Shown here in pieces: positions 1 through 64,000 of a DNA stretch of 64,000 bases (its first letter is position 1; each line of letters begins with the position of its first letter). The notes beneath the pieces were generated by a model, which saw nothing but the letters and a program-made list of their open reading frames with translations, made no database searches and was not told the DNA's origin. Source of the stretch: an uncultured Clostridium sp. (lineage in GTDB: Bacteria; Bacillota; Clostridia; TANB77; CAG-508); the NCBI GenBank assembly GCA_947570695.1, contig CANOVB010000002.1, positions 169,992 through 233,991 of the forward strand, read 5' to 3'. The translations under genes were made by a program, and so were the position numbers.

Positions 1-3000
1 TGTTTTTTCTACTGGTGTTGGTCCTACTGGTTTGTAGAATATCTTAATTACATTATTTCCAACATTTTCTGTTATTGTAAGTGGTGCATTTATTATTGTT
101 AATAATTCAAATCCTTCTTTTATTCCTGCATTTGCTTTTTCTTGTATTGTTTCTTTTGTTATTACTGTTCCAATTTCAACTTCTGCTAGTTCTGTTTTTG
201 TATTATCTATTTCATTATCATAATAGTATTCTATACTATAAGCTGCTTTTACTGGTTCATCTGGTTTTTGCTCTTTATAATATACTTTAATAACATTTGC
301 ATTTAAATTATCACCAACTTTTAGTGGTGTATTTAATGTTATAAAATGTTCAAAGTTTTCTTTTTTATTTTCTTCTACTTTTGATGCAATATCTGCATCT
401 GTAACTATTGTATTTTTGTCTACTTCTATATATTCTGATTTACCTATTTCATTATTATAGAAATATTCTATTCTATATCCTGTTTTTTCATTATTTGTTT
501 CATAATATACTTTAATTACTGTTCCATTTTCTACTGTATCTGGTATTTGGGCAGGATCTGTATTTTTAAATTTGAATGCTACATATTTATTTGTTAAATT
601 AATTTTTGATTTATCTACTGTTAATGTATCATCTTCTAATATTTGTACTGTTTTTCTTTCTACTTGTGTGTCTGATTCTTGTAGTAAATTATCTTTATAA
701 TATTCTACTGTATAACTTAATTCTTTTGTTTGTGCTTCATCTTTTACATAATGTACTTTTATAACTGTTTTATCTTCAACTACACTTGGAATAGTTGCAG
801 GTTCTGTTCTGTCAAATTTATATCCAAAATATTTATCATTTGATTGATCTACTGGTGCTACTTCTATTGTGTTTGGTTCTAACACTTGTACTGTTTTTGA
901 TCCTACATAAGTATCTGCTAAAACTTGTTCTCCATCTTTATAATATTCTACTGTATATGTTAAAGTTTTTACATTTTCGTCATCTATTATGTAATATACT
1001 TTTATTATATCTCCAGTATTTACTGTATCTGGTATATTACTTGGTTCTGTTTTATCAAATTTATATCCTTCATATTTGTTTGTTGTATTAATTTTTGATT
1101 TATCTACTGTTAATGTATCATTTTCTAATACTTGTACTGTTTTTCTTTCTACTTGTGTATCTTCTTCAACAATTTGTCCACCTCTATAGTATTGTACTGT
1201 ATAATTTAATTCTTTTGTTTGTTTATTATCTATTTGATAGTAAACATTAATTACATTTGATGATTCATTTTCACTTACTGTTATATTATTACTTTCTGAA
1301 TAAGCATATCCTTTTATTGTTATTACTTCATTTTGTCCTGTTATTTGTGTTCCATAAGGTACTATCTTTGTACTTGCTTCATGTAATTTTTTATTTGTAT
1401 TTTTCTCTAAATAATTTATTGTATATACATAATTATTAACTGTCCATTTTGCATATAATGTTGTATCTTGTGATGGTATATAGTTTCCGTTTGTATCTAT
1501 TCTATTTCCTGTACATTCACTATTTGTATACCATCCACCAAATGTATATCCTGTTCTTGTTGGTGTATAACTTACACTATTTTCACTCCAATTTGCATAT
1601 AATGTTACTTCTGATCCATTTTCTACTGCTAAATTTGTTACATTTGCTCTATCATTATATTCTTTATTTCCTGTAGCTGTTTTTGCCCAACCATTAAATG
1701 TATAATTTGCTGTTTCTACTTTATTTGTGCTTCCTTCATAATTATGATTGAATGTTACTGCATAACTTCTTGTAAATCCATTTGCTGTTAATGCTTTTTC
1801 TGTATCATAAGCATGTATACTTGATGCTGTGCTTCCACTTGTAGCACCATTTCCATCATAATTTACTGTATATGTATTTGCTATCCATTTTGCATATAAT
1901 GTTGTATCTTGTGATGGTGTATAATTTCCATTTGTATCTACTCTATTTCCTGTACATTCTCTATTTGTATACCATCCACCAAAACTATATCCTGTTCTTG
2001 TTGGATTACTACTTACTGAAGTACTTTCCCATTGTGCATATAATGTAACTGCTCCACTTGTTGCTAGGTTAGTTACTTTAGCTCCCCCTGCATAAGTATC
2101 TCCTGAAGCATTTGCTTTTGTATTCCAATTTAAAAATCTATATGTTGCTGTTTTTGTTTCATTTGTAGAACCTGTATAATTTTTATCAAATATTACGTTA
2201 TAACTTCTTGTAAATCCATTTTCTGTTAATGCTTTTTCTATATCGTAAGTATGTGTACTTGATGCTGTGTTTCCATTTGTAGCACCATTTCCGTCATAAT
2301 TTATTGTATATGTATTTGCTATCCATTTTGCATATAATGTTACATTTTGAGTTGGTAAATAATCTCCATTTGTATCTACTCTATTTCCTGAGCATGACTC
2401 ATTTGTAAACCATCCACCAAATGTATATCCTGTTCTTGTTGGTACATAGTTTACTTTTGATCCTGTATTATTCCATTTTGCATATAAATCTACTACTGCT
2501 CCATTTGCAGCTGATAAATTTATTACTGAAGCATTGTTATCATAAGCTTTTATTCCATCTATTGAATTTGCCCAGCCTATGAAATCATAATTACTTACTT
2601 TTGTAGTATTTGCACTACCAGTATAATTATGGTTATATGTTACTGTATAATTTCTACTAAAACTATTTGTACTTAAATTTTTAGATATTCCATAAGTATG
2701 TTCGCTATTTGACATTGTTCCTGTTGTAGCGCCATTTCCGTTATATCTTACTTGATATTTATTTGCTACCCATTTTGCATACAAAGTTACATTAGCAGTT
2801 GGTGTATATATTCCATTTGAGTCTACTCTACTTCCAGTGCAACCACTATTTGTATACCAACCTCCAAAAGAATATCCTGTTCTTGCTGTTGGTATATATG
2901 TTACACTATTTGAATTCCATTGAGCATATAAATTGACTATACCTTTATCTGTAGTAGTCAAGTTTGTAACAGATGCTTGATCACTATATGAATTTCCTGA

Positions 3001-3414
3001 AGCATTTGCCGCAGTATTCCAGTTTTTGAAAGAATAACTTACATCTTTATTTACAACACTACCATTAGTATAGTTATAATTATATGTTACTGTATAAGTT
3101 CTTTGGAATCCATTTGCAGTTAATTTCTGTGTACTATTAATTGTATGAAGGCTAGAAGCAGTGTTTCCACCCGTAGCCCCATTTCCATTATATACTACAG
3201 TATATGTTTTCTTTACTTCAGAACCGCTACCGCTTCCACTAGTTCCTGAACCGCTGCCAGAAGAGCCACTTGTAGTTGAACCACTAGCACTTATGCGGTT
3301 GCCTGAAAATGCCGATGTATATGTACTTTTTAAAGTAAGAGCTATTACAATAGCTACTACTATAATAACTATCGGTATAATTAATTTTAAAATGCTTTTT
3401 CCTTTCTTTTTCAT
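1..3414 (-). CDS. Giant InlB/MucBP-repeat surface adhesin, C-terminus beyond left edge
   Basis: The minus-strand frame stays open from the ATG at 3414 to base 1, giving 1138 visible codons. The N-terminus is a short basic start (MKKKGKS) followed by a hydrophobic signal/anchor segment (about residues 8-27) and a Ser/Gly-rich linker. Eight repeats of the Listeria-Bacteroides (InlB B / Flg_new) type follow to about residue 660, recognisable by GYTFGGWYTN and closing TLYAKW motifs. Then come four repeats of the YTVEYYKDG...VQVLEDDTLTV...IKVYYV type, and the first two or three YRIEYYYDN...NNVIKVYY repeats, which continue off the window. It is a clear paralogue of the 7963-residue protein at 17099-40990, with the same N-terminus and domain order. 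The likely role is adhesion or a surface layer, inferred from the repeat families. The start has a GGGAG ribosome site and lies 4 bp after a candidate short ORF. Confidence 0.9.
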   Translation of the reverse strand, partial: MKKKGKSILKLIIPIVIIVVAIVIALTLKSTYTSAFSGNRISASGSTTSGSSGSGSGTSGSGSGSEVKKTYTVVYNGNGATGGNTASSLHTINSTQKLTANGFQRTYTVTYNYNYTNGSVVNKDVSYSFKNWNTAANASGNSYSDQASVTNLTTTDKGIVNLYAQWNSNSVTYIPTARTGYSFGGWYTNSGCTGSRVDSNGIYTPTANVTLYAKWVANKYQVRYNGNGATTGTMSNSEHTYGISKNLSTNSFSRNYTVTYNHNYTGSANTTKVSNYDFIGWANSIDGIKAYDNNASVINLSAANGAVVDLYAKWNNTGSKVNYVPTRTGYTFGGWFTNESCSGNRVDTNGDYLPTQNVTLYAKWIANTYTINYDGNGATNGNTASSTHTYDIEKALTENGFTRSYNVIFDKNYTGSTNETKTATYRFLNWNTKANASGDTYAGGAKVTNLATSGAVTLYAQWESTSVSSNPTRTGYSFGGWYTNRECTGNRVDTNGNYTPSQDTTLYAKWIANTYTVNYDGNGATSGSTASSIHAYDTEKALTANGFTRSYAVTFNHNYEGSTNKVETANYTFNGWAKTATGNKEYNDRANVTNLAVENGSEVTLYANWSENSVSYTPTRTGYTFGGWYTNSECTGNRIDTNGNYIPSQDTTLYAKWTVNNYVYTINYLEKNTNKKLHEASTKIVPYGTQITGQNEVITIKGYAYSESNNITVSENESSNVINVYYQIDNKQTKELNYTVQYYRGGQIVEEDTQVERKTVQVLENDTLTVDKSKINTTNKYEGYKFDKTEPSNIPDTVNTGDIIKVYYIIDDENVKTLTYTVEYYKDGEQVLADTYVGSKTVQVLEPNTIEVAPVDQSNDKYFGYKFDRTEPATIPSVVEDKTVIKVHYVKDEAQTKELSYTVEYYKDNLLQESDTQVERKTVQILEDDTLTVDKSKINLTNKYVAFKFKNTDPAQIPDTVENGTVIKVYYETNNEKTGYRIEYFYNNEIGKSEYIEVDKNTIVTDADIASKVEENKKENFEHFITLNTPLKVGDNLNANVIKVYYKEQKPDEPVKAAYSIEYYYDNEIDNTKTELAEVEIGTVITKETIQEKANAGIKEGFELLTIINAPLTITENVGNNVIKIFYKPVGPTPVEKT

Positions 3415-3417
3415 CTG

Positions 3418-3548
3418 TTAATCTCCCTTCTTTTTGTTCGTAACTTTTGTACTTATATCAAAAGCAGAAGTAAAATTGTTTTCTACTTCTTTTATCAAAT
3501 TTGCATCAATTTTTTGCTTTCTTTAAGTTTTAAACTTTTGAAGCTCAT
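3418..3548 (-). CDS. Candidate short leader ORF, split by a -1 shift at an A6 run
   Basis: An ATG at 3548 with a well-placed AGGAG site opens a 17-codon ORF (MSFKSLKLKESKKLMQI) ending at 3495. If the reader slips back one base on the run of six A (codons AAA AAA), the frame continues into IDANLIKEVENNFTSAFDIS and on to a TAA at 3418-3420, giving 43 residues and ending 4 bp before the adhesin start. The run is a plausible slippery site, but a single missing A in the assembly would look the same. There is no recognised family. The position just ahead of the adhesin suggests translational coupling if the ORF is real. Confidence 0.35.
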
Positions 3549-3600
3549 TTTTTATCTCCTGCTTTTAATATTTTATTTTAATCAATGATACCACCATACA

Positions 3601-3698
3601 AGTATTTTGAATATAAAAATAATTTTACATTTTTCCGCATTTTTTTTGGTTTTTCTACGCAATTCAGGCTTTTTTACTATTTATCATTTTTATTACTT
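3601..3698 (-). promoter_or_regulatory. Upstream block shared with the second giant adhesin gene
   Basis: About 98 bp here align almost end to end with 41273-41369, upstream of the other giant adhesin. Shared words on plus are agtattt(t)gaatataaaaat, attttacattttt, ctacgc/ttacgc and tatcatttttattac. On the minus strand the block precedes both adhesin transcription units, so it probably holds the promoter and a regulator site. A consensus -35/-10 pair is not clear. Confidence 0.55.
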
Positions 3699-3730
3699 TA
3701 AAACATATCGCTTATATTACGGTTTTTAAG

Positions 3731-3760
3731 ACAAAAAAAAAAGAAAGCTTACGCTTTCTT
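3731..3760 (-). terminator. Intrinsic terminator of the 3D-domain gene
   Basis: The stem AAGAAAGC/GCTTTCTT with a 4-base loop (3741-3760) is followed on the minus strand by a run of ten T (3740-3731), 14 bp beyond the stop of the 3D-domain gene. Confidence 0.85.
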
Positions 3761-3773
3761 ATTTTCTACGATT

Positions 3774-4748
3774 TTATTGATATATATAACACTCTAAATT
3801 CTTTCTTCCAAAAACTATTGCTGATGAATGAGACCCCATATAAATATCTATTCTATTATTTGATATAGCTCCACCTCTATCTTCAACAACAAACCATCCA
3901 CCATTTGGTTTATCAGCTAATGCTGGTATATAAATTACTGTTCCTATTGGATATCCTCTTCCTGCAGCTACTGTATGCCACTCTTGTGCTCGTGCTCCTG
4001 AACTTGTAATTCCATTTGTTTTTCCACAACATGCTGCACATGAACAATATGCTGAAGTATTAAGACTTACTACCTTTGGTGTTTTTCCATCTACATTAGC
4101 TTGTATAGCCTCACTTGAAACTGCTGCTGTTCTGCTTCCAGCTCTCGAACTTACTTTTGTAGATATTTGAACAATCTTATCAACTGGTTCTTTAATTATT
4201 TCCTCTGATATTATATTTCTTTCTATTTCTACATCATCTTGAAATTTTGCTTTATATTTAATTTCCTTTAAACCATTAACTCCTTGTCTAACAACAGAAT
4301 CTTTGGTTTCAGTTCCTGACTTAGACACATCTTTAGTTATTGTTTCATAAGGTATTTCTACTTGTTCTACAATTATTTTTTCTGTAACTTTTACATATTT
4401 TCCTAAGATTTCTTCTGTAGTAACACTTTCAACTTCTTCAGCTATAACTTTTTTCTCTTCTGTAAGTTTTGAAATTGTTATTTTCTTTGTTAAATCTATA
4501 TTTGAATCAGATTCTGGATATACTGTTTCATCTGGTAAAACTATTATATGGTTTTCTGATAAAATTTCAGAAACTTGTACTTTTGATGTCATTACAGTAG
4601 ATTCATAACCTTCTGGAAAAACTATAGTTACATAATTAACTTCTGATCTTGTTGCCATAACGCCTATTGTAAGTAGAAAAATTAGAATTATACTTATAAA
4701 AACAATCTTTCTAATTATCTTAATTGATAATCTTTCTTCTGTTTTCAT
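3774..4748 (-). CDS. Secreted/membrane-anchored cell-wall protein with DUF348, G5 and 3D domains (YabE-like)
   Basis: The protein has 324 residues. It has an N-terminal hydrophobic anchor (about residues 15-35), then a DUF348-like segment (VNYVTIVFPEGYESTV...), a G5-like stretch (IPYETITKDVSKSGTETKDS, with further beta-rich sequence), and a C-terminal 3D domain. The 3D domain is named for its three conserved aspartates; here VVEDRGGAI and NRIDIYMG carry two of them. The layout is that of the YabE/YuiC/Rpf-like family, which are peptidoglycan hydrolases or lytic transglycosylases in known members. The Cys-rich segment AYCSCAACCGKTNG precedes the catalytic fold. The start was chosen at the ATG at 4748, 10 codons inside the longest frame, because an AAGGAGG site sits 7-8 bases upstream. 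It is preceded by a consensus sigma-A promoter and followed by a strong terminator, so it is monocistronic. Confidence 0.85.
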   Translation of the reverse strand: MKTEERLSIKIIRKIVFISIILIFLLTIGVMATRSEVNYVTIVFPEGYESTVMTSKVQVSEILSENHIIVLPDETVYPESDSNIDLTKKITISKLTEEKKVIAEEVESVTTEEILGKYVKVTEKIIVEQVEIPYETITKDVSKSGTETKDSVVRQGVNGLKEIKYKAKFQDDVEIERNIISEEIIKEPVDKIVQISTKVSSRAGSRTAAVSSEAIQANVDGKTPKVVSLNTSAYCSCAACCGKTNGITSSGARAQEWHTVAAGRGYPIGTVIYIPALADKPNGGWFVVEDRGGAISNNRIDIYMGSHSSAIVFGRKNLECYIYQ

Positions 4749-4776
4749 AAATGTTCCTCCTTTAGCTTGCAAGGTC

Positions 4777-4805
4777 ATTATATTATTAAATTAATAGTTT
4801 GTCAA
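4777..4805 (-). promoter_or_regulatory. Sigma-A promoter of the 3D-domain gene
   Basis: Perfect TTGACA (4805-4800) and TATAAT (4782-4777) are separated by 17 bp on the minus strand, leaving a leader of about 20-25 bases. Confidence 0.85.
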
Positions 4806-4901
4806 CCCTACGGAAATAGCTAGTTTGGAGCCATGCGTTTTCTGTACCCCTTGGAATAAGTATGTTTCATTTTGAAATATTTTTGTAACATTTTTGAAAT
4901 A

Positions 4902-5787
4902 TTATTTTAAATTTTCCAAAGCCTTTATTCTTTCAGCTGTTCCTGGGTGTGTTGAAAACAAGTTACTTTTTTGCTTCTTGTTTTTAAATGGTGTAACAAT
5001 ATACATATGACTATTACTATTACTTGCTACTTCCAATTCTTCTGTATCTGAACTTATTTTCTTAAGTGCTGATATAAGTCCGTCTGGATTCCTTGTAAAT
5101 GATATTGCTGTAGCATCTGCTAAAAATTCTCTTCTTCTTGATACAGCTAGTTGAATAATTTTAGAAATTAATGGTGATATTATTAAAAATATTAATCCAA
5201 TTATCATAAGTATAGCATTTCCAGATTTACTATCATTATCCCTACTATTTCTCCTAAATGAAACTCTTGTAAACATGTCTGATAAAATAACAATAAATCC
5301 TACCATTACGCTAATAACTGCTGACAATCTTATGTCATAATTTTTAATATGTGCAAGTTCGTGTGCTACAACACCCTCTAATTCATAATAATTTAATTTT
5401 TCTAATAACCCGCTGAGTAACACAAATTATAGCATGTTCTGGGTCTCTTCCTGTTGCAAATGCATTAGGTTGATTGGAATCTACTACATATAATCTAGGT
5501 TTTGTACTAACTCCAGATGCAATCATCAAATCTTCTAGTATATTTGAAAGTTGTAAATCTTCTTCTTTCGTCGCTGGTCTAGCTTTTACTGAAGCAAGAA
5601 CAACTTTATCACAATTATAGTATGTTAAAATAGTAGATATTATTGAAAAAATTAGTGCTACTACTATAGCATATTCACCAAAATCAAAAGCATAACATAA
5701 AAAATATAAAATTAATGTTATCATGGTTAAAAAAAAGAATACAACTGCTCCTGTTTTTATTTTATTTTTCCTTATATCTTCGTACAT
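4902..5787 (-). pseudogene. htpX: HtpX-family membrane zinc metalloprotease, broken by a 1-base frameshift
   Basis: Two overlapping frames together make one HtpX of about 290 residues, the usual length. The upstream frame (start 5787, AAGGAGA site) has two membrane segments and runs through PNAFATGRDPEHAIICVTQ, then goes out of frame near 5413. The downstream frame resumes with GLLEKLNYYELEGVVAHELAHIKNYD, which carries the HExxH zinc motif. It continues with two more hydrophobic segments and the third zinc ligand in REFLADA. Removing one base from the CAGCGGG stretch on the minus strand restores the family sequence. HtpX degrades misfolded membrane proteins. All active-site residues are intact, so a sequencing or assembly error is as likely as a real pseudogene. 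It lies directly downstream of lemA, a common pairing. Confidence 0.85.
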
Positions 5788-5871
5788 AACTTTCTCCTTA
5801 AATTATTAATTCCTTATAATCTTTTATATTATAGTATCCAATTTTTTATCTATAGTACTCATATTTTAAAT

Positions 5872-5898
5872 AAAACCGCTATCTTAATTGGTAGCGGC
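5872..5898 (-). terminator. Hairpin between lemA and htpX
   Basis: An inverted repeat (AGCCGCTA / TAGCGGTT) is followed on minus by TTTTATTT, 11 bp past the lemA stop. It should terminate or attenuate lemA transcripts ahead of htpX. Confidence 0.65.
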
Positions 5899-5908
5899 TA
5901 AAGAATAA

Positions 5909-6457
5909 CTATTTACTAAAATCAATTTTTACATTTTGTTTTGCTTCTTCTGAGCTTGTTTTGAATAATTCTTCTGGTGTAAAATTGAACATTGATGCAA
6001 TTATATTTGTTGGTACAACTTGTAATTTTGTATTATACATTGTAACACTATCATTGTAAAATTGTCTTGCATAAGAGATTTTATTTTCTGTACTTCTTAA
6101 TTCTTCTTGTAATTCAGTAAAGTTTTTACTTGCTTTTAAATCTGGGTAATTTTCAGAAACTGCCATAATTGTTTTTAAAGCACCGGATAACTGATTATCT
6201 AAGTCCGCCTTTTCTCCTATTGTTTGAGCATTTGCCCAAGATGTTCTAAGCTCAGTAACTTTTGTTAACGTACCTTCCTCATGAGCCATATATCCTTTTA
6301 CAGCTTCCACTAAATTTGGTATTAAATCAAATCTTCTTTGTAATTGCACATCTATTTGACTCCAAGCATTTTTAGCTTTAAGTCTAGATTGAACTAAGCC
6401 ATTATACATTGCAATTACAATAAAAATTATTACTACTATAACTATAACAATTAACAT
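5909..6457 (-). CDS. lemA: LemA family protein
   Basis: The protein has 182 residues. One N-terminal membrane helix is followed by the conserved LemA helical region: YNGLVQSRLKAKNAWSQIDV, LQRRFDLIPNLVEAVKGYM, then YPDLKASKNFTELQEELRST and ISYARQFYNDSVTMYN. The molecular function of LemA is not settled; the gene is very often paired with htpX, as here. The start at 6457 was preferred to a start 20 codons further out because a GGAGG site lies just before it, and because a TTGCAT-N17-TATAAT promoter (6517-6489) would begin transcription inside the longer frame. Confidence 0.92.
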   Translation of the reverse strand: MLIVIVIVVIIFIVIAMYNGLVQSRLKAKNAWSQIDVQLQRRFDLIPNLVEAVKGYMAHEEGTLTKVTELRTSWANAQTIGEKADLDNQLSGALKTIMAVSENYPDLKASKNFTELQEELRSTENKISYARQFYNDSVTMYNTKLQVVPTNIIASMFNFTPEELFKTSSEEAKQNVKIDFSK

Positions 6458-6488
6458 AATAATTTCCTCCATTATTAAATTTGTAATT

Positions 6489-6517
6489 ATTATATCAGTA
6501 TAAATATTTTTATGCAA
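6489..6517 (-). promoter_or_regulatory. Promoter of lemA
   Basis: TTGCAT (6517-6512), 17 bp, TATAAT (6494-6489) on minus. The predicted start of transcription is about 25 bases before the lemA ATG. Confidence 0.75.
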
Positions 6518-6565
6518 TAGTTTTTTACAAACTTGCTTTTGTGCATTAACAAACAGACAAATAAG

Positions 6566-6592
6566 AAGAGATAGCGCCTCTTGCTATCTCTT
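6566..6592 (-). terminator. Hairpin downstream of the cohesin gene
   Basis: A 10-bp perfect stem (AAGAGATAGC / GCTATCTCTT) lies 30 bp past the cohesin gene stop. The following T-tract is weak (CTTATTTGT). Confidence 0.6.
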
Positions 6593-6621
6593 ACAGGGAT
6601 ATTATTTATTTAGAAAATGTT

Positions 6622-7509
6622 TTATATATCTTTCATATTCATATATTTATTATATGCTACATATGATATTATAATTAATATTATTGCTGGTATTATTAAC
6701 ATTTTTGCACCTGTAGCAGGTAATTTCATACCAGCTACTGTGTTGTCTATTGTATTTTTGTTTGTATTTCTGTTTGTATTAGTATTTGTATTGTTTACTG
6801 TATTGTTTTTATTATTATTTTTGTCTTTATCCTTATCATTTTGTCCTTTATCTGGTGTTGGCGTTGGCTCTTTTGTTGGTGTTGGAGTAGGTGTTGGTGT
6901 AGGAGTAGGCGTTGGATTTGCTGCTGATACTTCTTTTACTGTTACATTGATACTTTTTGTAATTTCATCAGATGTTTTCATTGAATTTAAATCTTCTCCT
7001 GATGTTACTATAAATGCTGAATATGAAATTGCATCTCTAGCTTCTCCTAATGTTGCTGTTTGTTTTACTTTAAAGTTAATTGTTATTAAATCTGAATCTT
7101 GAGTTACACCATCTTTAAAATCAATTACAATTCTTGCATCATTATTTGTTGATGGATCTCCATTAAAACTTACATAATATGCACTATCTATAGTTCCATT
7201 TGTAATATCTTCTACTGGTAACACCTGTCCAGCTATTGTTACTTTATGATCTTCTGTTTGCTCTATATTTGCTGAACTTATTTTTTCAAAAATATCTTTA
7301 TTATAATTTACATATCCTTCAATACTTGTTACTTTTCTATTTTCAGGTATATCTTTTAAAGATAATTTTACTGAAATTGTATCTCCTTTTTGAACAGTAG
7401 TATTGCCTGTAGTAATATCTATTGTAGCATCTGAGGCTGCATATACTGTCCTAGAAAGAAGTACAAAAACAATAAATATTTGCAATAATATTAATTTATT
7501 TTTTCTCAT
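6622..7509 (-). CDS. Wall-anchored cohesin-domain protein (scaffoldin-like)
   Basis: The protein has 295 residues. A signal peptide (to about residue 25, cleavage near VYAAS) is followed by one beta-rich domain of about 170 residues that reads as a cohesin. Supporting segments are IDITTGNTTVQKGDTISVKL, a central VEGYVNYNKDIFE-like strand (here SIEGYVNYNKDIFEKI), ARIVIDFKDG, and LITINFKVKQTATLGE. Cohesins are the receptor modules that bind dockerins. Next come a (PT)n-rich linker, an Asn/Thr/Lys-rich spacer, and the sortase signal LPATG followed by a hydrophobic helix and a short charged tail, so the protein should be covalently attached to peptidoglycan. The start at 7509 has an AAGGAGC site. 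The gene upstream encodes a dockerin protein, an obvious candidate partner. The cohesin call rests on pattern reading; an unrelated Ig-like fold is the alternative. Confidence 0.75.
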   Translation of the reverse strand: MRKNKLILLQIFIVFVLLSRTVYAASDATIDITTGNTTVQKGDTISVKLSLKDIPENRKVTSIEGYVNYNKDIFEKISSANIEQTEDHKVTIAGQVLPVEDITNGTIDSAYYVSFNGDPSTNNDARIVIDFKDGVTQDSDLITINFKVKQTATLGEARDAISYSAFIVTSGEDLNSMKTSDEITKSINVTVKEVSAANPTPTPTPTPTPTPTKEPTPTPDKGQNDKDKDKNNNKNNTVNNTNTNTNRNTNKNTIDNTVAGMKLPATGAKMLIIPAIILIIISYVAYNKYMNMKDI

Positions 7510-7561
7510 TTTATCAAGCTCCTTATCTCATTATACATTATAAGGATATCATTTATGTTTT

Positions 7562-7623
7562 AAAAAAGCAATAGCTTTTTTTGGTATTTTTTATACCTCT
7601 TGGGCAAGCTTTACTTGCCCAAG
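7562..7623 (-). terminator. Double hairpin between dockerin and cohesin genes
   Basis: A 10-bp stem CTTGGGCAAG/CTTGCCCAAG (7599-7623) lies just after the dockerin gene. It is followed on minus by a second stem AAAAAAGC/GCTTTTTT (7562-7581) with a T tail. Together they should end the dockerin transcript, so the cohesin gene probably has its own promoter. Confidence 0.65.
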
Positions 7624-7634
7624 AATTATTTTTT

Positions 7635-10600
7635 CTATTTATAATTTAAGTTATATCCTTTAACTTCTGCTCTATGATATAGTAATAGTTTTGAGTCTAT
7701 TGAGTTTACAACTTTATCTGTATTTATATCAGCAGCTTCTAGTGCATCATTTACTAATTTTGAACCTTGTACATCATTTCTATGTGCTTTTATTAGTAAT
7801 GAATCTATTGAGTTTGCAAATCCATCACGATTTACATCTCCTGTTACTACTGTTTGATATACTAGTAAATCTCCGTTTTCATTTTTTGCAGTTTCTCCAT
7901 TTTTGTCTTGAATTTGAACATACATTCCTGTTGTCATATATCCTGTATTTATTGTTTGTTCATCTTTTTTAACTACTACTTCATAGTCTGCATTTTCTTT
8001 TATCATTATTTTCTTGAATTCAGATACTGGTGTTTTTGGCTTAATTCCAGTTACTAATTCATCTTTTGTTTCATATCCTAAATCTATTTTAGATGGTTCA
8101 TTTTGTGTTTTCTTTACTGTTATTGTTACATCTTTTTTCAATTCTGCATTTGCATTTGCCATTACTGTTACTTTCATGCTTTCAGCTGTTTCGTCAGCTG
8201 CCACTGTTAATAATCCTTCAGCAGATATATTTGTATTTGTACTCTTGCTTCCAGTTAATGCCCATGTTACTGTTTTATCTGCTACATTTCCCTCTACTGT
8301 TGCTGTAAATTGTTTTGTTTCTCCTGTTTTGACTTCAACATTTCCTGCTGGGCTTACTGTTAATTTTATTGTTTTATCCTCATCTGGTGGTGTAGTTGTT
8401 TTTATGATTTTTACATTTACTGATTTGCTTACTGTTTTATCTGCATTTGATGTTGCAATAACTGTAATATTATCAGCTGTTTCATTTGCCCCTACTGTTA
8501 ATCTTCCTATATTTGATACTTGTGTATTTGTACTTGTGTTTCCACTTACTTGCCATGTAACTGTCTTATCAGATACATTTCCTTCTACTGTTGCTGTAAA
8601 GTCTTTTGTATCTCCTGGTTTTACTTCAATATTCTCTGAAGGACTTATTGATACTGTTACTTTATTAGTTGGATCATCTGGATTAGCTGGCTCATCTCCT
8701 TTAATTACTGTTACTCTTACCTCGTCTTTTGCTGATGGATCACCATTTGATCTTGCAACTACTGTTACATATTCTGATGTTTCATTATCTCCTATTGTTA
8801 ATTTTCCTTCTGCTGTTATAACTGTTTTTGTACTACTATTATCTTTTACTTCCCATGTAACTGTTTTATCTTCTAAATCTGCTCCTTCTACTAAAGCTGT
8901 AAATACTTTTGATTCTCCTACTTTTACTTTAACATTTTCTGAAGGGCTAATTGTTACTCTACCACTTGTACTATCTGAAACTACATATTTTATTGTAGCT
9001 CTTGTTCCTTCACCAACACATGTTTCTACTGGTGTTCCGTCTCCACTCATAGCTAAAACAACAACTTTACCTTCTTTTGCTCCTGGTGTTCTTGTATTTA
9101 ATGTTACAAATGTTCCTTCTGATTCAACTCTTCCATTTTGACTTGTTTCGCCAAAAGCTGTTCTTGCTGCATCTATTGCTAATAATTGTGTAAATATTTT
9201 TGGTAATTCAACATTTACTGTTGTTGGATAATCTGATAAGTATATTGGTGCTGGTAATTCTAAGTCAATTCTTTGATTTTTTAAACTAATATTTATAGTA
9301 TCTTCTCTTGCCAAATAATTAGCATAATTTCCGCCTGTTATATGATCTAAGAATATTAATAAGCTTGTTATATCAGTAATTTGGTTTCCTGATAAATCTA
9401 ATTCTTTTAAATTTTTAAATACATTTAAGTATTGTTCTTCTGTTATTTCTAATTTTCCTGAAATTAAGTTGTTACTTAAGTTTAAGTATTTTAAGTTTGA
9501 CATATTTGTAAGATTACTTATATCAGATATATAGTTATATCCTAAACTTAATTTCTTTAAGTTTCTCATGCTTGCCCAATCTATGTTTGTAACATCTGCT
9601 ATATAATCATAATCTGCATAAATTTCTGCTAATTGTGTTAATTGTGTTATTCCATCTAATTTATCTAATTCTGCATTATATGAAATGTCTAATATTTTTA
9701 ATCTTGGTAATGTAACATATCTTGCTACATTTCCTTTTAATAATTTTGTTGCTAAAGACATCATTTGATCATATAAGAATAAGTTTTTAGTAGGACTAGT
9801 ATAACGTGTCAATTCTTTTTCTACATCTTCATGTATTTCTATTTCTTTAATTATATTTGCACTTGTTGTTAAGCCAATTTTACTTAAAATTGAATTTATT
9901 GCATCTACATTAGCTTCTTCAACATCTGCTGTTGCTAAACTTACTAATTCAGCTGTTGTATATAATATAGCTTTTTTAGATAATAATTCTACTTCTTGAT
10001 ATGAGCCTTTACAAGGATTTATTCCAATACTTCCCCCTGTAGTAGATACATAAGCTAGTCCTGTCTCTTGATAATCTCTATATACTTTGCATAATCCTGT
10101 AGGAATATTTTCACCTTTTATTTGTTCTAATATTTCTTTTTCGATATCTGCTGGTATATCATCATATCCAAATTCTTTTATTTTATTTTCTAAATATTCT
10201 ACTTCATAACATTGTCCTGTTGCTGTATCTTCATTCATTCTCTTAATTAAACAATAATTTGACATTTCTGAATAAATTGCAACTTTTCTTATTGTTTCTA
10301 ACATATTAAGAATTTGAACTCTATTTAATGCAGTATTTTCCATATATTCTTTAAAGAAATCTGCTAATGGTGTTTTAGTTTCTTCACTTTCAAAATTAAT
10401 ATAAAAAGCATTAGCTAATAATTTTTTATCTATTTGTGATAGTCCACCATTTGTTTCTAATTCTGTTAATTTGCTTATTTCAGCTGTTAATAATGCTTTT
10501 GCTCTTTCTGTTGTTGTATGTGTTGCATCATAATATGCTTTATATTCATCGTATGTTAAGTAGTTTAATTCATCTGTTAATAATGTAGTTAATCTATATT

Positions 10601-12440
10601 CTCTATTATAAATATTATATACTGCACTTAAATATGAATATACATTATCTATATCTTTTCTTGTTTTTTCTAATGCTTCATCTAATAATTGTAAAGATCC
10701 TTTTACTTCATTTCCTTCAGCATCTATATATCCATTTACTTCTTTTAAGATTTCTAATATTGAATTAACTTTGCTTGTAATTTCATCACCATAGTTTTCT
10801 GATTCTGGATCTAAAGTTGCTGCTGATTTTAATACATTAACTATTCTTGTTCCTGCTGATTTAATTTCTTCTATCTTACCTTCAGCATCTGTTTTATCTT
10901 TTTTCATTGTTTCAGATGCTTTTGATAAATTTCCATATTCTCTTGTATTTAACCAATAATTATATTTTTCTTGTAATTTTGTTTCTGCTTCTGCTTTATT
11001 TGTGTCTAAATTATATACTGGGTCTATACTGCTTAAATAGTTATGTGAAACATTTAAATGTGATGATAAACCTATGAATTTTTCAATTCCAGATAAATCT
11101 CTTATTTGTTGATTATTTAAAATTAAAGATTTAATTTTATTTATTAATACATTATTGTTTATAACAAAAGTTCTTGCATCATCATAAGCAGCTTCATATA
11201 AGTCTACTCCTATTCTATCTGTTACATAAGCTACCTTATAACCTGCTTTTGAAGTAATTGTTCCATCTTCTGCAACATCATGTAATGTTGTCTGCTCTAC
11301 AGATGTCCTTATTACTTTTCCAAATTTTGAACCATCATATTCATATAATGTATTTGTATTTAATGCTAATGCATATTCTATAACATTAGTTTCTCTATTT
11401 TTTAATATATGATATTGTATTCCGCTTATTGTTTGTGTTGTATATGAAAATTCTTCATATATTGTTTCTCCATTAATATCAACTGCATAAGGATAACTAA
11501 TTAATTCTGGATTAATTTTTTGTCCTGCTGTTAATTGAGCTTTTATAGCTTTATATAAATTTGTATCCATTGTTGTAATTGCTGTTTCTTCACTTGAGTG
11601 AACAACAAAATATAATTCAAATCTACTTCCTGTTAATATGTTTTCTGATGCTTTATTTGGATTATTTGCCTGATCTGCTTCTGTTTGATCATCATATATG
11701 TATATTTCAAGTTTTACTAATCCTCTATATGGAGCACCAAATTCATTTGCTACTCTTATTTGTACATTCTTATTTGTATTTGAAACATACATTGGCATGT
11801 CTTTTACAGATGGAGCAATATCACTTTCTGTTTGTGGTACTCTTAATTGTTTTTTCCAACATGCTTTGATATATCCCGCAAGTTCTAATATTTGTGGTAA
11901 TTCGAATTCAGCAATTTCTTCATTGTCTGATTCTTCTTCAACATTTACTGAAGTTGTATTAACAATAGTAACTGTTTGGCTACTTAATACTATTGTTCCC
12001 TTTTCTTTTAGGCTATTTATTAAAGAAGATATCTCACTAACATCATCTAGTCTGTTGGTAGATAAATCTAAATATGTTAATTCAGTTAAACTGTTTAACA
12101 CTTTTAGATTACTTGTCTTAGATAAATTGTTACCAGATAAATCTAAGTGAGTTAATCCTGTGAAGTTCTCTAAACCTGTAAGATCTGAAATTGAACCTTC
12201 GTTTAAGTCCAATCTTTTTACAGCAGATCTAGCACTTTCAGTCATAACCAAAGTGTGAGTAACGTCTATACCTTGATAAGCAATGCCTTGTTTTGTAAGG
12301 CTTTTCTTTATCGCAGTATATAAACTACTGTTAAGTTTAATCTCGTCACCCTCTGCTGCATTTACCACGAATAATGGTAACATGCAGTTCAATAGCATAA
12401 TTATAATTAATGCGATTGAGATTAACATTTTCCTTTTCAT
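7635..12440 (-). CDS. Secreted LRR and Ig-like protein with C-terminal dockerin
   Basis: The protein has 1601 residues. A signal peptide (MKRKMLISIALIIIMLLNC...) is followed by leucine-rich repeats at about 70-140 (LTHLDLSGNNLSK) and 430-480. A long, mostly helical middle part of about 400 residues follows, then a second clear LRR block at about 905-1035 (LKKLSLGYNYISDIS, LKELDLSGNQITDI). Three Big_2/Ig-like domains (about 1155-1445) share VSPxxNVEVKxGExKxFTA and DKTVTW. The last 68 residues are a dockerin with two calcium loops: DVNRDGFANSID has D, N, D, N, D at positions 1, 3, 5, 9 and 12, and DINTDKVVNSID repeats the pattern; both carry Ser-Ile at the specificity positions. It has no wall anchor of its own, so the dockerin should tether it to a cohesin such as that at 6622-7509. 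The start at 12440 was chosen over 12467 because of the GGGAGG site 7 bases upstream. No catalytic domain was recognised. Confidence 0.85.
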   Translation of the reverse strand: MKRKMLISIALIIIMLLNCMLPLFVVNAAEGDEIKLNSSLYTAIKKSLTKQGIAYQGIDVTHTLVMTESARSAVKRLDLNEGSISDLTGLENFTGLTHLDLSGNNLSKTSNLKVLNSLTELTYLDLSTNRLDDVSEISSLINSLKEKGTIVLSSQTVTIVNTTSVNVEEESDNEEIAEFELPQILELAGYIKACWKKQLRVPQTESDIAPSVKDMPMYVSNTNKNVQIRVANEFGAPYRGLVKLEIYIYDDQTEADQANNPNKASENILTGSRFELYFVVHSSEETAITTMDTNLYKAIKAQLTAGQKINPELISYPYAVDINGETIYEEFSYTTQTISGIQYHILKNRETNVIEYALALNTNTLYEYDGSKFGKVIRTSVEQTTLHDVAEDGTITSKAGYKVAYVTDRIGVDLYEAAYDDARTFVINNNVLINKIKSLILNNQQIRDLSGIEKFIGLSSHLNVSHNYLSSIDPVYNLDTNKAEAETKLQEKYNYWLNTREYGNLSKASETMKKDKTDAEGKIEEIKSAGTRIVNVLKSAATLDPESENYGDEITSKVNSILEILKEVNGYIDAEGNEVKGSLQLLDEALEKTRKDIDNVYSYLSAVYNIYNREYRLTTLLTDELNYLTYDEYKAYYDATHTTTERAKALLTAEISKLTELETNGGLSQIDKKLLANAFYINFESEETKTPLADFFKEYMENTALNRVQILNMLETIRKVAIYSEMSNYCLIKRMNEDTATGQCYEVEYLENKIKEFGYDDIPADIEKEILEQIKGENIPTGLCKVYRDYQETGLAYVSTTGGSIGINPCKGSYQEVELLSKKAILYTTAELVSLATADVEEANVDAINSILSKIGLTTSANIIKEIEIHEDVEKELTRYTSPTKNLFLYDQMMSLATKLLKGNVARYVTLPRLKILDISYNAELDKLDGITQLTQLAEIYADYDYIADVTNIDWASMRNLKKLSLGYNYISDISNLTNMSNLKYLNLSNNLISGKLEITEEQYLNVFKNLKELDLSGNQITDITSLLIFLDHITGGNYANYLAREDTINISLKNQRIDLELPAPIYLSDYPTTVNVELPKIFTQLLAIDAARTAFGETSQNGRVESEGTFVTLNTRTPGAKEGKVVVLAMSGDGTPVETCVGEGTRATIKYVVSDSTSGRVTISPSENVKVKVGESKVFTALVEGADLEDKTVTWEVKDNSSTKTVITAEGKLTIGDNETSEYVTVVARSNGDPSAKDEVRVTVIKGDEPANPDDPTNKVTVSISPSENIEVKPGDTKDFTATVEGNVSDKTVTWQVSGNTSTNTQVSNIGRLTVGANETADNITVIATSNADKTVSKSVNVKIIKTTTPPDEDKTIKLTVSPAGNVEVKTGETKQFTATVEGNVADKTVTWALTGSKSTNTNISAEGLLTVAADETAESMKVTVMANANAELKKDVTITVKKTQNEPSKIDLGYETKDELVTGIKPKTPVSEFKKIMIKENADYEVVVKKDEQTINTGYMTTGMYVQIQDKNGETAKNENGDLLVYQTVVTGDVNRDGFANSIDSLLIKAHRNDVQGSKLVNDALEAADINTDKVVNSIDSKLLLYHRAEVKGYNLNYK

Positions 12441-12474
12441 AATAAATCCTCCCTGAATATTTTTCATTAGTTCT

Positions 12475-12502
12475 ATAATAGCATTTTAGTATTTTTTTTC
12501 AA
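12475..12502 (-). promoter_or_regulatory. Promoter of the dockerin gene
   Basis: TTGAAA (12502-12497), 16 bp, TATTAT (12480-12475) preceded by TGC, an extended -10, about 35 bases before the ATG on minus. Confidence 0.65.
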
Positions 12503-12693
12503 TAGCAGTTTTTTTCAGGGCTTGCAAATCCTGCCAAAAGTATTTACGGAAGTTCAATTCAAGACTTTTCATATATCATTATTAAGTTTTTATTACTTTT
12601 TTTGTTAATTTTCTTATTTTTCTTACGTAAATAGCATTTGAGAGATTTTTTTAGATTTTAAATTTTTTAAATAAAAAGCAAAATTGAACAAAA

Positions 12694-12886
12694 GTGGACA
12701 ATATTTAATATGCAAAAGACAAAACTTTGCTGAATTGTCCACGTATTTCCTCTGTATAACTTAGCTGTAGCTCATTTCATTTCACACAGCTAAGAAATGT
12801 TCGATGTGCGAAAAATTTCTGAGAAATTTTTCTGTACAAATTGCTGAAAGCTTTAATAATAGGAAGTGCAGAGCACTTTCCTATTA
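12694..12886. other. Four consecutive hairpins in the tatD/dockerin gap, possible structured RNA
   Basis: Four stems follow one another. First, GTGGACAAT/ATTGTCCAC at 12694-12742, with an inner GCAAA/TTTGC stem. Second, CTTAGCTGT/ACAGCTAAG at 12760-12794. Third, an 11-bp near-perfect palindrome at 12810-12832. Fourth, TAATAGGAAGTGC pairing with GCAC-TTCCTATTA (one bulged base) at 12857-12886. A bidirectional terminator follows at 12893-12914, so a plus-strand RNA of about 220 bases is possible. I do not recognise a known RNA or riboswitch family. The rest of the gap (12503-12690) is AT-rich with nothing recognisable. Confidence 0.45.
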
Positions 12887-12892
12887 TATGAA

Positions 12893-12914
12893 AAAAGACC
12901 TATTAAAGGTCTTT
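12893..12914 (-). terminator. Bidirectional terminator at the end of tatD
   Basis: The stem AAAAGACC/GGTCTTTT overlaps the tatD stop and has T-runs in both directions. Confidence 0.8.
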
Positions 12915-13673
12915 TATTTTAAATATTCGATTTGCATTTTCATAAGTTCTTTTTGCTACCTCTTCAATAGTAAGATTTTTAATTTCTGCTATTTTCTGAG
13001 CTACAAGTTTCACATTAATTGAATTATTTCTAGTACCTCTTAATGGTTCTGGACTAAGATAAGGACAATCTGTTTCTATTAAAATTCTATCCATAGGAAC
13101 CAAACTAATTGCTCCTTCTGATTTAGCATTCTTAAAAGTAATATTTCCACTAAAAGATATATAAAAACCCAAATCCAACCCATCTTTTATTAGTTCTTGG
13201 TTTAATGGGCAACAATGAAATATTCCCTTTTCTTTTACTGGATGAGTTTTTAATATCTCTATTGTATCTAAATATGCATCTCTTGTATGGATAACTATTG
13301 GCTTTTTAATGTTATTTGCAATCTCTATCTGTTTTATAAACAAGTCATTTTGTAAATCTTTATTTTCTTTATTCCAGTAATAATCTAATCCTATTTCTCC
13401 AATAGCAACCACTTTATCATATTTAGCTAAATTTTCAATTTTCTGTAAATTTTCATCTGAATAGTCTTCTATATCATTTGGAGAAATTCCCACTGCTGAA
13501 TATATAAAATCATGTTTTTTTGCAATTTCTATGCTATGTTTACTTTTCTCAAGATTATACCCTATACATACTGTTTTAGTTATATTTTCTTCATATATTT
13601 TTTTTATTATTTTCTCTCTATCTTCATCATATTTCTCATCATTATAATGAGAATGTGAATCAAAAAACTCCAT
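12903..13673 (-). CDS. tatD: TatD-family metal-dependent DNase
   Basis: The protein has 256 residues, full length for the family. It is a TIM-barrel hydrolase with the metal ligands visible in order: DSHSH near the N-terminus (HxH), GEIGLDYYW (Glu), VIHTRDA (His), FHCCP (His) and ETDCPYL (Asp). Family members have 3'-5' exonuclease/DNase activity and act in the cytoplasm; the exact substrate here cannot be read. It is the last gene of a probable four-gene minus-strand unit, 11 bp after acpS and ending in a strong terminator. Confidence 0.93.
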   Translation of the reverse strand: MEFFDSHSHYNDEKYDEDREKIIKKIYEENITKTVCIGYNLEKSKHSIEIAKKHDFIYSAVGISPNDIEDYSDENLQKIENLAKYDKVVAIGEIGLDYYWNKENKDLQNDLFIKQIEIANNIKKPIVIHTRDAYLDTIEILKTHPVKEKGIFHCCPLNQELIKDGLDLGFYISFSGNITFKNAKSEGAISLVPMDRILIETDCPYLSPEPLRGTRNNSINVKLVAQKIAEIKNLTIEEVAKRTYENANRIFKIKDL

Positions 13674-13684
13674 ATACTATTCTC

Positions 13685-14050
13685 CTATTTAAAAATTGCA
13701 GTAACATAAGCTACTGCATATTCTTTGCAATGTGAAATGCTAAGTTCAATGCTATCTAAAGATTCCATTTTAAAGCTCAATCTTACTTCTGGTTTTCCAT
13801 TTTTATTATTTAAAATTTCAAAATCATTAAAAGATACATTAAAATCTATATAATCACTCAATGCCTTAAATATTGCTTCTTTTGCAGCAAATCTTGCTGC
13901 ATAGCTCTGATACCTTTGTAATTTCTTTCCTTCACAATATTTAACTTCATTTTCAGTATAAATTGACTTCAAAAATTTTTCTTCATTTCTTTTAATTGCA
14001 TTTTTTATTCTTTCTATTTCAATTATATCTGTTCCTACTGATATTTTCAT
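13685..14050 (-). CDS. acpS: Holo-[acyl-carrier-protein] synthase
   Basis: The protein has 121 residues, typical for AcpS. It transfers 4'-phosphopantetheine from CoA to acyl carrier protein. The two signature regions are present: GTDIIEIERIKNAI near the N-terminus (Mg-binding Asp) and RFAAKEAIFKAL near residue 55 (catalytic Glu-Lys region). Its neighbour tatD begins 11 bp downstream, so the two are probably co-transcribed. Confidence 0.95.
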   Translation of the reverse strand: MKISVGTDIIEIERIKNAIKRNEEKFLKSIYTENEVKYCEGKKLQRYQSYAARFAAKEAIFKALSDYIDFNVSFNDFEILNNKNGKPEVRLSFKMESLDSIELSISHCKEYAVAYVTAIFK

Positions 14051-14108
14051 TTTTTCTCCATTTTACCTATTTAAAATATTTATATTATGCAAAAAGTCAC
14101 TTTTAATA

Positions 14109-15371
14109 TTAAGACATAAAATACATTAAAAATATAATATTTATAGTATTAAATATCAGTGAAAAGATTAAAAGTATTACTATAACTGAATAGTAAATAT
14201 TATTCTTTTCTATATTTAAATCTTTATATATAACCTCATATTTATTTTGTATTTGTAAATAAAATTCATCTAATTCTAAGGTTTTATTAAGAGTTTTATA
14301 ATAAAGTGCTCCTGTATCATCTAATGTAACTTCTTTATTCCATATTTCTTTTGTGAATTTTATAAAATTATTTTTCATTTTTACAATTTTATCATAATTC
14401 TTAAAATCATTATCAAGTTTCATTAAAAATAACTTTTTATATAATGATAAAATATAAAGATAAAAATATTGATTTTCATACTCATATGGTAATTTAGTAT
14501 AATTAAAAGTATCTATTCCTGAACATATAACATTTGAGCTAGTATTTGAAATCATTGTTTTGGCATATTTAAATTTATCTATAATATGAAGGTTATGTTC
14601 TATATTTGCTTTATTAAAATCAGAATTATAATTACTAGGAAGAACATTTGCAAATTTTAGAAAATCGTTTTCAATATTTCCAAAATCACTTTTATCGCTC
14701 CAATTATTACTCTCTATACATGCATATGAATATGTGTAAAACTGCGAATTTATTATATTTTCTTTATTATTTTTATTAATTTTTTTCGTATTAACACCTG
14801 TGATTTGATTTATAAATTCTGATATGTCTTTTATATCTTTAAACGTATCTGTTTGTATTTTAATATTTTCATATTCTTTTAAAGAGGCAAATTCTGAATT
14901 TATTCCTTTAAATCTATAATTAAAATCTAATAAGTCTAAAAATTTATTTGTATTTTCTAAATGAGTTTTCATTGTAAAAAAGCATATTCCTGTATTAAAA
15001 CATATAAGCTCTATTCCTTCAATTTTAAAGAATATACCATTTTCTGAACCTACTTTTCCTTGTATATCTTCAGCAAAATTATAACTAAAGCATACTACAC
15101 TTTCATTTGAAAGCCTTTTTTTCTTTTTTTCTATGTCTAATGAATTAAATTCTTTTAGTTTTGAATCTCTAAGCTCAAATGTTGGAAATAAATAAGAACG
15201 TATATTAGGCAAGAAAAAATTATATATATCTAAGTCTTTTTCTTTTTCAAATATTTTATACGAACATTTTTTGTCTTTTAAAAGTTTAAGTATATATTTA
15301 TCATATTTAGTTTCTTCAATAATATACGGATATATAAAATACGTATATTGATATTTTGTCATTAGTTCCAC
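14109..15371 (-). CDS. Unknown protein with C-terminal membrane anchor
   Basis: The protein has 420 residues and I recognise no family. The N-terminal part begins with TKYQYTYFIYPYII and a mixed alpha/beta region (FFKIEGIELICFNTGICFFT). The centre is helical and rich in Lys, Asn and Tyr. The C-terminus is one long or two short hydrophobic segments (about residues 393-418), preceded by a Lys/Glu/Asn-rich helix. The layout, a soluble body with a C-terminal membrane hairpin, recalls CorA-like or RMND1/DUF155-like proteins, but no signature is present. The frame opens with GTG at 15371 behind AGGA; an ATG three codons later is also possible. It lies 26 bp after the WG-repeat gene. Confidence 0.75.
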   Translation of the reverse strand: MELMTKYQYTYFIYPYIIEETKYDKYILKLLKDKKCSYKIFEKEKDLDIYNFFLPNIRSYLFPTFELRDSKLKEFNSLDIEKKKKRLSNESVVCFSYNFAEDIQGKVGSENGIFFKIEGIELICFNTGICFFTMKTHLENTNKFLDLLDFNYRFKGINSEFASLKEYENIKIQTDTFKDIKDISEFINQITGVNTKKINKNNKENIINSQFYTYSYACIESNNWSDKSDFGNIENDFLKFANVLPSNYNSDFNKANIEHNLHIIDKFKYAKTMISNTSSNVICSGIDTFNYTKLPYEYENQYFYLYILSLYKKLFLMKLDNDFKNYDKIVKMKNNFIKFTKEIWNKEVTLDDTGALYYKTLNKTLELDEFYLQIQNKYEVIYKDLNIEKNNIYYSVIVILLIFSLIFNTINIIFLMYFMS

Positions 15372-15397
15372 TTTTAATTCCTACCTTTTTTCTTATG

Positions 15398-16921
15398 TTA
15401 CTTTGTATAAGCATTTAATCTTAAGTCATTTATTTTATGATATTCAGATATAAAATCTATATATAAATAATTCTCTAAGTCTCTACTTGGTTTTACTATA
15501 ACTGTTCCATCTGCCTTTAATACTCCCCAAAGCCCATCTTGTTTTACAGCACAATATCCAAATTCATTTTGTTCTTTTGCATCATCATAAATGCAATCAA
15601 CTATTCTCTCACCTTTTTTGTTTTCATATCCATATTTACCATTTTCTTTAATTAGAAATAAAGTATTTGTTGCTAGCATTTCTTTATTATTTTTCTCTTC
15701 AAACTTGAAATTATAGTATTTATATTCATTATCTTTTCTAACTCTTAAATATCCATTTTCAACATTTAAATCGGATATTATTATATCTTCTAAAACTGTT
15801 TTAAAATTTCTATCTATTATATCTGTTTTATAGTCTACTTTTTCAGCTTCAAAAAAATCAGCTGATTTAATATAAGAAAGATTTGAATATTTAAAATCTA
15901 CTACTGTATTTCCAGAGTTATCTATTATTCCATATTCTCCATTTTTTTGAGCTATATAATAATTAGAAAATGTAAATTTTAAATCTTCATATTCTGCTGG
16001 AATAATGTCTGTGCCTTCTTTAGAAATTACTCCATATTTGCTGTTCTTAATAACTATAAAATTATTAACATTTATATCTTCTACACTATCAAACCCCTTA
16101 TCTAAAACAAGTTTTCCCATGTTTTCTATAATTTGAAGTTTACCATTTTGAACAACTACATAATAATTGTTTCCACTAACTCTTTTTATTTCATCATAAT
16201 TTGCATCTAAAATCTTAGATTTGTCAGCTCCAATAATTCCAAATTTTCCTGCTTCATTTTTTACTATATATCCTGCTTCGTAATTTTCAGAAAGATTTGT
16301 AACTTCTGAATATTCTACTGGAACTATTATTTCCCCCATACTAGTATTTACTAACCCTTTTTTACCATTTTGTTCTACTATTAAGCTTTTTTCTACTCCC
16401 TTTAAAGCATAAATATTATCGTATTCTGCATTTAATATCTTTTTTCCATTAAAATCAATTAACCCATATTTTCCATTTTGTTTATATTTTAATATAGAAT
16501 TATCATACCAAACCATTGAATCGTCTGTATTTTCGATTGCTTCTATTTGTTCATATTCCTTTAATATTTCATTTCCTTCTTCATTAAGTACTTTAGTTTT
16601 ATAAGTTTCATTATTATAATTTATATCATAGCTGCATATAAATAAGCCTTTATTTTTATCTGGTATTATTATCATTTCATCATAAGTCGGATTTATAATT
16701 TTATTTCCCTTATTATCTATTACTCCCCATTTATTGTTCTCAAAAATTGATATATAAGTATCTAAAGAAGAAACATCTTTATTTTTTTCTGTATCTGTTA
16801 ATAATCTTTTTAGTGATATAACAATCATTATCACAACAACTATTGCAATTATAGTAGCAAGTACTTTTTTCATGTTAATCTTAGCTGTATCTTCAAATCT
16901 TCTTCCTCTACTTCTACTCAT
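15398..16921 (-). CDS. Membrane-anchored WG-repeat protein
   Basis: The protein has 507 residues. A short basic cytoplasmic head (MSRSRGRRFED) and one membrane helix (about 18-40) precede an extracellular series of WG repeats. The WG repeats have the form NNKWGVIDNKGNKIINPTYD, NGKYGLIDFNGKKILNAEYD, NGKKGLVNTSMGEIIVPVEY and so on. About eight to ten are visible up to LWGVLKADGTVIVKPS at the C-terminus. WG repeats form beta-rich modules of unknown general function, usually at the cell surface. A good TGGAGG site sits before the ATG. It is the first gene of the cluster with the 420-residue protein, acpS and tatD. Confidence 0.85.
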   Translation of the reverse strand: MSRSRGRRFEDTAKINMKKVLATIIAIVVVIMIVISLKRLLTDTEKNKDVSSLDTYISIFENNKWGVIDNKGNKIINPTYDEMIIIPDKNKGLFICSYDINYNNETYKTKVLNEEGNEILKEYEQIEAIENTDDSMVWYDNSILKYKQNGKYGLIDFNGKKILNAEYDNIYALKGVEKSLIVEQNGKKGLVNTSMGEIIVPVEYSEVTNLSENYEAGYIVKNEAGKFGIIGADKSKILDANYDEIKRVSGNNYYVVVQNGKLQIIENMGKLVLDKGFDSVEDINVNNFIVIKNSKYGVISKEGTDIIPAEYEDLKFTFSNYYIAQKNGEYGIIDNSGNTVVDFKYSNLSYIKSADFFEAEKVDYKTDIIDRNFKTVLEDIIISDLNVENGYLRVRKDNEYKYYNFKFEEKNNKEMLATNTLFLIKENGKYGYENKKGERIVDCIYDDAKEQNEFGYCAVKQDGLWGVLKADGTVIVKPSRDLENYLYIDFISEYHKINDLRLNAYTK

Positions 16922-17052
16922 TTATACCTCCAAAACTCTAGTATTACATATACACTATATCATTTTAAGTTCAAAAAAACAATACATATACATTAATTTT
17001 AGCCTTTATTTAAAATTTATACTAAAAATACCACTTTTCATTAAAATGTGAA

Positions 17053-17077
17053 GTTCCCTAGAATTTCTCTAGGGAAC
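17053..17077 (-). terminator. Terminator between giant adhesin and WG-repeat gene
   Basis: A 9-bp perfect stem GTTCCCTAG/CTAGGGAAC with a 7-base loop lies just past the giant gene stop. The T-run is on the plus-strand side (TTTATTTTTTTTT); the minus side has only TTCACATTTT. It probably acts in both directions. Confidence 0.65.
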
Positions 17078-17098
17078 CTCTTTATTTTTTTTTAGTTA

Positions 17099-20000
17099 TT
17101 ATTTCTTGCTGTCTTTGTCTTCTTCATCTTTTGCTTTATCTATTGCTCTAATTCTCATATAGATTACTAATGCTATTATAATTATTATGAATATTATTGT
17201 TAATATTATTGATGTACTTCCGGCTCTTGGTAATGCTCCACGTTTTAGAGTTCCTGGATTATTAGATGTAGTAACTTTATCTTTAGATGTATTCTTATCT
17301 AAACTATAGCTTGAACTACTGCTTCCATTTGATCCATTATTTCCGCTATTTCCGTCTGATCCATTATTTCCATTTGAACCGTTATTTCCATTATTGCCAT
17401 TATTTCCAGTGAATTTATTTATAAAGTTCTTTATGCTTGATCCACCACTATTGCTGTTATCCCCATTATTTGAACTTCCTCCGTTATTGCTATTTCCATT
17501 GTTGCTACTTCCGTTTCCTCCATTGTTATTTCCACCATTATTATTATTATTATTGTTGTTATTGTTGTTATTGTTGTTATTGTTATCATTATTATTGTTA
17601 TTATCTGTTTCTTTTACTTTATCATAATAGTATATTACTGTAATCTCTTCTACTGTCATTTTTCCTGATGTGTTTTGAGAATTATCTACAATTTCATATC
17701 CTTTTATTGTTTTTCTTGTTGCATCATATTTTTCTCCTTGGTGTCCATTTATTACTGTATCTTCTGCTAATTTTTCTCCTGTTACTTTGTATCTGTATTC
17801 TACAATAACTATTGCTTTTCTTACATATTGATATTTTACTATTATTTGTCCTTTTGTCATTGTTCCTTTTCTGTTTTGTGGCATTAAACTTTCTACTATA
17901 TCATATCCATCAAATGTTCTTGGACTTGTCTCATATTCTGTTCCTTCATCTCCGCCATAGTATGTATCTTCTGCTAATTTCTCTCCTGTTATTGCATCTA
18001 CATGCATTTCTATTACACCTTCTGATTCATGTACGTAGTAGTATCTTACTATTATTATGTTTTCTACTTTTCCTTCTCCATTTACTACTGGTTTCATTTC
18101 TCCTGCTGTGTTTGGTGTTGTCTCTACTAGTTTGTATTTCTCAAATGTTTTTTCTTCTGTTGTGTAACTATCTCCTTCATGTCCTTTTATTGTTATTGTT
18201 CCTGCTAATCTTGCATCTGTTACTTTGTCTATATATTCTACTACTACTGTTATTCTTCTTATGTAATAGTATTCAACTACTATCTGCTCTCTTGTCATTT
18301 CTCCATCTGGGTTTTCTGGTAATCTTTCTTCTACTACATCATATCCTTCAAAGTTCTTTGCTCTTACCGCATATCTGTCTCCTTCATCTCCTGTATGTAT
18401 TGTTTGAGCTTCTATTAGTTCTCCTGTCTTAATGTCTATGTGTCTTTCTATTACTCCTCCTGCTTTGTGTACATAATAGTATCTTACTACTGTTTCTGTT
18501 GTTAGGCTTCCTTCTCCATCTGCTTTTACTTCCATCTTTCCTTTTGCATTTTCTGGATACATTTCTTTTATTACTGAGTATTCTTCTGATGTTAATTCTG
18601 TTGTGTTATATTCATCTCCTTGGTGTCCACTTATAATTTGTTCTCCTATTAGTTCTCCTGTTGCTCTTTCTATATGTTCTACTCGTACACTTGCTCTTCT
18701 TACATAGTAGTAACTTACTTCTATTAAGTCTATTTCCATTATTCCTTCTGCATTTTCTGGATAGTATTCTTCTACTAGGTCATATCCTTCTTCTGTAAAG
18801 TCTTCTGGTGCTGTCTCATATTCGTCTCCTTCATTTCCTTCATATAGCTCTTGACCTAATAATTCATTTGTTACTATGTCTATGTATTTTACTAATACTC
18901 CCTCTGAAATCGCTTCATAATAGTAGTTTAGTTCTATTGTTTCTTTTGTCATTATTCCTGATGCTTCTTCTGGTACTTCCACTAATACATATCCTTCTAT
19001 GTCTTGTGGTTTTGTTTCAAATTCGTCTCCTACTTTTCCTTCGATTTCTTCTGTTACCATTACTTCTTTGCTGTTTGCGTCTATATGATTTACTATTACT
19101 TTTGCTTTTTGTTTATAGTAGAATATTACTTCTATCTCTTCTCTTGTCATTGTTCCTGTTACATTCAAACTTGATTCTATAAATACGTAGTTTTCTATTT
19201 CTTTTGCTTCTACTGCATATTTTGCTCCTTCATAGCCTTCTATTACTTCTGTTTCTATTACTTCATTATTTTCATCTACATATTTTACGATTACCCTACT
19301 ATTTATTGCATAGTAATATGTTTTTACTTGTACTTCTTCTGTAAAATATCCTCCTACTTCTTCTGGTCTTTCTATTAATGTATATCCTTCTATTTCTTTG
19401 TCTTCTAAGATATATTCATCAAATACTTTTCCTTCTATTCTTTCTTGCTCTGCTATTTCTTCTTTGCTTGATATATCTATATATTTTACTATTACTTCTG
19501 CATCTTTTCTTACATAGTATACATTTATTACATTTGCTTCATTATTATCTGTTATTGTTAATGGTAAGTTTTCTACTTTTTCAAGTATGAATCCATCTCT
19601 TGGTCTTTCATTATATGTGTTTATTACTTCTTCATATTTTGCTGTTTTTGTTTCTGTTACTTCATCATCTTTTATTCCATCATAATAGTAATTTACTGTA
19701 TAGCCATAGCTTTCTTTTGCGTAATATACTTTAATTACATTTAATAATTCATTATCTGTAATTGTTAATGGTGAATTTTCTACTCTTTCTAGTTTATATC
19801 CTTTTATAGTCTTATCTACATATTCTGTTATTTGTGCTCCATATTCACCTTTTAAGTTTTCTGTCTTAGACTCGTCTTTTGTTCCATCATAGTAGTATTC
19901 TACAGTATATCCAAATTTTTCTTTTACATAGTATACTTTGATTATATTGTTTTCTGCCTTTTCACTTACTTTTAATGGTAAGTTCTCTACTTTTTCTAAC

Positions 20001-23000
20001 TCATAACCTTTTTCTACTTTGTTTTCATATTCGTTAATTTCTGTATCAAATTTTGCTTTTCCTTTTACAGTCTTAGATTCATCTTTTGTTCCACTATAGT
20101 AGTATTCAATCATGTAGTCAAATTCACCTTTTACATAATATACCTTAATTATTGTTCCATTTTCTACTGTTTTTGGTAATTCTGTAACTGTTTCTTCTCC
20201 TACTTTAATACTATCTAAAGTATATCCTACATATTTATCTGTTATATTTACATCTTCAACTGTCAAAGTATCTGGAGCTAGAACTTGAACTGTTACTGTA
20301 TGAGGTGTTTCTTCAGCTTTTTCTCCATCTTTATAATATTCTATTGTGTAACTTAATTGTTTAGTTTTTTCATCATCTAATACATAGTAGATATTTAAGA
20401 TGTTTTCATTTACTCCAATAGTTAATACTTCTTTATCGCTACTATCAAATTTATGTCCTGTTATCTCAACTATCTCATCTTTTGCTTGAATTTGTTCTTT
20501 ATATGTTTTTCCAGTTACAGTTTTTTCAGTTCTTAATTGTTTATTTGTTCCTTTTTCTAGATATCTTACTGTATAGCTTAAATCTGTTCTTATTGTATAT
20601 GTAAATGTTACTTCACCTTGAGTTACACCAATTATAATTTCTTTAGTTGGCTCATCTGGTACATATCCTTCTCTTTCTGGTGCCTCTACTACTACTTTGT
20701 CACCATATTTTTGTCCTTCTATTACTTTTTCTACTTCATTTCCGTTTTCATCTACATATTTGATTGTATAGCTTAGGTCTGTTCTTACTTTATATGTAAA
20801 TATTACTTCATTTCCTGTTACTTTTATTGTTATTTCTTTTGCTGTTTCCTCTGTTGTATACCCTTCAATTTGCTCTACTTCAACATTTACTTTAGTTCCA
20901 AATGTTTGATTTTCTACTGTCTTAGAAGGTTTTATTTCTTTTCCTGTTTCATCTACATATTTTACTGTATAGCTTAAGTCTGTTCTTGGTTTATATGTGA
21001 AGTTTACTTCATTTGTTATTCCTATGATGATTTCTTTTGTAGCTTCATCTGGTACATATCCTTCTCTTTCTGGTGCCTCTACTACTACTTTATCACCATA
21101 TTTTTGTCCTTCTATTACTTTTTCTACTTCGTTTCCGTTTTCATCTACATATTTGATTGTTACTTTTAAGTCTTCTCTTGCTTTATATGTAAATATTACT
21201 TCGTTTCCTGTTACTTTTATTGTTATTTCTTTGCTTGCTTCTAATACATTGTATCCATCTATATTTTTAGCATTTACTGTTACTGTTTCATTATATGTTT
21301 GATTTTCTACTATTTCTGAAGGACTTATTTCTTTTCCTGCCTCATCTACATATTTTACTGTATAACTTAAGTCTGTTCTTGGTTTATATGTAAAGTTTAC
21401 TTCATTTGTTATTCCTATGATGATTTCTTTTGTAGCTTCATCTGGTACATATCCTTCTCTTTCTGGTGCCTCTACTACTACTTTATCACCATATTTTTGT
21501 CCTTCTATTACTTTTTCTACTTCGTTTCCATTTTCATCTACATATTTAATTGTTACTTTTAAGTCTTCTTTTGCTTTATACGTGAATACAACTTCATTTC
21601 CTGTTACTTGTATTGTTATTTCTTTTCCTGTTTCTTCTGTTGTATATCCTTCAATTTGTTCTACTTCAACAGTTACTTTAGTTCCAAATATTTGATTTTC
21701 TACTATCTTAGAAGGTTTTATTTCTTTTCCTGTTTCATCTACATATTTTACTGTATAGCTTAAGTCTGTTCTTGCTTTATATGTAAATGCTATTTCATTT
21801 CCACTTAAACCTATTTTTATTGACTTAGTAGATACTTCTAAAGTATATCCTTCAATATCACTTGCATTTACTGTTACTGTTTCATTATATGTTTGGTTTT
21901 GTACTGTTTCTGAAGGTTTTATTTCTTTTCCTGCCTCATCTACATATTTTACTGTATAACTTAAGTCTGTTCTTGGTTTATATGTAAAGTTTACTTCATT
22001 TGTTATTCCTATGATGATTTCTTTTGTAGCTTCATCTGGTACATATCCTTCTCTTTCTGGTGCCTCTACTACTACTTTATCACCATATTTTTGTCCTTCT
22101 ATTACTTTTTCTACTTCGTTTCCGTTTTCATCTACATATTTGATTGTTACTTTTAAGTCTGTTCTCTTTGTATATATAAATGTTACTTCATTTCCTGATA
22201 CTTTTATTGTTATTTCTTTTACACTTGGGGTTACATATCCAGCTATTTCAGTAGGTGTTACTGTTACTGTTTCATTATATGTTTGATTTTCTACTGTTTC
22301 TGAAGGTTTTATTTGTTTTGAATCTTCATCTACATATTTTATTGTATAACTTAAATCTGTTCTTGGTTTATATGTGAAGTTTACTTCATTTGTTACTCCT
22401 ATAATGATTTCTTTTGTAGCTTCATCTGGTACATATCCTTCTCTTTCTGGTGCCTCTACTACTACTTTATCACCATATTTTTGTCCTTCTATTACTTTTT
22501 CTACTTCATTTCCATTTTCATCTACATATTTAATTGTTACTTTTAAGTCTTCTCTTGCTTTATATGTAAATGTTACTTCATTTATTAATCCTATAGTTAT
22601 TTGTTTTGCTGTTTCTTCTGTTGTGTATCCTTCAAGCTGTTCTACTTCAACAATTACTACTGCACCAAATGTTTGATTTCCAACAACTTTTGCTTGTTTA
22701 ATTTCTTTTCCAGCTTCATCTATATATCTTACTGTGTAACTTAAATCTGTTCTCTTTGTATATGTAAATGTTATCACATTTTCTCCTGATGTTAATTTTA
22801 ATGATTTTGCTGCTTCGTCTACATTATATCCATTAATTGTTATTGCATTTTCTGTTACTTGCTCACCAAATATTTTGTTTTCTACTGTTTTTGAAGTACT
22901 TAATTCGTTTCCTTCACTGTCTACATATCTTACTGTATAGCTTATATCTGTTCTCTTTGTATATGTAAATGTTATTACGTTTCCTGTTACTTTTATTGTT

Positions 23001-26000
23001 ATTGATTTATTCTCTGCGTCAGGAACATATCCATCTACTGAAACAGCATTTTCTGTTACTTGCTCCTTAAATGTCTTATTATTTACTGTTTTTGATTCTG
23101 CTAATTCGTTTCCAGCTTCATCTAAGTATCTTACTATATAACTTAAATCTGTTCTCTTTGTATAGTAGAATGTGATTACGTTATCAGATACTCCTATTGT
23201 TATACTTTGTGATGTTTCTTCTGGTTTGTTGTATCCTTCTATTTCTATTGCTTCTTCTGTTACTAATTCTTTAAATGTCTTATTGTTTACTACCTTTTCT
23301 TCTGCTAGTTTTGCTGCATCAGGATTTTCTATATCTTTTTCTAAATATCTTACTATATAACTTAAGTCTGTTTTCTTTGTATAGTAGAAGATTATTTCAT
23401 TTCCAGACACTCCTATTGTTATACTTTGTGTACTTTCTCCTGATTTATTATATCCAGGGATATCTATTGCATTTTCTGTTACACTTTCTTCAAATGTTTG
23501 TCCATTTACTGTTTTCTCTTCTGCAAGTTTTGCTGCATTTGGATCTTCTATTCCTTTTTCTAAGTATTTAACTGTGTAGCTTAAATCTGTTCTCTTTGTA
23601 TAATAGAAGATTATCTCATTTCCTTCTGTAGAAATTGTTATTGTTTGTGTTGTAACTTCTGGTTTGTTATATCCAGGAATATCTATAGCATTCTCTGTTA
23701 CAGTATTTCCAAATTTTTGTCCTACTTTTGTAGTTACTTTCAATTCTTTATTGCTTCCCTTTTCTAAGTGTTTTACTGTGTATGTTAAATCTGATTTTGC
23801 TGCATAGAAGAATATTATTTCATTTTCTTTATCTTCTATTGTTATTGTTGCTTTTGATGGTTCTAATTTATTATATCCTTCTATTTCTATTGCATTTTCT
23901 GTTACTTCTTCTTTAAATGTCTTATTTCCTACTACTTTTGCTTCATGTAATACTGTATTATTTGTATTATCTTCATCATTATCTTTTAATAAGTATTTAA
24001 CTGTATAACTTAAATCAGTCTTAATAGTATATGTAAATGTTATTTCATTTCCTGATACTTTTATTGTTATAGATTTTGTTGTTTCACCTGTTTTATTATA
24101 TCCAGGAATGTCTATTGCATTTTCTGTTACTTCACTTGCAAATACTTGATTTACTTCTTGTTTGCTTTCAGCAATTTCTTTTCCTGACTCATCTACATAT
24201 TTAACTGTGTAGCTTAAATCTGATTTTTTAGTATAGTTAAATATAATTTCATTTGTAGCTGTTCCAATTACTAATGTTTTTTCTTTGCTATCAACATTAT
24301 ATCCTTCTATTTCTTCTGCTGTTTCTTTTACAATTTCTTCAAATGTTTTATTATTTACTGTTTTTGTCTCTGCTAATTCTTTTCCAGTTTCATCTAAGTA
24401 CTTAACTGTATAGCTTAAATCTGTTCTCTTTGTGTAATATACTTTAATTGTGTTTTCAATTACACTTCCTGTTAATACAAGTGGTGTATTATCTACTTTT
24501 GATAATATGTAACCATCCGCTTTATTGGCTTGTACTTTTTCATCTATGTTTGCATCTGTTATTACATTACCTTTTATGTCATCAATATCTGTTGTTCTTT
24601 CATTATCAATTTCATTTTCATAATAGAATTCAATTCTATATTTTACATTATCTTCTTCTTTTGGTGTTACTACATAATATACTCTAATTACATTATCTTC
24701 TACATTCTCGCTTACTGTTAATGGTAAGTTTAATGTACTTACTGAAATTGTATCTTGAGCTTTATGTGCTTCTATATTTTGAGCTATTGTTTCACTTGTA
24801 ACTTCAGCTCCTACTTCTGATACTAGAAGTTCTGTAATTGAATTATTCTTTTCACCATTATAGTAGTATTCAATTCTATATCCTACTTTAGTATTTTCTA
24901 CTTCTTCTTTTGGTCCATCTGGATTTTCTGGATCTACTGGTACTTCTATTTTCTTACTTACATAGAATACTTTAATTGCATTGTTATCTATGTTTTCACT
25001 TGCTATTAATGGCGCATTAACTATTGTTAATAGTTTATAACCCTCTTTTACATTGCTTGTAGCTTTAGTTTCTATTTCAGCTTTTGTAATTTCTCTTCCG
25101 ATTTCTGTTTCTATTAACTCTGTTTTGCTATTATCTAATTTATTATCATAATAGTATTCTACTCTATATCCAGCTACTTTATTATCTTCTTCTTTACTTG
25201 GTCCATCTGGATCTTCTGGATCTACTGGTACTGTTATTGTTGCTTTTACGTAATATACTTTTATTACATTGTTTTCAATATTTTCTTCTGCTATAATTGG
25301 TGCATTTACTATTGTAAGTAATTTATATCCTTCTTTAGTATTTGTTTCTACTTTTGCATTTATTGTTTCTCTACTTATTGTTGCTCCGATTTCTGTTTCT
25401 ATTAATTCTGTTTTACTATTATCTAATATTTTATCATAGTAGTATTCTACCTTATATCCAACTTTGTTATTATCTACTTCATGTTTTGGTCCATCTGGAT
25501 TAGAAGGGTCTACTGGTACCTCTATCTTCTCTTTTACATAATATACTTTTATTACATTATTTTCGATATTTTCACTTGCTACTAATGGTGTATTTATTAC
25601 AGATAATACTTTATATCCACTTAATTTATTACTATCTACTTTTATTTGTTCTTTTGATATTGTTGTTCCTATTTCTACTTCAACTAATTCTGTTCTTGTA
25701 TTATCTATATTACTGTCATAATAGTATTCTACTCTATATCCTACTTTGTTGTTTTCTATTTCATGAGTTGGTCCATCTGGATTTTCTGGATCTACTGGTA
25801 CTGTCACCATCTCTTTTGCATAGTATACTTTTATTACATTATTATCAATGTTTTGACTTGCAACTAATGGTACATTTACTATTGTTAATAATTTGTATCC
25901 TTCTTTATTATTAGCATCTACTTTTATTTGTTCTTTTGATATTGTTGTTCCTATTTCTGTTTCAATAAATTCTGATTTATTATTATCCAATTTATTATCA

Positions 26001-29000
26001 TAATAATATTCAACCTTATATCCTACTTTACTATTTGGTATTTCTTGTGTTGGTCCATCTGGATTAGAAGGGTCTACTGGTACTGTTACCATCTCTTTTA
26101 CATAGTATACTTTTATTACGTTTTCTTCTACTTTATCTGATACTTTTAGAGGCGAATTTACTAAGGCTAATAGTTTGTATCCTTCTTTACTATTGGCTTC
26201 TAATTTTGTATTTAATTCTTCTTTTGTTACTATATCTCCTGAATTTACTATTCCTAATTCTGTTCTTGAGTTATCTAATTTGTTATCATAATAGTATTCT
26301 ATTCTATATGCTAATTTATTATTGTCTACTTCGTGTGTTGGTCCATCTGGATTTTCTGGATCTACTGGTACTGTTATTTTTTCTTTTACATAGAATACTT
26401 TTATTACATTGTTATCTATATCACTATCTATTGTTAATGGTGCATTTACTATTGTAAATAATTTATATCCGTCTTTTATATTTGCTACTACTTTTATTCC
26501 GATATCTTCATTTGAGATAACTGTTCCAATTTCTTCTTCTACAAGTTCTGTTTTTGAGTTATCTATTTGCTCATCATAATAGTATTCTACTCTATATCCT
26601 AATCTGTTATTTGGTATTTCGTGTGTTGGTCCATCTGGATTTTCTGGATCTACTGGTACTGTTATTACTTCTTTTGCATAATATACTTTAATTACATTAT
26701 TATCAACATTTTCTGATGTTGTAAGTGGAGTATTTACTATATTTAATAATTTGTAACCTTCTAACTTGTTATTATTTGCTTTTTCAACTATTACATCTTT
26801 TTCAATTACTTTGTTAATTTCTGTTTCTATCAACTCTGTTTTTTCATTGTTTATTTCATTTTCATAATAGTATTCTACTTTGTATGCCACTTTATTGTTT
26901 GGTATTTCTTTTTGCTCTCCATCTGGATTAGAAGGGTCTACTGGTACTGTTATAGTTTCTTTTACATAGTAAACTCTAATTACGTTATTTTCAATATTTT
27001 CACTTGTTACTAGTGGAGCATTTACTATTGTAAGTACTTTATATCCATCTATTATATTTGCAACTACTTTTGTTCCTATATCTTCTTTAGAAATTGTTGC
27101 TCCAATTTCTGTTTCTACTAATTCTGTTCTTGTATTATCTATTTTGTTTTCATAGTAGTATTCAACTCTGTATCCCACCTTATTATTTGGTATTTCATGT
27201 GTTGGTCCATCTGGAATACTTGGGTCTACTGGTACTGTTATCATTTCTTTTGCATAATATACTTTTATTATGTTATTATCTATATTTTCTTCTACTACTA
27301 ATGGAGCATTTACTATTGTAAGTACTTTATATCCATCTAATTTATTTATTTCAGCTTTTGCTAATACTTGTTCTTTAGTAATTAAGCTTCCTTTTTCTAC
27401 TTCAAATAATTCTGATTTGTTATTGTCTAATTTATTGTCATAATAGTATTCTACTTTATAACCTACTCTGTTATTTACTATTTCATGTGTTGGTCCATCT
27501 GGATTTTCTGGATCTACTGGTACTGTTATTACTTCTTTTGCATAATATATTTTAATTACATTTTCTGAAACATCTTCTGATACTTTTAGAGGCGCATTTA
27601 CTAAAGCTAATAGTTTATATCCTTCTTTACTATTTGCCATTGCCTTTGTATTTATTTCTTCTTTACTAATAACTGTATCTTTTTCTGTTTCTAATACTTC
27701 TGTTTTTGTATTATCTATTATTTTATCATAATAGTATTCAATTCTATATCCAGCTGTATTGTTTGGTATTTCCTTTTGTTCTCCATCTGGATTTTCTGGA
27801 TCTACTGGTACTGTTATCATTTCTTTTACATAGTAGATCTTAATTACATTATTTTCTACTTCTTTATCTGCTGTAAGTGGTGCATTTACTATAGCAAATA
27901 CTTTATATCCTTCTTGTTTGTTATCTTGTGCTTTTATTTCCATAGCTTCTTTGCTAATTATATCACCAATTTTTGCTTCAATTAATTCTGTTCTTTCATT
28001 ATTTATTGCATTATCATAGTAGTATTCTACTCTATATGCAATTTTATTATTTTCTATTTCTTCTGTTGGTCCGTCTGGTTCATCTGGATTTACTGGCACT
28101 GTTATCTTTTCTTTTATGTAATATACTCTAATTACATTATTATCAACATTTTCTCCAGCTACTAATGGTAGATTTGTTATTGTTAATAATTTATATCCGT
28201 CTTTTCTATTTTCATCTACTTTTATATCCTCTTTACTTATTGTATCACCTATTTGTGCCTCATATAACTTTGTTCTTGAGTTATCTATTTGCTCATCATA
28301 GTAGTATTCTACTCTATATCCAACTGCTTTGTTGTCTTCTTCTTTAGTTGGACCATCTGGATCATCAGGATTTACTGGTACTGTTACTTTTTCTTTAATG
28401 TAGTATACTTTAATTACATTATTATCAGTTTCTCCTGCTACTAATGGTGCATTTACCACTGAAAGTATTTTATATCCTTCTTTTAAGTTATTTTGAGCCT
28501 TTTCTATTGCCTCTGCTTTGCTTATTATTGTTCCCGGATTTACTTGTACTAATTCTGTTTTACCATTATCTATTTCATCTTCATAATAATATTCTATTCT
28601 GTATCCTACTTTTGTATTTTCTACTATTTCTCCACCTGGTACTAATTCTATTTTTTCTTTTACATAGTAGATTTTAATTACATTATTTTCAATATTATCA
28701 CTTATAGAAAGCGGTGCATTTACTATACTTAGTACTTTATATTCATTTCCTTTTCCTGCTTCTGCTTTGGCTTCTATTACAGATTTTTCAATTATTGTTC
28801 CTATTTGTGTTTCAATTAATTCTGTTTTACTATTATCTATTTTGTCTTCATAATAGTATTCTATTCTGTATGCTGCTATATTGTTTTCTACTACTTCTCC
28901 ACCTGGTACTAATTCTATTTTCTCTTTTACATAGTAGATTTTAATCACATTATTTTCAACATTTGCTTGTACTTTTAATGGTGAATTTACTGATGTAAGA

Positions 29001-32000
29001 ACTTTATATCCTTCTACTAAATTATTCTTTGCTTTTTCATCTATTGCTTCTTTAGTTACTATTTCGTCAATTCTTGCTTCAACTATTTCTGTTCTTGAGT
29101 TATCTATTTTATTATCATAATAGTATTCTACTCTGTATCCTACTTTTGTATTTTCTATTTCTTCATCTGGTCCAATATTAATCATTTTACTTATGTAATA
29201 TACCTTAATTGCATTATTATCAATATTTTCTCCTGCTGTTAAAGGAACATTTACTATTGTTAATAGCTTATATGCATCTTTTAAGTTATTATTTGCTTTT
29301 GCTTCTATTTCTGCTCTTGTTACAACAGTTCCTTTTGAAACTTGTACTATTTCTGTTTCTGCATTATTTATATTGTTATCATAATAATACTCAATTCTAT
29401 ATCCTACTGTTTCATTTTCTACTGGATCTACTGGTTTTTCTGGATTATCTGGATCTATTGGTCCAGGAATTGTTGTTTTTACGTAATATACTTTAATTAC
29501 ATTGTTGTCTATTTCATTACTTGCTGTTAATGGTGCATTTACTATTGTAAGTAGTTTATATCCTTCTTTGTTATTTACTGCTGCCTTTGCTTCTATGTCT
29601 GCTTTTGCAATAACATTTCCTATTTCTGTTTCAACTAATTCTGTTTTACTATTATCTATTTTATCTTCATAGTAGTATTCTATTCTATATCCTACTTTTG
29701 TATTTGGCACTGGAGCTGGATTTGGATCCTCTGGTGTTGGTTCTACTGTTATTTCTTTTAATACATAATATACTTTAATTACATTATTATCTATATCAGC
29801 AGTCGCTGTGTATGGTGCATTTATTATTGTTAATAGTTTATATCCTTCTTTTAAATTTTCTACTGCTTTTTCTTCAATTTGTAATCTTGTTATAATTGTA
29901 TCTTTTTCTACTTGTACTAATTCTGTTTTTTCGTTATCTATTTTATTTTCATAATAGTATTCTATTCTATATCCTACTTTTGTATTTGGTACTGGAACTA
30001 CTGGTGCATCTGGATCTTCTGGATCTGGCTCACCTGGTATCATTTCTGATACATAGAATATTTTAATTACATTGTTTTCAATATTTTCTGTTACTTTTAA
30101 AGGCGCATTTACCAAGGCTAATAGTTTATATCCTTCTTTACTATTGGCTTCTAATTTTGTATTTAATTCTTCTCTACTTATTTCTGTTCCTTTTTCTGTT
30201 TCTATTAACTCTGTTTTACTATTATCTATTTTATCATCATAGTAATATTCAATTCTGTATGCTGTTTTGTTTATATCTATTGGTTCATCTGGGTTTTCTG
30301 GATTTGCTTTTACATAATAAATTTTAACTACGTTATTATCGATGTCTTCACTTACTATAAGTGGTGCATTTATTATTGTAAATAATTTATATCCATTTAC
30401 TTTATTTGTTTCTGCTTTTGCTTCTATTTCTGCTTTTGTTATTTTAGTATCTTTTTCTGCTTCTAATAATTCTGTTTTTCCATTATTTATTATATTATCA
30501 TAGTAATATTCAATTCTATATGCAAATTTATTGCTATCTGGATCATCTGGATTTGTTTTTGTTACATAGAATATTTTAATTACGTTATTATCGATGTCTT
30601 CGCTTACTGTAAGTGGCGCATTTACTAATGTAAATAATCTATATCCTTCTAATATTCCGCTGGCTGCTTTTGCTTCTATATCCTCTTTTGATATTACTGT
30701 TCCTTTTTCTGCTTCATATAATTCTGTTTTTCCATTATTTATTTCATTATTATAGTAATATTCAATTCTATATGCAAATTTTTCTGGTTCTTCTGGATTA
30801 TTTGTTACATAGAATATTTTAATTACATTATTTTCAACATCTTCACTTACTGTAAGTGGCGCATTTACTAATGTAAATAATCTATATCCATCCACTATTC
30901 CACTGGCTGCTTTTGCTTCTATATCTTCTTTTGATATTACTGTTCCTTTTTCTGCTTCTAATAATTCTGTTTTTTCATTATCTATTTCATTGTCATAGTA
31001 ATATTCAATTCTATAAGCAAATTTATCATTTTCATCTGGGTTTTCTTCATTTTTTGTTACATAGTAAACTTTAATTACGTTATTTTCAATTTTATCTCCA
31101 ACTGTTAATGGTACATTTAGTATTGTAAATAATCTATATCCTTCTTTAATGTTTCTATCTGCTTTTGCTTCTATTTCTGCTTTTGAAATTACTGTTTCTT
31201 TATCTGCTTTTAATAATTCTGTTTTTTCATTATCTATTTCATTATCATAGTAATACTCAACTCTATATCTTGTTTCTAATATTGGTACTTCTGGATCTGG
31301 ATTTTCTGGAATTGTTTCATAATACACTCTAATTACGTTATTATCAATATTTTCTCCAACTGTTAGAGGTGCATTTGTTATTATTAATACTCTAAATCCA
31401 TCAATTAAATTCTTTTCTGCTTTTGCTTCTATTTCTGATTTGCTAATTACTGTTTCTTTTTCTACTTCATATAATTCTGATTTTTCATTATTTATTACAT
31501 CATCATAATAGTATTCAATTCTGTATCCTACTTTTGTATTTGGCACTGGTGTTGGTGTTGGATTTTCTGGTGTTGGATCTACTGTTATCATAGATAATTT
31601 GTAATATACTTTTATTACGTTATTATCTACATTCTCAGAAATTAAAAGTGGTGCATTTATTATATTTAAGAATTCATATCCTTCTTTATTGTTAGTTTCT
31701 GCTTTTGCTTTAATCTCTTCTTTTGAAATTTTTGTTCCAACTTCTACTTCATAGCTTTCCGTTTTTTCGTTATCTATTGCATTTTCATAGTAATATTCAA
31801 TTCTATAAGCTACTTTTGTATTTGGAATAGGAGTTGGTGTTGGGTTTTCTGGTGTTGGATCTACTGTTATCATAGATAATTTGTAATATACTTTTATTAC
31901 GTTATTATCAATATTTTCACCTACTGTAAGTGGTGCATTTACTATATTTAAGAATTCATATCCATCTTTACTATTTTTTATAGCTTTTTCTTGGATTGTT

Positions 32001-35000
32001 TCTTTAGCTATTACTGTACCTTTTTCTACTTCATATAATTCTGATTTTTCATTATCTATTTCATTATTATAATAATATTCAATTCTATATCCTACTTTTG
32101 TATTTGGTACTGGTGTTGGGTCTGTCTCTCCACCTGATATCATTGATTTTTTATAATATACTTTAATTACATTGTTTTCTATATTTTCTTTAGCTGTAAG
32201 TGGTGCATTTATTATGCTCAAGAATTCATATCCTTCTTTTGCATTTTTATCTGCTTTTGTTTTAATTTCTTCTTTTGTTACTATATCTCCAACTTTTATT
32301 TCTACAAATTCTGTTTTATTATTATCAATTTGATTATCATAGTAATATTCAACTCTATATCCTGTTTTTTCTTCCACTGGTACATCTGGGTTTTCTGGAT
32401 CTTTTTCAAGAATATAGTAAACTTTAATTACATTATCTTCTACTGTTTGGCTAACTATTAAAGGAGCATTTGTTATTATCGCTAACTTATAACCATCTTT
32501 AATATTATTTTTAGCTTTTTCTTCTATATCAGATTTTGAAATAATTGCTCCTATTTCTGCCTCTTTTAATTCTGATTTAGTGTTATCAATTTCGTTATTG
32601 TAATAATATTCAATTCTATATCCAACTTTATTGTTTGGCACAGGTGTTGGATTTGGATTTTCTGGTGTTGGATCTACTGGTATTTCTTTTAGTATGTAAT
32701 ATACTTTAATTACGTTATTATCAGTTTCTCCTACTGTTAAAGGTGCATTTATCATACTTAAGTATTTATATCCATCTTTAACATTTAAATTAGCTTTTGC
32801 TTCTATGTCCTCTTTTGAAATTACTGTTCCTTTTTCTACTTCATTAACTTCTGTTTTTTCATTATCTATTTCATTGTCATAGTAATATTCAATTTTGTAT
32901 CCAACTTTATTGTTTGGCACAGGTGTTGGTGTTGGATTCTCTGGTGTTGGATCTACTGTTATCTCTTTTAATATGTAATATACTTTAATTACATTATTGT
33001 CTATATTGTCGCTTACTACTAATGGTGCATTTGCTATTGTCAATAATTTATATCCTTGTTTTAAATTACTTTCTGCTTTTGTTTCTATTTCTGTTTTTGT
33101 AATTTCAGTATTTATTTCTACTTCATATAGTTCTGATTTGCTATTGTCTATCTCGTTTTCATAATAGTATTCAATTCTATATCCTACTTTTGTATTTGGC
33201 ACTGGTGTTGGATCTTCTGGGTTTGGATTTGGTAATTCTGATTTCTTATAATATACCTTAATTACGTTATTATCTGTCTCTCCTACTGTTAAAGGCGCAT
33301 TTATCATACTTAAATATGTATATTCTTCCTTAATATTTAAGTCTGCCTTTGCTTTTATTTCTTCTTTTGTTATAATAGTTCCTTTTTCTGCTTCTATTAA
33401 CTCTGTTTTTTCATTATCTATTTCATTGTCATAATAATATTCTATTCTGTATCCTACTTTTGTATTTGGCACTGGTACTTCTCCACCTGTTGTTAATTTT
33501 TTATAGAATACTTTAATTACGTTATTATCTATTTTTTCTGAAACTACTAATGGTGCATTTACTATTGTAAGGAATTCATATCCATCTTTGCTATTTGCTA
33601 TAGCTTTTTCTTTTATTTCTTCTTTAGATATTTGGCTTCCAATTTCTACATTTATTAATTCTGATTTTTCATTATCTAATATATTATCATAGTAATATTC
33701 AATTCTATATCCTACTTTTGTGTTTGGCATAGGTGTTGGTGTTGGATTCTCTGGTGTTGGATCTACTGTTATCTCTTTTAATACATAATATACTTTAATT
33801 ACGTTATTATCTACATCACTTGACACTGTAAGTGGTGCATTTATCATAGTCATAAATTTATATTTATCTTTAACGTTTGCTTCCGCTTTTTCTAAAATTT
33901 CTGCTTTTGTTATTACTGTTCCAACTTCAACTTCTATTAATTCTGATTTACTATTATCTATCTCATTTTCATAATAGTATTCAATTCTATATCCTACTTT
34001 TGTATTTGGTACTGGTGTTGGGTTTTCTGGATCTGGATTTGGTAATTCTGATTTCTTATAATATACCTTAATTACGTTATTATCTGTCTCTCCTACTGTT
34101 AAAGGCGCATTTATCATACTTAAATATGTATATTTTTCCTTAATATTTAAGTCTGCTTTTGCTTTTATTTCTTCTTTTGTTATAATAGTTCCTTTTTCTG
34201 CTTGTAATACCTCTGTTTTTTCATTATCTATTTCATTGTCATAGTAATATTCAATTCTATATCCTACTTTTGTATTTGGCACTGGTGTTGGGTTTTCTGG
34301 ATCTGGATTTTCTATTTCTTCTTTTATGTAATGTACTTTAATTACATTATTTTCAATATTTTGACTTGCAACTAATGGTACATTTACTACTGTTAATAGT
34401 TTATATCCTTCTTTAATGTTTGCTACTATATTTATTCCAATATCTTTTTCTGTAATTATATTTCCGATTTCTGTTTCAATTAATTCTGATTTTGTATTAT
34501 CAATTTTGTTTTCATAATAGTATTCAACTCTATATCCTACTTTTGTATTTGGTTTTGGATCTTCTCCTGGAACTTCTATATTTTCTTTATTGTAATATAC
34601 TTTTATTACGTTATTATCTGTCTCGCCTACTGTTAGTGGCGCATTTATTACGGCTAATACTTTGTATCCGCTAATTAAATTTGCTTCAGCTTTATTATTA
34701 ACCTCTTCTTTTGAAATTACAGTTCCTTTTTCTACTTCATTAACTTCTGTTTTTTCATTATTTATTTCATCATCATAGTAATATTCTATTTTGTATCCAA
34801 CTTTGTTGTTTTCTACTACTTCTCCACCTGGAGTTAGTTCTACTTTTTGGTAGAATACTTTAATTACGTTATTATCTATGTTTTCTGATATTGTAAGTGG
34901 TACATTTACTATTGTAAGTACTTTGTATCCATCTTTATTATTGTTTGTAGCTTTTGCTTCTATTTCTTCTTTTGAAATTTTGCTTCCTTTTTTTACTTCA

Positions 35001-38000
35001 TATAATTCTGATTTACTATTATCTATTTTGTTATCAAAATAATATTCAATTCTATATCCTACTTTTGTATTTGGTACTGGATCTGGATTTGTTTCTCCAC
35101 CTGGTATCATTGATTTTTTATAATATACTTTAATAGCATTGTTTTCAACATTTTCTGATACTGTTAAAGGACTATTGATTATTGTTAATAATTCATAACC
35201 TTCTTTATTATTTTGTGCAGCTTTTGTTTCAATCTCTGATTTCGAAATTACAGTTCCAATATCTGTTTCAATCATTTCAGTTTTGCTATTATCTATTGCT
35301 TCATCATAATAATATTCAATTCTATATCCTACTTTGGTATTTGGCACTGGTGTTGGTGTTGGATTTTCTGGTGTTGGATCTGGTGTTATTTCTTGTGGTA
35401 TATAAAATACCTTAATTACATTGTTCTCTATATTCTCTGTTACTATTAAAGGAACATTTACTATTGTTAATAATTTATATCCTTCTTTTCCTTTAACTGC
35501 TGCTTTCTCTTCTATATTCTCTTTTGATATTAAAGTTCCTTTTTCTGTTTCATATAATTCTGATTTACTATTATCTATTTTGTTATCAAAATAGTATTCT
35601 ACTCTATATCCTACTTTTGTATTTGGCACTGGTGTTGGTGTTGGATTTTCTGGTGTTGGATCTGGTGTTATTTCTTCTGATATGTAATAAACTTTTATTA
35701 CGTTATTTTCTACATTTTCTGTTATTTTTAAAGGCGCATTTATCAAGGCTAATAATTTGAATCCTTTTTCTTTATTAGCTTCTACCTTTTTATCTATTTC
35801 TGATTTTAAAACTGTATTTCCTATTTCAGCATCAATTATTTCTGTTTTTTCATTATTAATTTTATCATCATAATAGTATTCAATTCTATAACCAACTTTT
35901 GTATTTACTATTGGTTCTTCTGGTTTATCTGGATTTACTATTACTTTACTTACATAATAAACTTTAATTACATTATTTTCTATTTTTTCTCCAGCTGTAA
36001 GTGGTGCATTTACTATTGTTAATAATCTATATTCTTCTGGTCTATTTACTTCCGCTTTTGCTTCTATATCAGCTTTTGAAACTACTGTTCCTTTTTCAAC
36101 TTCTACAAGTTCTGTTTTTTCATTATTTATTTCATTGTCATAATAATATTCTATTCTGTATCCTACTTTTGTATTTGGTACTGGAGTTGGTCCTTCAGTT
36201 ACTTCTTTTATGTAATATACTTTTATTGTATTATTTTCTACTTTAGCAGATACTTTTAAAGGAACATTTACTATTGTTAATAGCTTGTATCCATCTTTTT
36301 TATTTTCTTCTGCTTTTGCTGTTACTTCTTCTTTGCTTACTGTATTTCCTATTTTGCTGTCTATCATTTCTGATTTACTATTATCTATCTCATTTTCATA
36401 ATAGTATTCTATTCTATATCCTGTTTTATCTATTAATTCAGGATCTACTGGATTTTCTGGACTTCCATTATCTTTTAAATAATATACTTTAATTACGTTA
36501 TTATCTATGCTTGCACTTACTGTAAGTGGGCTATTTATTATTGTTAATAAATTATATCCAGATTTTTTGTTTTCTTCTGCTTTTGCTTCTATATCAGCTT
36601 TTGATATAACTGTTCCTACTTCTACATTAACCATTTCTGATCTTGTATTATCTATTTGGTTATCATAGTAATATTCTATTCTATATCCTACTTTTGTATT
36701 TGGTACTGGAGTTGGATTTTCTGGTGTTGTTATTGTTGTACTCTTATAGAAAATCTTAATTACGTTATTTTCTACATTTGCTGTTACTTTTAAAGGTGAA
36801 TTTATTATAGCTAATAATTCAAATCCTTCTTTTACATTTGCTGTAGCTTTTGCTTCTACTTCTGCTTTATTTACTGTTTTTCCTATTTCTGCTTCTACTA
36901 TTTCTGTTTTTGTACTATCTATTTCATTATTATAATAGTATTCTATACTATATGCTACTTTTTCATTTGGTATAGGCGTTGGGTTTGGTTCTTCTGGTGT
37001 TGGATCTGGTGTTATTTTTTCACTTATATAAAATACTTTTATTGTGTTTGCTGCTAAACTATCTGTTGCTTTTAATGGTACATTTACTATTGTTAATAAT
37101 TTGTATCCTTCTTTTTTGTTTGCCTCTGCTTTTCCTTCTACTTCTGCTTTTTCTACTGTTGTTCCTTTATCTATTTCTACTTCTTCTGTTTTGCTATTAT
37201 CTATTTCATTATCATAATAATATTCTATTTTATATCCTGTTTTTTCTTCATTTGTTACATAGAATACTTTTATTGTGCTTCCTGTTGATATTTCTTCTGG
37301 TATTTCTGCTGGTTCTGTTCTTTCTAATTTATATGTTACATATTTATTAGTTAAATTGATTTTCTCTTTTGCTACTTTTAATACATCATCTTTTAATACT
37401 TGTACTATTGTTTTTTCTGTTTGTGTATCTCCTGCTACTATTTCTCCATTTTTATAGTATTCTACTGTGTAGCTTAATTCTTTTGTTTGTGCTTCATCTG
37501 TTATATAATGCACTTTTATTAAACCACCATCTTCTATGCTTGTTGGAAGAGTTGCTGGTTCTGTTTTTTCAAATTTATATCCAAAGTATTTATCATTTGC
37601 TGTATCTACTGGTTGTACTGTTAATATATCTGGTTGTAATACTTGTACTGTTTGACTTACTGTTTTACTATCTTTTTCTACTTCTTTTCCATCTTGATAA
37701 TATTTTACTGTATAATTTAATGTTTTTGTATTTGTATCATCTATTACATAATATACCTTTATTGTGCATCCTGCTTCTATGCTATCTGGTATTTCTGCTG
37801 GTTCTGTCTTTTCTAATCTATATCCATGATATTTATTGCTTGTATTTATTTCACTTTTATTTACTGTTAATATATCTTCTTCTAATACTTGTACACTTTG
37901 TGTTTCTGTTTGTGTATCTCCTGCTACTAGTTTTCCTTCTTGATAATATTCTACTGTATAGCTTATATCTCTTCTTTGATCATTATCTATTTCATAATAT

Positions 38001-40990
38001 ACTGTTATTATATTGTTTCCTGCATTTTCGCTTATTGTTATATCATTTGTGCTTACTTTTTTGTATCCTGTTATTGTTATTACTTCTGTTTCTCCTGATA
38101 TTACTGTTCCATAATCTTTTGTGCTATCTGTTTTTTCTTGACTTAATACTTTATTTGTTTCTTTTTCTAAATATCTTACTGTATATGCATATTGGTTTAT
38201 TCTCCATTTTGCATATAATGTTATATCACTGCTTGGTATATAGCTTCCGTCTGTATCTACTCTATTTCCTGCACACTCTTCATTTGTATACCATCCTTCA
38301 AATGTGTATCCTATTCTACTTGCTTTATTTGTTACTTTTGCACTTTCATTACTCCATACTGCATATAAATTATATGTTCCTGCTGTATCTCTTAAATTTG
38401 TTACTTTTTGATTATTGTCATATTCTTTTGCTCCATTTTCACTTGTTGCCCATCCTGAGAATGTATATGTTCCTACTGCACTTGTATTTTCTCTTCCATC
38501 TTTATAATTGTATGTTACTGTATATTCTTTCTTAAATCCGTTTCCTGTTAATGCTTTTTCTTGATCATATGTATGTGTACTATTCGCTGTACTTCCACTT
38601 GTATTTCCGTTTCCATTATATACTACATCATATGTTACTGCTGTCCATTTTGCATAAAATGTTGTTTTTGCTGTTGCTGTGTATGTACTTCCTGCATCAT
38701 ATTTTGTTCCTGTAAATGATGCATTTGTATACCAACCATCAAATATATATCCTTGTCTACTTGTGCTTGGTAAAGTTATAGTTCCTCCTGTCCACTCAGC
38801 TGTTAATGTTACTGTTGCTCCATTTGTATTTGCTAAATTTGTTACTTTTGCCCCATTACTATATGTGTTTGTTCCGTTCTTCCATCCGTTAAAACTATAT
38901 GTTGCTGTTTGATCATTACAAGCACTTCCTCCATTTGAATTGAATTTTACTGTATATGCTTTACTATATCCATTTGCTGTTAATGCTTTTTCTTGATCAT
39001 ATGTATGTGTACTATTTGCTGTACTTCCACTTGTATTTCCGTTTCCATCATATATTACTGTATATGTTATTGGTGTCCATTTTGCATATAATGTTACTTC
39101 TTGTGTTGCTGTATATGTACTTCCTCCATTATATACTGTTCCTGTTAGTCCTGAATTTGCATACCATCCTGCAAATGTATATCCTGTTTTACTTGGTGTT
39201 GGTAAAGTTATAGTTCCTCCTGTCCACTCAGCTGTTAATGTTACTGTTGCTCCATTTGTATTTGCTAAATTTGTTACTTTTGCCCCATTACTATATGTGT
39301 TTGTTCCGTTCTTCCATCCGTTAAAACTATATGTTGCTGTTTGATCATTACAAGCACTTCCTCCATTTGAATTGAATTTTACTGTATATGCTTTACTATA
39401 TCCATTTGCTGTTAATGCTTTTTCTTGATCATATGTATGTGTACTATTTGCTGTACTTCCTCCTGTGTTTCCATTTCCATTATATGTTACTGTATATGTT
39501 ATTGGTGTCCATTTTGCATATAATGTTACTCCTTGTGTTGCTGTATATGTACTTCCTCCATTATATACTGTTCCTGTTAATCCTGAATTTGCATACCATC
39601 CTGCAAATGTATATCCTGTTTTGCTTGGTGTTGGTAAAGTTATGCTTCCTCCTGTCCACTCAGCTGTTAATGTTACTGTTGCTCCATTTGTATTTGCTAA
39701 ATTTGTTACTTTTGCCCCATTACTATATGTGTTTGTTCCGTTCTTCCATCCGTTAAAACTATATGTTGCTGTTTGATCATTACAAGCACTTCCTCCATTT
39801 GAATTGAATTTTACTGTATATGCTTTACTATATCCATTTGCTGTTAATGCTTTTTCTTGATCATATGTATGTGTACTATTTGCTGTACTTCCTCCTGTGT
39901 TTCCATTTCCATTATATGTTACTGTATATGTTATTGGTGTCCATTTTGCATATAATGTTATATTACTACTTGGTGTATATCCACCATTTGCATCGTCTAC
40001 TCTTGTTCCACTTAAGGCATCACTAGTAAACCACCCAGAAAAGGTATATCCTGTTCTTGTTGGTTTATTTGTTACTTTTGCTGTTGTACTATTCCATAAT
40101 GCATACAAATTATAATTTCCAGCTGTTGTTCTTAAATTTATTACACTTGCATTATTGTCATAAGCTTTTATTCCACTTGCACTTGTTGCCCATCCTATAA
40201 AACCATAGCTTCCTGTTAATGTTGAATCAGCTCTTCCATCTTTGTATTTATATGTTACTGTATATTCTTTTTTGAACCCATTTGCTGTTAATGCTTTTGA
40301 TGTTCCATATGTATGTGTACTTGTTGCTGTACTTCCACTTGTATTTCCGTTTCCATTATACACTACATTATACGAAATTGGATTCCACTTAGCATACAAT
40401 GTTGTTGTTGCTGTTGCTGTATATGAAGCCCCTCCTTTATATGATGTTCCTGTAAACCCTGAATTTGTATACCATCCTCCAAATGTATATCCCGTTTTCG
40501 TTGGAGTTGGTAATGTTATGGCTCCACCAGTCCATTTAGCATATAAAGTTACTGTTGCTCCATTTGTTGTTGATAAATTTGTTACTGAAGCTCTATCAGC
40601 ATATGATGTTCCAGATCCATTTGCAGCCGTGTTCCAACCATTAAAAGTATATGTCGCTGTCTGATTACTACAAGCGCTTCCTCCATTTGAATTAAATGAA
40701 ACTACATAACTTCTTGTATATCCATTTTGTGTTAAGTTTCGTGCTATACCTACTGTGTGAAGACTACTTGCTGTACTTCCACCTGTTGATCCGTTTCCAT
40801 TGTAAACTACAGTATAAGTTTTAGCACTAGTTGATCCACTTCCACTTCCGCTTCCGCTTGCACCTACTAAACTATTAACATTAAATGCCGCTATAGATGA
40901 ATTAGTTGAAAATAATAATGATAAAATTAATATGCTACTAATAACTGCAAATAATGTTACTGCCTTGATTGCGTTCCCTTTCTTTTTCAT
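17099..40990 (-). CDS. 7963-residue multi-repeat surface adhesin with wall-sorting signal
   Basis: This is a single uninterrupted frame of 23.9 kb. In order it has: a signal segment (residues 1-35); a Ser/Gly linker; an array of InlB/Flg_new repeats with 12 closing YAKW/TAEW-type motifs (to about 930); four YTVEYYxxG...VQVL repeats (to about 1250); and about 47 repeats of roughly 91 residues (YRIEYYYDNxIDNxKTEL...KEGYKLLTIVNAPL...NNVIKVYY, to about 5520), many joined by PTPENPTPTPVPNTK linkers. Then come about 20 DLSYTVKYVDE-type MucBP-like repeats (to about 6890), three EYYYDGTKDE repeats, nine canonical MucBP-like repeats (VIVKYIDxxxxE, about 7170-7790), an Asn/Gly/Ser-rich spacer, LPRAG, a membrane helix and a charged tail. 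LPRAG is LPxTG-like, so sortase anchoring is likely. The start at 40990 has a GGGAG site. The mass is near 0.9 MDa. Adhesion is inferred from the repeat families; no catalytic domain was seen. Confidence 0.93.
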   Translation of the reverse strand: MKKKGNAIKAVTLFAVISSILILSLLFSTNSSIAAFNVNSLVGASGSGSGSGSTSAKTYTVVYNGNGSTGGSTASSLHTVGIARNLTQNGYTRSYVVSFNSNGGSACSNQTATYTFNGWNTAANGSGTSYADRASVTNLSTTNGATVTLYAKWTGGAITLPTPTKTGYTFGGWYTNSGFTGTSYKGGASYTATATTTLYAKWNPISYNVVYNGNGNTSGSTATSTHTYGTSKALTANGFKKEYTVTYKYKDGRADSTLTGSYGFIGWATSASGIKAYDNNASVINLRTTAGNYNLYALWNSTTAKVTNKPTRTGYTFSGWFTSDALSGTRVDDANGGYTPSSNITLYAKWTPITYTVTYNGNGNTGGSTANSTHTYDQEKALTANGYSKAYTVKFNSNGGSACNDQTATYSFNGWKNGTNTYSNGAKVTNLANTNGATVTLTAEWTGGSITLPTPSKTGYTFAGWYANSGLTGTVYNGGSTYTATQGVTLYAKWTPITYTVTYNGNGNTGGSTANSTHTYDQEKALTANGYSKAYTVKFNSNGGSACNDQTATYSFNGWKNGTNTYSNGAKVTNLANTNGATVTLTAEWTGGTITLPTPSKTGYTFAGWYANSGLTGTVYNGGSTYTATQEVTLYAKWTPITYTVIYDGNGNTSGSTANSTHTYDQEKALTANGYSKAYTVKFNSNGGSACNDQTATYSFNGWKNGTNTYSNGAKVTNLANTNGATVTLTAEWTGGTITLPSTSRQGYIFDGWYTNASFTGTKYDAGSTYTATAKTTFYAKWTAVTYDVVYNGNGNTSGSTANSTHTYDQEKALTGNGFKKEYTVTYNYKDGRENTSAVGTYTFSGWATSENGAKEYDNNQKVTNLRDTAGTYNLYAVWSNESAKVTNKASRIGYTFEGWYTNEECAGNRVDTDGSYIPSSDITLYAKWRINQYAYTVRYLEKETNKVLSQEKTDSTKDYGTVISGETEVITITGYKKVSTNDITISENAGNNIITVYYEIDNDQRRDISYTVEYYQEGKLVAGDTQTETQSVQVLEEDILTVNKSEINTSNKYHGYRLEKTEPAEIPDSIEAGCTIKVYYVIDDTNTKTLNYTVKYYQDGKEVEKDSKTVSQTVQVLQPDILTVQPVDTANDKYFGYKFEKTEPATLPTSIEDGGLIKVHYITDEAQTKELSYTVEYYKNGEIVAGDTQTEKTIVQVLKDDVLKVAKEKINLTNKYVTYKLERTEPAEIPEEISTGSTIKVFYVTNEEKTGYKIEYYYDNEIDNSKTEEVEIDKGTTVEKAEVEGKAEANKKEGYKLLTIVNVPLKATDSLAANTIKVFYISEKITPDPTPEEPNPTPIPNEKVAYSIEYYYNNEIDSTKTEIVEAEIGKTVNKAEVEAKATANVKEGFELLAIINSPLKVTANVENNVIKIFYKSTTITTPENPTPVPNTKVGYRIEYYYDNQIDNTRSEMVNVEVGTVISKADIEAKAEENKKSGYNLLTIINSPLTVSASIDNNVIKVYYLKDNGSPENPVDPELIDKTGYRIEYYYENEIDNSKSEMIDSKIGNTVSKEEVTAKAEENKKDGYKLLTIVNVPLKVSAKVENNTIKVYYIKEVTEGPTPVPNTKVGYRIEYYYDNEINNEKTELVEVEKGTVVSKADIEAKAEVNRPEEYRLLTIVNAPLTAGEKIENNVIKVYYVSKVIVNPDKPEEPIVNTKVGYRIEYYYDDKINNEKTEIIDAEIGNTVLKSEIDKKVEANKEKGFKLLALINAPLKITENVENNVIKVYYISEEITPDPTPENPTPTPVPNTKVGYRVEYYFDNKIDNSKSELYETEKGTLISKENIEEKAAVKGKEGYKLLTIVNVPLIVTENIENNVIKVFYIPQEITPDPTPENPTPTPVPNTKVGYRIEYYYDEAIDNSKTEMIETDIGTVISKSEIETKAAQNNKEGYELLTIINSPLTVSENVENNAIKVYYKKSMIPGGETNPDPVPNTKVGYRIEYYFDNKIDNSKSELYEVKKGSKISKEEIEAKATNNNKDGYKVLTIVNVPLTISENIDNNVIKVFYQKVELTPGGEVVENNKVGYKIEYYYDDEINNEKTEVNEVEKGTVISKEEVNNKAEANLISGYKVLAVINAPLTVGETDNNVIKVYYNKENIEVPGEDPKPNTKVGYRVEYYYENKIDNTKSELIETEIGNIITEKDIGINIVANIKEGYKLLTVVNVPLVASQNIENNVIKVHYIKEEIENPDPENPTPVPNTKVGYRIEYYYDNEIDNEKTEVLQAEKGTIITKEEIKAKADLNIKEKYTYLSMINAPLTVGETDNNVIKVYYKKSELPNPDPENPTPVPNTKVGYRIEYYYENEIDNSKSELIEVEVGTVITKAEILEKAEANVKDKYKFMTMINAPLTVSSDVDNNVIKVYYVLKEITVDPTPENPTPTPMPNTKVGYRIEYYYDNILDNEKSELINVEIGSQISKEEIKEKAIANSKDGYEFLTIVNAPLVVSEKIDNNVIKVFYKKLTTGGEVPVPNTKVGYRIEYYYDNEIDNEKTELIEAEKGTIITKEEIKAKADLNIKEEYTYLSMINAPLTVGETDNNVIKVYYKKSELPNPNPEDPTPVPNTKVGYRIEYYYENEIDNSKSELYEVEINTEITKTEIETKAESNLKQGYKLLTIANAPLVVSDNIDNNVIKVYYILKEITVDPTPENPTPTPVPNNKVGYKIEYYYDNEIDNEKTEVNEVEKGTVISKEDIEAKANLNVKDGYKYLSMINAPLTVGETDNNVIKVYYILKEIPVDPTPENPNPTPVPNNKVGYRIEYYYNNEIDNTKSELKEAEIGAIISKSDIEEKAKNNIKDGYKLAIITNAPLIVSQTVEDNVIKVYYILEKDPENPDVPVEEKTGYRVEYYYDNQIDNNKTEFVEIKVGDIVTKEEIKTKADKNAKEGYEFLSIINAPLTAKENIENNVIKVYYKKSMISGGETDPTPVPNTKVGYRIEYYYNNEIDNEKSELYEVEKGTVIAKETIQEKAIKNSKDGYEFLNIVNAPLTVGENIDNNVIKVYYKLSMITVDPTPENPTPTPIPNTKVAYRIEYYYENAIDNEKTESYEVEVGTKISKEEIKAKAETNNKEGYEFLNIINAPLLISENVDNNVIKVYYKLSMITVDPTPENPTPTPVPNTKVGYRIEYYYDDVINNEKSELYEVEKETVISKSEIEAKAEKNLIDGFRVLIITNAPLTVGENIDNNVIRVYYETIPENPDPEVPILETRYRVEYYYDNEIDNEKTELLKADKETVISKAEIEAKADRNIKEGYRLFTILNVPLTVGDKIENNVIKVYYVTKNEENPDENDKFAYRIEYYYDNEIDNEKTELLEAEKGTVISKEDIEAKAASGIVDGYRLFTLVNAPLTVSEDVENNVIKIFYVTNNPEEPEKFAYRIEYYYNNEINNGKTELYEAEKGTVISKEDIEAKAASGILEGYRLFTLVNAPLTVSEDIDNNVIKIFYVTKTNPDDPDSNKFAYRIEYYYDNIINNGKTELLEAEKDTKITKAEIEAKAETNKVNGYKLFTIINAPLIVSEDIDNNVVKIYYVKANPENPDEPIDINKTAYRIEYYYDDKIDNSKTELIETEKGTEISREELNTKLEANSKEGYKLLALVNAPLKVTENIENNVIKIFYVSEMIPGEPDPEDPDAPVVPVPNTKVGYRIEYYYENKIDNEKTELVQVEKDTIITRLQIEEKAVENLKEGYKLLTIINAPYTATADIDNNVIKVYYVLKEITVEPTPEDPNPAPVPNTKVGYRIEYYYEDKIDNSKTELVETEIGNVIAKADIEAKAAVNNKEGYKLLTIVNAPLTASNEIDNNVIKVYYVKTTIPGPIDPDNPEKPVDPVENETVGYRIEYYYDNNINNAETEIVQVSKGTVVTRAEIEAKANNNLKDAYKLLTIVNVPLTAGENIDNNAIKVYYISKMINIGPDEEIENTKVGYRVEYYYDNKIDNSRTEIVEARIDEIVTKEAIDEKAKNNLVEGYKVLTSVNSPLKVQANVENNVIKIYYVKEKIELVPGGEVVENNIAAYRIEYYYEDKIDNSKTELIETQIGTIIEKSVIEAKAEAGKGNEYKVLSIVNAPLSISDNIENNVIKIYYVKEKIELVPGGEIVENTKVGYRIEYYYEDEIDNGKTELVQVNPGTIISKAEAIEKAQNNLKEGYKILSVVNAPLVAGETDNNVIKVYYIKEKVTVPVNPDDPDGPTKEEDNKAVGYRVEYYYDEQIDNSRTKLYEAQIGDTISKEDIKVDENRKDGYKLLTITNLPLVAGENVDNNVIRVYYIKEKITVPVNPDEPDGPTEEIENNKIAYRVEYYYDNAINNERTELIEAKIGDIISKEAMEIKAQDNKQEGYKVFAIVNAPLTADKEVENNVIKIYYVKEMITVPVDPENPDGEQKEIPNNTAGYRIEYYYDKIIDNTKTEVLETEKDTVISKEEINTKAMANSKEGYKLLALVNAPLKVSEDVSENVIKIYYAKEVITVPVDPENPDGPTHEIVNNRVGYKVEYYYDNKLDNNKSELFEVEKGSLITKEQVLAKAEINKLDGYKVLTIVNAPLVVEENIDNNIIKVYYAKEMITVPVDPSIPDGPTHEIPNNKVGYRVEYYYENKIDNTRTELVETEIGATISKEDIGTKVVANIIDGYKVLTIVNAPLVTSENIENNVIRVYYVKETITVPVDPSNPDGEQKEIPNNKVAYKVEYYYENEINNEKTELIETEINKVIEKDVIVEKANNNKLEGYKLLNIVNTPLTTSENVDNNVIKVYYAKEVITVPVDPENPDGPTHEIPNNRLGYRVEYYYDEQIDNSKTELVEEEIGTVISNEDIGIKVVANIKDGYKLFTIVNAPLTIDSDIDNNVIKVFYVKEKITVPVDPENPDGPTHEVDNNKLAYRIEYYYDNKLDNSRTELGIVNSGDIVTKEELNTKLEANSKEGYKLLALVNSPLKVSDKVEENVIKVYYVKEMVTVPVDPSNPDGPTQEIPNSKVGYKVEYYYDNKLDNNKSEFIETEIGTTISKEQIKVDANNKEGYKLLTIVNVPLVASQNIDNNVIKVYYAKEMVTVPVDPENPDGPTHEIENNKVGYRVEYYYDSNIDNTRTELVEVEIGTTISKEQIKVDSNKLSGYKVLSVINTPLVASENIENNVIKVYYVKEKIEVPVDPSNPDGPKHEVDNNKVGYKVEYYYDKILDNSKTELIETEIGATISRETINAKVETNTKEGYKLLTIVNAPIIAEENIENNVIKVYYVKATITVPVDPEDPDGPSKEEDNKVAGYRVEYYYDNKLDNSKTELIETEIGREITKAEIETKATSNVKEGYKLLTIVNAPLIASENIDNNAIKVFYVSKKIEVPVDPENPDGPKEEVENTKVGYRIEYYYNGEKNNSITELLVSEVGAEVTSETIAQNIEAHKAQDTISVSTLNLPLTVSENVEDNVIRVYYVVTPKEEDNVKYRIEFYYENEIDNERTTDIDDIKGNVITDANIDEKVQANKADGYILSKVDNTPLVLTGSVIENTIKVYYTKRTDLSYTVKYLDETGKELAETKTVNNKTFEEIVKETAEEIEGYNVDSKEKTLVIGTATNEIIFNYTKKSDLSYTVKYVDESGKEIAESKQEVNQVFASEVTENAIDIPGYNKTGETTKSITIKVSGNEITFTYTIKTDLSYTVKYLLKDNDEDNTNNTVLHEAKVVGNKTFKEEVTENAIEIEGYNKLEPSKATITIEDKENEIIFFYAAKSDLTYTVKHLEKGSNKELKVTTKVGQKFGNTVTENAIDIPGYNKPEVTTQTITISTEGNEIIFYYTKRTDLSYTVKYLEKGIEDPNAAKLAEEKTVNGQTFEESVTENAIDIPGYNKSGESTQSITIGVSGNEIIFYYTKKTDLSYIVRYLEKDIENPDAAKLAEEKVVNNKTFKELVTEEAIEIEGYNKPEETSQSITIGVSDNVITFYYTKRTDLSYIVRYLDEAGNELAESKTVNNKTFKEQVTENAVSVDGYVPDAENKSITIKVTGNVITFTYTKRTDISYTVRYVDSEGNELSTSKTVENKIFGEQVTENAITINGYNVDEAAKSLKLTSGENVITFTYTKRTDLSYTVRYIDEAGKEIKQAKVVGNQTFGAVVIVEVEQLEGYTTEETAKQITIGLINEVTFTYKAREDLKVTIKYVDENGNEVEKVIEGQKYGDKVVVEAPEREGYVPDEATKEIIIGVTNEVNFTYKPRTDLSYTIKYVDEDSKQIKPSETVENQTYNETVTVTPTEIAGYVTPSVKEITIKVSGNEVTFIYTKRTDLKVTIKYVDENGNEVEKVIEGQKYGDKVVVEAPEREGYVPDEATKEIIIGITNEVNFTYKPRTDLSYTVKYVDEAGKEIKPSETVQNQTYNETVTVNASDIEGYTLEVSTKSIKIGLSGNEIAFTYKARTDLSYTVKYVDETGKEIKPSKIVENQIFGTKVTVEVEQIEGYTTEETGKEITIQVTGNEVVFTYKAKEDLKVTIKYVDENGNEVEKVIEGQKYGDKVVVEAPEREGYVPDEATKEIIIGITNEVNFTYKPRTDLSYTVKYVDEAGKEISPSEIVENQTYNETVTVNAKNIDGYNVLEASKEITIKVTGNEVIFTYKAREDLKVTIKYVDENGNEVEKVIEGQKYGDKVVVEAPEREGYVPDEATKEIIIGITNEVNFTYKPRTDLSYTVKYVDETGKEIKPSKTVENQTFGTKVNVEVEQIEGYTTEETAKEITIKVTGNEVIFTYKVRTDLSYTIKYVDENGNEVEKVIEGQKYGDKVVVEAPEREGYVPDEPTKEIIIGVTQGEVTFTYTIRTDLSYTVRYLEKGTNKQLRTEKTVTGKTYKEQIQAKDEIVEITGHKFDSSDKEVLTIGVNENILNIYYVLDDEKTKQLSYTIEYYKDGEKAEETPHTVTVQVLAPDTLTVEDVNITDKYVGYTLDSIKVGEETVTELPKTVENGTIIKVYYVKGEFDYMIEYYYSGTKDESKTVKGKAKFDTEINEYENKVEKGYELEKVENLPLKVSEKAENNIIKVYYVKEKFGYTVEYYYDGTKDESKTENLKGEYGAQITEYVDKTIKGYKLERVENSPLTITDNELLNVIKVYYAKESYGYTVNYYYDGIKDDEVTETKTAKYEEVINTYNERPRDGFILEKVENLPLTITDNNEANVINVYYVRKDAEVIVKYIDISSKEEIAEQERIEGKVFDEYILEDKEIEGYTLIERPEEVGGYFTEEVQVKTYYYAINSRVIVKYVDENNEVIETEVIEGYEGAKYAVEAKEIENYVFIESSLNVTGTMTREEIEVIFYYKQKAKVIVNHIDANSKEVMVTEEIEGKVGDEFETKPQDIEGYVLVEVPEEASGIMTKETIELNYYYEAISEGVLVKYIDIVTNELLGQELYEGNEGDEYETAPEDFTEEGYDLVEEYYPENAEGIMEIDLIEVSYYYVRRASVRVEHIERATGELIGEQIISGHQGDEYNTTELTSEEYSVIKEMYPENAKGKMEVKADGEGSLTTETVVRYYYVHKAGGVIERHIDIKTGELIEAQTIHTGDEGDRYAVRAKNFEGYDVVEERLPENPDGEMTREQIVVEYYYIRRITVVVEYIDKVTDARLAGTITIKGHEGDSYTTEEKTFEKYKLVETTPNTAGEMKPVVNGEGKVENIIIVRYYYVHESEGVIEMHVDAITGEKLAEDTYYGGDEGTEYETSPRTFDGYDIVESLMPQNRKGTMTKGQIIVKYQYVRKAIVIVEYRYKVTGEKLAEDTVINGHQGEKYDATRKTIKGYEIVDNSQNTSGKMTVEEITVIYYYDKVKETDNNNNNDNNNNNNNNNNNNNNNNGGNNNGGNGSSNNGNSNNGGSSNNGDNSNSGGSSIKNFINKFTGNNGNNGNNGSNGNNGSDGNSGNNGSNGSSSSSYSLDKNTSKDKVTTSNNPGTLKRGALPRAGSTSIILTIIFIIIIIALVIYMRIRAIDKAKDEEDKDSKK
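20640..22560 (-). repeat. Near-identical MucBP-like repeat copies in the giant gene
   Basis: Five near-identical copies encode DENGNEVEKVIEGQKYGDKV...EREGYVPDE, alternating with DLSYTVKYVDE units. They are so similar at DNA level (the words tctggtgcctctactactac and ccatatttttgtccttctatt recur unchanged) that recent duplication or gene conversion is likely. Confidence 0.85.
24430..37250 (-). repeat. Array of about 47 diverged 91-residue repeats
   Basis: I counted 47 EYYY/EYYF/EFYY motifs in this part of the giant gene, one per unit of about 270-310 bp. Units differ mainly in the charged core and in linker length. Linkers of the PTPENPTPTPVPN type dominate the N-terminal half, and TVPVDPENPDGPTHE-type linkers the C-terminal half. 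Confidence 0.85.
38780..39950 (-). repeat. Exact 432-bp tandem repeat in the InlB region
   Basis: The same sequence recurs at 38961, 39393 and 39825, each exactly 432 bp (144 codons, two InlB-type repeats) apart. Two copies are almost identical throughout; the third diverges after about 100 codons. Confidence 0.9.
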
Positions 40991-41067
40991 TTTAAATCTC
41001 CCTTCTTAAGCTTATGGCTTGTCTTCTGTTTAATTTTTTTCTTTTATATATAAATGTAGAAAGCTTG

Positions 41068-41217
41068 TCACTTGATAAGTTCACAATTTGCCAAGTAAAA
41101 GCCAATTCTACCCTTAAAACCAGAATTCTTCTTTTCTTCTCTTTTTTCAATTAAACTAATTTCTTGTGGCTCTTTAACCGCAAAAATCTCTTTAAAGACT
41201 ACAGCTAATATGCTCAT
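41068..41217 (-). CDS. Candidate 49-residue ORF ahead of the giant adhesin
   Basis: ATG at 41217 with an AAAGGA site 8 bases upstream, ending in TGA at 41068, 77 bp before the adhesin start. It begins MSILAVVFKEIFAVKEPQEI, has a charged centre (EKREEKK) and ends GRIGFYLANCELIK. No family is recognised, and there is no clear similarity to the short ORF ahead of the first adhesin apart from its position. It may be a leader peptide or a chance ORF. The rest of the 40991-41651 gap holds the shared upstream block and the rsmI terminator; 41370-41581 is AT-rich with nothing recognisable. Confidence 0.4.
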   Translation of the reverse strand: MSILAVVFKEIFAVKEPQEISLIEKREEKKNSGFKGRIGFYLANCELIK

Positions 41218-41272
41218 GGCCTTTTCCTTTCTTCATTTAATCTATATCATTTTCACTATAATATAGAAATCT

Positions 41273-41369
41273 AGTATTTGAATATAAAAATCATTTTACA
41301 TTTTTTCGTGCTTTTTAGACTTTTTTTACGCTTCTTCTTATTTTGCTGTTTTTATCATTTTTATTACAT
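41273..41369 (-). promoter_or_regulatory. Upstream block shared with the first giant adhesin gene
   Basis: It matches 3601-3698 over about 97 bp with small gaps. Downstream on minus lies TATATTATAG, a plausible -10, within 60 bp of the candidate leader ORF. The copy suggests the two adhesin genes answer to the same regulator. Confidence 0.55.
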
Positions 41370-41581
41370 AAAAAATTTTTATAATTTTTTAAAACTTTTA
41401 TTAAATGTTTGTAAACCCTTGATTTTTCTAAGATTTCTTTATGTAAGTTTTTTTCTAAACAAAGATTCGGTTTTTTATAACCTTTTGTATCTCAAACTAT
41501 TTCTTCCCTAATACTTTTATAATTTTTTAATGCTAACCGTTTTAGTTATTAAGACAACAGTTTTTTCTTTCCAAAATATAC

Positions 41582-41609
41582 AAAAAAAGACTGCATTTTT
41601 TATGCAGCC
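41582..41609 (-). terminator. Terminator of rsmI
   Basis: The stem GCTGCAT/ATGCAGT with an A-rich loop is followed on minus by seven T, 43 bp past the rsmI stop. Confidence 0.85.
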
Positions 41610-41651
41610 ATTTTCTTTTCATATAGAATTTAAATTTTTAGATCATATTAG

Positions 41652-42488
41652 TTATTTTTTCTCTAAAAAATATTGATATATCTCATTTTTATTTACATTT
41701 CTATCTTTAGCAATCTGCTTTATAATCTCCTTTTTGTTAAAATTTTTCTCTTCGTAAAATTTGTAATGTTCATCTAAAGACATCTGATTTCTTTTTTCTA
41801 ATTCAATATCTTCTTTAGTCTCAGAACTTCCCTCTACTATAATTACAAACTCACCTTTTATCTCTTCCATATTCTCTAAAATTTCACTTATGTTTCCCCT
41901 TATAAATTCCTCATGTATTTTTGTAAGCTCTCTTGCAAGAACAATTTTTCTATTCCCCAAACTCTCTAGTATACTTTCTAATGTAGCTTTCAATTTATGA
42001 GGAGCCTCATAAAAAATAAGGGTTCTTGTTTCATATTTAAGTTTTTCTATTTTTTCTTTTCTTTCTTTTTTTAACGCTGATAAAAAGCCTATAAAGCAAA
42101 ATTCCTTACTAGGTAATCCAGAAGCAATTAGAGCATTTATTAATGCACATGCACCAGGAATCGGTATTACTTCTATATCGTGGCTAATAGCAGCCTTTAT
42201 TATTTCTTCTCCTGGATCAGATATTCCTGGAGTTCCTGCATCAGAAACAAGTGCAATATTTTTACCTTCTAATAACTTTTCTATTAAAATTTCACTTTTA
42301 GTTTTTTCGTTTTGCTTATAATAGCTAATAAGTGGCTTCGAAATCTCAAAATGATTTAATAGTCCAAGTGTATGTCTTGTATCTTCTGCTGCAATTAAAT
42401 CTACTTCTTTTAAGATTTTTAATGCTCTTAATGTCATATCATCAAGATTTCCTATTGGAGTTGCTACTAAATATAATTTTCCATTCAT
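41652..42488 (-). CDS. rsmI: 16S rRNA (cytidine-1402-2'-O)-methyltransferase
   Basis: The protein has 278 residues, normal for RsmI, which methylates the ribose of C1402 in the ribosomal decoding centre using SAM. It has the tetrapyrrole-methylase fold signatures LYLVATPIGNLDDMTLRAL at the N-terminus, AAEDTRHTLGLL, VSDAGTPGISDPG and PIPGACALINALIASGL, then FYEAPHKL and VLARELTKIHEEF. It follows trmN6 by 59 bp, a common clostridial pairing, and ends in a terminator. Confidence 0.96.
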   Translation of the reverse strand: MNGKLYLVATPIGNLDDMTLRALKILKEVDLIAAEDTRHTLGLLNHFEISKPLISYYKQNEKTKSEILIEKLLEGKNIALVSDAGTPGISDPGEEIIKAAISHDIEVIPIPGACALINALIASGLPSKEFCFIGFLSALKKERKEKIEKLKYETRTLIFYEAPHKLKATLESILESLGNRKIVLARELTKIHEEFIRGNISEILENMEEIKGEFVIIVEGSSETKEDIELEKRNQMSLDEHYKFYEEKNFNKKEIIKQIAKDRNVNKNEIYQYFLEKK

Positions 42489-42547
42489 TTTCTACTCTCT
42501 TTTCTTCTTAACTTAAATTTTTTATATGTTTCTGATTTTTAAAATTC

Positions 42548-43285
42548 TTATTTTTTATTGTATATTTCTAAAACTTCATCTGTATACTCTCCATTATCCT
42601 TATAGATTATAAGTGGAGTATCAATCTTTAAAAAAGGTTTTGCATTTTTAACAGCTCTAACTAAAATCAAATTAGGCTTTTCCCCTTGTTTTGAATGAAC
42701 AAATCTTACATTTTTAGGCTCTAGCTTGTGTTTTCTAAGTAAACACATAATATCAACTAATCTTTCAGCTCTATGTACCATATAAAATACCCCCAAGTCC
42801 TTTAAAAGTTTATTACTGTTTTCAATAATATCTTCTAAAGTACACTCTATTTCATGTCTAGAAATTAACTGTCTTTTATCAATACTAGTAAGCCCCGTAT
42901 CTAGTTTTTTATATGGGGGATTTGTAACTATTACATCATATTTATTTTTCTCTAAAATACTAAACACATTTTTTATGTTAATATTTAAAATCTCAATCTT
43001 ATCCTGCATATTATTCAATTTTACGCTTCTTCTTGCCATTTGTGCTACTTCTTCTTGTACTTCTATTCCATAAATTTTTTTGCAATCTGTTTTTGCTAAA
43101 AGTAGTAAAGCTATAATTCCAGTCCCTGTACCAATATCTATCACTGTAGATGAATTACTTATACCTTTAGCAAAATCTGATATTAATACACTATCTATAC
43201 CAAAACAGAATCCTTTTTTATTTTGAATAATCTTTAATCCCTTATATTGTAAATCATCTATTCTTTCATTTTCTTTTAACTCCAA
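42548..43285 (-). CDS. trmN6: tRNA1(Val) (adenine-37-N6)-methyltransferase family protein
   Basis: The protein has 245 residues. It is a Rossmann-fold SAM methyltransferase: VIDIGTGTGIIALLLL (SAM loop) and the N6-adenine motif VTNPPYKK. The N-terminus ENERIDDLQYKGLKIIQNKK and GFCFGIDSVLISDFA are typical of the YfiC/TrmN6 family. The initiation codon is TTG at 43285, with a GGAGG site about 6 bases upstream. It sits between the GerMN-domain gene and rsmI on the same strand. Confidence 0.92.
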   Translation of the reverse strand: MELKENERIDDLQYKGLKIIQNKKGFCFGIDSVLISDFAKGISNSSTVIDIGTGTGIIALLLLAKTDCKKIYGIEVQEEVAQMARRSVKLNNMQDKIEILNINIKNVFSILEKNKYDVIVTNPPYKKLDTGLTSIDKRQLISRHEIECTLEDIIENSNKLLKDLGVFYMVHRAERLVDIMCLLRKHKLEPKNVRFVHSKQGEKPNLILVRAVKNAKPFLKIDTPLIIYKDNGEYTDEVLEIYNKK

Positions 43286-43367
43286 TTTTTCCTCCCATAT
43301 TTATGTTTGTTATAATTTTCCCTTAGTTTACTTTTTATTATAATATAATAGCATATTTTATTGTAGT

Positions 43368-43898
43368 TTACAATTTTCTTTCAATAGGATTTTTTAAATC
43401 TATATTGCAATCAGAAAAAGCTTCTGTTTCTTCGCCTTCAAATAAAAACTTTACACTATTTACTTCTGTTAACTCTGTTAATGTATTTACTATAGAATAT
43501 ATAGCATTTGCCTTTAAAGTAATATTTTCAAAGTTTCCTATAAATTCTTTACTAAAATTAAGTTCCACACAATCATTTTTTAATTCTGCTGAAATTAAAT
43601 TAGTATTTTCTGGTATTGCTTTAGTATAGCTAGAATTTTCTGGTCCTTGTAAAAGCATTTTTATTAATACCTCATAAGGACTTTTTAGCAATTCCTTTGA
43701 ATCAATTAGTCTAGTTTCTTTTGCAAGTTCACTTGTTTGAGTATTATTAAAATATAAAGTAACTATAGTCTTTCTAAGTTCTATATCCTCAATTTCTGTT
43801 TCTGGTACATATTCTGTCTCAATATCCACATTCATCATTATTATTGTCCCTAAAATTAAAATAACACAAACAACTACTAAAATTATCCACTTTTGCAT
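43368..43898 (-). CDS. GerMN-domain membrane-anchored protein
   Basis: The protein has 176 residues. An N-terminal membrane helix (about 5-23) is followed by one GerMN domain: TIVTLYFNNTQTSELAKETR, LLQGPENSSYTKAIPENT, ELNFSKEFIGNFEN and an Asn/Thr-rich helix ending in VNSVKFLFEGEE. GerM proteins act in spore formation or germination in spore-formers; GerMN domains also occur in non-sporulating Bacillota, so the role here is open. The start has an AAAGGAGG site. It is the first gene of the minus cluster with trmN6 and rsmI, and lies opposite the hemolysin-III-like gene. Confidence 0.85.
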   Translation of the reverse strand: MQKWIILVVVCVILILGTIIMMNVDIETEYVPETEIEDIELRKTIVTLYFNNTQTSELAKETRLIDSKELLKSPYEVLIKMLLQGPENSSYTKAIPENTNLISAELKNDCVELNFSKEFIGNFENITLKANAIYSIVNTLTELTEVNSVKFLFEGEETEAFSDCNIDLKNPIERKL

Positions 43899-44083
43899 AT
43901 TCCTTCCTCCTTTGGTTAATACTATTCTAAAAAGTTTTTTTTATTCGTCCACAAATTTTTTTAGCACAAAATTTGCCTACAAAGTTTGGTAAAACTTTTT
44001 ATAGTGTAAAAACTATTTCTTTCTATTACATAAGATTTATCTGGTTTTAATAACTAGATTTTAGGTTTTTGACAATTACATTG

Positions 44084-44112
44084 TTGACTAATATTAAAAT
44101 TTAGTATATTAT
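44084..44112 (+). promoter_or_regulatory. Promoter of the hemolysin-III-like gene
   Basis: TTGACT (44084-44089), 17 bp, TATTAT (44107-44112). A second TTGACA lies 17 bases further upstream. Confidence 0.65.
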
Positions 44113-44193
44113 ATATAAAGGTTTATAGATTTATCCTTACTAATAACTGATTCACTTTTAAAAAAATCTAAATCATTATTAAAGAAGGTTATT

Positions 44194-44853
44194 ATGGCAA
44201 AAGTTAGAGATTTAGTAAGTGGGTTAACTCATTGTATTGGAGCTGGATTATCACTTGTTGGATTAGTAATTTTAATAGTCTTTTCTGCTATTTGGGGTGA
44301 TGCTTATGATATAGTATCATTCACCATATTTGGAGTAGGACTTTTTTTATTATATCTTTTTAGTACTTTATATCATTGGCTTAATATTGGAGAAAAAGGA
44401 CTTACAGTATTTAAAAAACTAGATCATATAATGATATATATATTAATTGCATCATCATATACGCCTATTTGCTTAGGCCCTTTAAGAGGACCTTGGGGGT
44501 GGTCAATTTTTGGTATAGTTTGGGGATTTGCAGTTTTGGGAACAATTCTAACAGCTGTATGGATAAAAGCACCTAGAGCACTTACCACAGGTATTTATAT
44601 AGCTATGGGTTGGGTAGTTATAATTGCAATTTATCCACTTATTCAAGTATTTAACTCAGCAGGAATGTTATATAGTTTACTTTGGTTACTTGCTGGCGGA
44701 ATATTTTATACAATAGGTGGATTAATGTATGGTTTAAAATGGCCAAAAATTAATTTCAAACACTTTGGATTTCATGAAATTTTTCATATATTCGTAATGC
44801 TCGGAAGTGCATGTCAATATTGGTTTATACTATATTATGTATTAAAGATATAA
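44194..44853 (+). CDS. Hemolysin III / PAQR-family membrane protein
   Basis: The protein has 219 residues and about seven hydrophobic segments. Family signatures are THCIGAGLSLVGL, FLLYLFSTLYHWL (the first histidine-containing helix), LDHIMIYILIASSYTPICL, PLRGPWGWSIFG and, near the C-terminus, FGFHEIFHIFVMLGSACQYW with the paired metal-binding histidines. Bacterial members (YqfA, Hly-III) are integral membrane proteins, probably metal-dependent; their substrate is uncertain and the toxin name is historical. It is a single gene on plus with its own promoter. Confidence 0.93.
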   Translation: MAKVRDLVSGLTHCIGAGLSLVGLVILIVFSAIWGDAYDIVSFTIFGVGLFLLYLFSTLYHWLNIGEKGLTVFKKLDHIMIYILIASSYTPICLGPLRGPWGWSIFGIVWGFAVLGTILTAVWIKAPRALTTGIYIAMGWVVIIAIYPLIQVFNSAGMLYSLLWLLAGGIFYTIGGLMYGLKWPKINFKHFGFHEIFHIFVMLGSACQYWFILYYVLKI

Positions 44854-44958
44854 CAAATTTTAAGGAGGTATGAATAATATCTTCTTTTTTATTTAATATT
44901 GTCAATTTGTTCTATTATTAAAATTTTCTTAAATATAATACGAAGGAATATTTAAACA

Positions 44959-44987
44959 TTGACAAAATACGACAAAGGTTATAATAT
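44959..44987 (+). promoter_or_regulatory. Promoter of the activase gene
   Basis: TTGACA at 44959-44964 is followed after 17 bp by TAATAT (44982-44987). An overlapping TATAAT (44980-44985) is spaced by only 15 bp. Confidence 0.7.
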
Positions 44988-45070
44988 ATATGATATTATG
45001 ATTATAATTTTAATCAGTTTTAATATTAACCTAGACTACTTAATGGTTACTTAGAAAAGTGAGGTAATTT

Positions 45071-48000
45071 ATGAAAAAATTATTACATGTTGGATTAGAT
45101 ATTGGATCAACAACAGTAAAAATTGTAATTTTAGATAAAGATTTAAAAGTGATTTATTCAAATTATGAAAGACACTTCTCTGATACAAAATCAACACTAT
45201 ATAATGTTTTAGAAAAACTTATAAAAGATTACTCCGGCAATGATTTTACTTTATCTCTTACTGGGTCTGGAGCTCTTGACATATCAAAAATTTTAGGAGT
45301 AAATTTCATACAAGAAGTTATTGCATGTAAATCAGCTGTTGAAAAAATTATTCCTCAAACAGACGTTGTTATAGAACTTGGTGGAGAAGATGCAAAAATC
45401 ATATATTTCGATAAATTCATCGAGCAAAGAATGAACGGAACATGTGCAGGTGGTACTGGTGCTTTTTTAGACCAAATGGCATCATTGCTAAATACTGATA
45501 CAAATGGTTTAAATGAACTTGCAAAAACCTATGAAACAATATACCCTATTGCCTCTCGTTGTGGAGTTTTTGCAAAAACAGATATTCAGCCATTGTTAAA
45601 TGAAGGAGCTAGAAAAGAAGACATTTCAGCTTCAATTTTCCAAGCAGTTGTAAATCAAACAATTAGTGGTTTAGCATGTGGTAGACCAATAAAAGGAAAA
45701 GTTGCCTTTTTAGGAGGACCTTTAAATTATCTTCCAGAATTGCGAAACAGATTTATAGAAACTTTAAACTTAACAGGTGATTCTATTATTATTCCAGAAA
45801 ATGCTCACCTTTTAGTTGCTACAGGAGCGGCTTATGCATCTGTTGAAACACCTGTAATATCAGATACGGAACTAAAAGATAAATTAAAAGATTTCAAAAA
45901 TGCTAAGTACACCGAAGGGAAAACTCTTCCTCCTTTATTTAAAACACAAGAAGCTTATGAGGAGTTTAAAGAAAGGCATGACAAAGATAAAGTTAAAAGA
46001 AACGATTTAAAAACATATTCAGGTGACGCATTTTTAGGAATTGATGCCGGATCTACAACTACAAAGTTAGTACTAATAGATAAAGATGGTGCACTTTTAT
46101 ATTCACTATATGGAAATAATAAAGGAAACCCACTAAAAAGCGTAATCTCAATGCTAAAAAAATTATATAAAGAACTTCCTGATGCTGTTACAATTAAATA
46201 CAGTGGAGTAACAGGTTATGGTGAAAAATTAATACAAACAGCTTTACATATAGACTTAAATGAAATTGAAACAATATCTCATTATACTGCTGCTCAAAAA
46301 TTTTTACCTGAAGTAAATAGTATTATAGATATTGGTGGACAAGATATGAAATACATAAAACTAAAAAATGATACTATAGATAATATAATGCTAAATGAAG
46401 CATGTTCATCTGGTTGCGGATCATTTTTAGAAACCTTTGCAAAAAGTTTAGATTTAACTATAGAACAATTTGTAGAAGAAGCAATAAAATCTAAAGCTCC
46501 AGTTGACCTTGGTTCTAGATGCACAGTATTTATGAATTCAAAAATAAAACAGGCTCAAAAAGAAGGTCACTCTGTTGGAGATATATCAAGTGGTCTTTCA
46601 TATTCAATTATAAAAAATGCTATTCAAAAAGTTATGAAAATTAGAGATGTAAAAACTCTTGGTAAGAATATAGTTGTACAAGGTGGAACTTTCTATAATG
46701 ATGCTGTTCTTCGTAGCTTTGAGTTAATAGTTGGAAGACATGTTGTAAGACCAGATATTTCTGGATTAATGGGAGCTTATGGAGTAGCTTTGCTTGCAAG
46801 TGAGCAATATCATAGCAATTTAGATATGGAGTATAGATCAAGTATTCTAAAAAATGAAGAATTAGATAATCTAGTTATAAAAATTTCTCATGTTCGTTGT
46901 AAAGGCTGTGAAAATAACTGCTTATTAACTATTAATACTTTTGAAGATGGTAATAAATTTATATCTGGTAATAGATGTGAAAAAGGAGCAGGACAAATAT
47001 CTGAGAAAAAAGATTTACCAAATATATATAAATATAAATTTGAAAGACTATTTAGCTATAAACCTCTTTCAGAAGAAAATGCTCCTCGTGGAACAATCGG
47101 AATTCCTAGAGTTCTCAATATGTACGAGGATTATCCATTTTGGTTTACCTTCTTGACAAAGTTAGGTTTTAGAGTAATTCTTTCAGAAAAAAGTAACAGG
47201 AAAACTTATGAAAAAGGTATTGAATCAATGCCATCAGAATCAGTATGTTATCCAGCCAAACTTGCTCATGGTCATATAATGAGTTTAATAAATCAAGGAA
47301 TAAATACTATATTCTATCCATGTATACCTTACTCTAGAAAAGAATATAGCCAAGCAGACAATCATTATAATTGCCCTATTGTAATATCTTATTCAGAAGT
47401 TATAAAAAACAATGTTGAAGAATTAAGAAAAGATAGTATAAAATATATTAACCCATTTTTACCTATAGATGATATTCATAACTTAGTAAAAGTAGTATAT
47501 GATTCTGAATGTTTTAAAGAATATAAATTTACAAAAAAAGAACTAAAAATTGCCGCTGAAGCTGCTGAAGAAGAGTATCAAAAATACAAAAATGATGTAC
47601 GAAAAAAAGGAAAAGAAACAATTAAGTATTTAAAAGAAAATAATTTAAAAGGAATTGTTTTAGCAGGAAGACCATATCATGTTGACCCAGAAATTAATCA
47701 TGGAATTGATACTTTAATAACGAGTTTAGGATTATGTGTATTATCTGAAGATAGCATTTGTGAAGTAAAAGATGGTGTAAGTAAACATCTTCGTGTAGTA
47801 GATCAATGGGTATTTCATTCTAGATTATATGCCGCTGCCGAATTTGTTGGAAAACATGATTTCCTTGAAATGATACAATTAAATTCATTTGGTTGTGGAG
47901 TCGATGCTGTTACAACAGATCAAGTAGAAGAAATCTTAAAAAGCTATGATAATATGTATACTCTTATAAAAATAGATGAGATTAATAATCTTGGAGCAAT

Positions 48001-49420
48001 TAGAATTCGTATACGTTCTCTACTTGCTAGTATGAATAAGCGTATAGCAAATAAAAAAATTGAACTTGAAGAAAAACAAAATTCAAACTTAGGTAATTAT
48101 GAAGTGAAAAGAGTTCCATTTACAAAAGAAATGAAAGAAAACTATACAATTCTTTGTCCTCAAATGGCTCCAATTCATTTTGAACTATTAGAACAAGGTC
48201 TATCAAGTCTTGGATATAATATAAAAGTATTAAAAGAATGTACTGAAAAAACTGTTGAAACTGGTTTAAGATATGTTAATAATGATGCATGTTACCCATC
48301 AATTTTAACAACAGGTCAGTTTATAGAAGCTCTTCAGTCTGGAGAATACGATACAAATAAAACAGCAATTATAATGTCACAAACGGGTGGTGGATGTAGA
48401 GCAACAAATTATATCGGTTTTATTAGGAAAGCTTTAAAAGATGCTGGTTTTTCTCATGTTCCTATTATATCTTTTAATGTGGTAGGTATGGAAAAATCAA
48501 CTGGATTTAAAATAACAATTCCAATGGCAATAAACCTTATAAAAGCTATATTCTATGGTGATTTATTACAAAAGCTATTACTAAAAAATAGACCTTATGA
48601 AATAAATAAAGGCGAAACACAAAAAATGTTTGATAAGTGGATGGAAAAATGCAAATCATTAGTTAAAAAATCTTCTTATAAACAATTCAAACAAAGCATA
48701 TACGATATGGTTAAAGATTTTGAAACTATACCGTTAGATACATCAAAAGAAAAACCAAAAGTTGGAATTGTTGGAGAAGTATTAATAAAGTACCATCCAT
48801 TTGGAAATAACTTTGTTATAGATGTTCTTGAAAAAGAAGGTGCAGAAGTAATATCTCCTGATTTTATGGGATTTATAAAGTTTATAGCAACTCATAAAAT
48901 TACAAATAATACATTATTAAATACAGATAAAACAAAATCAAAACTATTTAAAGTAGCAATTCAATTAATTGAAATGCTAGAAAAAGATTTAAAAACAGCT
49001 CTTGGAAACTCAAAAAAAGATTATCTTTTACCATGCAATATATTTGAACTTGAAACAAAAGTAAAAGATATATTATCAATCGGAAACCAAACTGGTGAAG
49101 GCTGGTTTTTAACTGCAGAAATGGTAGAATATATTGAGCATGATATTCCTAACATTGTCTGCGTTCAACCATTTGCTTGCTTGCCAAACCATGTTGTAGG
49201 AAAAGGAGTAATAAAATCGATAAGAGAAAAATATCCATATGCCAACATCTCCCCTATTGATTATGATCCAGGAGCAAGCGAAACAAATCAAACTAACAGA
49301 ATAAAATTACTAACAACAGTTGCAAAAGATAATTTAAAAAAGAAAAAACAATCAAAAAAAGCTATTGAAATAGAAAACGTTGTAGTAGAGAAAGAAAAAA
49401 GTACTACAACAAAAAAGTAA
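45071..49420 (+). CDS. Giant 2-hydroxyacyl-CoA dehydratase activase-like ATPase
   Basis: The protein has 1449 residues. It has two ASKHA/BadF-type ATPase modules in tandem. The first begins HVGLDIGSTTVKIVILDKD and has RMNGTCAGGTGAFLDQMA. The second starts near residue 318 with FLGIDAGSTTTKLVLIDKDG and has NEACSSGCGSFLETFAKSL, whose cysteines would bind the bridging iron-sulphur cluster. A Cys motif CKGCENNC...CEKG (about 615-645), a DUF2229-like module (IGIPRVLNMYEDYPFWFTF...) and a C-terminal region like the dehydratase subunits (CPQMAPIHFELLEQGL, FACLPNHVVGKG) follow. Classic activases pass one electron to 2-hydroxyacyl-CoA dehydratases at the cost of ATP; the substrate of this long form is not known. 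It is monocistronic: no dehydratase gene is in the window. The start at 45071 has a GAGG site. Confidence 0.9.
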   Translation: MKKLLHVGLDIGSTTVKIVILDKDLKVIYSNYERHFSDTKSTLYNVLEKLIKDYSGNDFTLSLTGSGALDISKILGVNFIQEVIACKSAVEKIIPQTDVVIELGGEDAKIIYFDKFIEQRMNGTCAGGTGAFLDQMASLLNTDTNGLNELAKTYETIYPIASRCGVFAKTDIQPLLNEGARKEDISASIFQAVVNQTISGLACGRPIKGKVAFLGGPLNYLPELRNRFIETLNLTGDSIIIPENAHLLVATGAAYASVETPVISDTELKDKLKDFKNAKYTEGKTLPPLFKTQEAYEEFKERHDKDKVKRNDLKTYSGDAFLGIDAGSTTTKLVLIDKDGALLYSLYGNNKGNPLKSVISMLKKLYKELPDAVTIKYSGVTGYGEKLIQTALHIDLNEIETISHYTAAQKFLPEVNSIIDIGGQDMKYIKLKNDTIDNIMLNEACSSGCGSFLETFAKSLDLTIEQFVEEAIKSKAPVDLGSRCTVFMNSKIKQAQKEGHSVGDISSGLSYSIIKNAIQKVMKIRDVKTLGKNIVVQGGTFYNDAVLRSFELIVGRHVVRPDISGLMGAYGVALLASEQYHSNLDMEYRSSILKNEELDNLVIKISHVRCKGCENNCLLTINTFEDGNKFISGNRCEKGAGQISEKKDLPNIYKYKFERLFSYKPLSEENAPRGTIGIPRVLNMYEDYPFWFTFLTKLGFRVILSEKSNRKTYEKGIESMPSESVCYPAKLAHGHIMSLINQGINTIFYPCIPYSRKEYSQADNHYNCPIVISYSEVIKNNVEELRKDSIKYINPFLPIDDIHNLVKVVYDSECFKEYKFTKKELKIAAEAAEEEYQKYKNDVRKKGKETIKYLKENNLKGIVLAGRPYHVDPEINHGIDTLITSLGLCVLSEDSICEVKDGVSKHLRVVDQWVFHSRLYAAAEFVGKHDFLEMIQLNSFGCGVDAVTTDQVEEILKSYDNMYTLIKIDEINNLGAIRIRIRSLLASMNKRIANKKIELEEKQNSNLGNYEVKRVPFTKEMKENYTILCPQMAPIHFELLEQGLSSLGYNIKVLKECTEKTVETGLRYVNNDACYPSILTTGQFIEALQSGEYDTNKTAIIMSQTGGGCRATNYIGFIRKALKDAGFSHVPIISFNVVGMEKSTGFKITIPMAINLIKAIFYGDLLQKLLLKNRPYEINKGETQKMFDKWMEKCKSLVKKSSYKQFKQSIYDMVKDFETIPLDTSKEKPKVGIVGEVLIKYHPFGNNFVIDVLEKEGAEVISPDFMGFIKFIATHKITNNTLLNTDKTKSKLFKVAIQLIEMLEKDLKTALGNSKKDYLLPCNIFELETKVKDILSIGNQTGEGWFLTAEMVEYIEHDIPNIVCVQPFACLPNHVVGKGVIKSIREKYPYANISPIDYDPGASETNQTNRIKLLTTVAKDNLKKKKQSKKAIEIENVVVEKEKSTTTKK

Positions 49421-49430
49421 TCTAAAACAA

Positions 49431-49464
49431 AAAAACCGCTACTACTACATAGCCAGCGGTTTTT
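49431..49464 (+). terminator. Terminator of the activase gene
   Basis: The stem AAAACCGCT/AGCGGTTTT with a 14-base loop and T tail lies 10 bp past the stop. Confidence 0.85.
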
Positions 49465-52019
49465 ATTAATTTAAAATTTATATACTAAGACTTTTTACTC
49501 ATAAAATTTCTATATTTCTTCATCAAACATTTTCATTATATATTATCTCTACAATTCAAAAAAAGTGTCTTATTTTTCATTTTCAGGCTTTAACTTTTTT
49601 ACTTTTTTATTTATAAAATTTTATATCAGCTTCCTATCAAAATTCTTTATACTATTTCTTAATTAAACTATCTCTCTTGCTTTTAAAAAAATTTTTAATA
49701 AGATTTCAATTCATTTTTTATTTATAGTTTTCTGCCATCCTTATGGTATTAGTCCTTAATAATAGTATTTTTATAATATTCCTTTGTACTAACAACTTTT
49801 CATACTTAATTTTATATAAAATATATTTTTCTTTTTATTCTACTAATTTTTAATAATAATATTTTTAAACTCTCTTTCTCTTCTAATAGAAATTCTATAT
49901 ATAATATTTTTTCTTTTTGTAATAGAAATATTATTAATAATGTTTCTATAATATTTATTAATAATATAACATTATTTTTTATATTATTTTTTTAGAAATA
50001 AATCAAATTTGTAACTAAAACTAATTTACTTATTTTGTCTTAAAGCCTATTTTTTCATTAATCAATTTTTTTAATTATTTTACTAAAATTTAATTATCCA
50101 CAGGGCATTTTTTTTAATTTTCATTTTACTTTTAGTTTACTTAATATTACTTTTTTATTTTTTCACCTCTTGTTAATATATTCTTATTTTCCATTCTCTT
50201 CCCTAAGCAATTTTGTTTTTAAATGTTCTAAATTTTATTAAAAATGCAGTTTGTTAATTTGCCAACTCATTTTTTCACTATACTTTTTATTCATAAAATA
50301 AAAGCCAAATTTAATTTTAATTTTTTCAATTTTTTCGCATTATTTTTAAATTTTTAATAATTTCTTACTATAACATACTTTTATAGCAAAAATCGCTTAT
50401 CTTCGCTATTTAAAAGCATTTCGTAATTTTTTTCTTTTCCTTCATTTCACATAAAATTTTTTTTAATAAAAACTTTAAACATAAATAATAGTTTTTTTTA
50501 TAAAAACTTTACTTTTTTATATTTATTTAAGTATTTTTTTATAGAATATACTTTTAATATTTTCATTATTTATATATCTTTTTTAGTTTACTTAATACCT
50601 AATTTTAAAATGAAATTTATTTCTCAGTTTTAAACCAAAAATACGCTCTTATCTTTTGTTCCCATAGCTTATAAAGTATATATTATCAATTTAAAATTAT
50701 TCATACTAAACATTTGTCACATAGTCAATTCAAAACACTCCTTTTGCCTAATTCAAGTCGTCATTTAATTAAATTTTCAAAAAATTATATATAAGTTTAA
50801 ACTTAAATTCTTAAAATACCTCTTATAATATCTTAATATATACAAATATTAGTAATATACTTAATAAACATTCAAAATTCTCTATATATAAGCAATTTAA
50901 ATCTATTTTTATACAAAATATACTTCCAGTTTGTATTAATTAATTCATTCTTTTTTTAAATATTTTTTTGATTTCCATTTATTTAAATAAAATTAAATCA
51001 AAAAATGAATTCTTTTTTTTAATTAATAAAAATTAGAAGAGCAAAATTTGAAAAAAAATATCATTATTTTGTATAAAAAATAGTAAAAAAATATTAAGAA
51101 ATTTAAAGAAAAATTTTCATATAAAAAGTGACGTTTTTGTATAAATTTGAATATAAGTATTGGCAAAATAACAAAGTAGAAAAAAAAGAATAATATCATA
51201 AAAACAGTATCTTAAATACTAAGGGAAATAATGAAAAATATCAAAAATCCCTTTATTAAAATCAGTGGGAATAATTTATTAAAATTACTTATTAAGTAAA
51301 CTTATATTAAATATAAATATACATTCATTATTATATAAATAAAACCCTTTTAAAAGTCTTTTTAAAACATAAAAAAAGAGAAAACCTACACTATATTATA
51401 AAAAAAGTTTATGCACTATATTTTATAAAAAACATGCAAAAAAGCTTAAACTTGATATATCACGCTAATATACAGGCTTTTATAGATTTTAGCAAAAAAT
51501 AAGATTCATTCTCTAAAAAGACTTTTTATTAAAATTTTAATAAGTTGGATAGAAAATAAAAAAATAAAATATACTCAATTTTTAATTAATAGCTCATTTC
51601 GATTGCCAATTAAGCAATATTGTAATTTTTAGATAAATAAGCTCATATTGTAACAAATAGACTTAGGGAATACAGTAAAAATTCTATTTTGCATTTCTAA
51701 TAAAAAAGATTTAAAAAGTTGTTTTAAGTAAACTAAAATCTGATAATTAAAAACATAAATTCTACTTTTAAATTGAACTATTTATCATTATATTTATATA
51801 AAAAATTTTCAATCTAATCATATAATAAAACATTTTTATTTATAACAAAAAAATATATAAAAACACTTTTTTATAACCGCTTTTTGATAGTAATTTTAAA
51901 AAAATTTACTCCAAAAAAGTAATTTTTGATAAAAAATATAAAAAATTTTATTTTAAAACAATTTTTATAGACTAAATTTGTTTTTTCTTTTTATGTATTA
52001 TAAAAAAAATTTATAGAAT

Positions 52020-52570
52020 TTTTTAATAAGAAAAAATAAGAAAATCACAAAAATGTGTTAAACCAGTTAGTAAAATTCAAATAAAATGAATAAAAGCAGG
52101 CAGAAATCTAGTAGAAGCATTGGTATTTCTGACTTTCCTCAAAACGCAAGTCAAAAAATTATAGAAAATCTCATAAAAAGGATAAATAATTGTATAAATT
52201 TTCAAAAAATAGTAATAAATTTAGAAAAATTCAGTTGAAACACTTGATACCAGTAACTTACCTAAAAATGTAAGTCAAAAAATTATAGAAAACATCCAAA
52301 AAGTATGACATACTGATATAATTTTAACTAAAATAGTCCAATCTTTAACCAATTTTTTTCAAAAGCCTTGATATCAAAGTGATATATGAAAATTAAACTC
52401 AAGAAATTATAGAAAAAGCAAAAATTATATTAAATAGTTAGTTAAACTTTAGCAAAATTCTAAAAAATCAAAAAAATTTTCCTAAAATCTTTGGTACTCA
52501 TACAATTCCAGAAATAAAGCGTCAAAAAATTCAAGAAAATACCTTGAAAATTCTAAGTATTTTATCTTAT
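52020..52570. repeat. Degenerate tandem repeat, period about 124 bp
   Basis: The core (a/g)tcaaaaaattatagaaaa recurs at 52150, 52274, 52398 and 52521 (steps 124, 124, 123), with a weaker unit starting near 52026. About 30 bases before each core is a second conserved word, ttg(a/g)tat or ttggtac. Between cores another word of the type ttagtaaaattcaaataaaa recurs. The period is not a multiple of three. Units 1 and 2 keep a short stem with different bases (GACTT/AAGTC and ACTTAC/GTAAGT). Confidence 0.65.
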
Positions 52571-53068
52571 CTAAAGCTCTCTAATCAATAAGTTTCAACA
52601 TTTTTAGGAGATGTATTGATTTAAATAATATATTTTAATAATAAATAAAAATATAATTAAATAAATTATTGCAAATTTTGTAGAAATCATAGCAAAAATT
52701 TGTAAAAAATATAAAAAAAGACTAAATTTACTTCAAATAATCTACAGGTTCTTTTAGTACTTTTTAAAAATGTTATCTTTTAAAAAATACTAGAAAAAAT
52801 AATTTTTTTATAAAAAATATTTTATTCAAATTTTACAATTAGACAACAACAAATTCAAAGTTATAAAATCGAATATTAAGATAAGAAATACTCCTAGGAA
52901 AATAGCAAAATTGATATATATTATAGCTAAAAAATAATGGCTTTTTTTGCTATAAAAATAAACTTTAAGTAAACTACTTTTGCGTTGTTAATATTATAAA
53001 ATTTTATTAAAAAAATTTAAAAATTTATACGAAAAAAGTACATTTTTAACAAAAATTCTATAAAAAAA

Positions 53069-53084
53069 TGTTTCACGAAAAACA
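53069..53084. promoter_or_regulatory. parS-like site
   Basis: TGTTTCACGAAAAACA differs at 2 of 16 positions from the broadly conserved parS TGTTTCACGTGAAACA. It is the candidate ParB site furthest from parAB here, 3.4 kb from parB. Confidence 0.5.
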
Positions 53085-54542
53085 ATTTAAATTAATAATT
53101 TTTTTATAAAAAACACTAAATCACAAAACTCACTACTTTCAAGCTTTTTAAAAGAATGAGCTTTTTAAAAAAATACTGTAAAACTCAGAAAAAAAAAGAA
53201 AATCTTGAATAGTAATTTAAAAATTTAATAAGTGATAAAAGTTTTAATTGTCAGTAAAGCAAACCTATATAACAAGAAAACAATTAACAAAAGATATCTC
53301 TAGAACATATGGGATTAATGCAATTAGCAAAAAATGTATCAACTATAAGCTTAGCATTTTTTGCCTATTTAGGTAAACCAATTACTCTACATATTCTTTA
53401 GGAAAAACTATAAATTTTAAAGATAAATTGTTTTAAAAAAATTTAAAAATTATATTAATTTTTCTTCAACATTTTGCACTATATAAATATAACTACATAT
53501 GCATAAATTAGATGGCCCCCAAAAATAACAAAACGTTAATTCAAAAAAACCTGAAATCAAGTAATAGCAAGGAAATCTAATATATAACAATGACTACAAC
53601 AATATTAAAATATCTATAATAATATAAAATATTTAGTAGAAATTTAATTATTTCTTCTATTTTTAATTGTATTTTAACTTTTAATTATCGAATTTTTTAT
53701 TTATTCTTTAATTTAATTTTTTATTATTTAATTTTAATTATAAATTTACTCTTCTATTTTAATAAATCTATACTAAATTTTTATATAAAATTTTAGCAAT
53801 TTTAAATCTATGTATTTCGCTGTTTTCTAACGCTATATAATTTTTTTCTTAACTCTATTTTTAATATTTTCTTGTAGAAAAAGAATATTTTTCTCATATT
53901 TTCTTAAATTCTACATAAAAATTTTTAATCTTTTTTAGTATTTTAACATCATTTTTTTATAAGAATATATTTTTTTATAAAAAATTAGTAAAAAAAATTA
54001 ATTTTTATTTTTTAATTTTTAACTGGATATATTTTTTTACTTTGTTTTTTTCAAACAAAAACTTTTTTTACTTAAAAATTTTTTAAATTACTTTTTGTTT
54101 TATAGTTTACTTAACAAGTTGTTTTTAAAAGTTATTTTGGTTTTAGTATAAAAATAATTATATATATTTTTTCTTTTTATTCCCTAACTAATTTTCTTAT
54201 TTAATTTAATAAAAAATTTCTTATTTTTCATTTTTTCTTATGTTGTTTTTTTGTCAATATTTAATTTCATTTTATAAAATAGTTATCAAAATTTAATATT
54301 TATTTTTCTTTTATTTTTTATATTTTGAGAATAAAAATTCTTTATTCTTTAAATATTAATAACTTTTTTTCTAAACTATAACCATCTATATTTTAAATGG
54401 CTACTCAAATCCTTGGTATTTCAAGGAGTCTGCGCTTCTTGGCTTTAAAATGAAAAATAAGGCTTTTAAATTTTTTTCTAAGGTATTTTACTTATTATAT
54501 AAATCTATTTCCTATATAAAGCAATACATTTAAAATAAATAT

Positions 54543-54569
54543 AAAAAAGACAGTACTTCATGTACTGCC
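54543..54569 (-). terminator. Terminator after tRNA-Ser(GCU)
   Basis: The stem GGCAGTAC/GTACTGTC with loop ATGA is followed on minus by a run of six T. Confidence 0.85.
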
Positions 54570-54572
54570 TTA

Positions 54573-54665
54573 TGGCGGAGATTGAGGGATTTGAACCCTC
54601 GCGGCCACTAACGCAACCCTAACGGTTTAGCAAACCGTCCCCTTCAACCACTTGGGTAAATCTCC
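54573..54665 (-). tRNA. tRNA-Ser (anticodon GCU)
   Basis: About 93 bases with the encoded CCA. The acceptor stem GGAGATT pairs with AATCTCC, discriminator G. The anticodon arm is ACGGT-TTGCTAA-ACCGT, so the anticodon is GCT. A long variable arm (class II, as in Ser) and the T-arm GAGGGTTCAAATCCCTC are present. Confidence 0.95.
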
Positions 54666-54690
54666 AAATGCTCTCAAGATAATTATATTT

Positions 54691-54730
54691 AAAACGGAAG
54701 CTAAACAATATTAAATTCGGCTTCCGTTTT
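54691..54730 (-). terminator. Hairpin between the two tRNA-Ser genes
   Basis: An 11-bp perfect stem AAAACGGAAGC/GCTTCCGTTTT with an 18-base AT-rich loop, directly after tRNA-Ser(UGA) on minus. Confidence 0.7.
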
Positions 54731-54731
54731 T

Positions 54732-54823
<92 letters not shown>

Positions 54824-55924
54824 GTATCTGTTGTTTAACAACATATATATATTAGCACATTTAAAAGCTCTTTGTCAACACAAAATAGTTATTTTTTATT
54901 ATATTATTTTTTTTAATTTATTTTTTTTATAAATTTTTATATTTTAATTTTATACTACTTTAATATTTTTTCATTTTTTAGGTTTTTTATAGTTTATTTC
55001 TTATATTTTTTTAATGAATTTTTATATTTATATTTACTATTTTTTAGGTTTACTTAATCTGTTTCTTTTATAAATTATTTAAAGTTTAAAAACGCCCTCT
55101 CATAAATATTTAAAGTCTTATTTCCCATATTTTTCTCGTCTTGGAAATTTATAAAAATTACATGATTTATTATTTTGCTTTTTTGTATTTTTTTCTCTTT
55201 TAAAAATTGTATTTAATTATTTTTTATCGCTTTTTTCTTATTTATTTTTCTTATGTTTGTATAACAATTTTTATAAAAAATATACTAGAGTTTTTATATA
55301 TAAATTCTTACACCTAATATTTATTTTTTTATATAAACTTACACTTTTTTATGATTTTTCTTGATTTCTAAGCATTTATGCCCTTTTCTATATTTTTTCT
55401 TCTTCTTTATTATTAGATTTAATTAATTTTTTATTATTTCTTTTATATGATTTTATTCACTAATTTTTGTCTAGTCAAAAAAAATTAGAATATTTAGTTT
55501 TATTTTTATCCACATTGCTTAATTATTTCTTTATAAATCAAGCTTTTTTTATTATTTTAATATATATTAATATAAAACTTACCTCTTTTTTTCAAAAAAA
55601 TACCAATAAAATATGAAATTTATTTTTTATTTAATCTATTTCTTTATTTTTTATTTAAAAATTTCATCTTTTTTATTAAGAATTTACTTTTTCAAAAAAA
55701 AAGACTTTCTAGCATTTTTTTAGTTTTCCACAGTTTAAAAAGCCTGATTTATAGGGCTTTTATTTTTTATTTATTTTATTTTTTTATTTTTAATTTAATT
55801 ATTTTTAATAAAAATTCAATATTTTTATATTTTTTTACTATTTAATTTGTAATATTTAGTCTTTTTTTGTTATAATTAAAAATCCCTTTATTTTTGGGCC
55901 TTTTTTAATTGTGGATAAAAAAAT
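54824..55924. other. 1.1-kb AT-rich gap with DnaA boxes and plus-strand hairpins
   Basis: No coding frame was found. It holds one GTTTACTTAA motif (55048), three DnaA boxes and two terminator-like hairpins with plus-side T-runs (AAAAGCC/GGGCTTTT near 55737-55763 and AAAATCCC/GGGCCTTTT near 55879-55907). Those could protect the parB end from plus-strand transcription. Confidence 0.6.
55506..55918. promoter_or_regulatory. DnaA-box cluster
   Basis: Two perfect DnaA boxes TTATCCACA are at 55506-55514 (plus) and 55910-55918 (minus). Between them is TTTTCCACA with one mismatch at 55724-55732. Another perfect box stands alone at 50094-50102. This may be a DnaA-binding reservoir or a regulatory site. 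An origin is less likely because genes on both sides run the same way. Confidence 0.5.
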
Positions 55925-55954
55925 AAGAGGATTTTTCTTATTTTAAATCCTCTT
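55925..55954 (-). terminator. Terminator of the parA-parB-DUF4446 unit
   Basis: A 10-bp perfect stem AAGAGGATTT/AAATCCTCTT is followed on minus by ATTTTTTTAT, 27 bp past the DUF4446 gene stop. Confidence 0.9.
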
Positions 55955-55981
55955 AAATCCTTTAAATTAAGCATTTTTCAT

Positions 55982-56494
55982 TTATTTTCTATGTCTTGTA
56001 ATAAAATTTTTTGTTTGTTCCGCAATTTCCAAGGCACTTTGCTCTTCATCTGATAATTTATACTTTGATGTTCCACCTCTTATAGGTTTAGCATATATAT
56101 TTGATGACTCAGCGCCATATAAGCCATTAAAAACAACTCCGTTATTATTTCTATCAAGTAATGCCATTGCGAAGCTTAAATCGCTCCCTACGTCTCTAAA
56201 CGCATTATACCTTACCAATCCCACTTTTTGTATACATGAAGCTATATCACTGTCTAATTTTGTATAATATGCTTTTATTTCTGAATTATCTTTTTTTATT
56301 TCCCTTACATCTTCTAAATATCTTCTTAGCATTTCATCTAGATTATTCCCGTTTCCAAGCTTCTTTAGCACTCTATTATACTTTATTTTTGTACTAATAG
56401 ATAATATTATATTAATTAATAGTAATACTCCAACTGTTATAGAAAAAACTACTAAGAAATCATCTGTTTTCATATATTCTAACAATTTTTCCAT
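55982..56494 (-). CDS. DUF4446 family membrane-anchored protein
   Basis: The protein has 170 residues. One N-terminal membrane helix (about residues 14-35) is followed by a helical region (DEMLRRYLEDVREIKKDN) and the conserved domain KVGLVRYNAFRDVGSDLSFAMALLDRNNNGVV...YAKPIRGGTSKYKLSDEEQSAL, ending IRRHRK-like (ITRHRK). DUF4446 proteins are usually encoded next to parB in Clostridia; their function is unknown. A GTG three codons earlier would also open the frame. The ATG at 56494 was preferred because the GGTGGG site then lies at a normal distance. The gene starts 11 bp after parB. Confidence 0.88.
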   Translation of the reverse strand: MEKLLEYMKTDDFLVVFSITVGVLLLINIILSISTKIKYNRVLKKLGNGNNLDEMLRRYLEDVREIKKDNSEIKAYYTKLDSDIASCIQKVGLVRYNAFRDVGSDLSFAMALLDRNNNGVVFNGLYGAESSNIYAKPIRGGTSKYKLSDEEQSALEIAEQTKNFITRHRK

Positions 56495-56505
56495 AATACC
56501 CACCT

Positions 56506-57360
56506 TTATTTTATTAACCCTAAAATCCTCTCTAAATCTTCATTAGAGCTATATTGAATAATAATTTTTCCTTTTTTTTCTCCAGCATCTAATTTAACTT
56601 TTGTTCCGAAAAAGTCTTTAAATGTGTCTTCAATATCTCTATATATAGGTATGTATCTATCGCTTTTCTTTCCTGCTTTTTTTCTTACTCTCATTTTTTT
56701 CTCGACTTCTCTAACAGAATCTCCAGATTCAATTATAAATTCTGCCATTTTGAATTGTCTTTCTGGATCATCAATAGACATTAATGATTTGCAATGTCCT
56801 TCTGTTAGTTTACCCTCTAAAGCTAAATTTATTACTCTTTCATCAAGATTTAAAATCCTAACTGTATTTGCTATGCTACTTCTGCTTTTTCCTAATTTTT
56901 CCGCTACTTTTGCTTGTGTCAAATTATAATCATCCATTAATAATTTTATTCCTCTGGCCTTTTCAATAGGATTTAAATCTTCTCTTTGTATGTTTTCTAT
57001 TAAAGATATTTCCATATTTTTTTGTTCATCATCTGTTCTCACAATAGCTGGTATTTCATCTAATCCTGCTCTTTTTGAAGCTCTCCATCTTCTTTCTCCA
57101 GCAATTATTTCATAAAATCCTTTCTTTTTACTAACAATTATTGGTTGTATAACACCATATTCTCTTATTGAACTAGCTAATTCATCTATTGCATCTTCAT
57201 CAAAAACTTTTCTTGCTTGATCTTTATTTGGCTCTACTTCTGTTATTTTAAGCTTTCTTACAACATCTTCACTATTATTACTTTCTTCCATTTCCATTAG
57301 TGGAGAACTGAATAATGCATCTAGTCCTTTTCCTAAACCTGTTTTCTTTACGGCCATCAT
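56506..57360 (-). CDS. parB: Chromosome-partition protein ParB (Spo0J)
   Basis: The protein has 284 residues. The N-terminus GLGKGLDALF is the ParA-interacting segment. Then come DELASSIREYGVIQPIIVSK, the CTP-binding GERRWRASKRAGLDEIPAIV, ENIQREDLNPIEKARG, and the parS-reading helix-turn-helix LTQAKVAEKLGKSRSSIANTVRIL, followed by a linker and a C-terminal dimerisation domain. ParB loads at parS, spreads as a CTP-dependent clamp and recruits ParA/SMC. It overlaps the parA stop by one base (TAATG) with an AAGGAGG site inside parA, so translation is coupled. Candidate parS sites lie at 53069, 58979 and 61084. Confidence 0.96.
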   Translation of the reverse strand: MMAVKKTGLGKGLDALFSSPLMEMEESNNSEDVVRKLKITEVEPNKDQARKVFDEDAIDELASSIREYGVIQPIIVSKKKGFYEIIAGERRWRASKRAGLDEIPAIVRTDDEQKNMEISLIENIQREDLNPIEKARGIKLLMDDYNLTQAKVAEKLGKSRSSIANTVRILNLDERVINLALEGKLTEGHCKSLMSIDDPERQFKMAEFIIESGDSVREVEKKMRVRKKAGKKSDRYIPIYRDIEDTFKDFFGTKVKLDAGEKKGKIIIQYSSNEDLERILGLIK

Positions 57361-58151
57361 TATCCCTCCTTATTTTCCATTTTTTTACGCTCTTCAGCAT
57401 TTTTTAAAATCTCTTTAGCAAGCTTTTCATAGGCTCTTGCTCCTTTTGATTTTTCATCATATAAAGTTATTGGCATTCCAAAGCTAGGTGCTTCACTAAG
57501 CTTGATGTTTCTAGGAATTACTGTTTTATACACCTTATCTTCAAAATATCTTTTTACTTCTCTTACTACTTGATTAGAAAGATTTGTTCTCATATCATAC
57601 ATTGTAAGAACAGCTCCTTCTACTTCTAAATTTTTATTTAAATGCTTTTTTACCAAATTTATTGTATTTAAAAGTTGTCCTAATCCTTCTAGTGCATAAT
57701 ATTCACATTGCACAGGAATTAAAACCGAATTTGATGCCGTAAAAGCATTTAATGTTATTAAACCTAGAGATGGAGGACAATCTACTATAATATAATCGAA
57801 TTCATCTTTTATTTCTTCTAATTTCTCTTTTAGTCTTTGTTCTCTAGACATTTGAGAAACTAGTTCAACTTCAGCTCCAGCAAGGTTCATATTAGATGGA
57901 CATACTTTTAAGTTCTTTATCCCAGATTCTTTAAGAGTCTTTTCAATTTCTACATCATTAATTAATACATCATACAAAGAAACATCTACTTCTTTTTCTA
58001 AACCTAAACCACTTGAGGCATTTCCTTGCGGATCTGCATCTATTAGCATTACTTTTTTCCCTTTTTTAGCTAGGATTGTACTTATATTTACTGCTGTTGT
58101 AGTTTTTCCAACTCCACCTTTTTGATTTGCGATTGATATTATTCTTCCCAA
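57360..58151 (-). CDS. parA: Chromosome-partition ATPase ParA (Soj)
   Basis: The protein has 263 residues. It is a deviant Walker A ATPase (QKGGVGKTTTAVNIS), with LIDADPQGNASSGLG and IIVDCPPSLGLITLNAF as Walker A' and B, and VIPRNIKLSEAPSFGMPI near the C-terminus. It is of chromosomal Soj type with no N-terminal helix-turn-helix. The start codon is TTG at 58151 behind a strong AAAGGAGG site. A TTGACA-N17-TATTAT promoter lies just upstream, so parA, parB and the DUF4446 gene form an operon separate from rsmG. Confidence 0.96.
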   Translation of the reverse strand: MGRIISIANQKGGVGKTTTAVNISTILAKKGKKVMLIDADPQGNASSGLGLEKEVDVSLYDVLINDVEIEKTLKESGIKNLKVCPSNMNLAGAEVELVSQMSREQRLKEKLEEIKDEFDYIIVDCPPSLGLITLNAFTASNSVLIPVQCEYYALEGLGQLLNTINLVKKHLNKNLEVEGAVLTMYDMRTNLSNQVVREVKRYFEDKVYKTVIPRNIKLSEAPSFGMPITLYDEKSKGARAYEKLAKEILKNAEERKKMENKEG

Positions 58152-58182
58152 AGTGTATTCCTCCTTTATTTTTTACGTAATA

Positions 58183-58211
58183 ATAATATAAAATTTTTTC
58201 GTATATGTCAA
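58183..58211 (-). promoter_or_regulatory. Promoter of the parAB operon
   Basis: TTGACA (58211-58206), 17 bp, TATTAT (58188-58183) on minus. Confidence 0.8.
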
Positions 58212-58409
58212 TGCTTTTACAGCTTATTTTCATTTGTATATTAATAAAACATGGTAATTTTCTTCTTTTATTTGTTATATAAAATTTGTATAACATTTTA
58301 TATAATAAAAATAGAATATTAATAATTTCAAAACATGAGACAAAATAAAAAAGCTCTTTTCTCTCTACAATAACTTATCTATGACTCATTTTATTTGCTA
58401 CAAAAAAAT

Positions 58410-58433
58410 AAAATGTTCCTTGTGGAACATTTT
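58410..58433 (-). terminator. Terminator of rsmG
   Basis: A 10-bp perfect stem AAAATGTTCC/GGAACATTTT with a 4-base loop overlaps the rsmG stop and is followed on minus by ATTTTTTT. Confidence 0.8.
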
Positions 58434-59151
58434 ATTTTATAGGTTCTTTTAGCGGTTTTCCTTGTCCTCTTGGATATTTTTGAGGTGTATGTTTTACTTT
58501 TCTTATTATTACTAAATTTCTTTCTAATTCATTTCCAACATTTATTCTTTTTACTTCTTCTAGTTCTCCTCCTAGGATTTCAATAGCTTTTTCTGCTTTT
58601 TCTAACTCATCTTTATAATTTGGCCCTTTCATACATATTGCATATCCATTCATTTTTACATAAGGTAACATATATTCTATTATAGTTGATAAATTTGACA
58701 CAGCCCTTGTCGTCGCTATATCATATTTTTCTCTATACTCTATTTTATTTGCTAAATCTTCTGCTCTACTATGTATTATTTCTACATTTTTTAATCCAAT
58801 CTTACTGTTTATGTCTCTAATAACATTTAATTTCTTATTTATACAGTCAATTAAAGTAAATTCTGTATTTTCATTTATTATTGCCAATGGTATTCCAGGG
58901 AAACCTGCACCTGTTCCTATATCGATTACTTTATTTGCATCCTTTATACATGCTTCTACTGTAAGGCTATCCATAAAATGTTTCACGATAAACATTTTCT
59001 CATCAGTTATTGCAGTTAAATTAATTTTATTATTCCAATCTAAAATATTTACCATATACTCATAAAACAAACTTATTTTTTCATTACCTATTTTTAAATT
59101 ATTCTTTTTTGCCTCTTCAATAAATATTTTTTTAAATTCTTCTTTTTCCAT
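58432..59151 (-). CDS. rsmG: 16S rRNA (guanine-527-N7)-methyltransferase
   Basis: The protein has 239 residues, full length for RsmG/GidB, which methylates G527 of 16S rRNA with SAM. Signatures are MVNILDWNNKINLTAITDE, HFMDSLTV, VIDIGTGAGFPGIPLAI (SAM loop), ATTRAVSNLSTIIEY and the C-terminal KYPRGQGKPLKEPI. It lies 14 bp after mnmG, the classical order. A parS-like site sits inside the gene at 58979-58994. Confidence 0.96.
   Translation of the reverse strand: MEKEEFKKIFIEEAKKNNLKIGNEKISLFYEYMVNILDWNNKINLTAITDEKMFIVKHFMDSLTVEACIKDANKVIDIGTGAGFPGIPLAIINENTEFTLIDCINKKLNVIRDINSKIGLKNVEIIHSRAEDLANKIEYREKYDIATTRAVSNLSTIIEYMLPYVKMNGYAICMKGPNYKDELEKAEKAIEILGGELEEVKRINVGNELERNLVIIRKVKHTPQKYPRGQGKPLKEPIK
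58979..58994. promoter_or_regulatory. parS-like site inside rsmG
   Basis: TGTTTCACGATAAACA, 2 of 16 mismatches to consensus parS, differing from the 53069 site at only one position. Confidence 0.55.
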
Positions 59152-59165
59152 ATTAACTCTTTTCT

Positions 59166-61052
59166 CTATTTAGCTTTTCTTTTATTATACTGTTCCAAAT
59201 ATATTAATAACACAGATATATCTGCAGGAGAAACTCCTGATATTCTCGAAGCTTGACCTATTGAATATGGCTTAAACTTATTTAATTTTTGTCTTGCTTC
59301 TAATCTTATACCTTTTACAGTATTATAGTCTAGGTCTTCTGGTAATAATTTCTTTTCTAACTTCTTAAATCCTTCTACTTGTTTTTTTTGCAAGTTTATA
59401 TATCCTTCATATTTAATCATTATCTCAACTTCTTCTACAATTTGCCTATCAAGTACCGGTCTATTTTTATCAAGTTTTTCTAATGATTTATATGTTATTT
59501 CTGTTCTCTTTAGCAATTCTGAAAGTTTCATCCCTGCTGATATCTCGCTTGTCCCTTGCTCTTTTAGGAAACTATTTGTTTCTTCATTTGGCTTTACATT
59601 AGTTTGCTTCAACCTTTCTATTTCTTCTTCTATTTTTTTCTTTTTATCTAAAAATTTATTATATCTTTCATCAGAAATCAATCCTATTTCATGTCCTATT
59701 TCTGTAAGCCTTATATCTGCATTATCTTGTCTTAAAAGAAGTCTATATTCAGCTCTTGATGTCATCATTCTGTATGGTTCCATTGTACTTTTAGTTACTA
59801 TATCATCAATTAAAACTCCTATATATGCATCAGACCTATCTAAAATTACTGGATTTTTACCTTGTAATTTTAAAGAAGCATTTATTCCTGCAATTAAACC
59901 TTGACAAGCAGCTTCTTCATATCCAGAAGTTCCATTTATTTGACCTGCAAAAAACATTCCACTTATCTCTTTTAATTCTAATGAACTTTTAAGTTGTGAT
60001 GGTTCTATACAATCATACTCAATGGCATAAGCAGGTCTTGTAAATTCAGCATTTTCTAAACCTGGTAAAGTTCTATACATAGCAATTTGCACATCTTCTG
60101 GAAGAGACGAACTCATTCCTTGAATATACATTTCGTCAGTATCTAATCCAATCGGTTCAACAAAAATCTGATGTCTTTCTTTATCTGCAAATCTTACAAC
60201 TTTATCTTCAATAGAAGGACAATACCTTGGCCCTGTTCCTTCTATTAATCCAGCATATAGCGGAGATCTATGTAAATTGGCCTTAATTATCTCATGAGTT
60301 CTCTCATTTGTATATGTAAGCCAGCATGGAACTTGTTCTATTTTTGGTGTTTCATCTTCAAAAGAAAATGGAACTAGTCCATCTTCACCTTCCTGTATTT
60401 CCATTTTTGAAAAATCAATGCTATTTTTATTTATTCTAGCAGGAGTACCCGTTTTAAATCTTTGTATTTCAATATTTAAGTTTTTTAAACAGTCTGATAG
60501 TTTATTTGCTGCTGCAACACCATCAGGTCCACTTTCATAAGAAGTTTCCCCAATAAATATTTTACCTTTAAGATATGTACCTGTTGCCAATATAACACTG
60601 TCTACTTTATATATTGCTCCTAAATTTGTTTCAACAGCTGTTACTTTTCCATCTTCCACTTCAATGTTCACAATTTCAGCTTGTTTTAAGTATAAATTCT
60701 CTTGTTTTTCTATAGTATGTTTCATTTCCATTTGATATCTTTTTCTATCCGCTTGAGCTCTTAATGAATGTACTGCTGGTCCTTTTGAAGTGTTAAGCAT
60801 CCTTAATTGTATCATAGTTTTATCTATATTCTTTCCCATTTCTCCACCAAGTGCATCTATTTCTCTTACTAAATGTCCCTTTGATGTTCCTCCTATATGT
60901 GGGTTACATGGCATATTAGCAATACATTCTAAACTTATTGAAAATAATAATGTTTTCATACCCAATCTTGCTGCAGCAAGTGCTGCTTCACATCCAGCGT
61001 GACCTGCACCAATAACTGCTATATCATATTTTCCTGCATCATACTTCATCAT
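59166..61052 (-). CDS. mnmG: tRNA uridine-5-carboxymethylaminomethyl modification enzyme MnmG
   Basis: The protein has 628 residues, full length. The FAD-binding motif [22 protein letters not shown] is near the N-terminus, followed by [25 protein letters not shown] and [22 protein letters not shown] and [20 protein letters not shown] are the family signatures. The C-terminal tRNA-binding region ends in the [18 protein letters not shown] helical domain. With MnmE it installs the cmnm5 group on wobble uridine 34 of several tRNAs. It lies 50 bp downstream of mnmE; a parS-like site falls in that gap. Confidence 0.97.
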
Positions 61053-61083
61053 CTTCTAATCCCTTCTTACAAATTCCATTCTT

Positions 61084-61099
61084 TGTTTTTCGTGGAACA
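61084..61099. promoter_or_regulatory. Weak parS-like site between mnmE and mnmG
   Basis: Read on minus this is TGTTCCACGAAAAACA, one mismatch from the 53069 site and three from consensus parS. Confidence 0.4.
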
Positions 61100-61102
61100 T
61101 TT

Positions 61103-62470
61103 TTATTTTCCCAAACAAAATTTAGAGAAAATTTCTGATATTACATCATCTGTAACTGTTTCGCCTGTAATTTTCCCAAGCTCTTCTATTATTTCTTTTA
61201 AATATGTAGATATTATATCAATCGGCATATTATTTTCAATAGTTTCTTTCGCCTTTAGTAAATTATTTTTTGAATTTATTATTATATTTTTATGTCTTAT
61301 ATTGCTTACAATGGTTTCTCCATCATTTGCTATTTCTTTTAATTTAAACAGTTCAGATATTACTTTATATAAATCATCTATGCCTTCTCTTGTTTTTGTA
61401 GATATATTTACTATAGGTTTGTTTAAAATTTCAAATTCCTTTATATCTGCTTTTGCTTGTAAATCTATTTTATTTAATAAAATTATTGCATTTTTTTCTT
61501 TTAATAATTCAAGTATTTTTCTATCTTCATCATTTATTTCTCTACTTATATCAAATATAGCAATTACAATATCACTTTTATTTGCAATTTCTAATGCCTT
61601 TTCTACACCTATTTTTTCTACTTCATCATTTGCATTTCTAATTCCCGCTGTATCTATTATTTTTAAAGGAACTCCTTCTATCGAAATATACTCTTCTATT
61701 GTATCTCTTGTTGTTCCCTCTATATCTGTTACTATAGCTCTTTCTTCATTAAGTATTACATTTAGTAGAGAAGACTTACCTGCATTTGGCCTTCCTATTA
61801 TTGCTACACCAATTCCTTCTCTTAATATTTTTCCATTATAAAAACTGTTTTCTAGCTCTGAAAGTAAAGCCTCAACTTCTTCCAAAGTTTTTAATATTCT
61901 GGCATTTGAAACTTCTTCTAAATCATATTCTGGATAATCTATTGTAGCTTCTATATCTGCCATAATAGAAATTATTATTTTTCTTATTTTGGTAATTTTC
62001 CCTGATAAATTGCCTTCTAGTTGCTCTAATGATATTTTTGCTTCTTTATCTGTTTTAGCATTTATAATATCTATAACAGCTTCAGCTTGAGATAAGTCTA
62101 TTCTTCCATTTAAAAAAGCTCTTTTTGTAAATTCTCCAGCCTCAGCTAGCTCTGCACCGTTTCTAAGACATAATTCTAATATTTTATTCATTATAACAAT
62201 ACCACCATGAGAATTTATTTCACACATATTCTCACTAGTATAACTTTTTGGAGCTTTAAAATATGATACCAAAACTTCATCTATAACAGTATTGTTTTCA
62301 TCTATAATATTTCCAAATTTAATGGTATATCCTTTTATTTTATCTATTTCTTGTGGTTTTTTAGCTTTAAATATTTTTTCTAATATAGAAAAGCAATTTT
62401 CTCCACTCATTCTTATTATTCCTATTCCACCAATTCCAGGCGCAGTTGAAATAGCTGCTATTGTGCTCAT
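61103..62470 (-). CDS. mnmE: tRNA modification GTPase MnmE
   Basis: The protein has 455 residues. The N-terminal folate-binding domain starts TIAAISTAPGIGGIGIIRMSG. The helical domain carries an inserted G domain with GRPNAGKSSLLN (P-loop), DIEGTTRDTIEEYI (switch), DTAGIRNA and LLNKID (NKxD). The C-terminus CLGK carries the catalytic Cys. It partners MnmG in U34 modification. A GGAAG-type ribosome site precedes the ATG, and the jag terminator lies upstream. Confidence 0.97.
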   Translation of the reverse strand: MSTIAAISTAPGIGGIGIIRMSGENCFSILEKIFKAKKPQEIDKIKGYTIKFGNIIDENNTVIDEVLVSYFKAPKSYTSENMCEINSHGGIVIMNKILELCLRNGAELAEAGEFTKRAFLNGRIDLSQAEAVIDIINAKTDKEAKISLEQLEGNLSGKITKIRKIIISIMADIEATIDYPEYDLEEVSNARILKTLEEVEALLSELENSFYNGKILREGIGVAIIGRPNAGKSSLLNVILNEERAIVTDIEGTTRDTIEEYISIEGVPLKIIDTAGIRNANDEVEKIGVEKALEIANKSDIVIAIFDISREINDEDRKILELLKEKNAIILLNKIDLQAKADIKEFEILNKPIVNISTKTREGIDDLYKVISELFKLKEIANDGETIVSNIRHKNIIINSKNNLLKAKETIENNMPIDIISTYLKEIIEELGKITGETVTDDVISEIFSKFCLGK

Positions 62471-62545
62471 TTTTCTTCCTCTCTTAAATAAAAATCAACT
62501 AGTATTATACCATGATTTACATAATAATACAAGGTTTTAATAAAG

Positions 62546-62583
62546 AAATACCACATTGCACAATTTATTGCAATGTGGTATTT
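62546..62583 (-). terminator. Terminator downstream of jag
   Basis: A stem of about 15 bp (AAATACCACATTGCA / TGCAATGTGGTATTT) with an 8-base loop, 8 bp past the jag stop. Confidence 0.8.
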
Positions 62584-62590
62584 TATTTTT

Positions 62591-63286
62591 TTATTTTAAT
62601 GCTACAACTACTTTTCTATATGGTTCTTCTCCTACACTATAAGTTTTTACCTTGCTGTTTTCTTGTAGTTTAGTGTGTATTATTTTTCTTTCATATGCCG
62701 TCATAGGTTCTAATGTGATTTCTTTTCTTGTTTTAATAACTGTTCCAGCTATTTTCATTGCCAAGTTTTGTAAATCTTTTTCTCTTTTTTCTCTATATCC
62801 ACCTATGTTTAATGTTACCCTTATTTTTTCCTTACTAGATTTTGAAGCGATATTTGATATAACTGTTTGGATGCTATTTAAAACTTCTCCTCTATATCCT
62901 ATCAAATAACCAGTATCATCTCCATCAATATCAACTCTAATTATATTATCTTCTTGTTTTATTTCATATTTTAAATTCTTGCTAGGTAATTTTTCTATAA
63001 ATTCTTTTAAAAATTTATCTATTTTTTTTATACTTTCCTCTATTTCTTCTATACTTGCTTCTGTTTTTTCAACTTTTTTTACTTCTTTTGGTTCTACTTC
63101 TACACCATCTTTTAATCTCATTTCAACTTTTACAATTCTTGGAGCTAATATGCTAAAAAAACTTCTTTTATCTTCGCTTTCTAATACTTTTATTTCTACT
63201 TTATTTTTTGAAACTTTTAATTCCTTTAATCCATTTTCAATAGCCTCTGTTGATGTTTTTCCTTCAAAAACATATACCTTATCCAT
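62591..63286 (-). CDS. jag: RNA-binding protein Jag/KhpB
   Basis: The protein has 231 residues. The Jag-N domain (MDKVYVFEGKTSTEAIENGL, SKNKVEIKVLE) is followed by an acidic, Lys/Glu-rich linker (about 75-110). Next is a KH-like domain with DGDDTGYLIGYRGEVLNSIQ, and an R3H domain with YREKREKDLQNLAMKIA and PMTAYERKIIHTKLQ. It binds RNA in the cytoplasm and affects cell elongation/division in related bacteria. It begins 3 bp after the yidC stop, so the two are probably translated from one message. Confidence 0.95.
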   Translation of the reverse strand: MDKVYVFEGKTSTEAIENGLKELKVSKNKVEIKVLESEDKRSFFSILAPRIVKVEMRLKDGVEVEPKEVKKVEKTEASIEEIEESIKKIDKFLKEFIEKLPSKNLKYEIKQEDNIIRVDIDGDDTGYLIGYRGEVLNSIQTVISNIASKSSKEKIRVTLNIGGYREKREKDLQNLAMKIAGTVIKTRKEITLEPMTAYERKIIHTKLQENSKVKTYSVGEEPYRKVVVALK

Positions 63287-63289
63287 TTA

Positions 63290-64000
63290 TTATTCCTCCT
63301 CATCTTTGAAAAACCTATTTATAATTAATCTTTCTCCAATCATAAGTACATTACTTACTAACCAATAAAGTGCAAGTCCAAGTGGTGCTATAAGGGCTAT
63401 ACTAACAGCCATTATTGGCATCATAAGAGTCATTTGCTTGTTCATTTCTTCCATTGTATCTATTTCTTTGTCTTCCTTTTTATTCTCTTCATCTTCTTTT
63501 TTTGTTTCTTGTTTTACTAGTTTTTCAGTATTTTCTTCTTCTTTTGCTTTTTTATTCATACTTGTTGTTAATTTAGTTGAAACTATTGAAGTTAATACAT
63601 ATAAAATAGGAATTATATAAACTTTAAAATCTTTATAATTTTGTGTTGGTATATCACTTAAGTCTAATCCTAAAAAATCCATATTTAATCTTACTTGTTC
63701 ATCTTCTGAGCTCATTTCCTTTATTATAGCTATTTCTGGATATCTTACTTGTCCCTCTGCTTTTTCAGATATTGTTTGTGTATAATTATTAATCGTATTT
63801 ACATCTATATGTTTCATAAATGTTAATGGTTTACTTACCAAGAAAAACATTGATAATACAATTATCATTTGTAAAATCGAACTTAAACAGCCACTAAAAG
63901 GGCTCATATTTTCCCTTTTGTATAAATCCATAAGTTCTTGACTTTGCCTTACTTGATCATTACTATATTTTTCTTGTATTTCTTTTACCTTTACCTGCAT
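63290..64000 (-). CDS. yidC: Membrane protein insertase YidC/OxaA (start beyond right edge)
   Basis: The 236 visible residues are the C-terminal part of YidC, which inserts and folds membrane proteins. The visible part begins MQVKVKEIQEKYSNDQVRQSQELMDLYKRE, a segment that follows the first membrane helices in the family. The Met at the window edge is therefore internal and the gene is cut. Further features are NMSPFSGCLSSILQMIIVLSMFF, the extracytoplasmic loop, then helices with YIIPILYVLTSIVSTKL, an unusually long Lys/Glu-rich cytoplasmic loop (about 150-180), and MMPIMAVSIALIAPLGLALYW. Confidence 0.95.
   Translation of the reverse strand: MQVKVKEIQEKYSNDQVRQSQELMDLYKRENMSPFSGCLSSILQMIIVLSMFFLVSKPLTFMKHIDVNTINNYTQTISEKAEGQVRYPEIAIIKEMSSEDEQVRLNMDFLGLDLSDIPTQNYKDFKVYIIPILYVLTSIVSTKLTTSMNKKAKEEENTEKLVKQETKKEDEENKKEDKEIDTMEEMNKQMTLMMPIMAVSIALIAPLGLALYWLVSNVLMIGERLIINRFFKDEEE

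Follow-up and report, generated by a model that had tools for sequence, protein, structure and literature searches.

Two adjacent genes in the window, the 64,000-nucleotide stretch of DNA analysed here, probably encode (probability about 0.7) a dedicated two-protein surface display unit, in which a wall-anchored cohesin protein would serve as the socket and an LRR protein, predicted to dock through its dockerin, as the cargo. The host is a low-GC bacterium. The adjacency of a cohesin/LPATG protein and a dockerin protein, noted in a sequence-only reading of this DNA, was confirmed. The features are as follows.

6622..7509, minus strand: predicted wall-anchored single-cohesin protein, 295 aa (open reading frame, PF00963 and PDB profile matches).
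6709-6723, minus strand: LPATG sorting signal of the cohesin protein, located in the sequence.
7510..7634, minus strand: spacer between the two genes, carrying an 11-bp inverted repeat at 7598-7624 and, ahead of the cohesin gene, a promoter-like site.
7635..12440, minus strand: cargo protein, 1601 aa (open reading frame, start chosen by GGAGG, Pfam domains).
7638..7841, minus strand: dockerin module with two calcium-loop/helix repeats, from GDVNRDG to the C-terminus (sequence, conservation and PDB matches).

The cohesin protein has a signal-peptide-like start, a cohesin at about residues 25-195, a linker that is first TP-rich and then Asn-rich, and an LPATG end, after which a hydrophobic stretch and a short tail with Lys can be read from the sequence. 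Together these elements predict a sortase substrate, and nine sortase matches, one with an internal stop, were found in the genome. The motif [LI]P.[TA]G terminates all 30 untruncated cohesin proteins counted, with Ala replacing Thr in 10 of them, a substitution that was counted against the display-unit reading. No match of the beta domain to a non-cohesin fold appeared; PF00963 matched residues 33-189 of the 295 at 37.7 bits (cut-off 24.1, E 2.9e-9). The cohesin-like domain and LPATG first read from the sequence both stand. A search with the single sequence gave a weak match to a solved cellulosome-anchoring protein (E 0.0039). When a profile of 30 orthologues was compared with PDB sequences, 10 matches were obtained at E ≤1, 4 of them at E ≤0.0022 and the best at 2e-5. 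Eight of the ten are named scaffoldin, cellulosome-anchoring or cohesin, and the remaining two are endoglucanase-named, in entries that also have a dockerin chain.

The longest reading of the cargo gene is 1610 aa from 12467, but the start at 12440 was preferred because GGAGG directly precedes that ATG. A signal-peptide-like start is followed by LRR blocks, three Ig-like stretches, a pre-dockerin module and the C-terminal dockerin; reading the protein to its end revealed no sorting signal or wall anchor. The Pfam search returned LRR_4 (81.6 bits), I-set (38.7 bits over three stretches) and PF00404, the type I dockerin (37.4 bits against a cut-off of 22.9, E 2.9e-9), and no catalytic domain, in agreement with what had been proposed for this cargo. 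A dockerin profile from 30 orthologues gave 27 PDB matches at E ≤0.001, the best at 7.6e-14, and both calcium loops retain D1 and D12 in all 30. With its two calcium loop-helix repeats and a score over the cut-off, the C-terminus is a type I dockerin, in line with the two-loop dockerin read earlier from the loop spacing. The LRR part matches internalin and other LRR structures. Internalins carry LRR, Ig-like region and wall anchor on one chain; the likeness lies in LRR and Ig-like repeats shown on a Gram-positive wall, whereas the window pair divides anchor and LRR between two proteins that presumably dock. Internalin and NEAT-LRR models scored the anchorless cargo at only 36-47 bits against curated NCBIfam cut-offs of 1050-1600. 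From its LRR and Ig-like modules we infer that the cargo may act in adhesion or recognition.

The positions through which the dockerin might be recognised were counted in 24 subtype-A sequences and in 6 of subtype B, the latter from loci L086, L089 and L092-L095. The sequence-only reading had expected the interface at the Ser-Ile positions (10-11), and this is unsupported. In subtype A, Ser10 occurs in 12/24 first repeats and in a single second repeat (1/24), that of the window's own dockerin, while Ile11 occurs in 3/24 and 5/24 respectively; Ser10 of repeat 2 is present in 5/6 subtype-B dockerins. Unlike positions 10-11, positions 17-23 are far better conserved in subtype A, and positions 19-21 of the repeat 2 helix are invariant in 24/24. 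This invariance, together with the joint loss of the two genes described below, argues against the idea that neither module docks and that the beta and calcium domains are plain folding or adhesive modules. That idea appears very improbable, even though the cohesin is divergent, its best PDB alignments spanning only about the first 60 positions, and dockerins lacking a known partner exist: in passages of PMC5301203, most dockerins of Ruminococcus flavefaciens LRR proteins bound no tested cohesin on a microarray.

The distribution of the two proteins supports their pairing. Among 53 genomes of the genus, 32 have both the cohesin and the dockerin type, one the cohesin type only, one the dockerin type only and 19 neither (Fisher p 3.3e-12, a value that ignores kinship, the checked absences falling in two places of the tree). 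In 32/33 loci the cohesin gene has a full dockerin gene as its neighbour, on the same strand and with a gap of 50-342 bp. In all 28 loci where both flanking markers were found, tatD and lemA enclose the pair. Where it is missing, tatD and lemA remain neighbours: in each of the 11 lacking genomes that were checked and have both markers, the space between them holds neither gene, and these absences of the pair as a block fall in two separate parts of the tree built from the markers. Exceptions are G048, in which the cohesin is kept next to a 242-aa dockerin remnant, and G001, which is 72% complete and has two dockerins of the window type and zero cohesins of that type. A search beyond the genus with the cohesin profile (E 1e-15) matched 7 of 238 genomes of the order, a set that includes 10 listed as the same genus, and all seven belong to it. 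Since the two genes are seldom found apart within the genus, they are likely to form a dedicated pair that docks in a role other than cellulose digestion.

The two types are also well separated from other cohesins and dockerins. The dockerin model gave 36 matches at 92 bits or more, the next being at 53, and the cohesin model 33 at 159.9 bits or more, the next being at 87; in each case the 30 rows of the model fall among its own matches by construction. Cohesins outside the model, in G031, G046 and G048, scored 215, 190 and 181 bits, and the four dockerins outside it, two each in G001 and G013, scored 92-99. In the window's own genome, searched for rival scaffoldins and further dockerins, no other cohesin found is of the window type (193 bits against ≤33.8) and the other dockerins are of different types (117 bits against ≤45.6), both models including the window sequence. 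These dockerins of other types, and the occurrence of the window type once only, on the cohesin-adjacent gene, in 31 of the 33 genomes that have it, make it unlikely that the cohesin serves many clients as a general socket on the wall, in the manner of a cellulosome, with the neighbouring LRR protein just one of them. Such a socket would fit G013, which has three dockerins of the type and one cohesin, and G001, in which the two dockerins are on DUF4832/DUF4874 and GDSL-lipase proteins. It would also resemble ScaE of R. flavefaciens, an anchored cohesin with several dockerins in passages of PMC5301203, and cSca5 of Limousia, which serves several by prediction in passages of PMC12997984.

Divergence of the dockerin and of the cohesin is correlated beyond that of the flanking genes (partial r 0.38, p 0.006, n=28), and more strongly for subtype A alone (0.60, p 0.0002, n=23). 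These values come from a repeat of the distance test with phmmer-found markers and 28 loci; the first run gave 0.23 for 15 loci, which was not significant (738 of 9,999 permutations equalled or exceeded it), and 0.35 for 12 subtype-A loci (34 of 4,999). L080 was left out of both tests because a contig end cuts its cohesin, and L079, L080 and L088, the locus of the G048 remnant, were excluded from the two module alignments. Given tatD, LemA shows a correlation of 0.34 (p 0.018) with the cohesin and a stronger one with the dockerin (0.70, p 0.0002); therefore linkage or shared descent accounts for part of the distance correlation. With reservations as to linkage, the first run and kinship, co-occurrence and correlated divergence suggest a cognate pair. 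The part of the signal shared with linked lemA suits another explanation, that the dockerin binds some other cohesin and the neighbouring cohesin some other partner, adjacency reflecting common descent of a surface-protein locus. Candidate partners would be the cohesin-plus-dockerin chains of the genome (L025, L027, L028 and L030 by Pfam; the cohesin of L026 was detected solely by an in-house model that L026 helped to seed). The dockerins of these chains, however, differ by eye from that of the window in helix sequence, and joint absence and type-specific pairing also speak against this explanation, which seems slightly less probable than a general socket.

Docking between the neighbours remains the preferred reading, and its course can be outlined. 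Both proteins would be secreted, as their signal-like starts suggest. Sortase would then attach the cohesin protein to the wall, as LPATG and the sortase genes of the genome imply, and its flexible linker would let a single cohesin project as a socket. Folded with calcium, the dockerin of the cargo would bind the neighbouring cohesin, with contacts predicted mainly at the conserved helix residues 17-23 of the repeats, above all of repeat 2; the adjacency of the genes, their joint loss and their correlated divergence favour this step. The LRR part would face outward and might recognise a partner such as material from the host, from mucus or from neighbouring cells. The lock would be private: other pairs in the genome use different dockerin types, so every cargo would be expected to reach the socket that belongs to it.

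All four loci found with an anchored cohesin in this genome adjoin a dockerin gene (chance about 8e-9 for an assumed 1,900 genes, of which nine encode dockerins). The same plan of socket beside cargo is seen with other types in L027, L031 and L032 and, in relatives, in L099 and L101-L104; among the eight other-cohesin loci retrieved, L097-L104, no dockerin gene was seen next to the cohesin in L097, L098 and L100. Another pair of the genome bears a papain-like peptidase. Thus the description of the system as non-enzymatic holds for the window's cargo but not for the system as a whole, given this pair and the dockerin of the window type on a GDSL-lipase/DUF4832 protein of G001. A part in a cellulosome or mucinolysome was rejected on the markers tested. 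No glycoside hydrolase domain was found in the nine dockerin proteins of the genome (L026 being cut by the contig start), genome-wide searches for GH9 and CBM3 each returned 0, and the eight PF00963 matches, each in a separate reading frame, revealed no multi-cohesin scaffoldin. PF00963 misses some cohesins of the genome (L032), so a divergent scaffoldin could still exist. A broader and decidedly tentative reading is that the genus has turned cohesin-dockerin chemistry into private surface locks, several orthogonal wall sockets per genome each standing beside its own cargo. The cargoes may be an LRR protein of adhesin type, a papain-like peptidase and, judged by eye, a protein resembling peptidoglycan hydrolases, and cohesin-X-dockerin chains, borne by large NPCBM/F5-8-type proteins and others, may link outward from the anchored cohesin without a cellulosome.

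In the gap between the two genes, a stem of at least 9 bp recurs in 19 of 32 orthologous gaps, against a mean of 0.02 in 60 mononucleotide shuffles. A simple terminator between cargo and cohesin genes was rejected, as the scan calls the stem-loop terminator-like on the opposite strand only; at a guess, it might help to balance the transcripts. Promoter-like sites in the scan numbered 34 against 44.5 expected and are not above chance. The window does contain two giant repeat ORFs, one at 17099-40990 with List-Bact repeats and MucBP and the other, its kind judged by eye, at 1-3414 and running off the window. The island of adhesins in which the pair had been placed was nevertheless ruled out by the tatD and lemA flanks, which mark a conserved chromosomal place and adjoin each other where the pair is absent. 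The docking interpretation is partly upheld: the two genes behave as a unit in most of the genus, each is the only one of its type found in its own genome, and no cellulosome marker was detected among those tested. It loses its island and its Ser-Ile contact.

The principle has precedent. Passages of PMC5301203 and PMC2930009 describe ScaE of R. flavefaciens FD-1 as a single LPXTG wall cohesin to which the non-enzymatic CttA (CBM-CBM-X-Doc) docks for adhesion; an LRR-Doc protein, ZP_06144651, is likewise given as positive with ScaE and ScaH, a published table gives 28 LRR modules in dockerin proteins, and the summary table (PMC5301203) has several LRR-Doc entries that are positive by one method or another. 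Both systems combine a single LPXTG wall cohesin with a non-enzymatic or LRR protein, docked there and predicted to dock here, but ScaE, as described there, is a cellulosome anchor binding several dockerins, whereas the window socket adjoins one cargo of its own type and no sign of a cellulosome was found. According to passages of PMC12997984, cSca5 of the Limousia mucinolysome is likewise an LPxTG-anchored cohesin protein of a gut bacterium, with dockerins also on peptidases, but occurs with multi-cohesin scaffoldins and many dockerin-bearing glycoside hydrolases, none of which was seen in the window's genome. The same passages present glycosidase complexes of Clostridium perfringens as cohesin-dockerin pairing outside cellulose digestion with one cohesin per protein; there the cohesins are on glycoside hydrolases, while here the cohesin is on a wall anchor and the cargo lacks such a domain. 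No description of a wall-anchored cohesin and an LRR-dockerin protein as dedicated neighbours was found in the open-access literature searched, mostly at title level. Non-cellulosomal cohesins were reportedly treated by Peer et al. in 2009.

Numerous dockerins belong to proteins that have no obvious link to the breakdown of polysaccharides, and a conserved pair offers a direct test of their purpose, one made easy by the likely partner being the next gene. If the predicted binding is true, one-to-one docking would serve to display a protein that has no known enzyme domain, in a genus that shows no signs of a cellulosome, and such loci would be a source of new orthogonal cohesin-dockerin pairs.

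The pair consists of two adjacent genes:
7635-12440, minus strand: open reading frame for the cargo protein, 1601 residues, secreted-looking
6622-7509, minus strand: open reading frame for the cohesin protein, 295 residues, 125 bases downstream of the cargo gene

The sequence-only reading had called a cohesin in one and a dockerin in the other, and both calls were borne out by Pfam, with 37.7 bits for the cohesin (residues 33-189; cut-off 24.1) and 37.4 bits for a type I dockerin (cut-off 22.9). The cargo protein also contains LRR_4 and I-set domains; its Pfam residue numbers refer to the longer reading that begins at 12467, nine residues upstream. At the C-terminus of the cohesin protein, LPATG is followed by a hydrophobic stretch and a short tail. 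No sorting signal was seen in the sequence of the cargo protein. In the cohesin protein (window 6709-6723) and its orthologues the sorting motif is [LI]P.[TA]G; of 30 untruncated ends, 10 have alanine as the fourth residue. Nine sortase matches were found in the same genome, one with an internal stop. An inverted repeat lies between the two genes at 7598-7624; such repeats of at least 9 bp, varying in sequence, occur in 19 of 32 gaps between pair genes, against a mean of 0.02 in 60 mononucleotide shuffles.

Searched against PDB sequences, a profile built from 30 orthologous cohesin domains gave ten matches with E values no higher than 1. The alignments were all short; four matches reached 0.0022 or lower, the best being at 2e-5. 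Eight of the ten are named as scaffoldin, anchoring or cohesin proteins and two as endoglucanases, the latter from entries that also contain a dockerin. The corresponding dockerin profile gave 27 PDB matches with E values of 0.001 or lower, the lowest being 7.6e-14.

The cohesin protein was matched in 59 of 96 genomes (this one and its relatives), many via the tail or other cohesins only, and 32 further loci with this type of cohesin were fetched (L065-L096). In 32 of the 33 loci including the window, the cohesin gene has a full dockerin gene as its same-strand neighbour, with a gap of 50-342 bases; in two of the 33 the cohesin gene is truncated at the end of a contig. Only L088 departs from this: its dockerin gene is reduced to a 242-residue remnant that ends in a dockerin helix, while its cohesin gene is whole. 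L074 carries its dockerin gene broken into two frames that match one relative's protein consecutively. LRR families were present in all seven other cargo proteins of this type scanned with Pfam, L109 included; L104, also scanned, is of another type and outside the seven.

Run over 53 genomes of the genus, the two module profiles set this type apart from other cohesins and dockerins. Each of 33 genomes had a single cohesin match at or above 159.9 bits, the next score being 87, and 36 dockerin matches reached 92 bits or more, the next score being 53, with 30 rows of each profile being among its own high-scoring matches by construction. Cohesins left out of the profile still scored high (215, 190 and 181 bits in G031, G046 and G048), as did left-out dockerins at 92-99 bits (G001 and the extra ones of G013). 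Both modules occur in 32 genomes, cohesin only in one (G048), dockerin only in one (G001, a genome 72% complete) and neither in 19 (Fisher's p 3.3e-12, which ignores kinship of the genomes). Among the 19 is G015, which carries a diverged version of the pair in the same position (L109; 87 bits for the cohesin and 46 for the dockerin). Across the order, the cohesin profile matched 7 of 238 genomes at E 1e-15, all in the same genus.

The pair sits between the chromosomal markers tatD and lemA in all 28 loci with both markers, the window included; five of these carry an extra short or other frame. Thirteen of the 19 genomes with neither module were fetched, 12 around tatD plus G015. Both markers were present in 11 of the 12, lemA not being found in L124. 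In nine of the 11 the markers are 34-282 bases apart, with no intervening frame of 70 residues; L117 and L120 have other frames there, unmatched by our cohesin and dockerin profiles. On a tree of tatD and lemA, read for topology alone, the loci without the pair occupy two places: ten group together and L113 branches elsewhere. Given these two places and the tatD-lemA gap without the pair, the pair is lost or gained as a block.

Six of 30 aligned dockerins form a subgroup, subtype B, distinct from the 24 of subtype A. Repeat 2 of subtype A has H19, R20 and A21 in 24/24 each and Y18 in 23/24, and repeat 1 has K17 in 24/24 and R20 in 22/24. In subtype B the pattern is lost from repeat 1, and repeat 2 has [KQR]YRAD instead of YHRA[EK]. 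This conservation points to positions 17-23 of the repeats as the predicted cohesin contact. The Ser10-Ile11 site proposed from the sequence alone is poorly kept in subtype A (Ser10 in 12/24 for repeat 1 and 1/24 for repeat 2; Ile11 in 3 and 5); Ser10 of repeat 2 occurs in 5/6 of subtype B. Two-fold symmetry, as seen in dockerins able to bind in two orientations (PMC5301203), appears to be present in subtype A and not in subtype B.

Dockerin and cohesin distances correlate at 0.60 (28 loci). With tatD and lemA distances removed the partial correlation was 0.38 (p 0.006), or 0.60 (p 0.0002) when restricted to the 23 subtype A loci. Among the controls, tatD given lemA gave 0.06 with cohesin (p 0.28) and 0.15 with dockerin (p 0.059); lemA given tatD, however, gave 0.34 with cohesin (p 0.018) and 0.70 with dockerin (p 0.0002). 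An earlier run gave 0.23 for 15 loci (738 of 9,999 permutations at least as high); its 12 subtype A loci gave 0.35 (34 of 4,999). The correlated divergence is moderate support, at most, for the pairing.

The genome-wide dockerin search suggested by the sequence-only reading found PF00404 in nine places, and PF00963 was found in eight. A further anchored cohesin, in L032, was missed by PF00963 and matches the window cohesin (E 4.4e-7). In all four loci found with anchored cohesins (window, L027, L031, L032) these adjoin dockerin genes. In L031 (5633-9961) one dockerin gene lies between two different cohesins, one with LPKTG and the other with only a membrane-like end; L110, from G048, has a similar layout by eye plus an extra small secreted-looking frame. 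Eight loci were also fetched for other cohesins. A dockerin gene adjoins an anchored cohesin in five of them (L099, L101-L104), and none was seen beside the cohesin in L097, L098 and L100. Pfam assigned the other loci of this genome as follows:
L032 cargo: papain-like peptidase and Lectin_like
L026 and L028 cargo: NPCBM and F5/8 type C
L027 cargo: Ig
L031 cargo: Big_2
L025 and L029: dockerin only
L030: cohesin-dockerin

Pfam found glycoside hydrolase domains in none of the nine dockerin proteins (L026 is cut by the contig start), and the genome search found no GH9 or CBM3. By eye alone, L031 and L029 resemble peptidoglycan hydrolases. L026, L027, L028 and L030 have chains ending in cohesin, middle module and dockerin, with dockerin helices similar by eye; such chains could form a head-to-tail series that starts at the wall-anchored cohesin next to the chain of L027.

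Other features were observed in the window:
1-3414: second repeat protein, at least 1138 residues, extending beyond the window
17099-40990: one frame of 7963 residues with List-Bact repeats and 18 MucBP stretches
49450-54400: about 5 kb at 17-19% GC without a frame of 100 residues, beside two tRNA-Ser genes; AT skew switches sign within it, short tandem repeats are weak only, and Rfam gave no match apart from tRNAs

The pair is most likely a sortase-anchored, single-cohesin socket and the LRR/Ig-like protein that it holds on the cell. Adjacency, joint absence, type specificity, the domains and the anchor motif are observed; beyond these, both proteins would be secreted, the cohesin protein would be anchored by sortase, the cargo dockerin would bind the socket cohesin and the LRR/Ig-like part would face outward for recognition. 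Because this type of dockerin occurs on other proteins in two genomes, a Big_3 protein and a short frame in G013 and DUF4832/4874 and GDSL lipase proteins in G001, the socket may take several clients in some species. PMC5301203 describes ScaE of R. flavefaciens as a single cohesin anchored to the wall; ScaE binds the non-enzymatic adhesion protein CttA and scored positive with an LRR-Doc protein. The wall-anchored cSca5 of Limousia is similar (PMC12997984). The parts and the principle are therefore already known. Unlike ScaE and cSca5, and in a genus where no sign of a cellulosome was found, socket and cargo here form a private two-gene unit, kept for itself.
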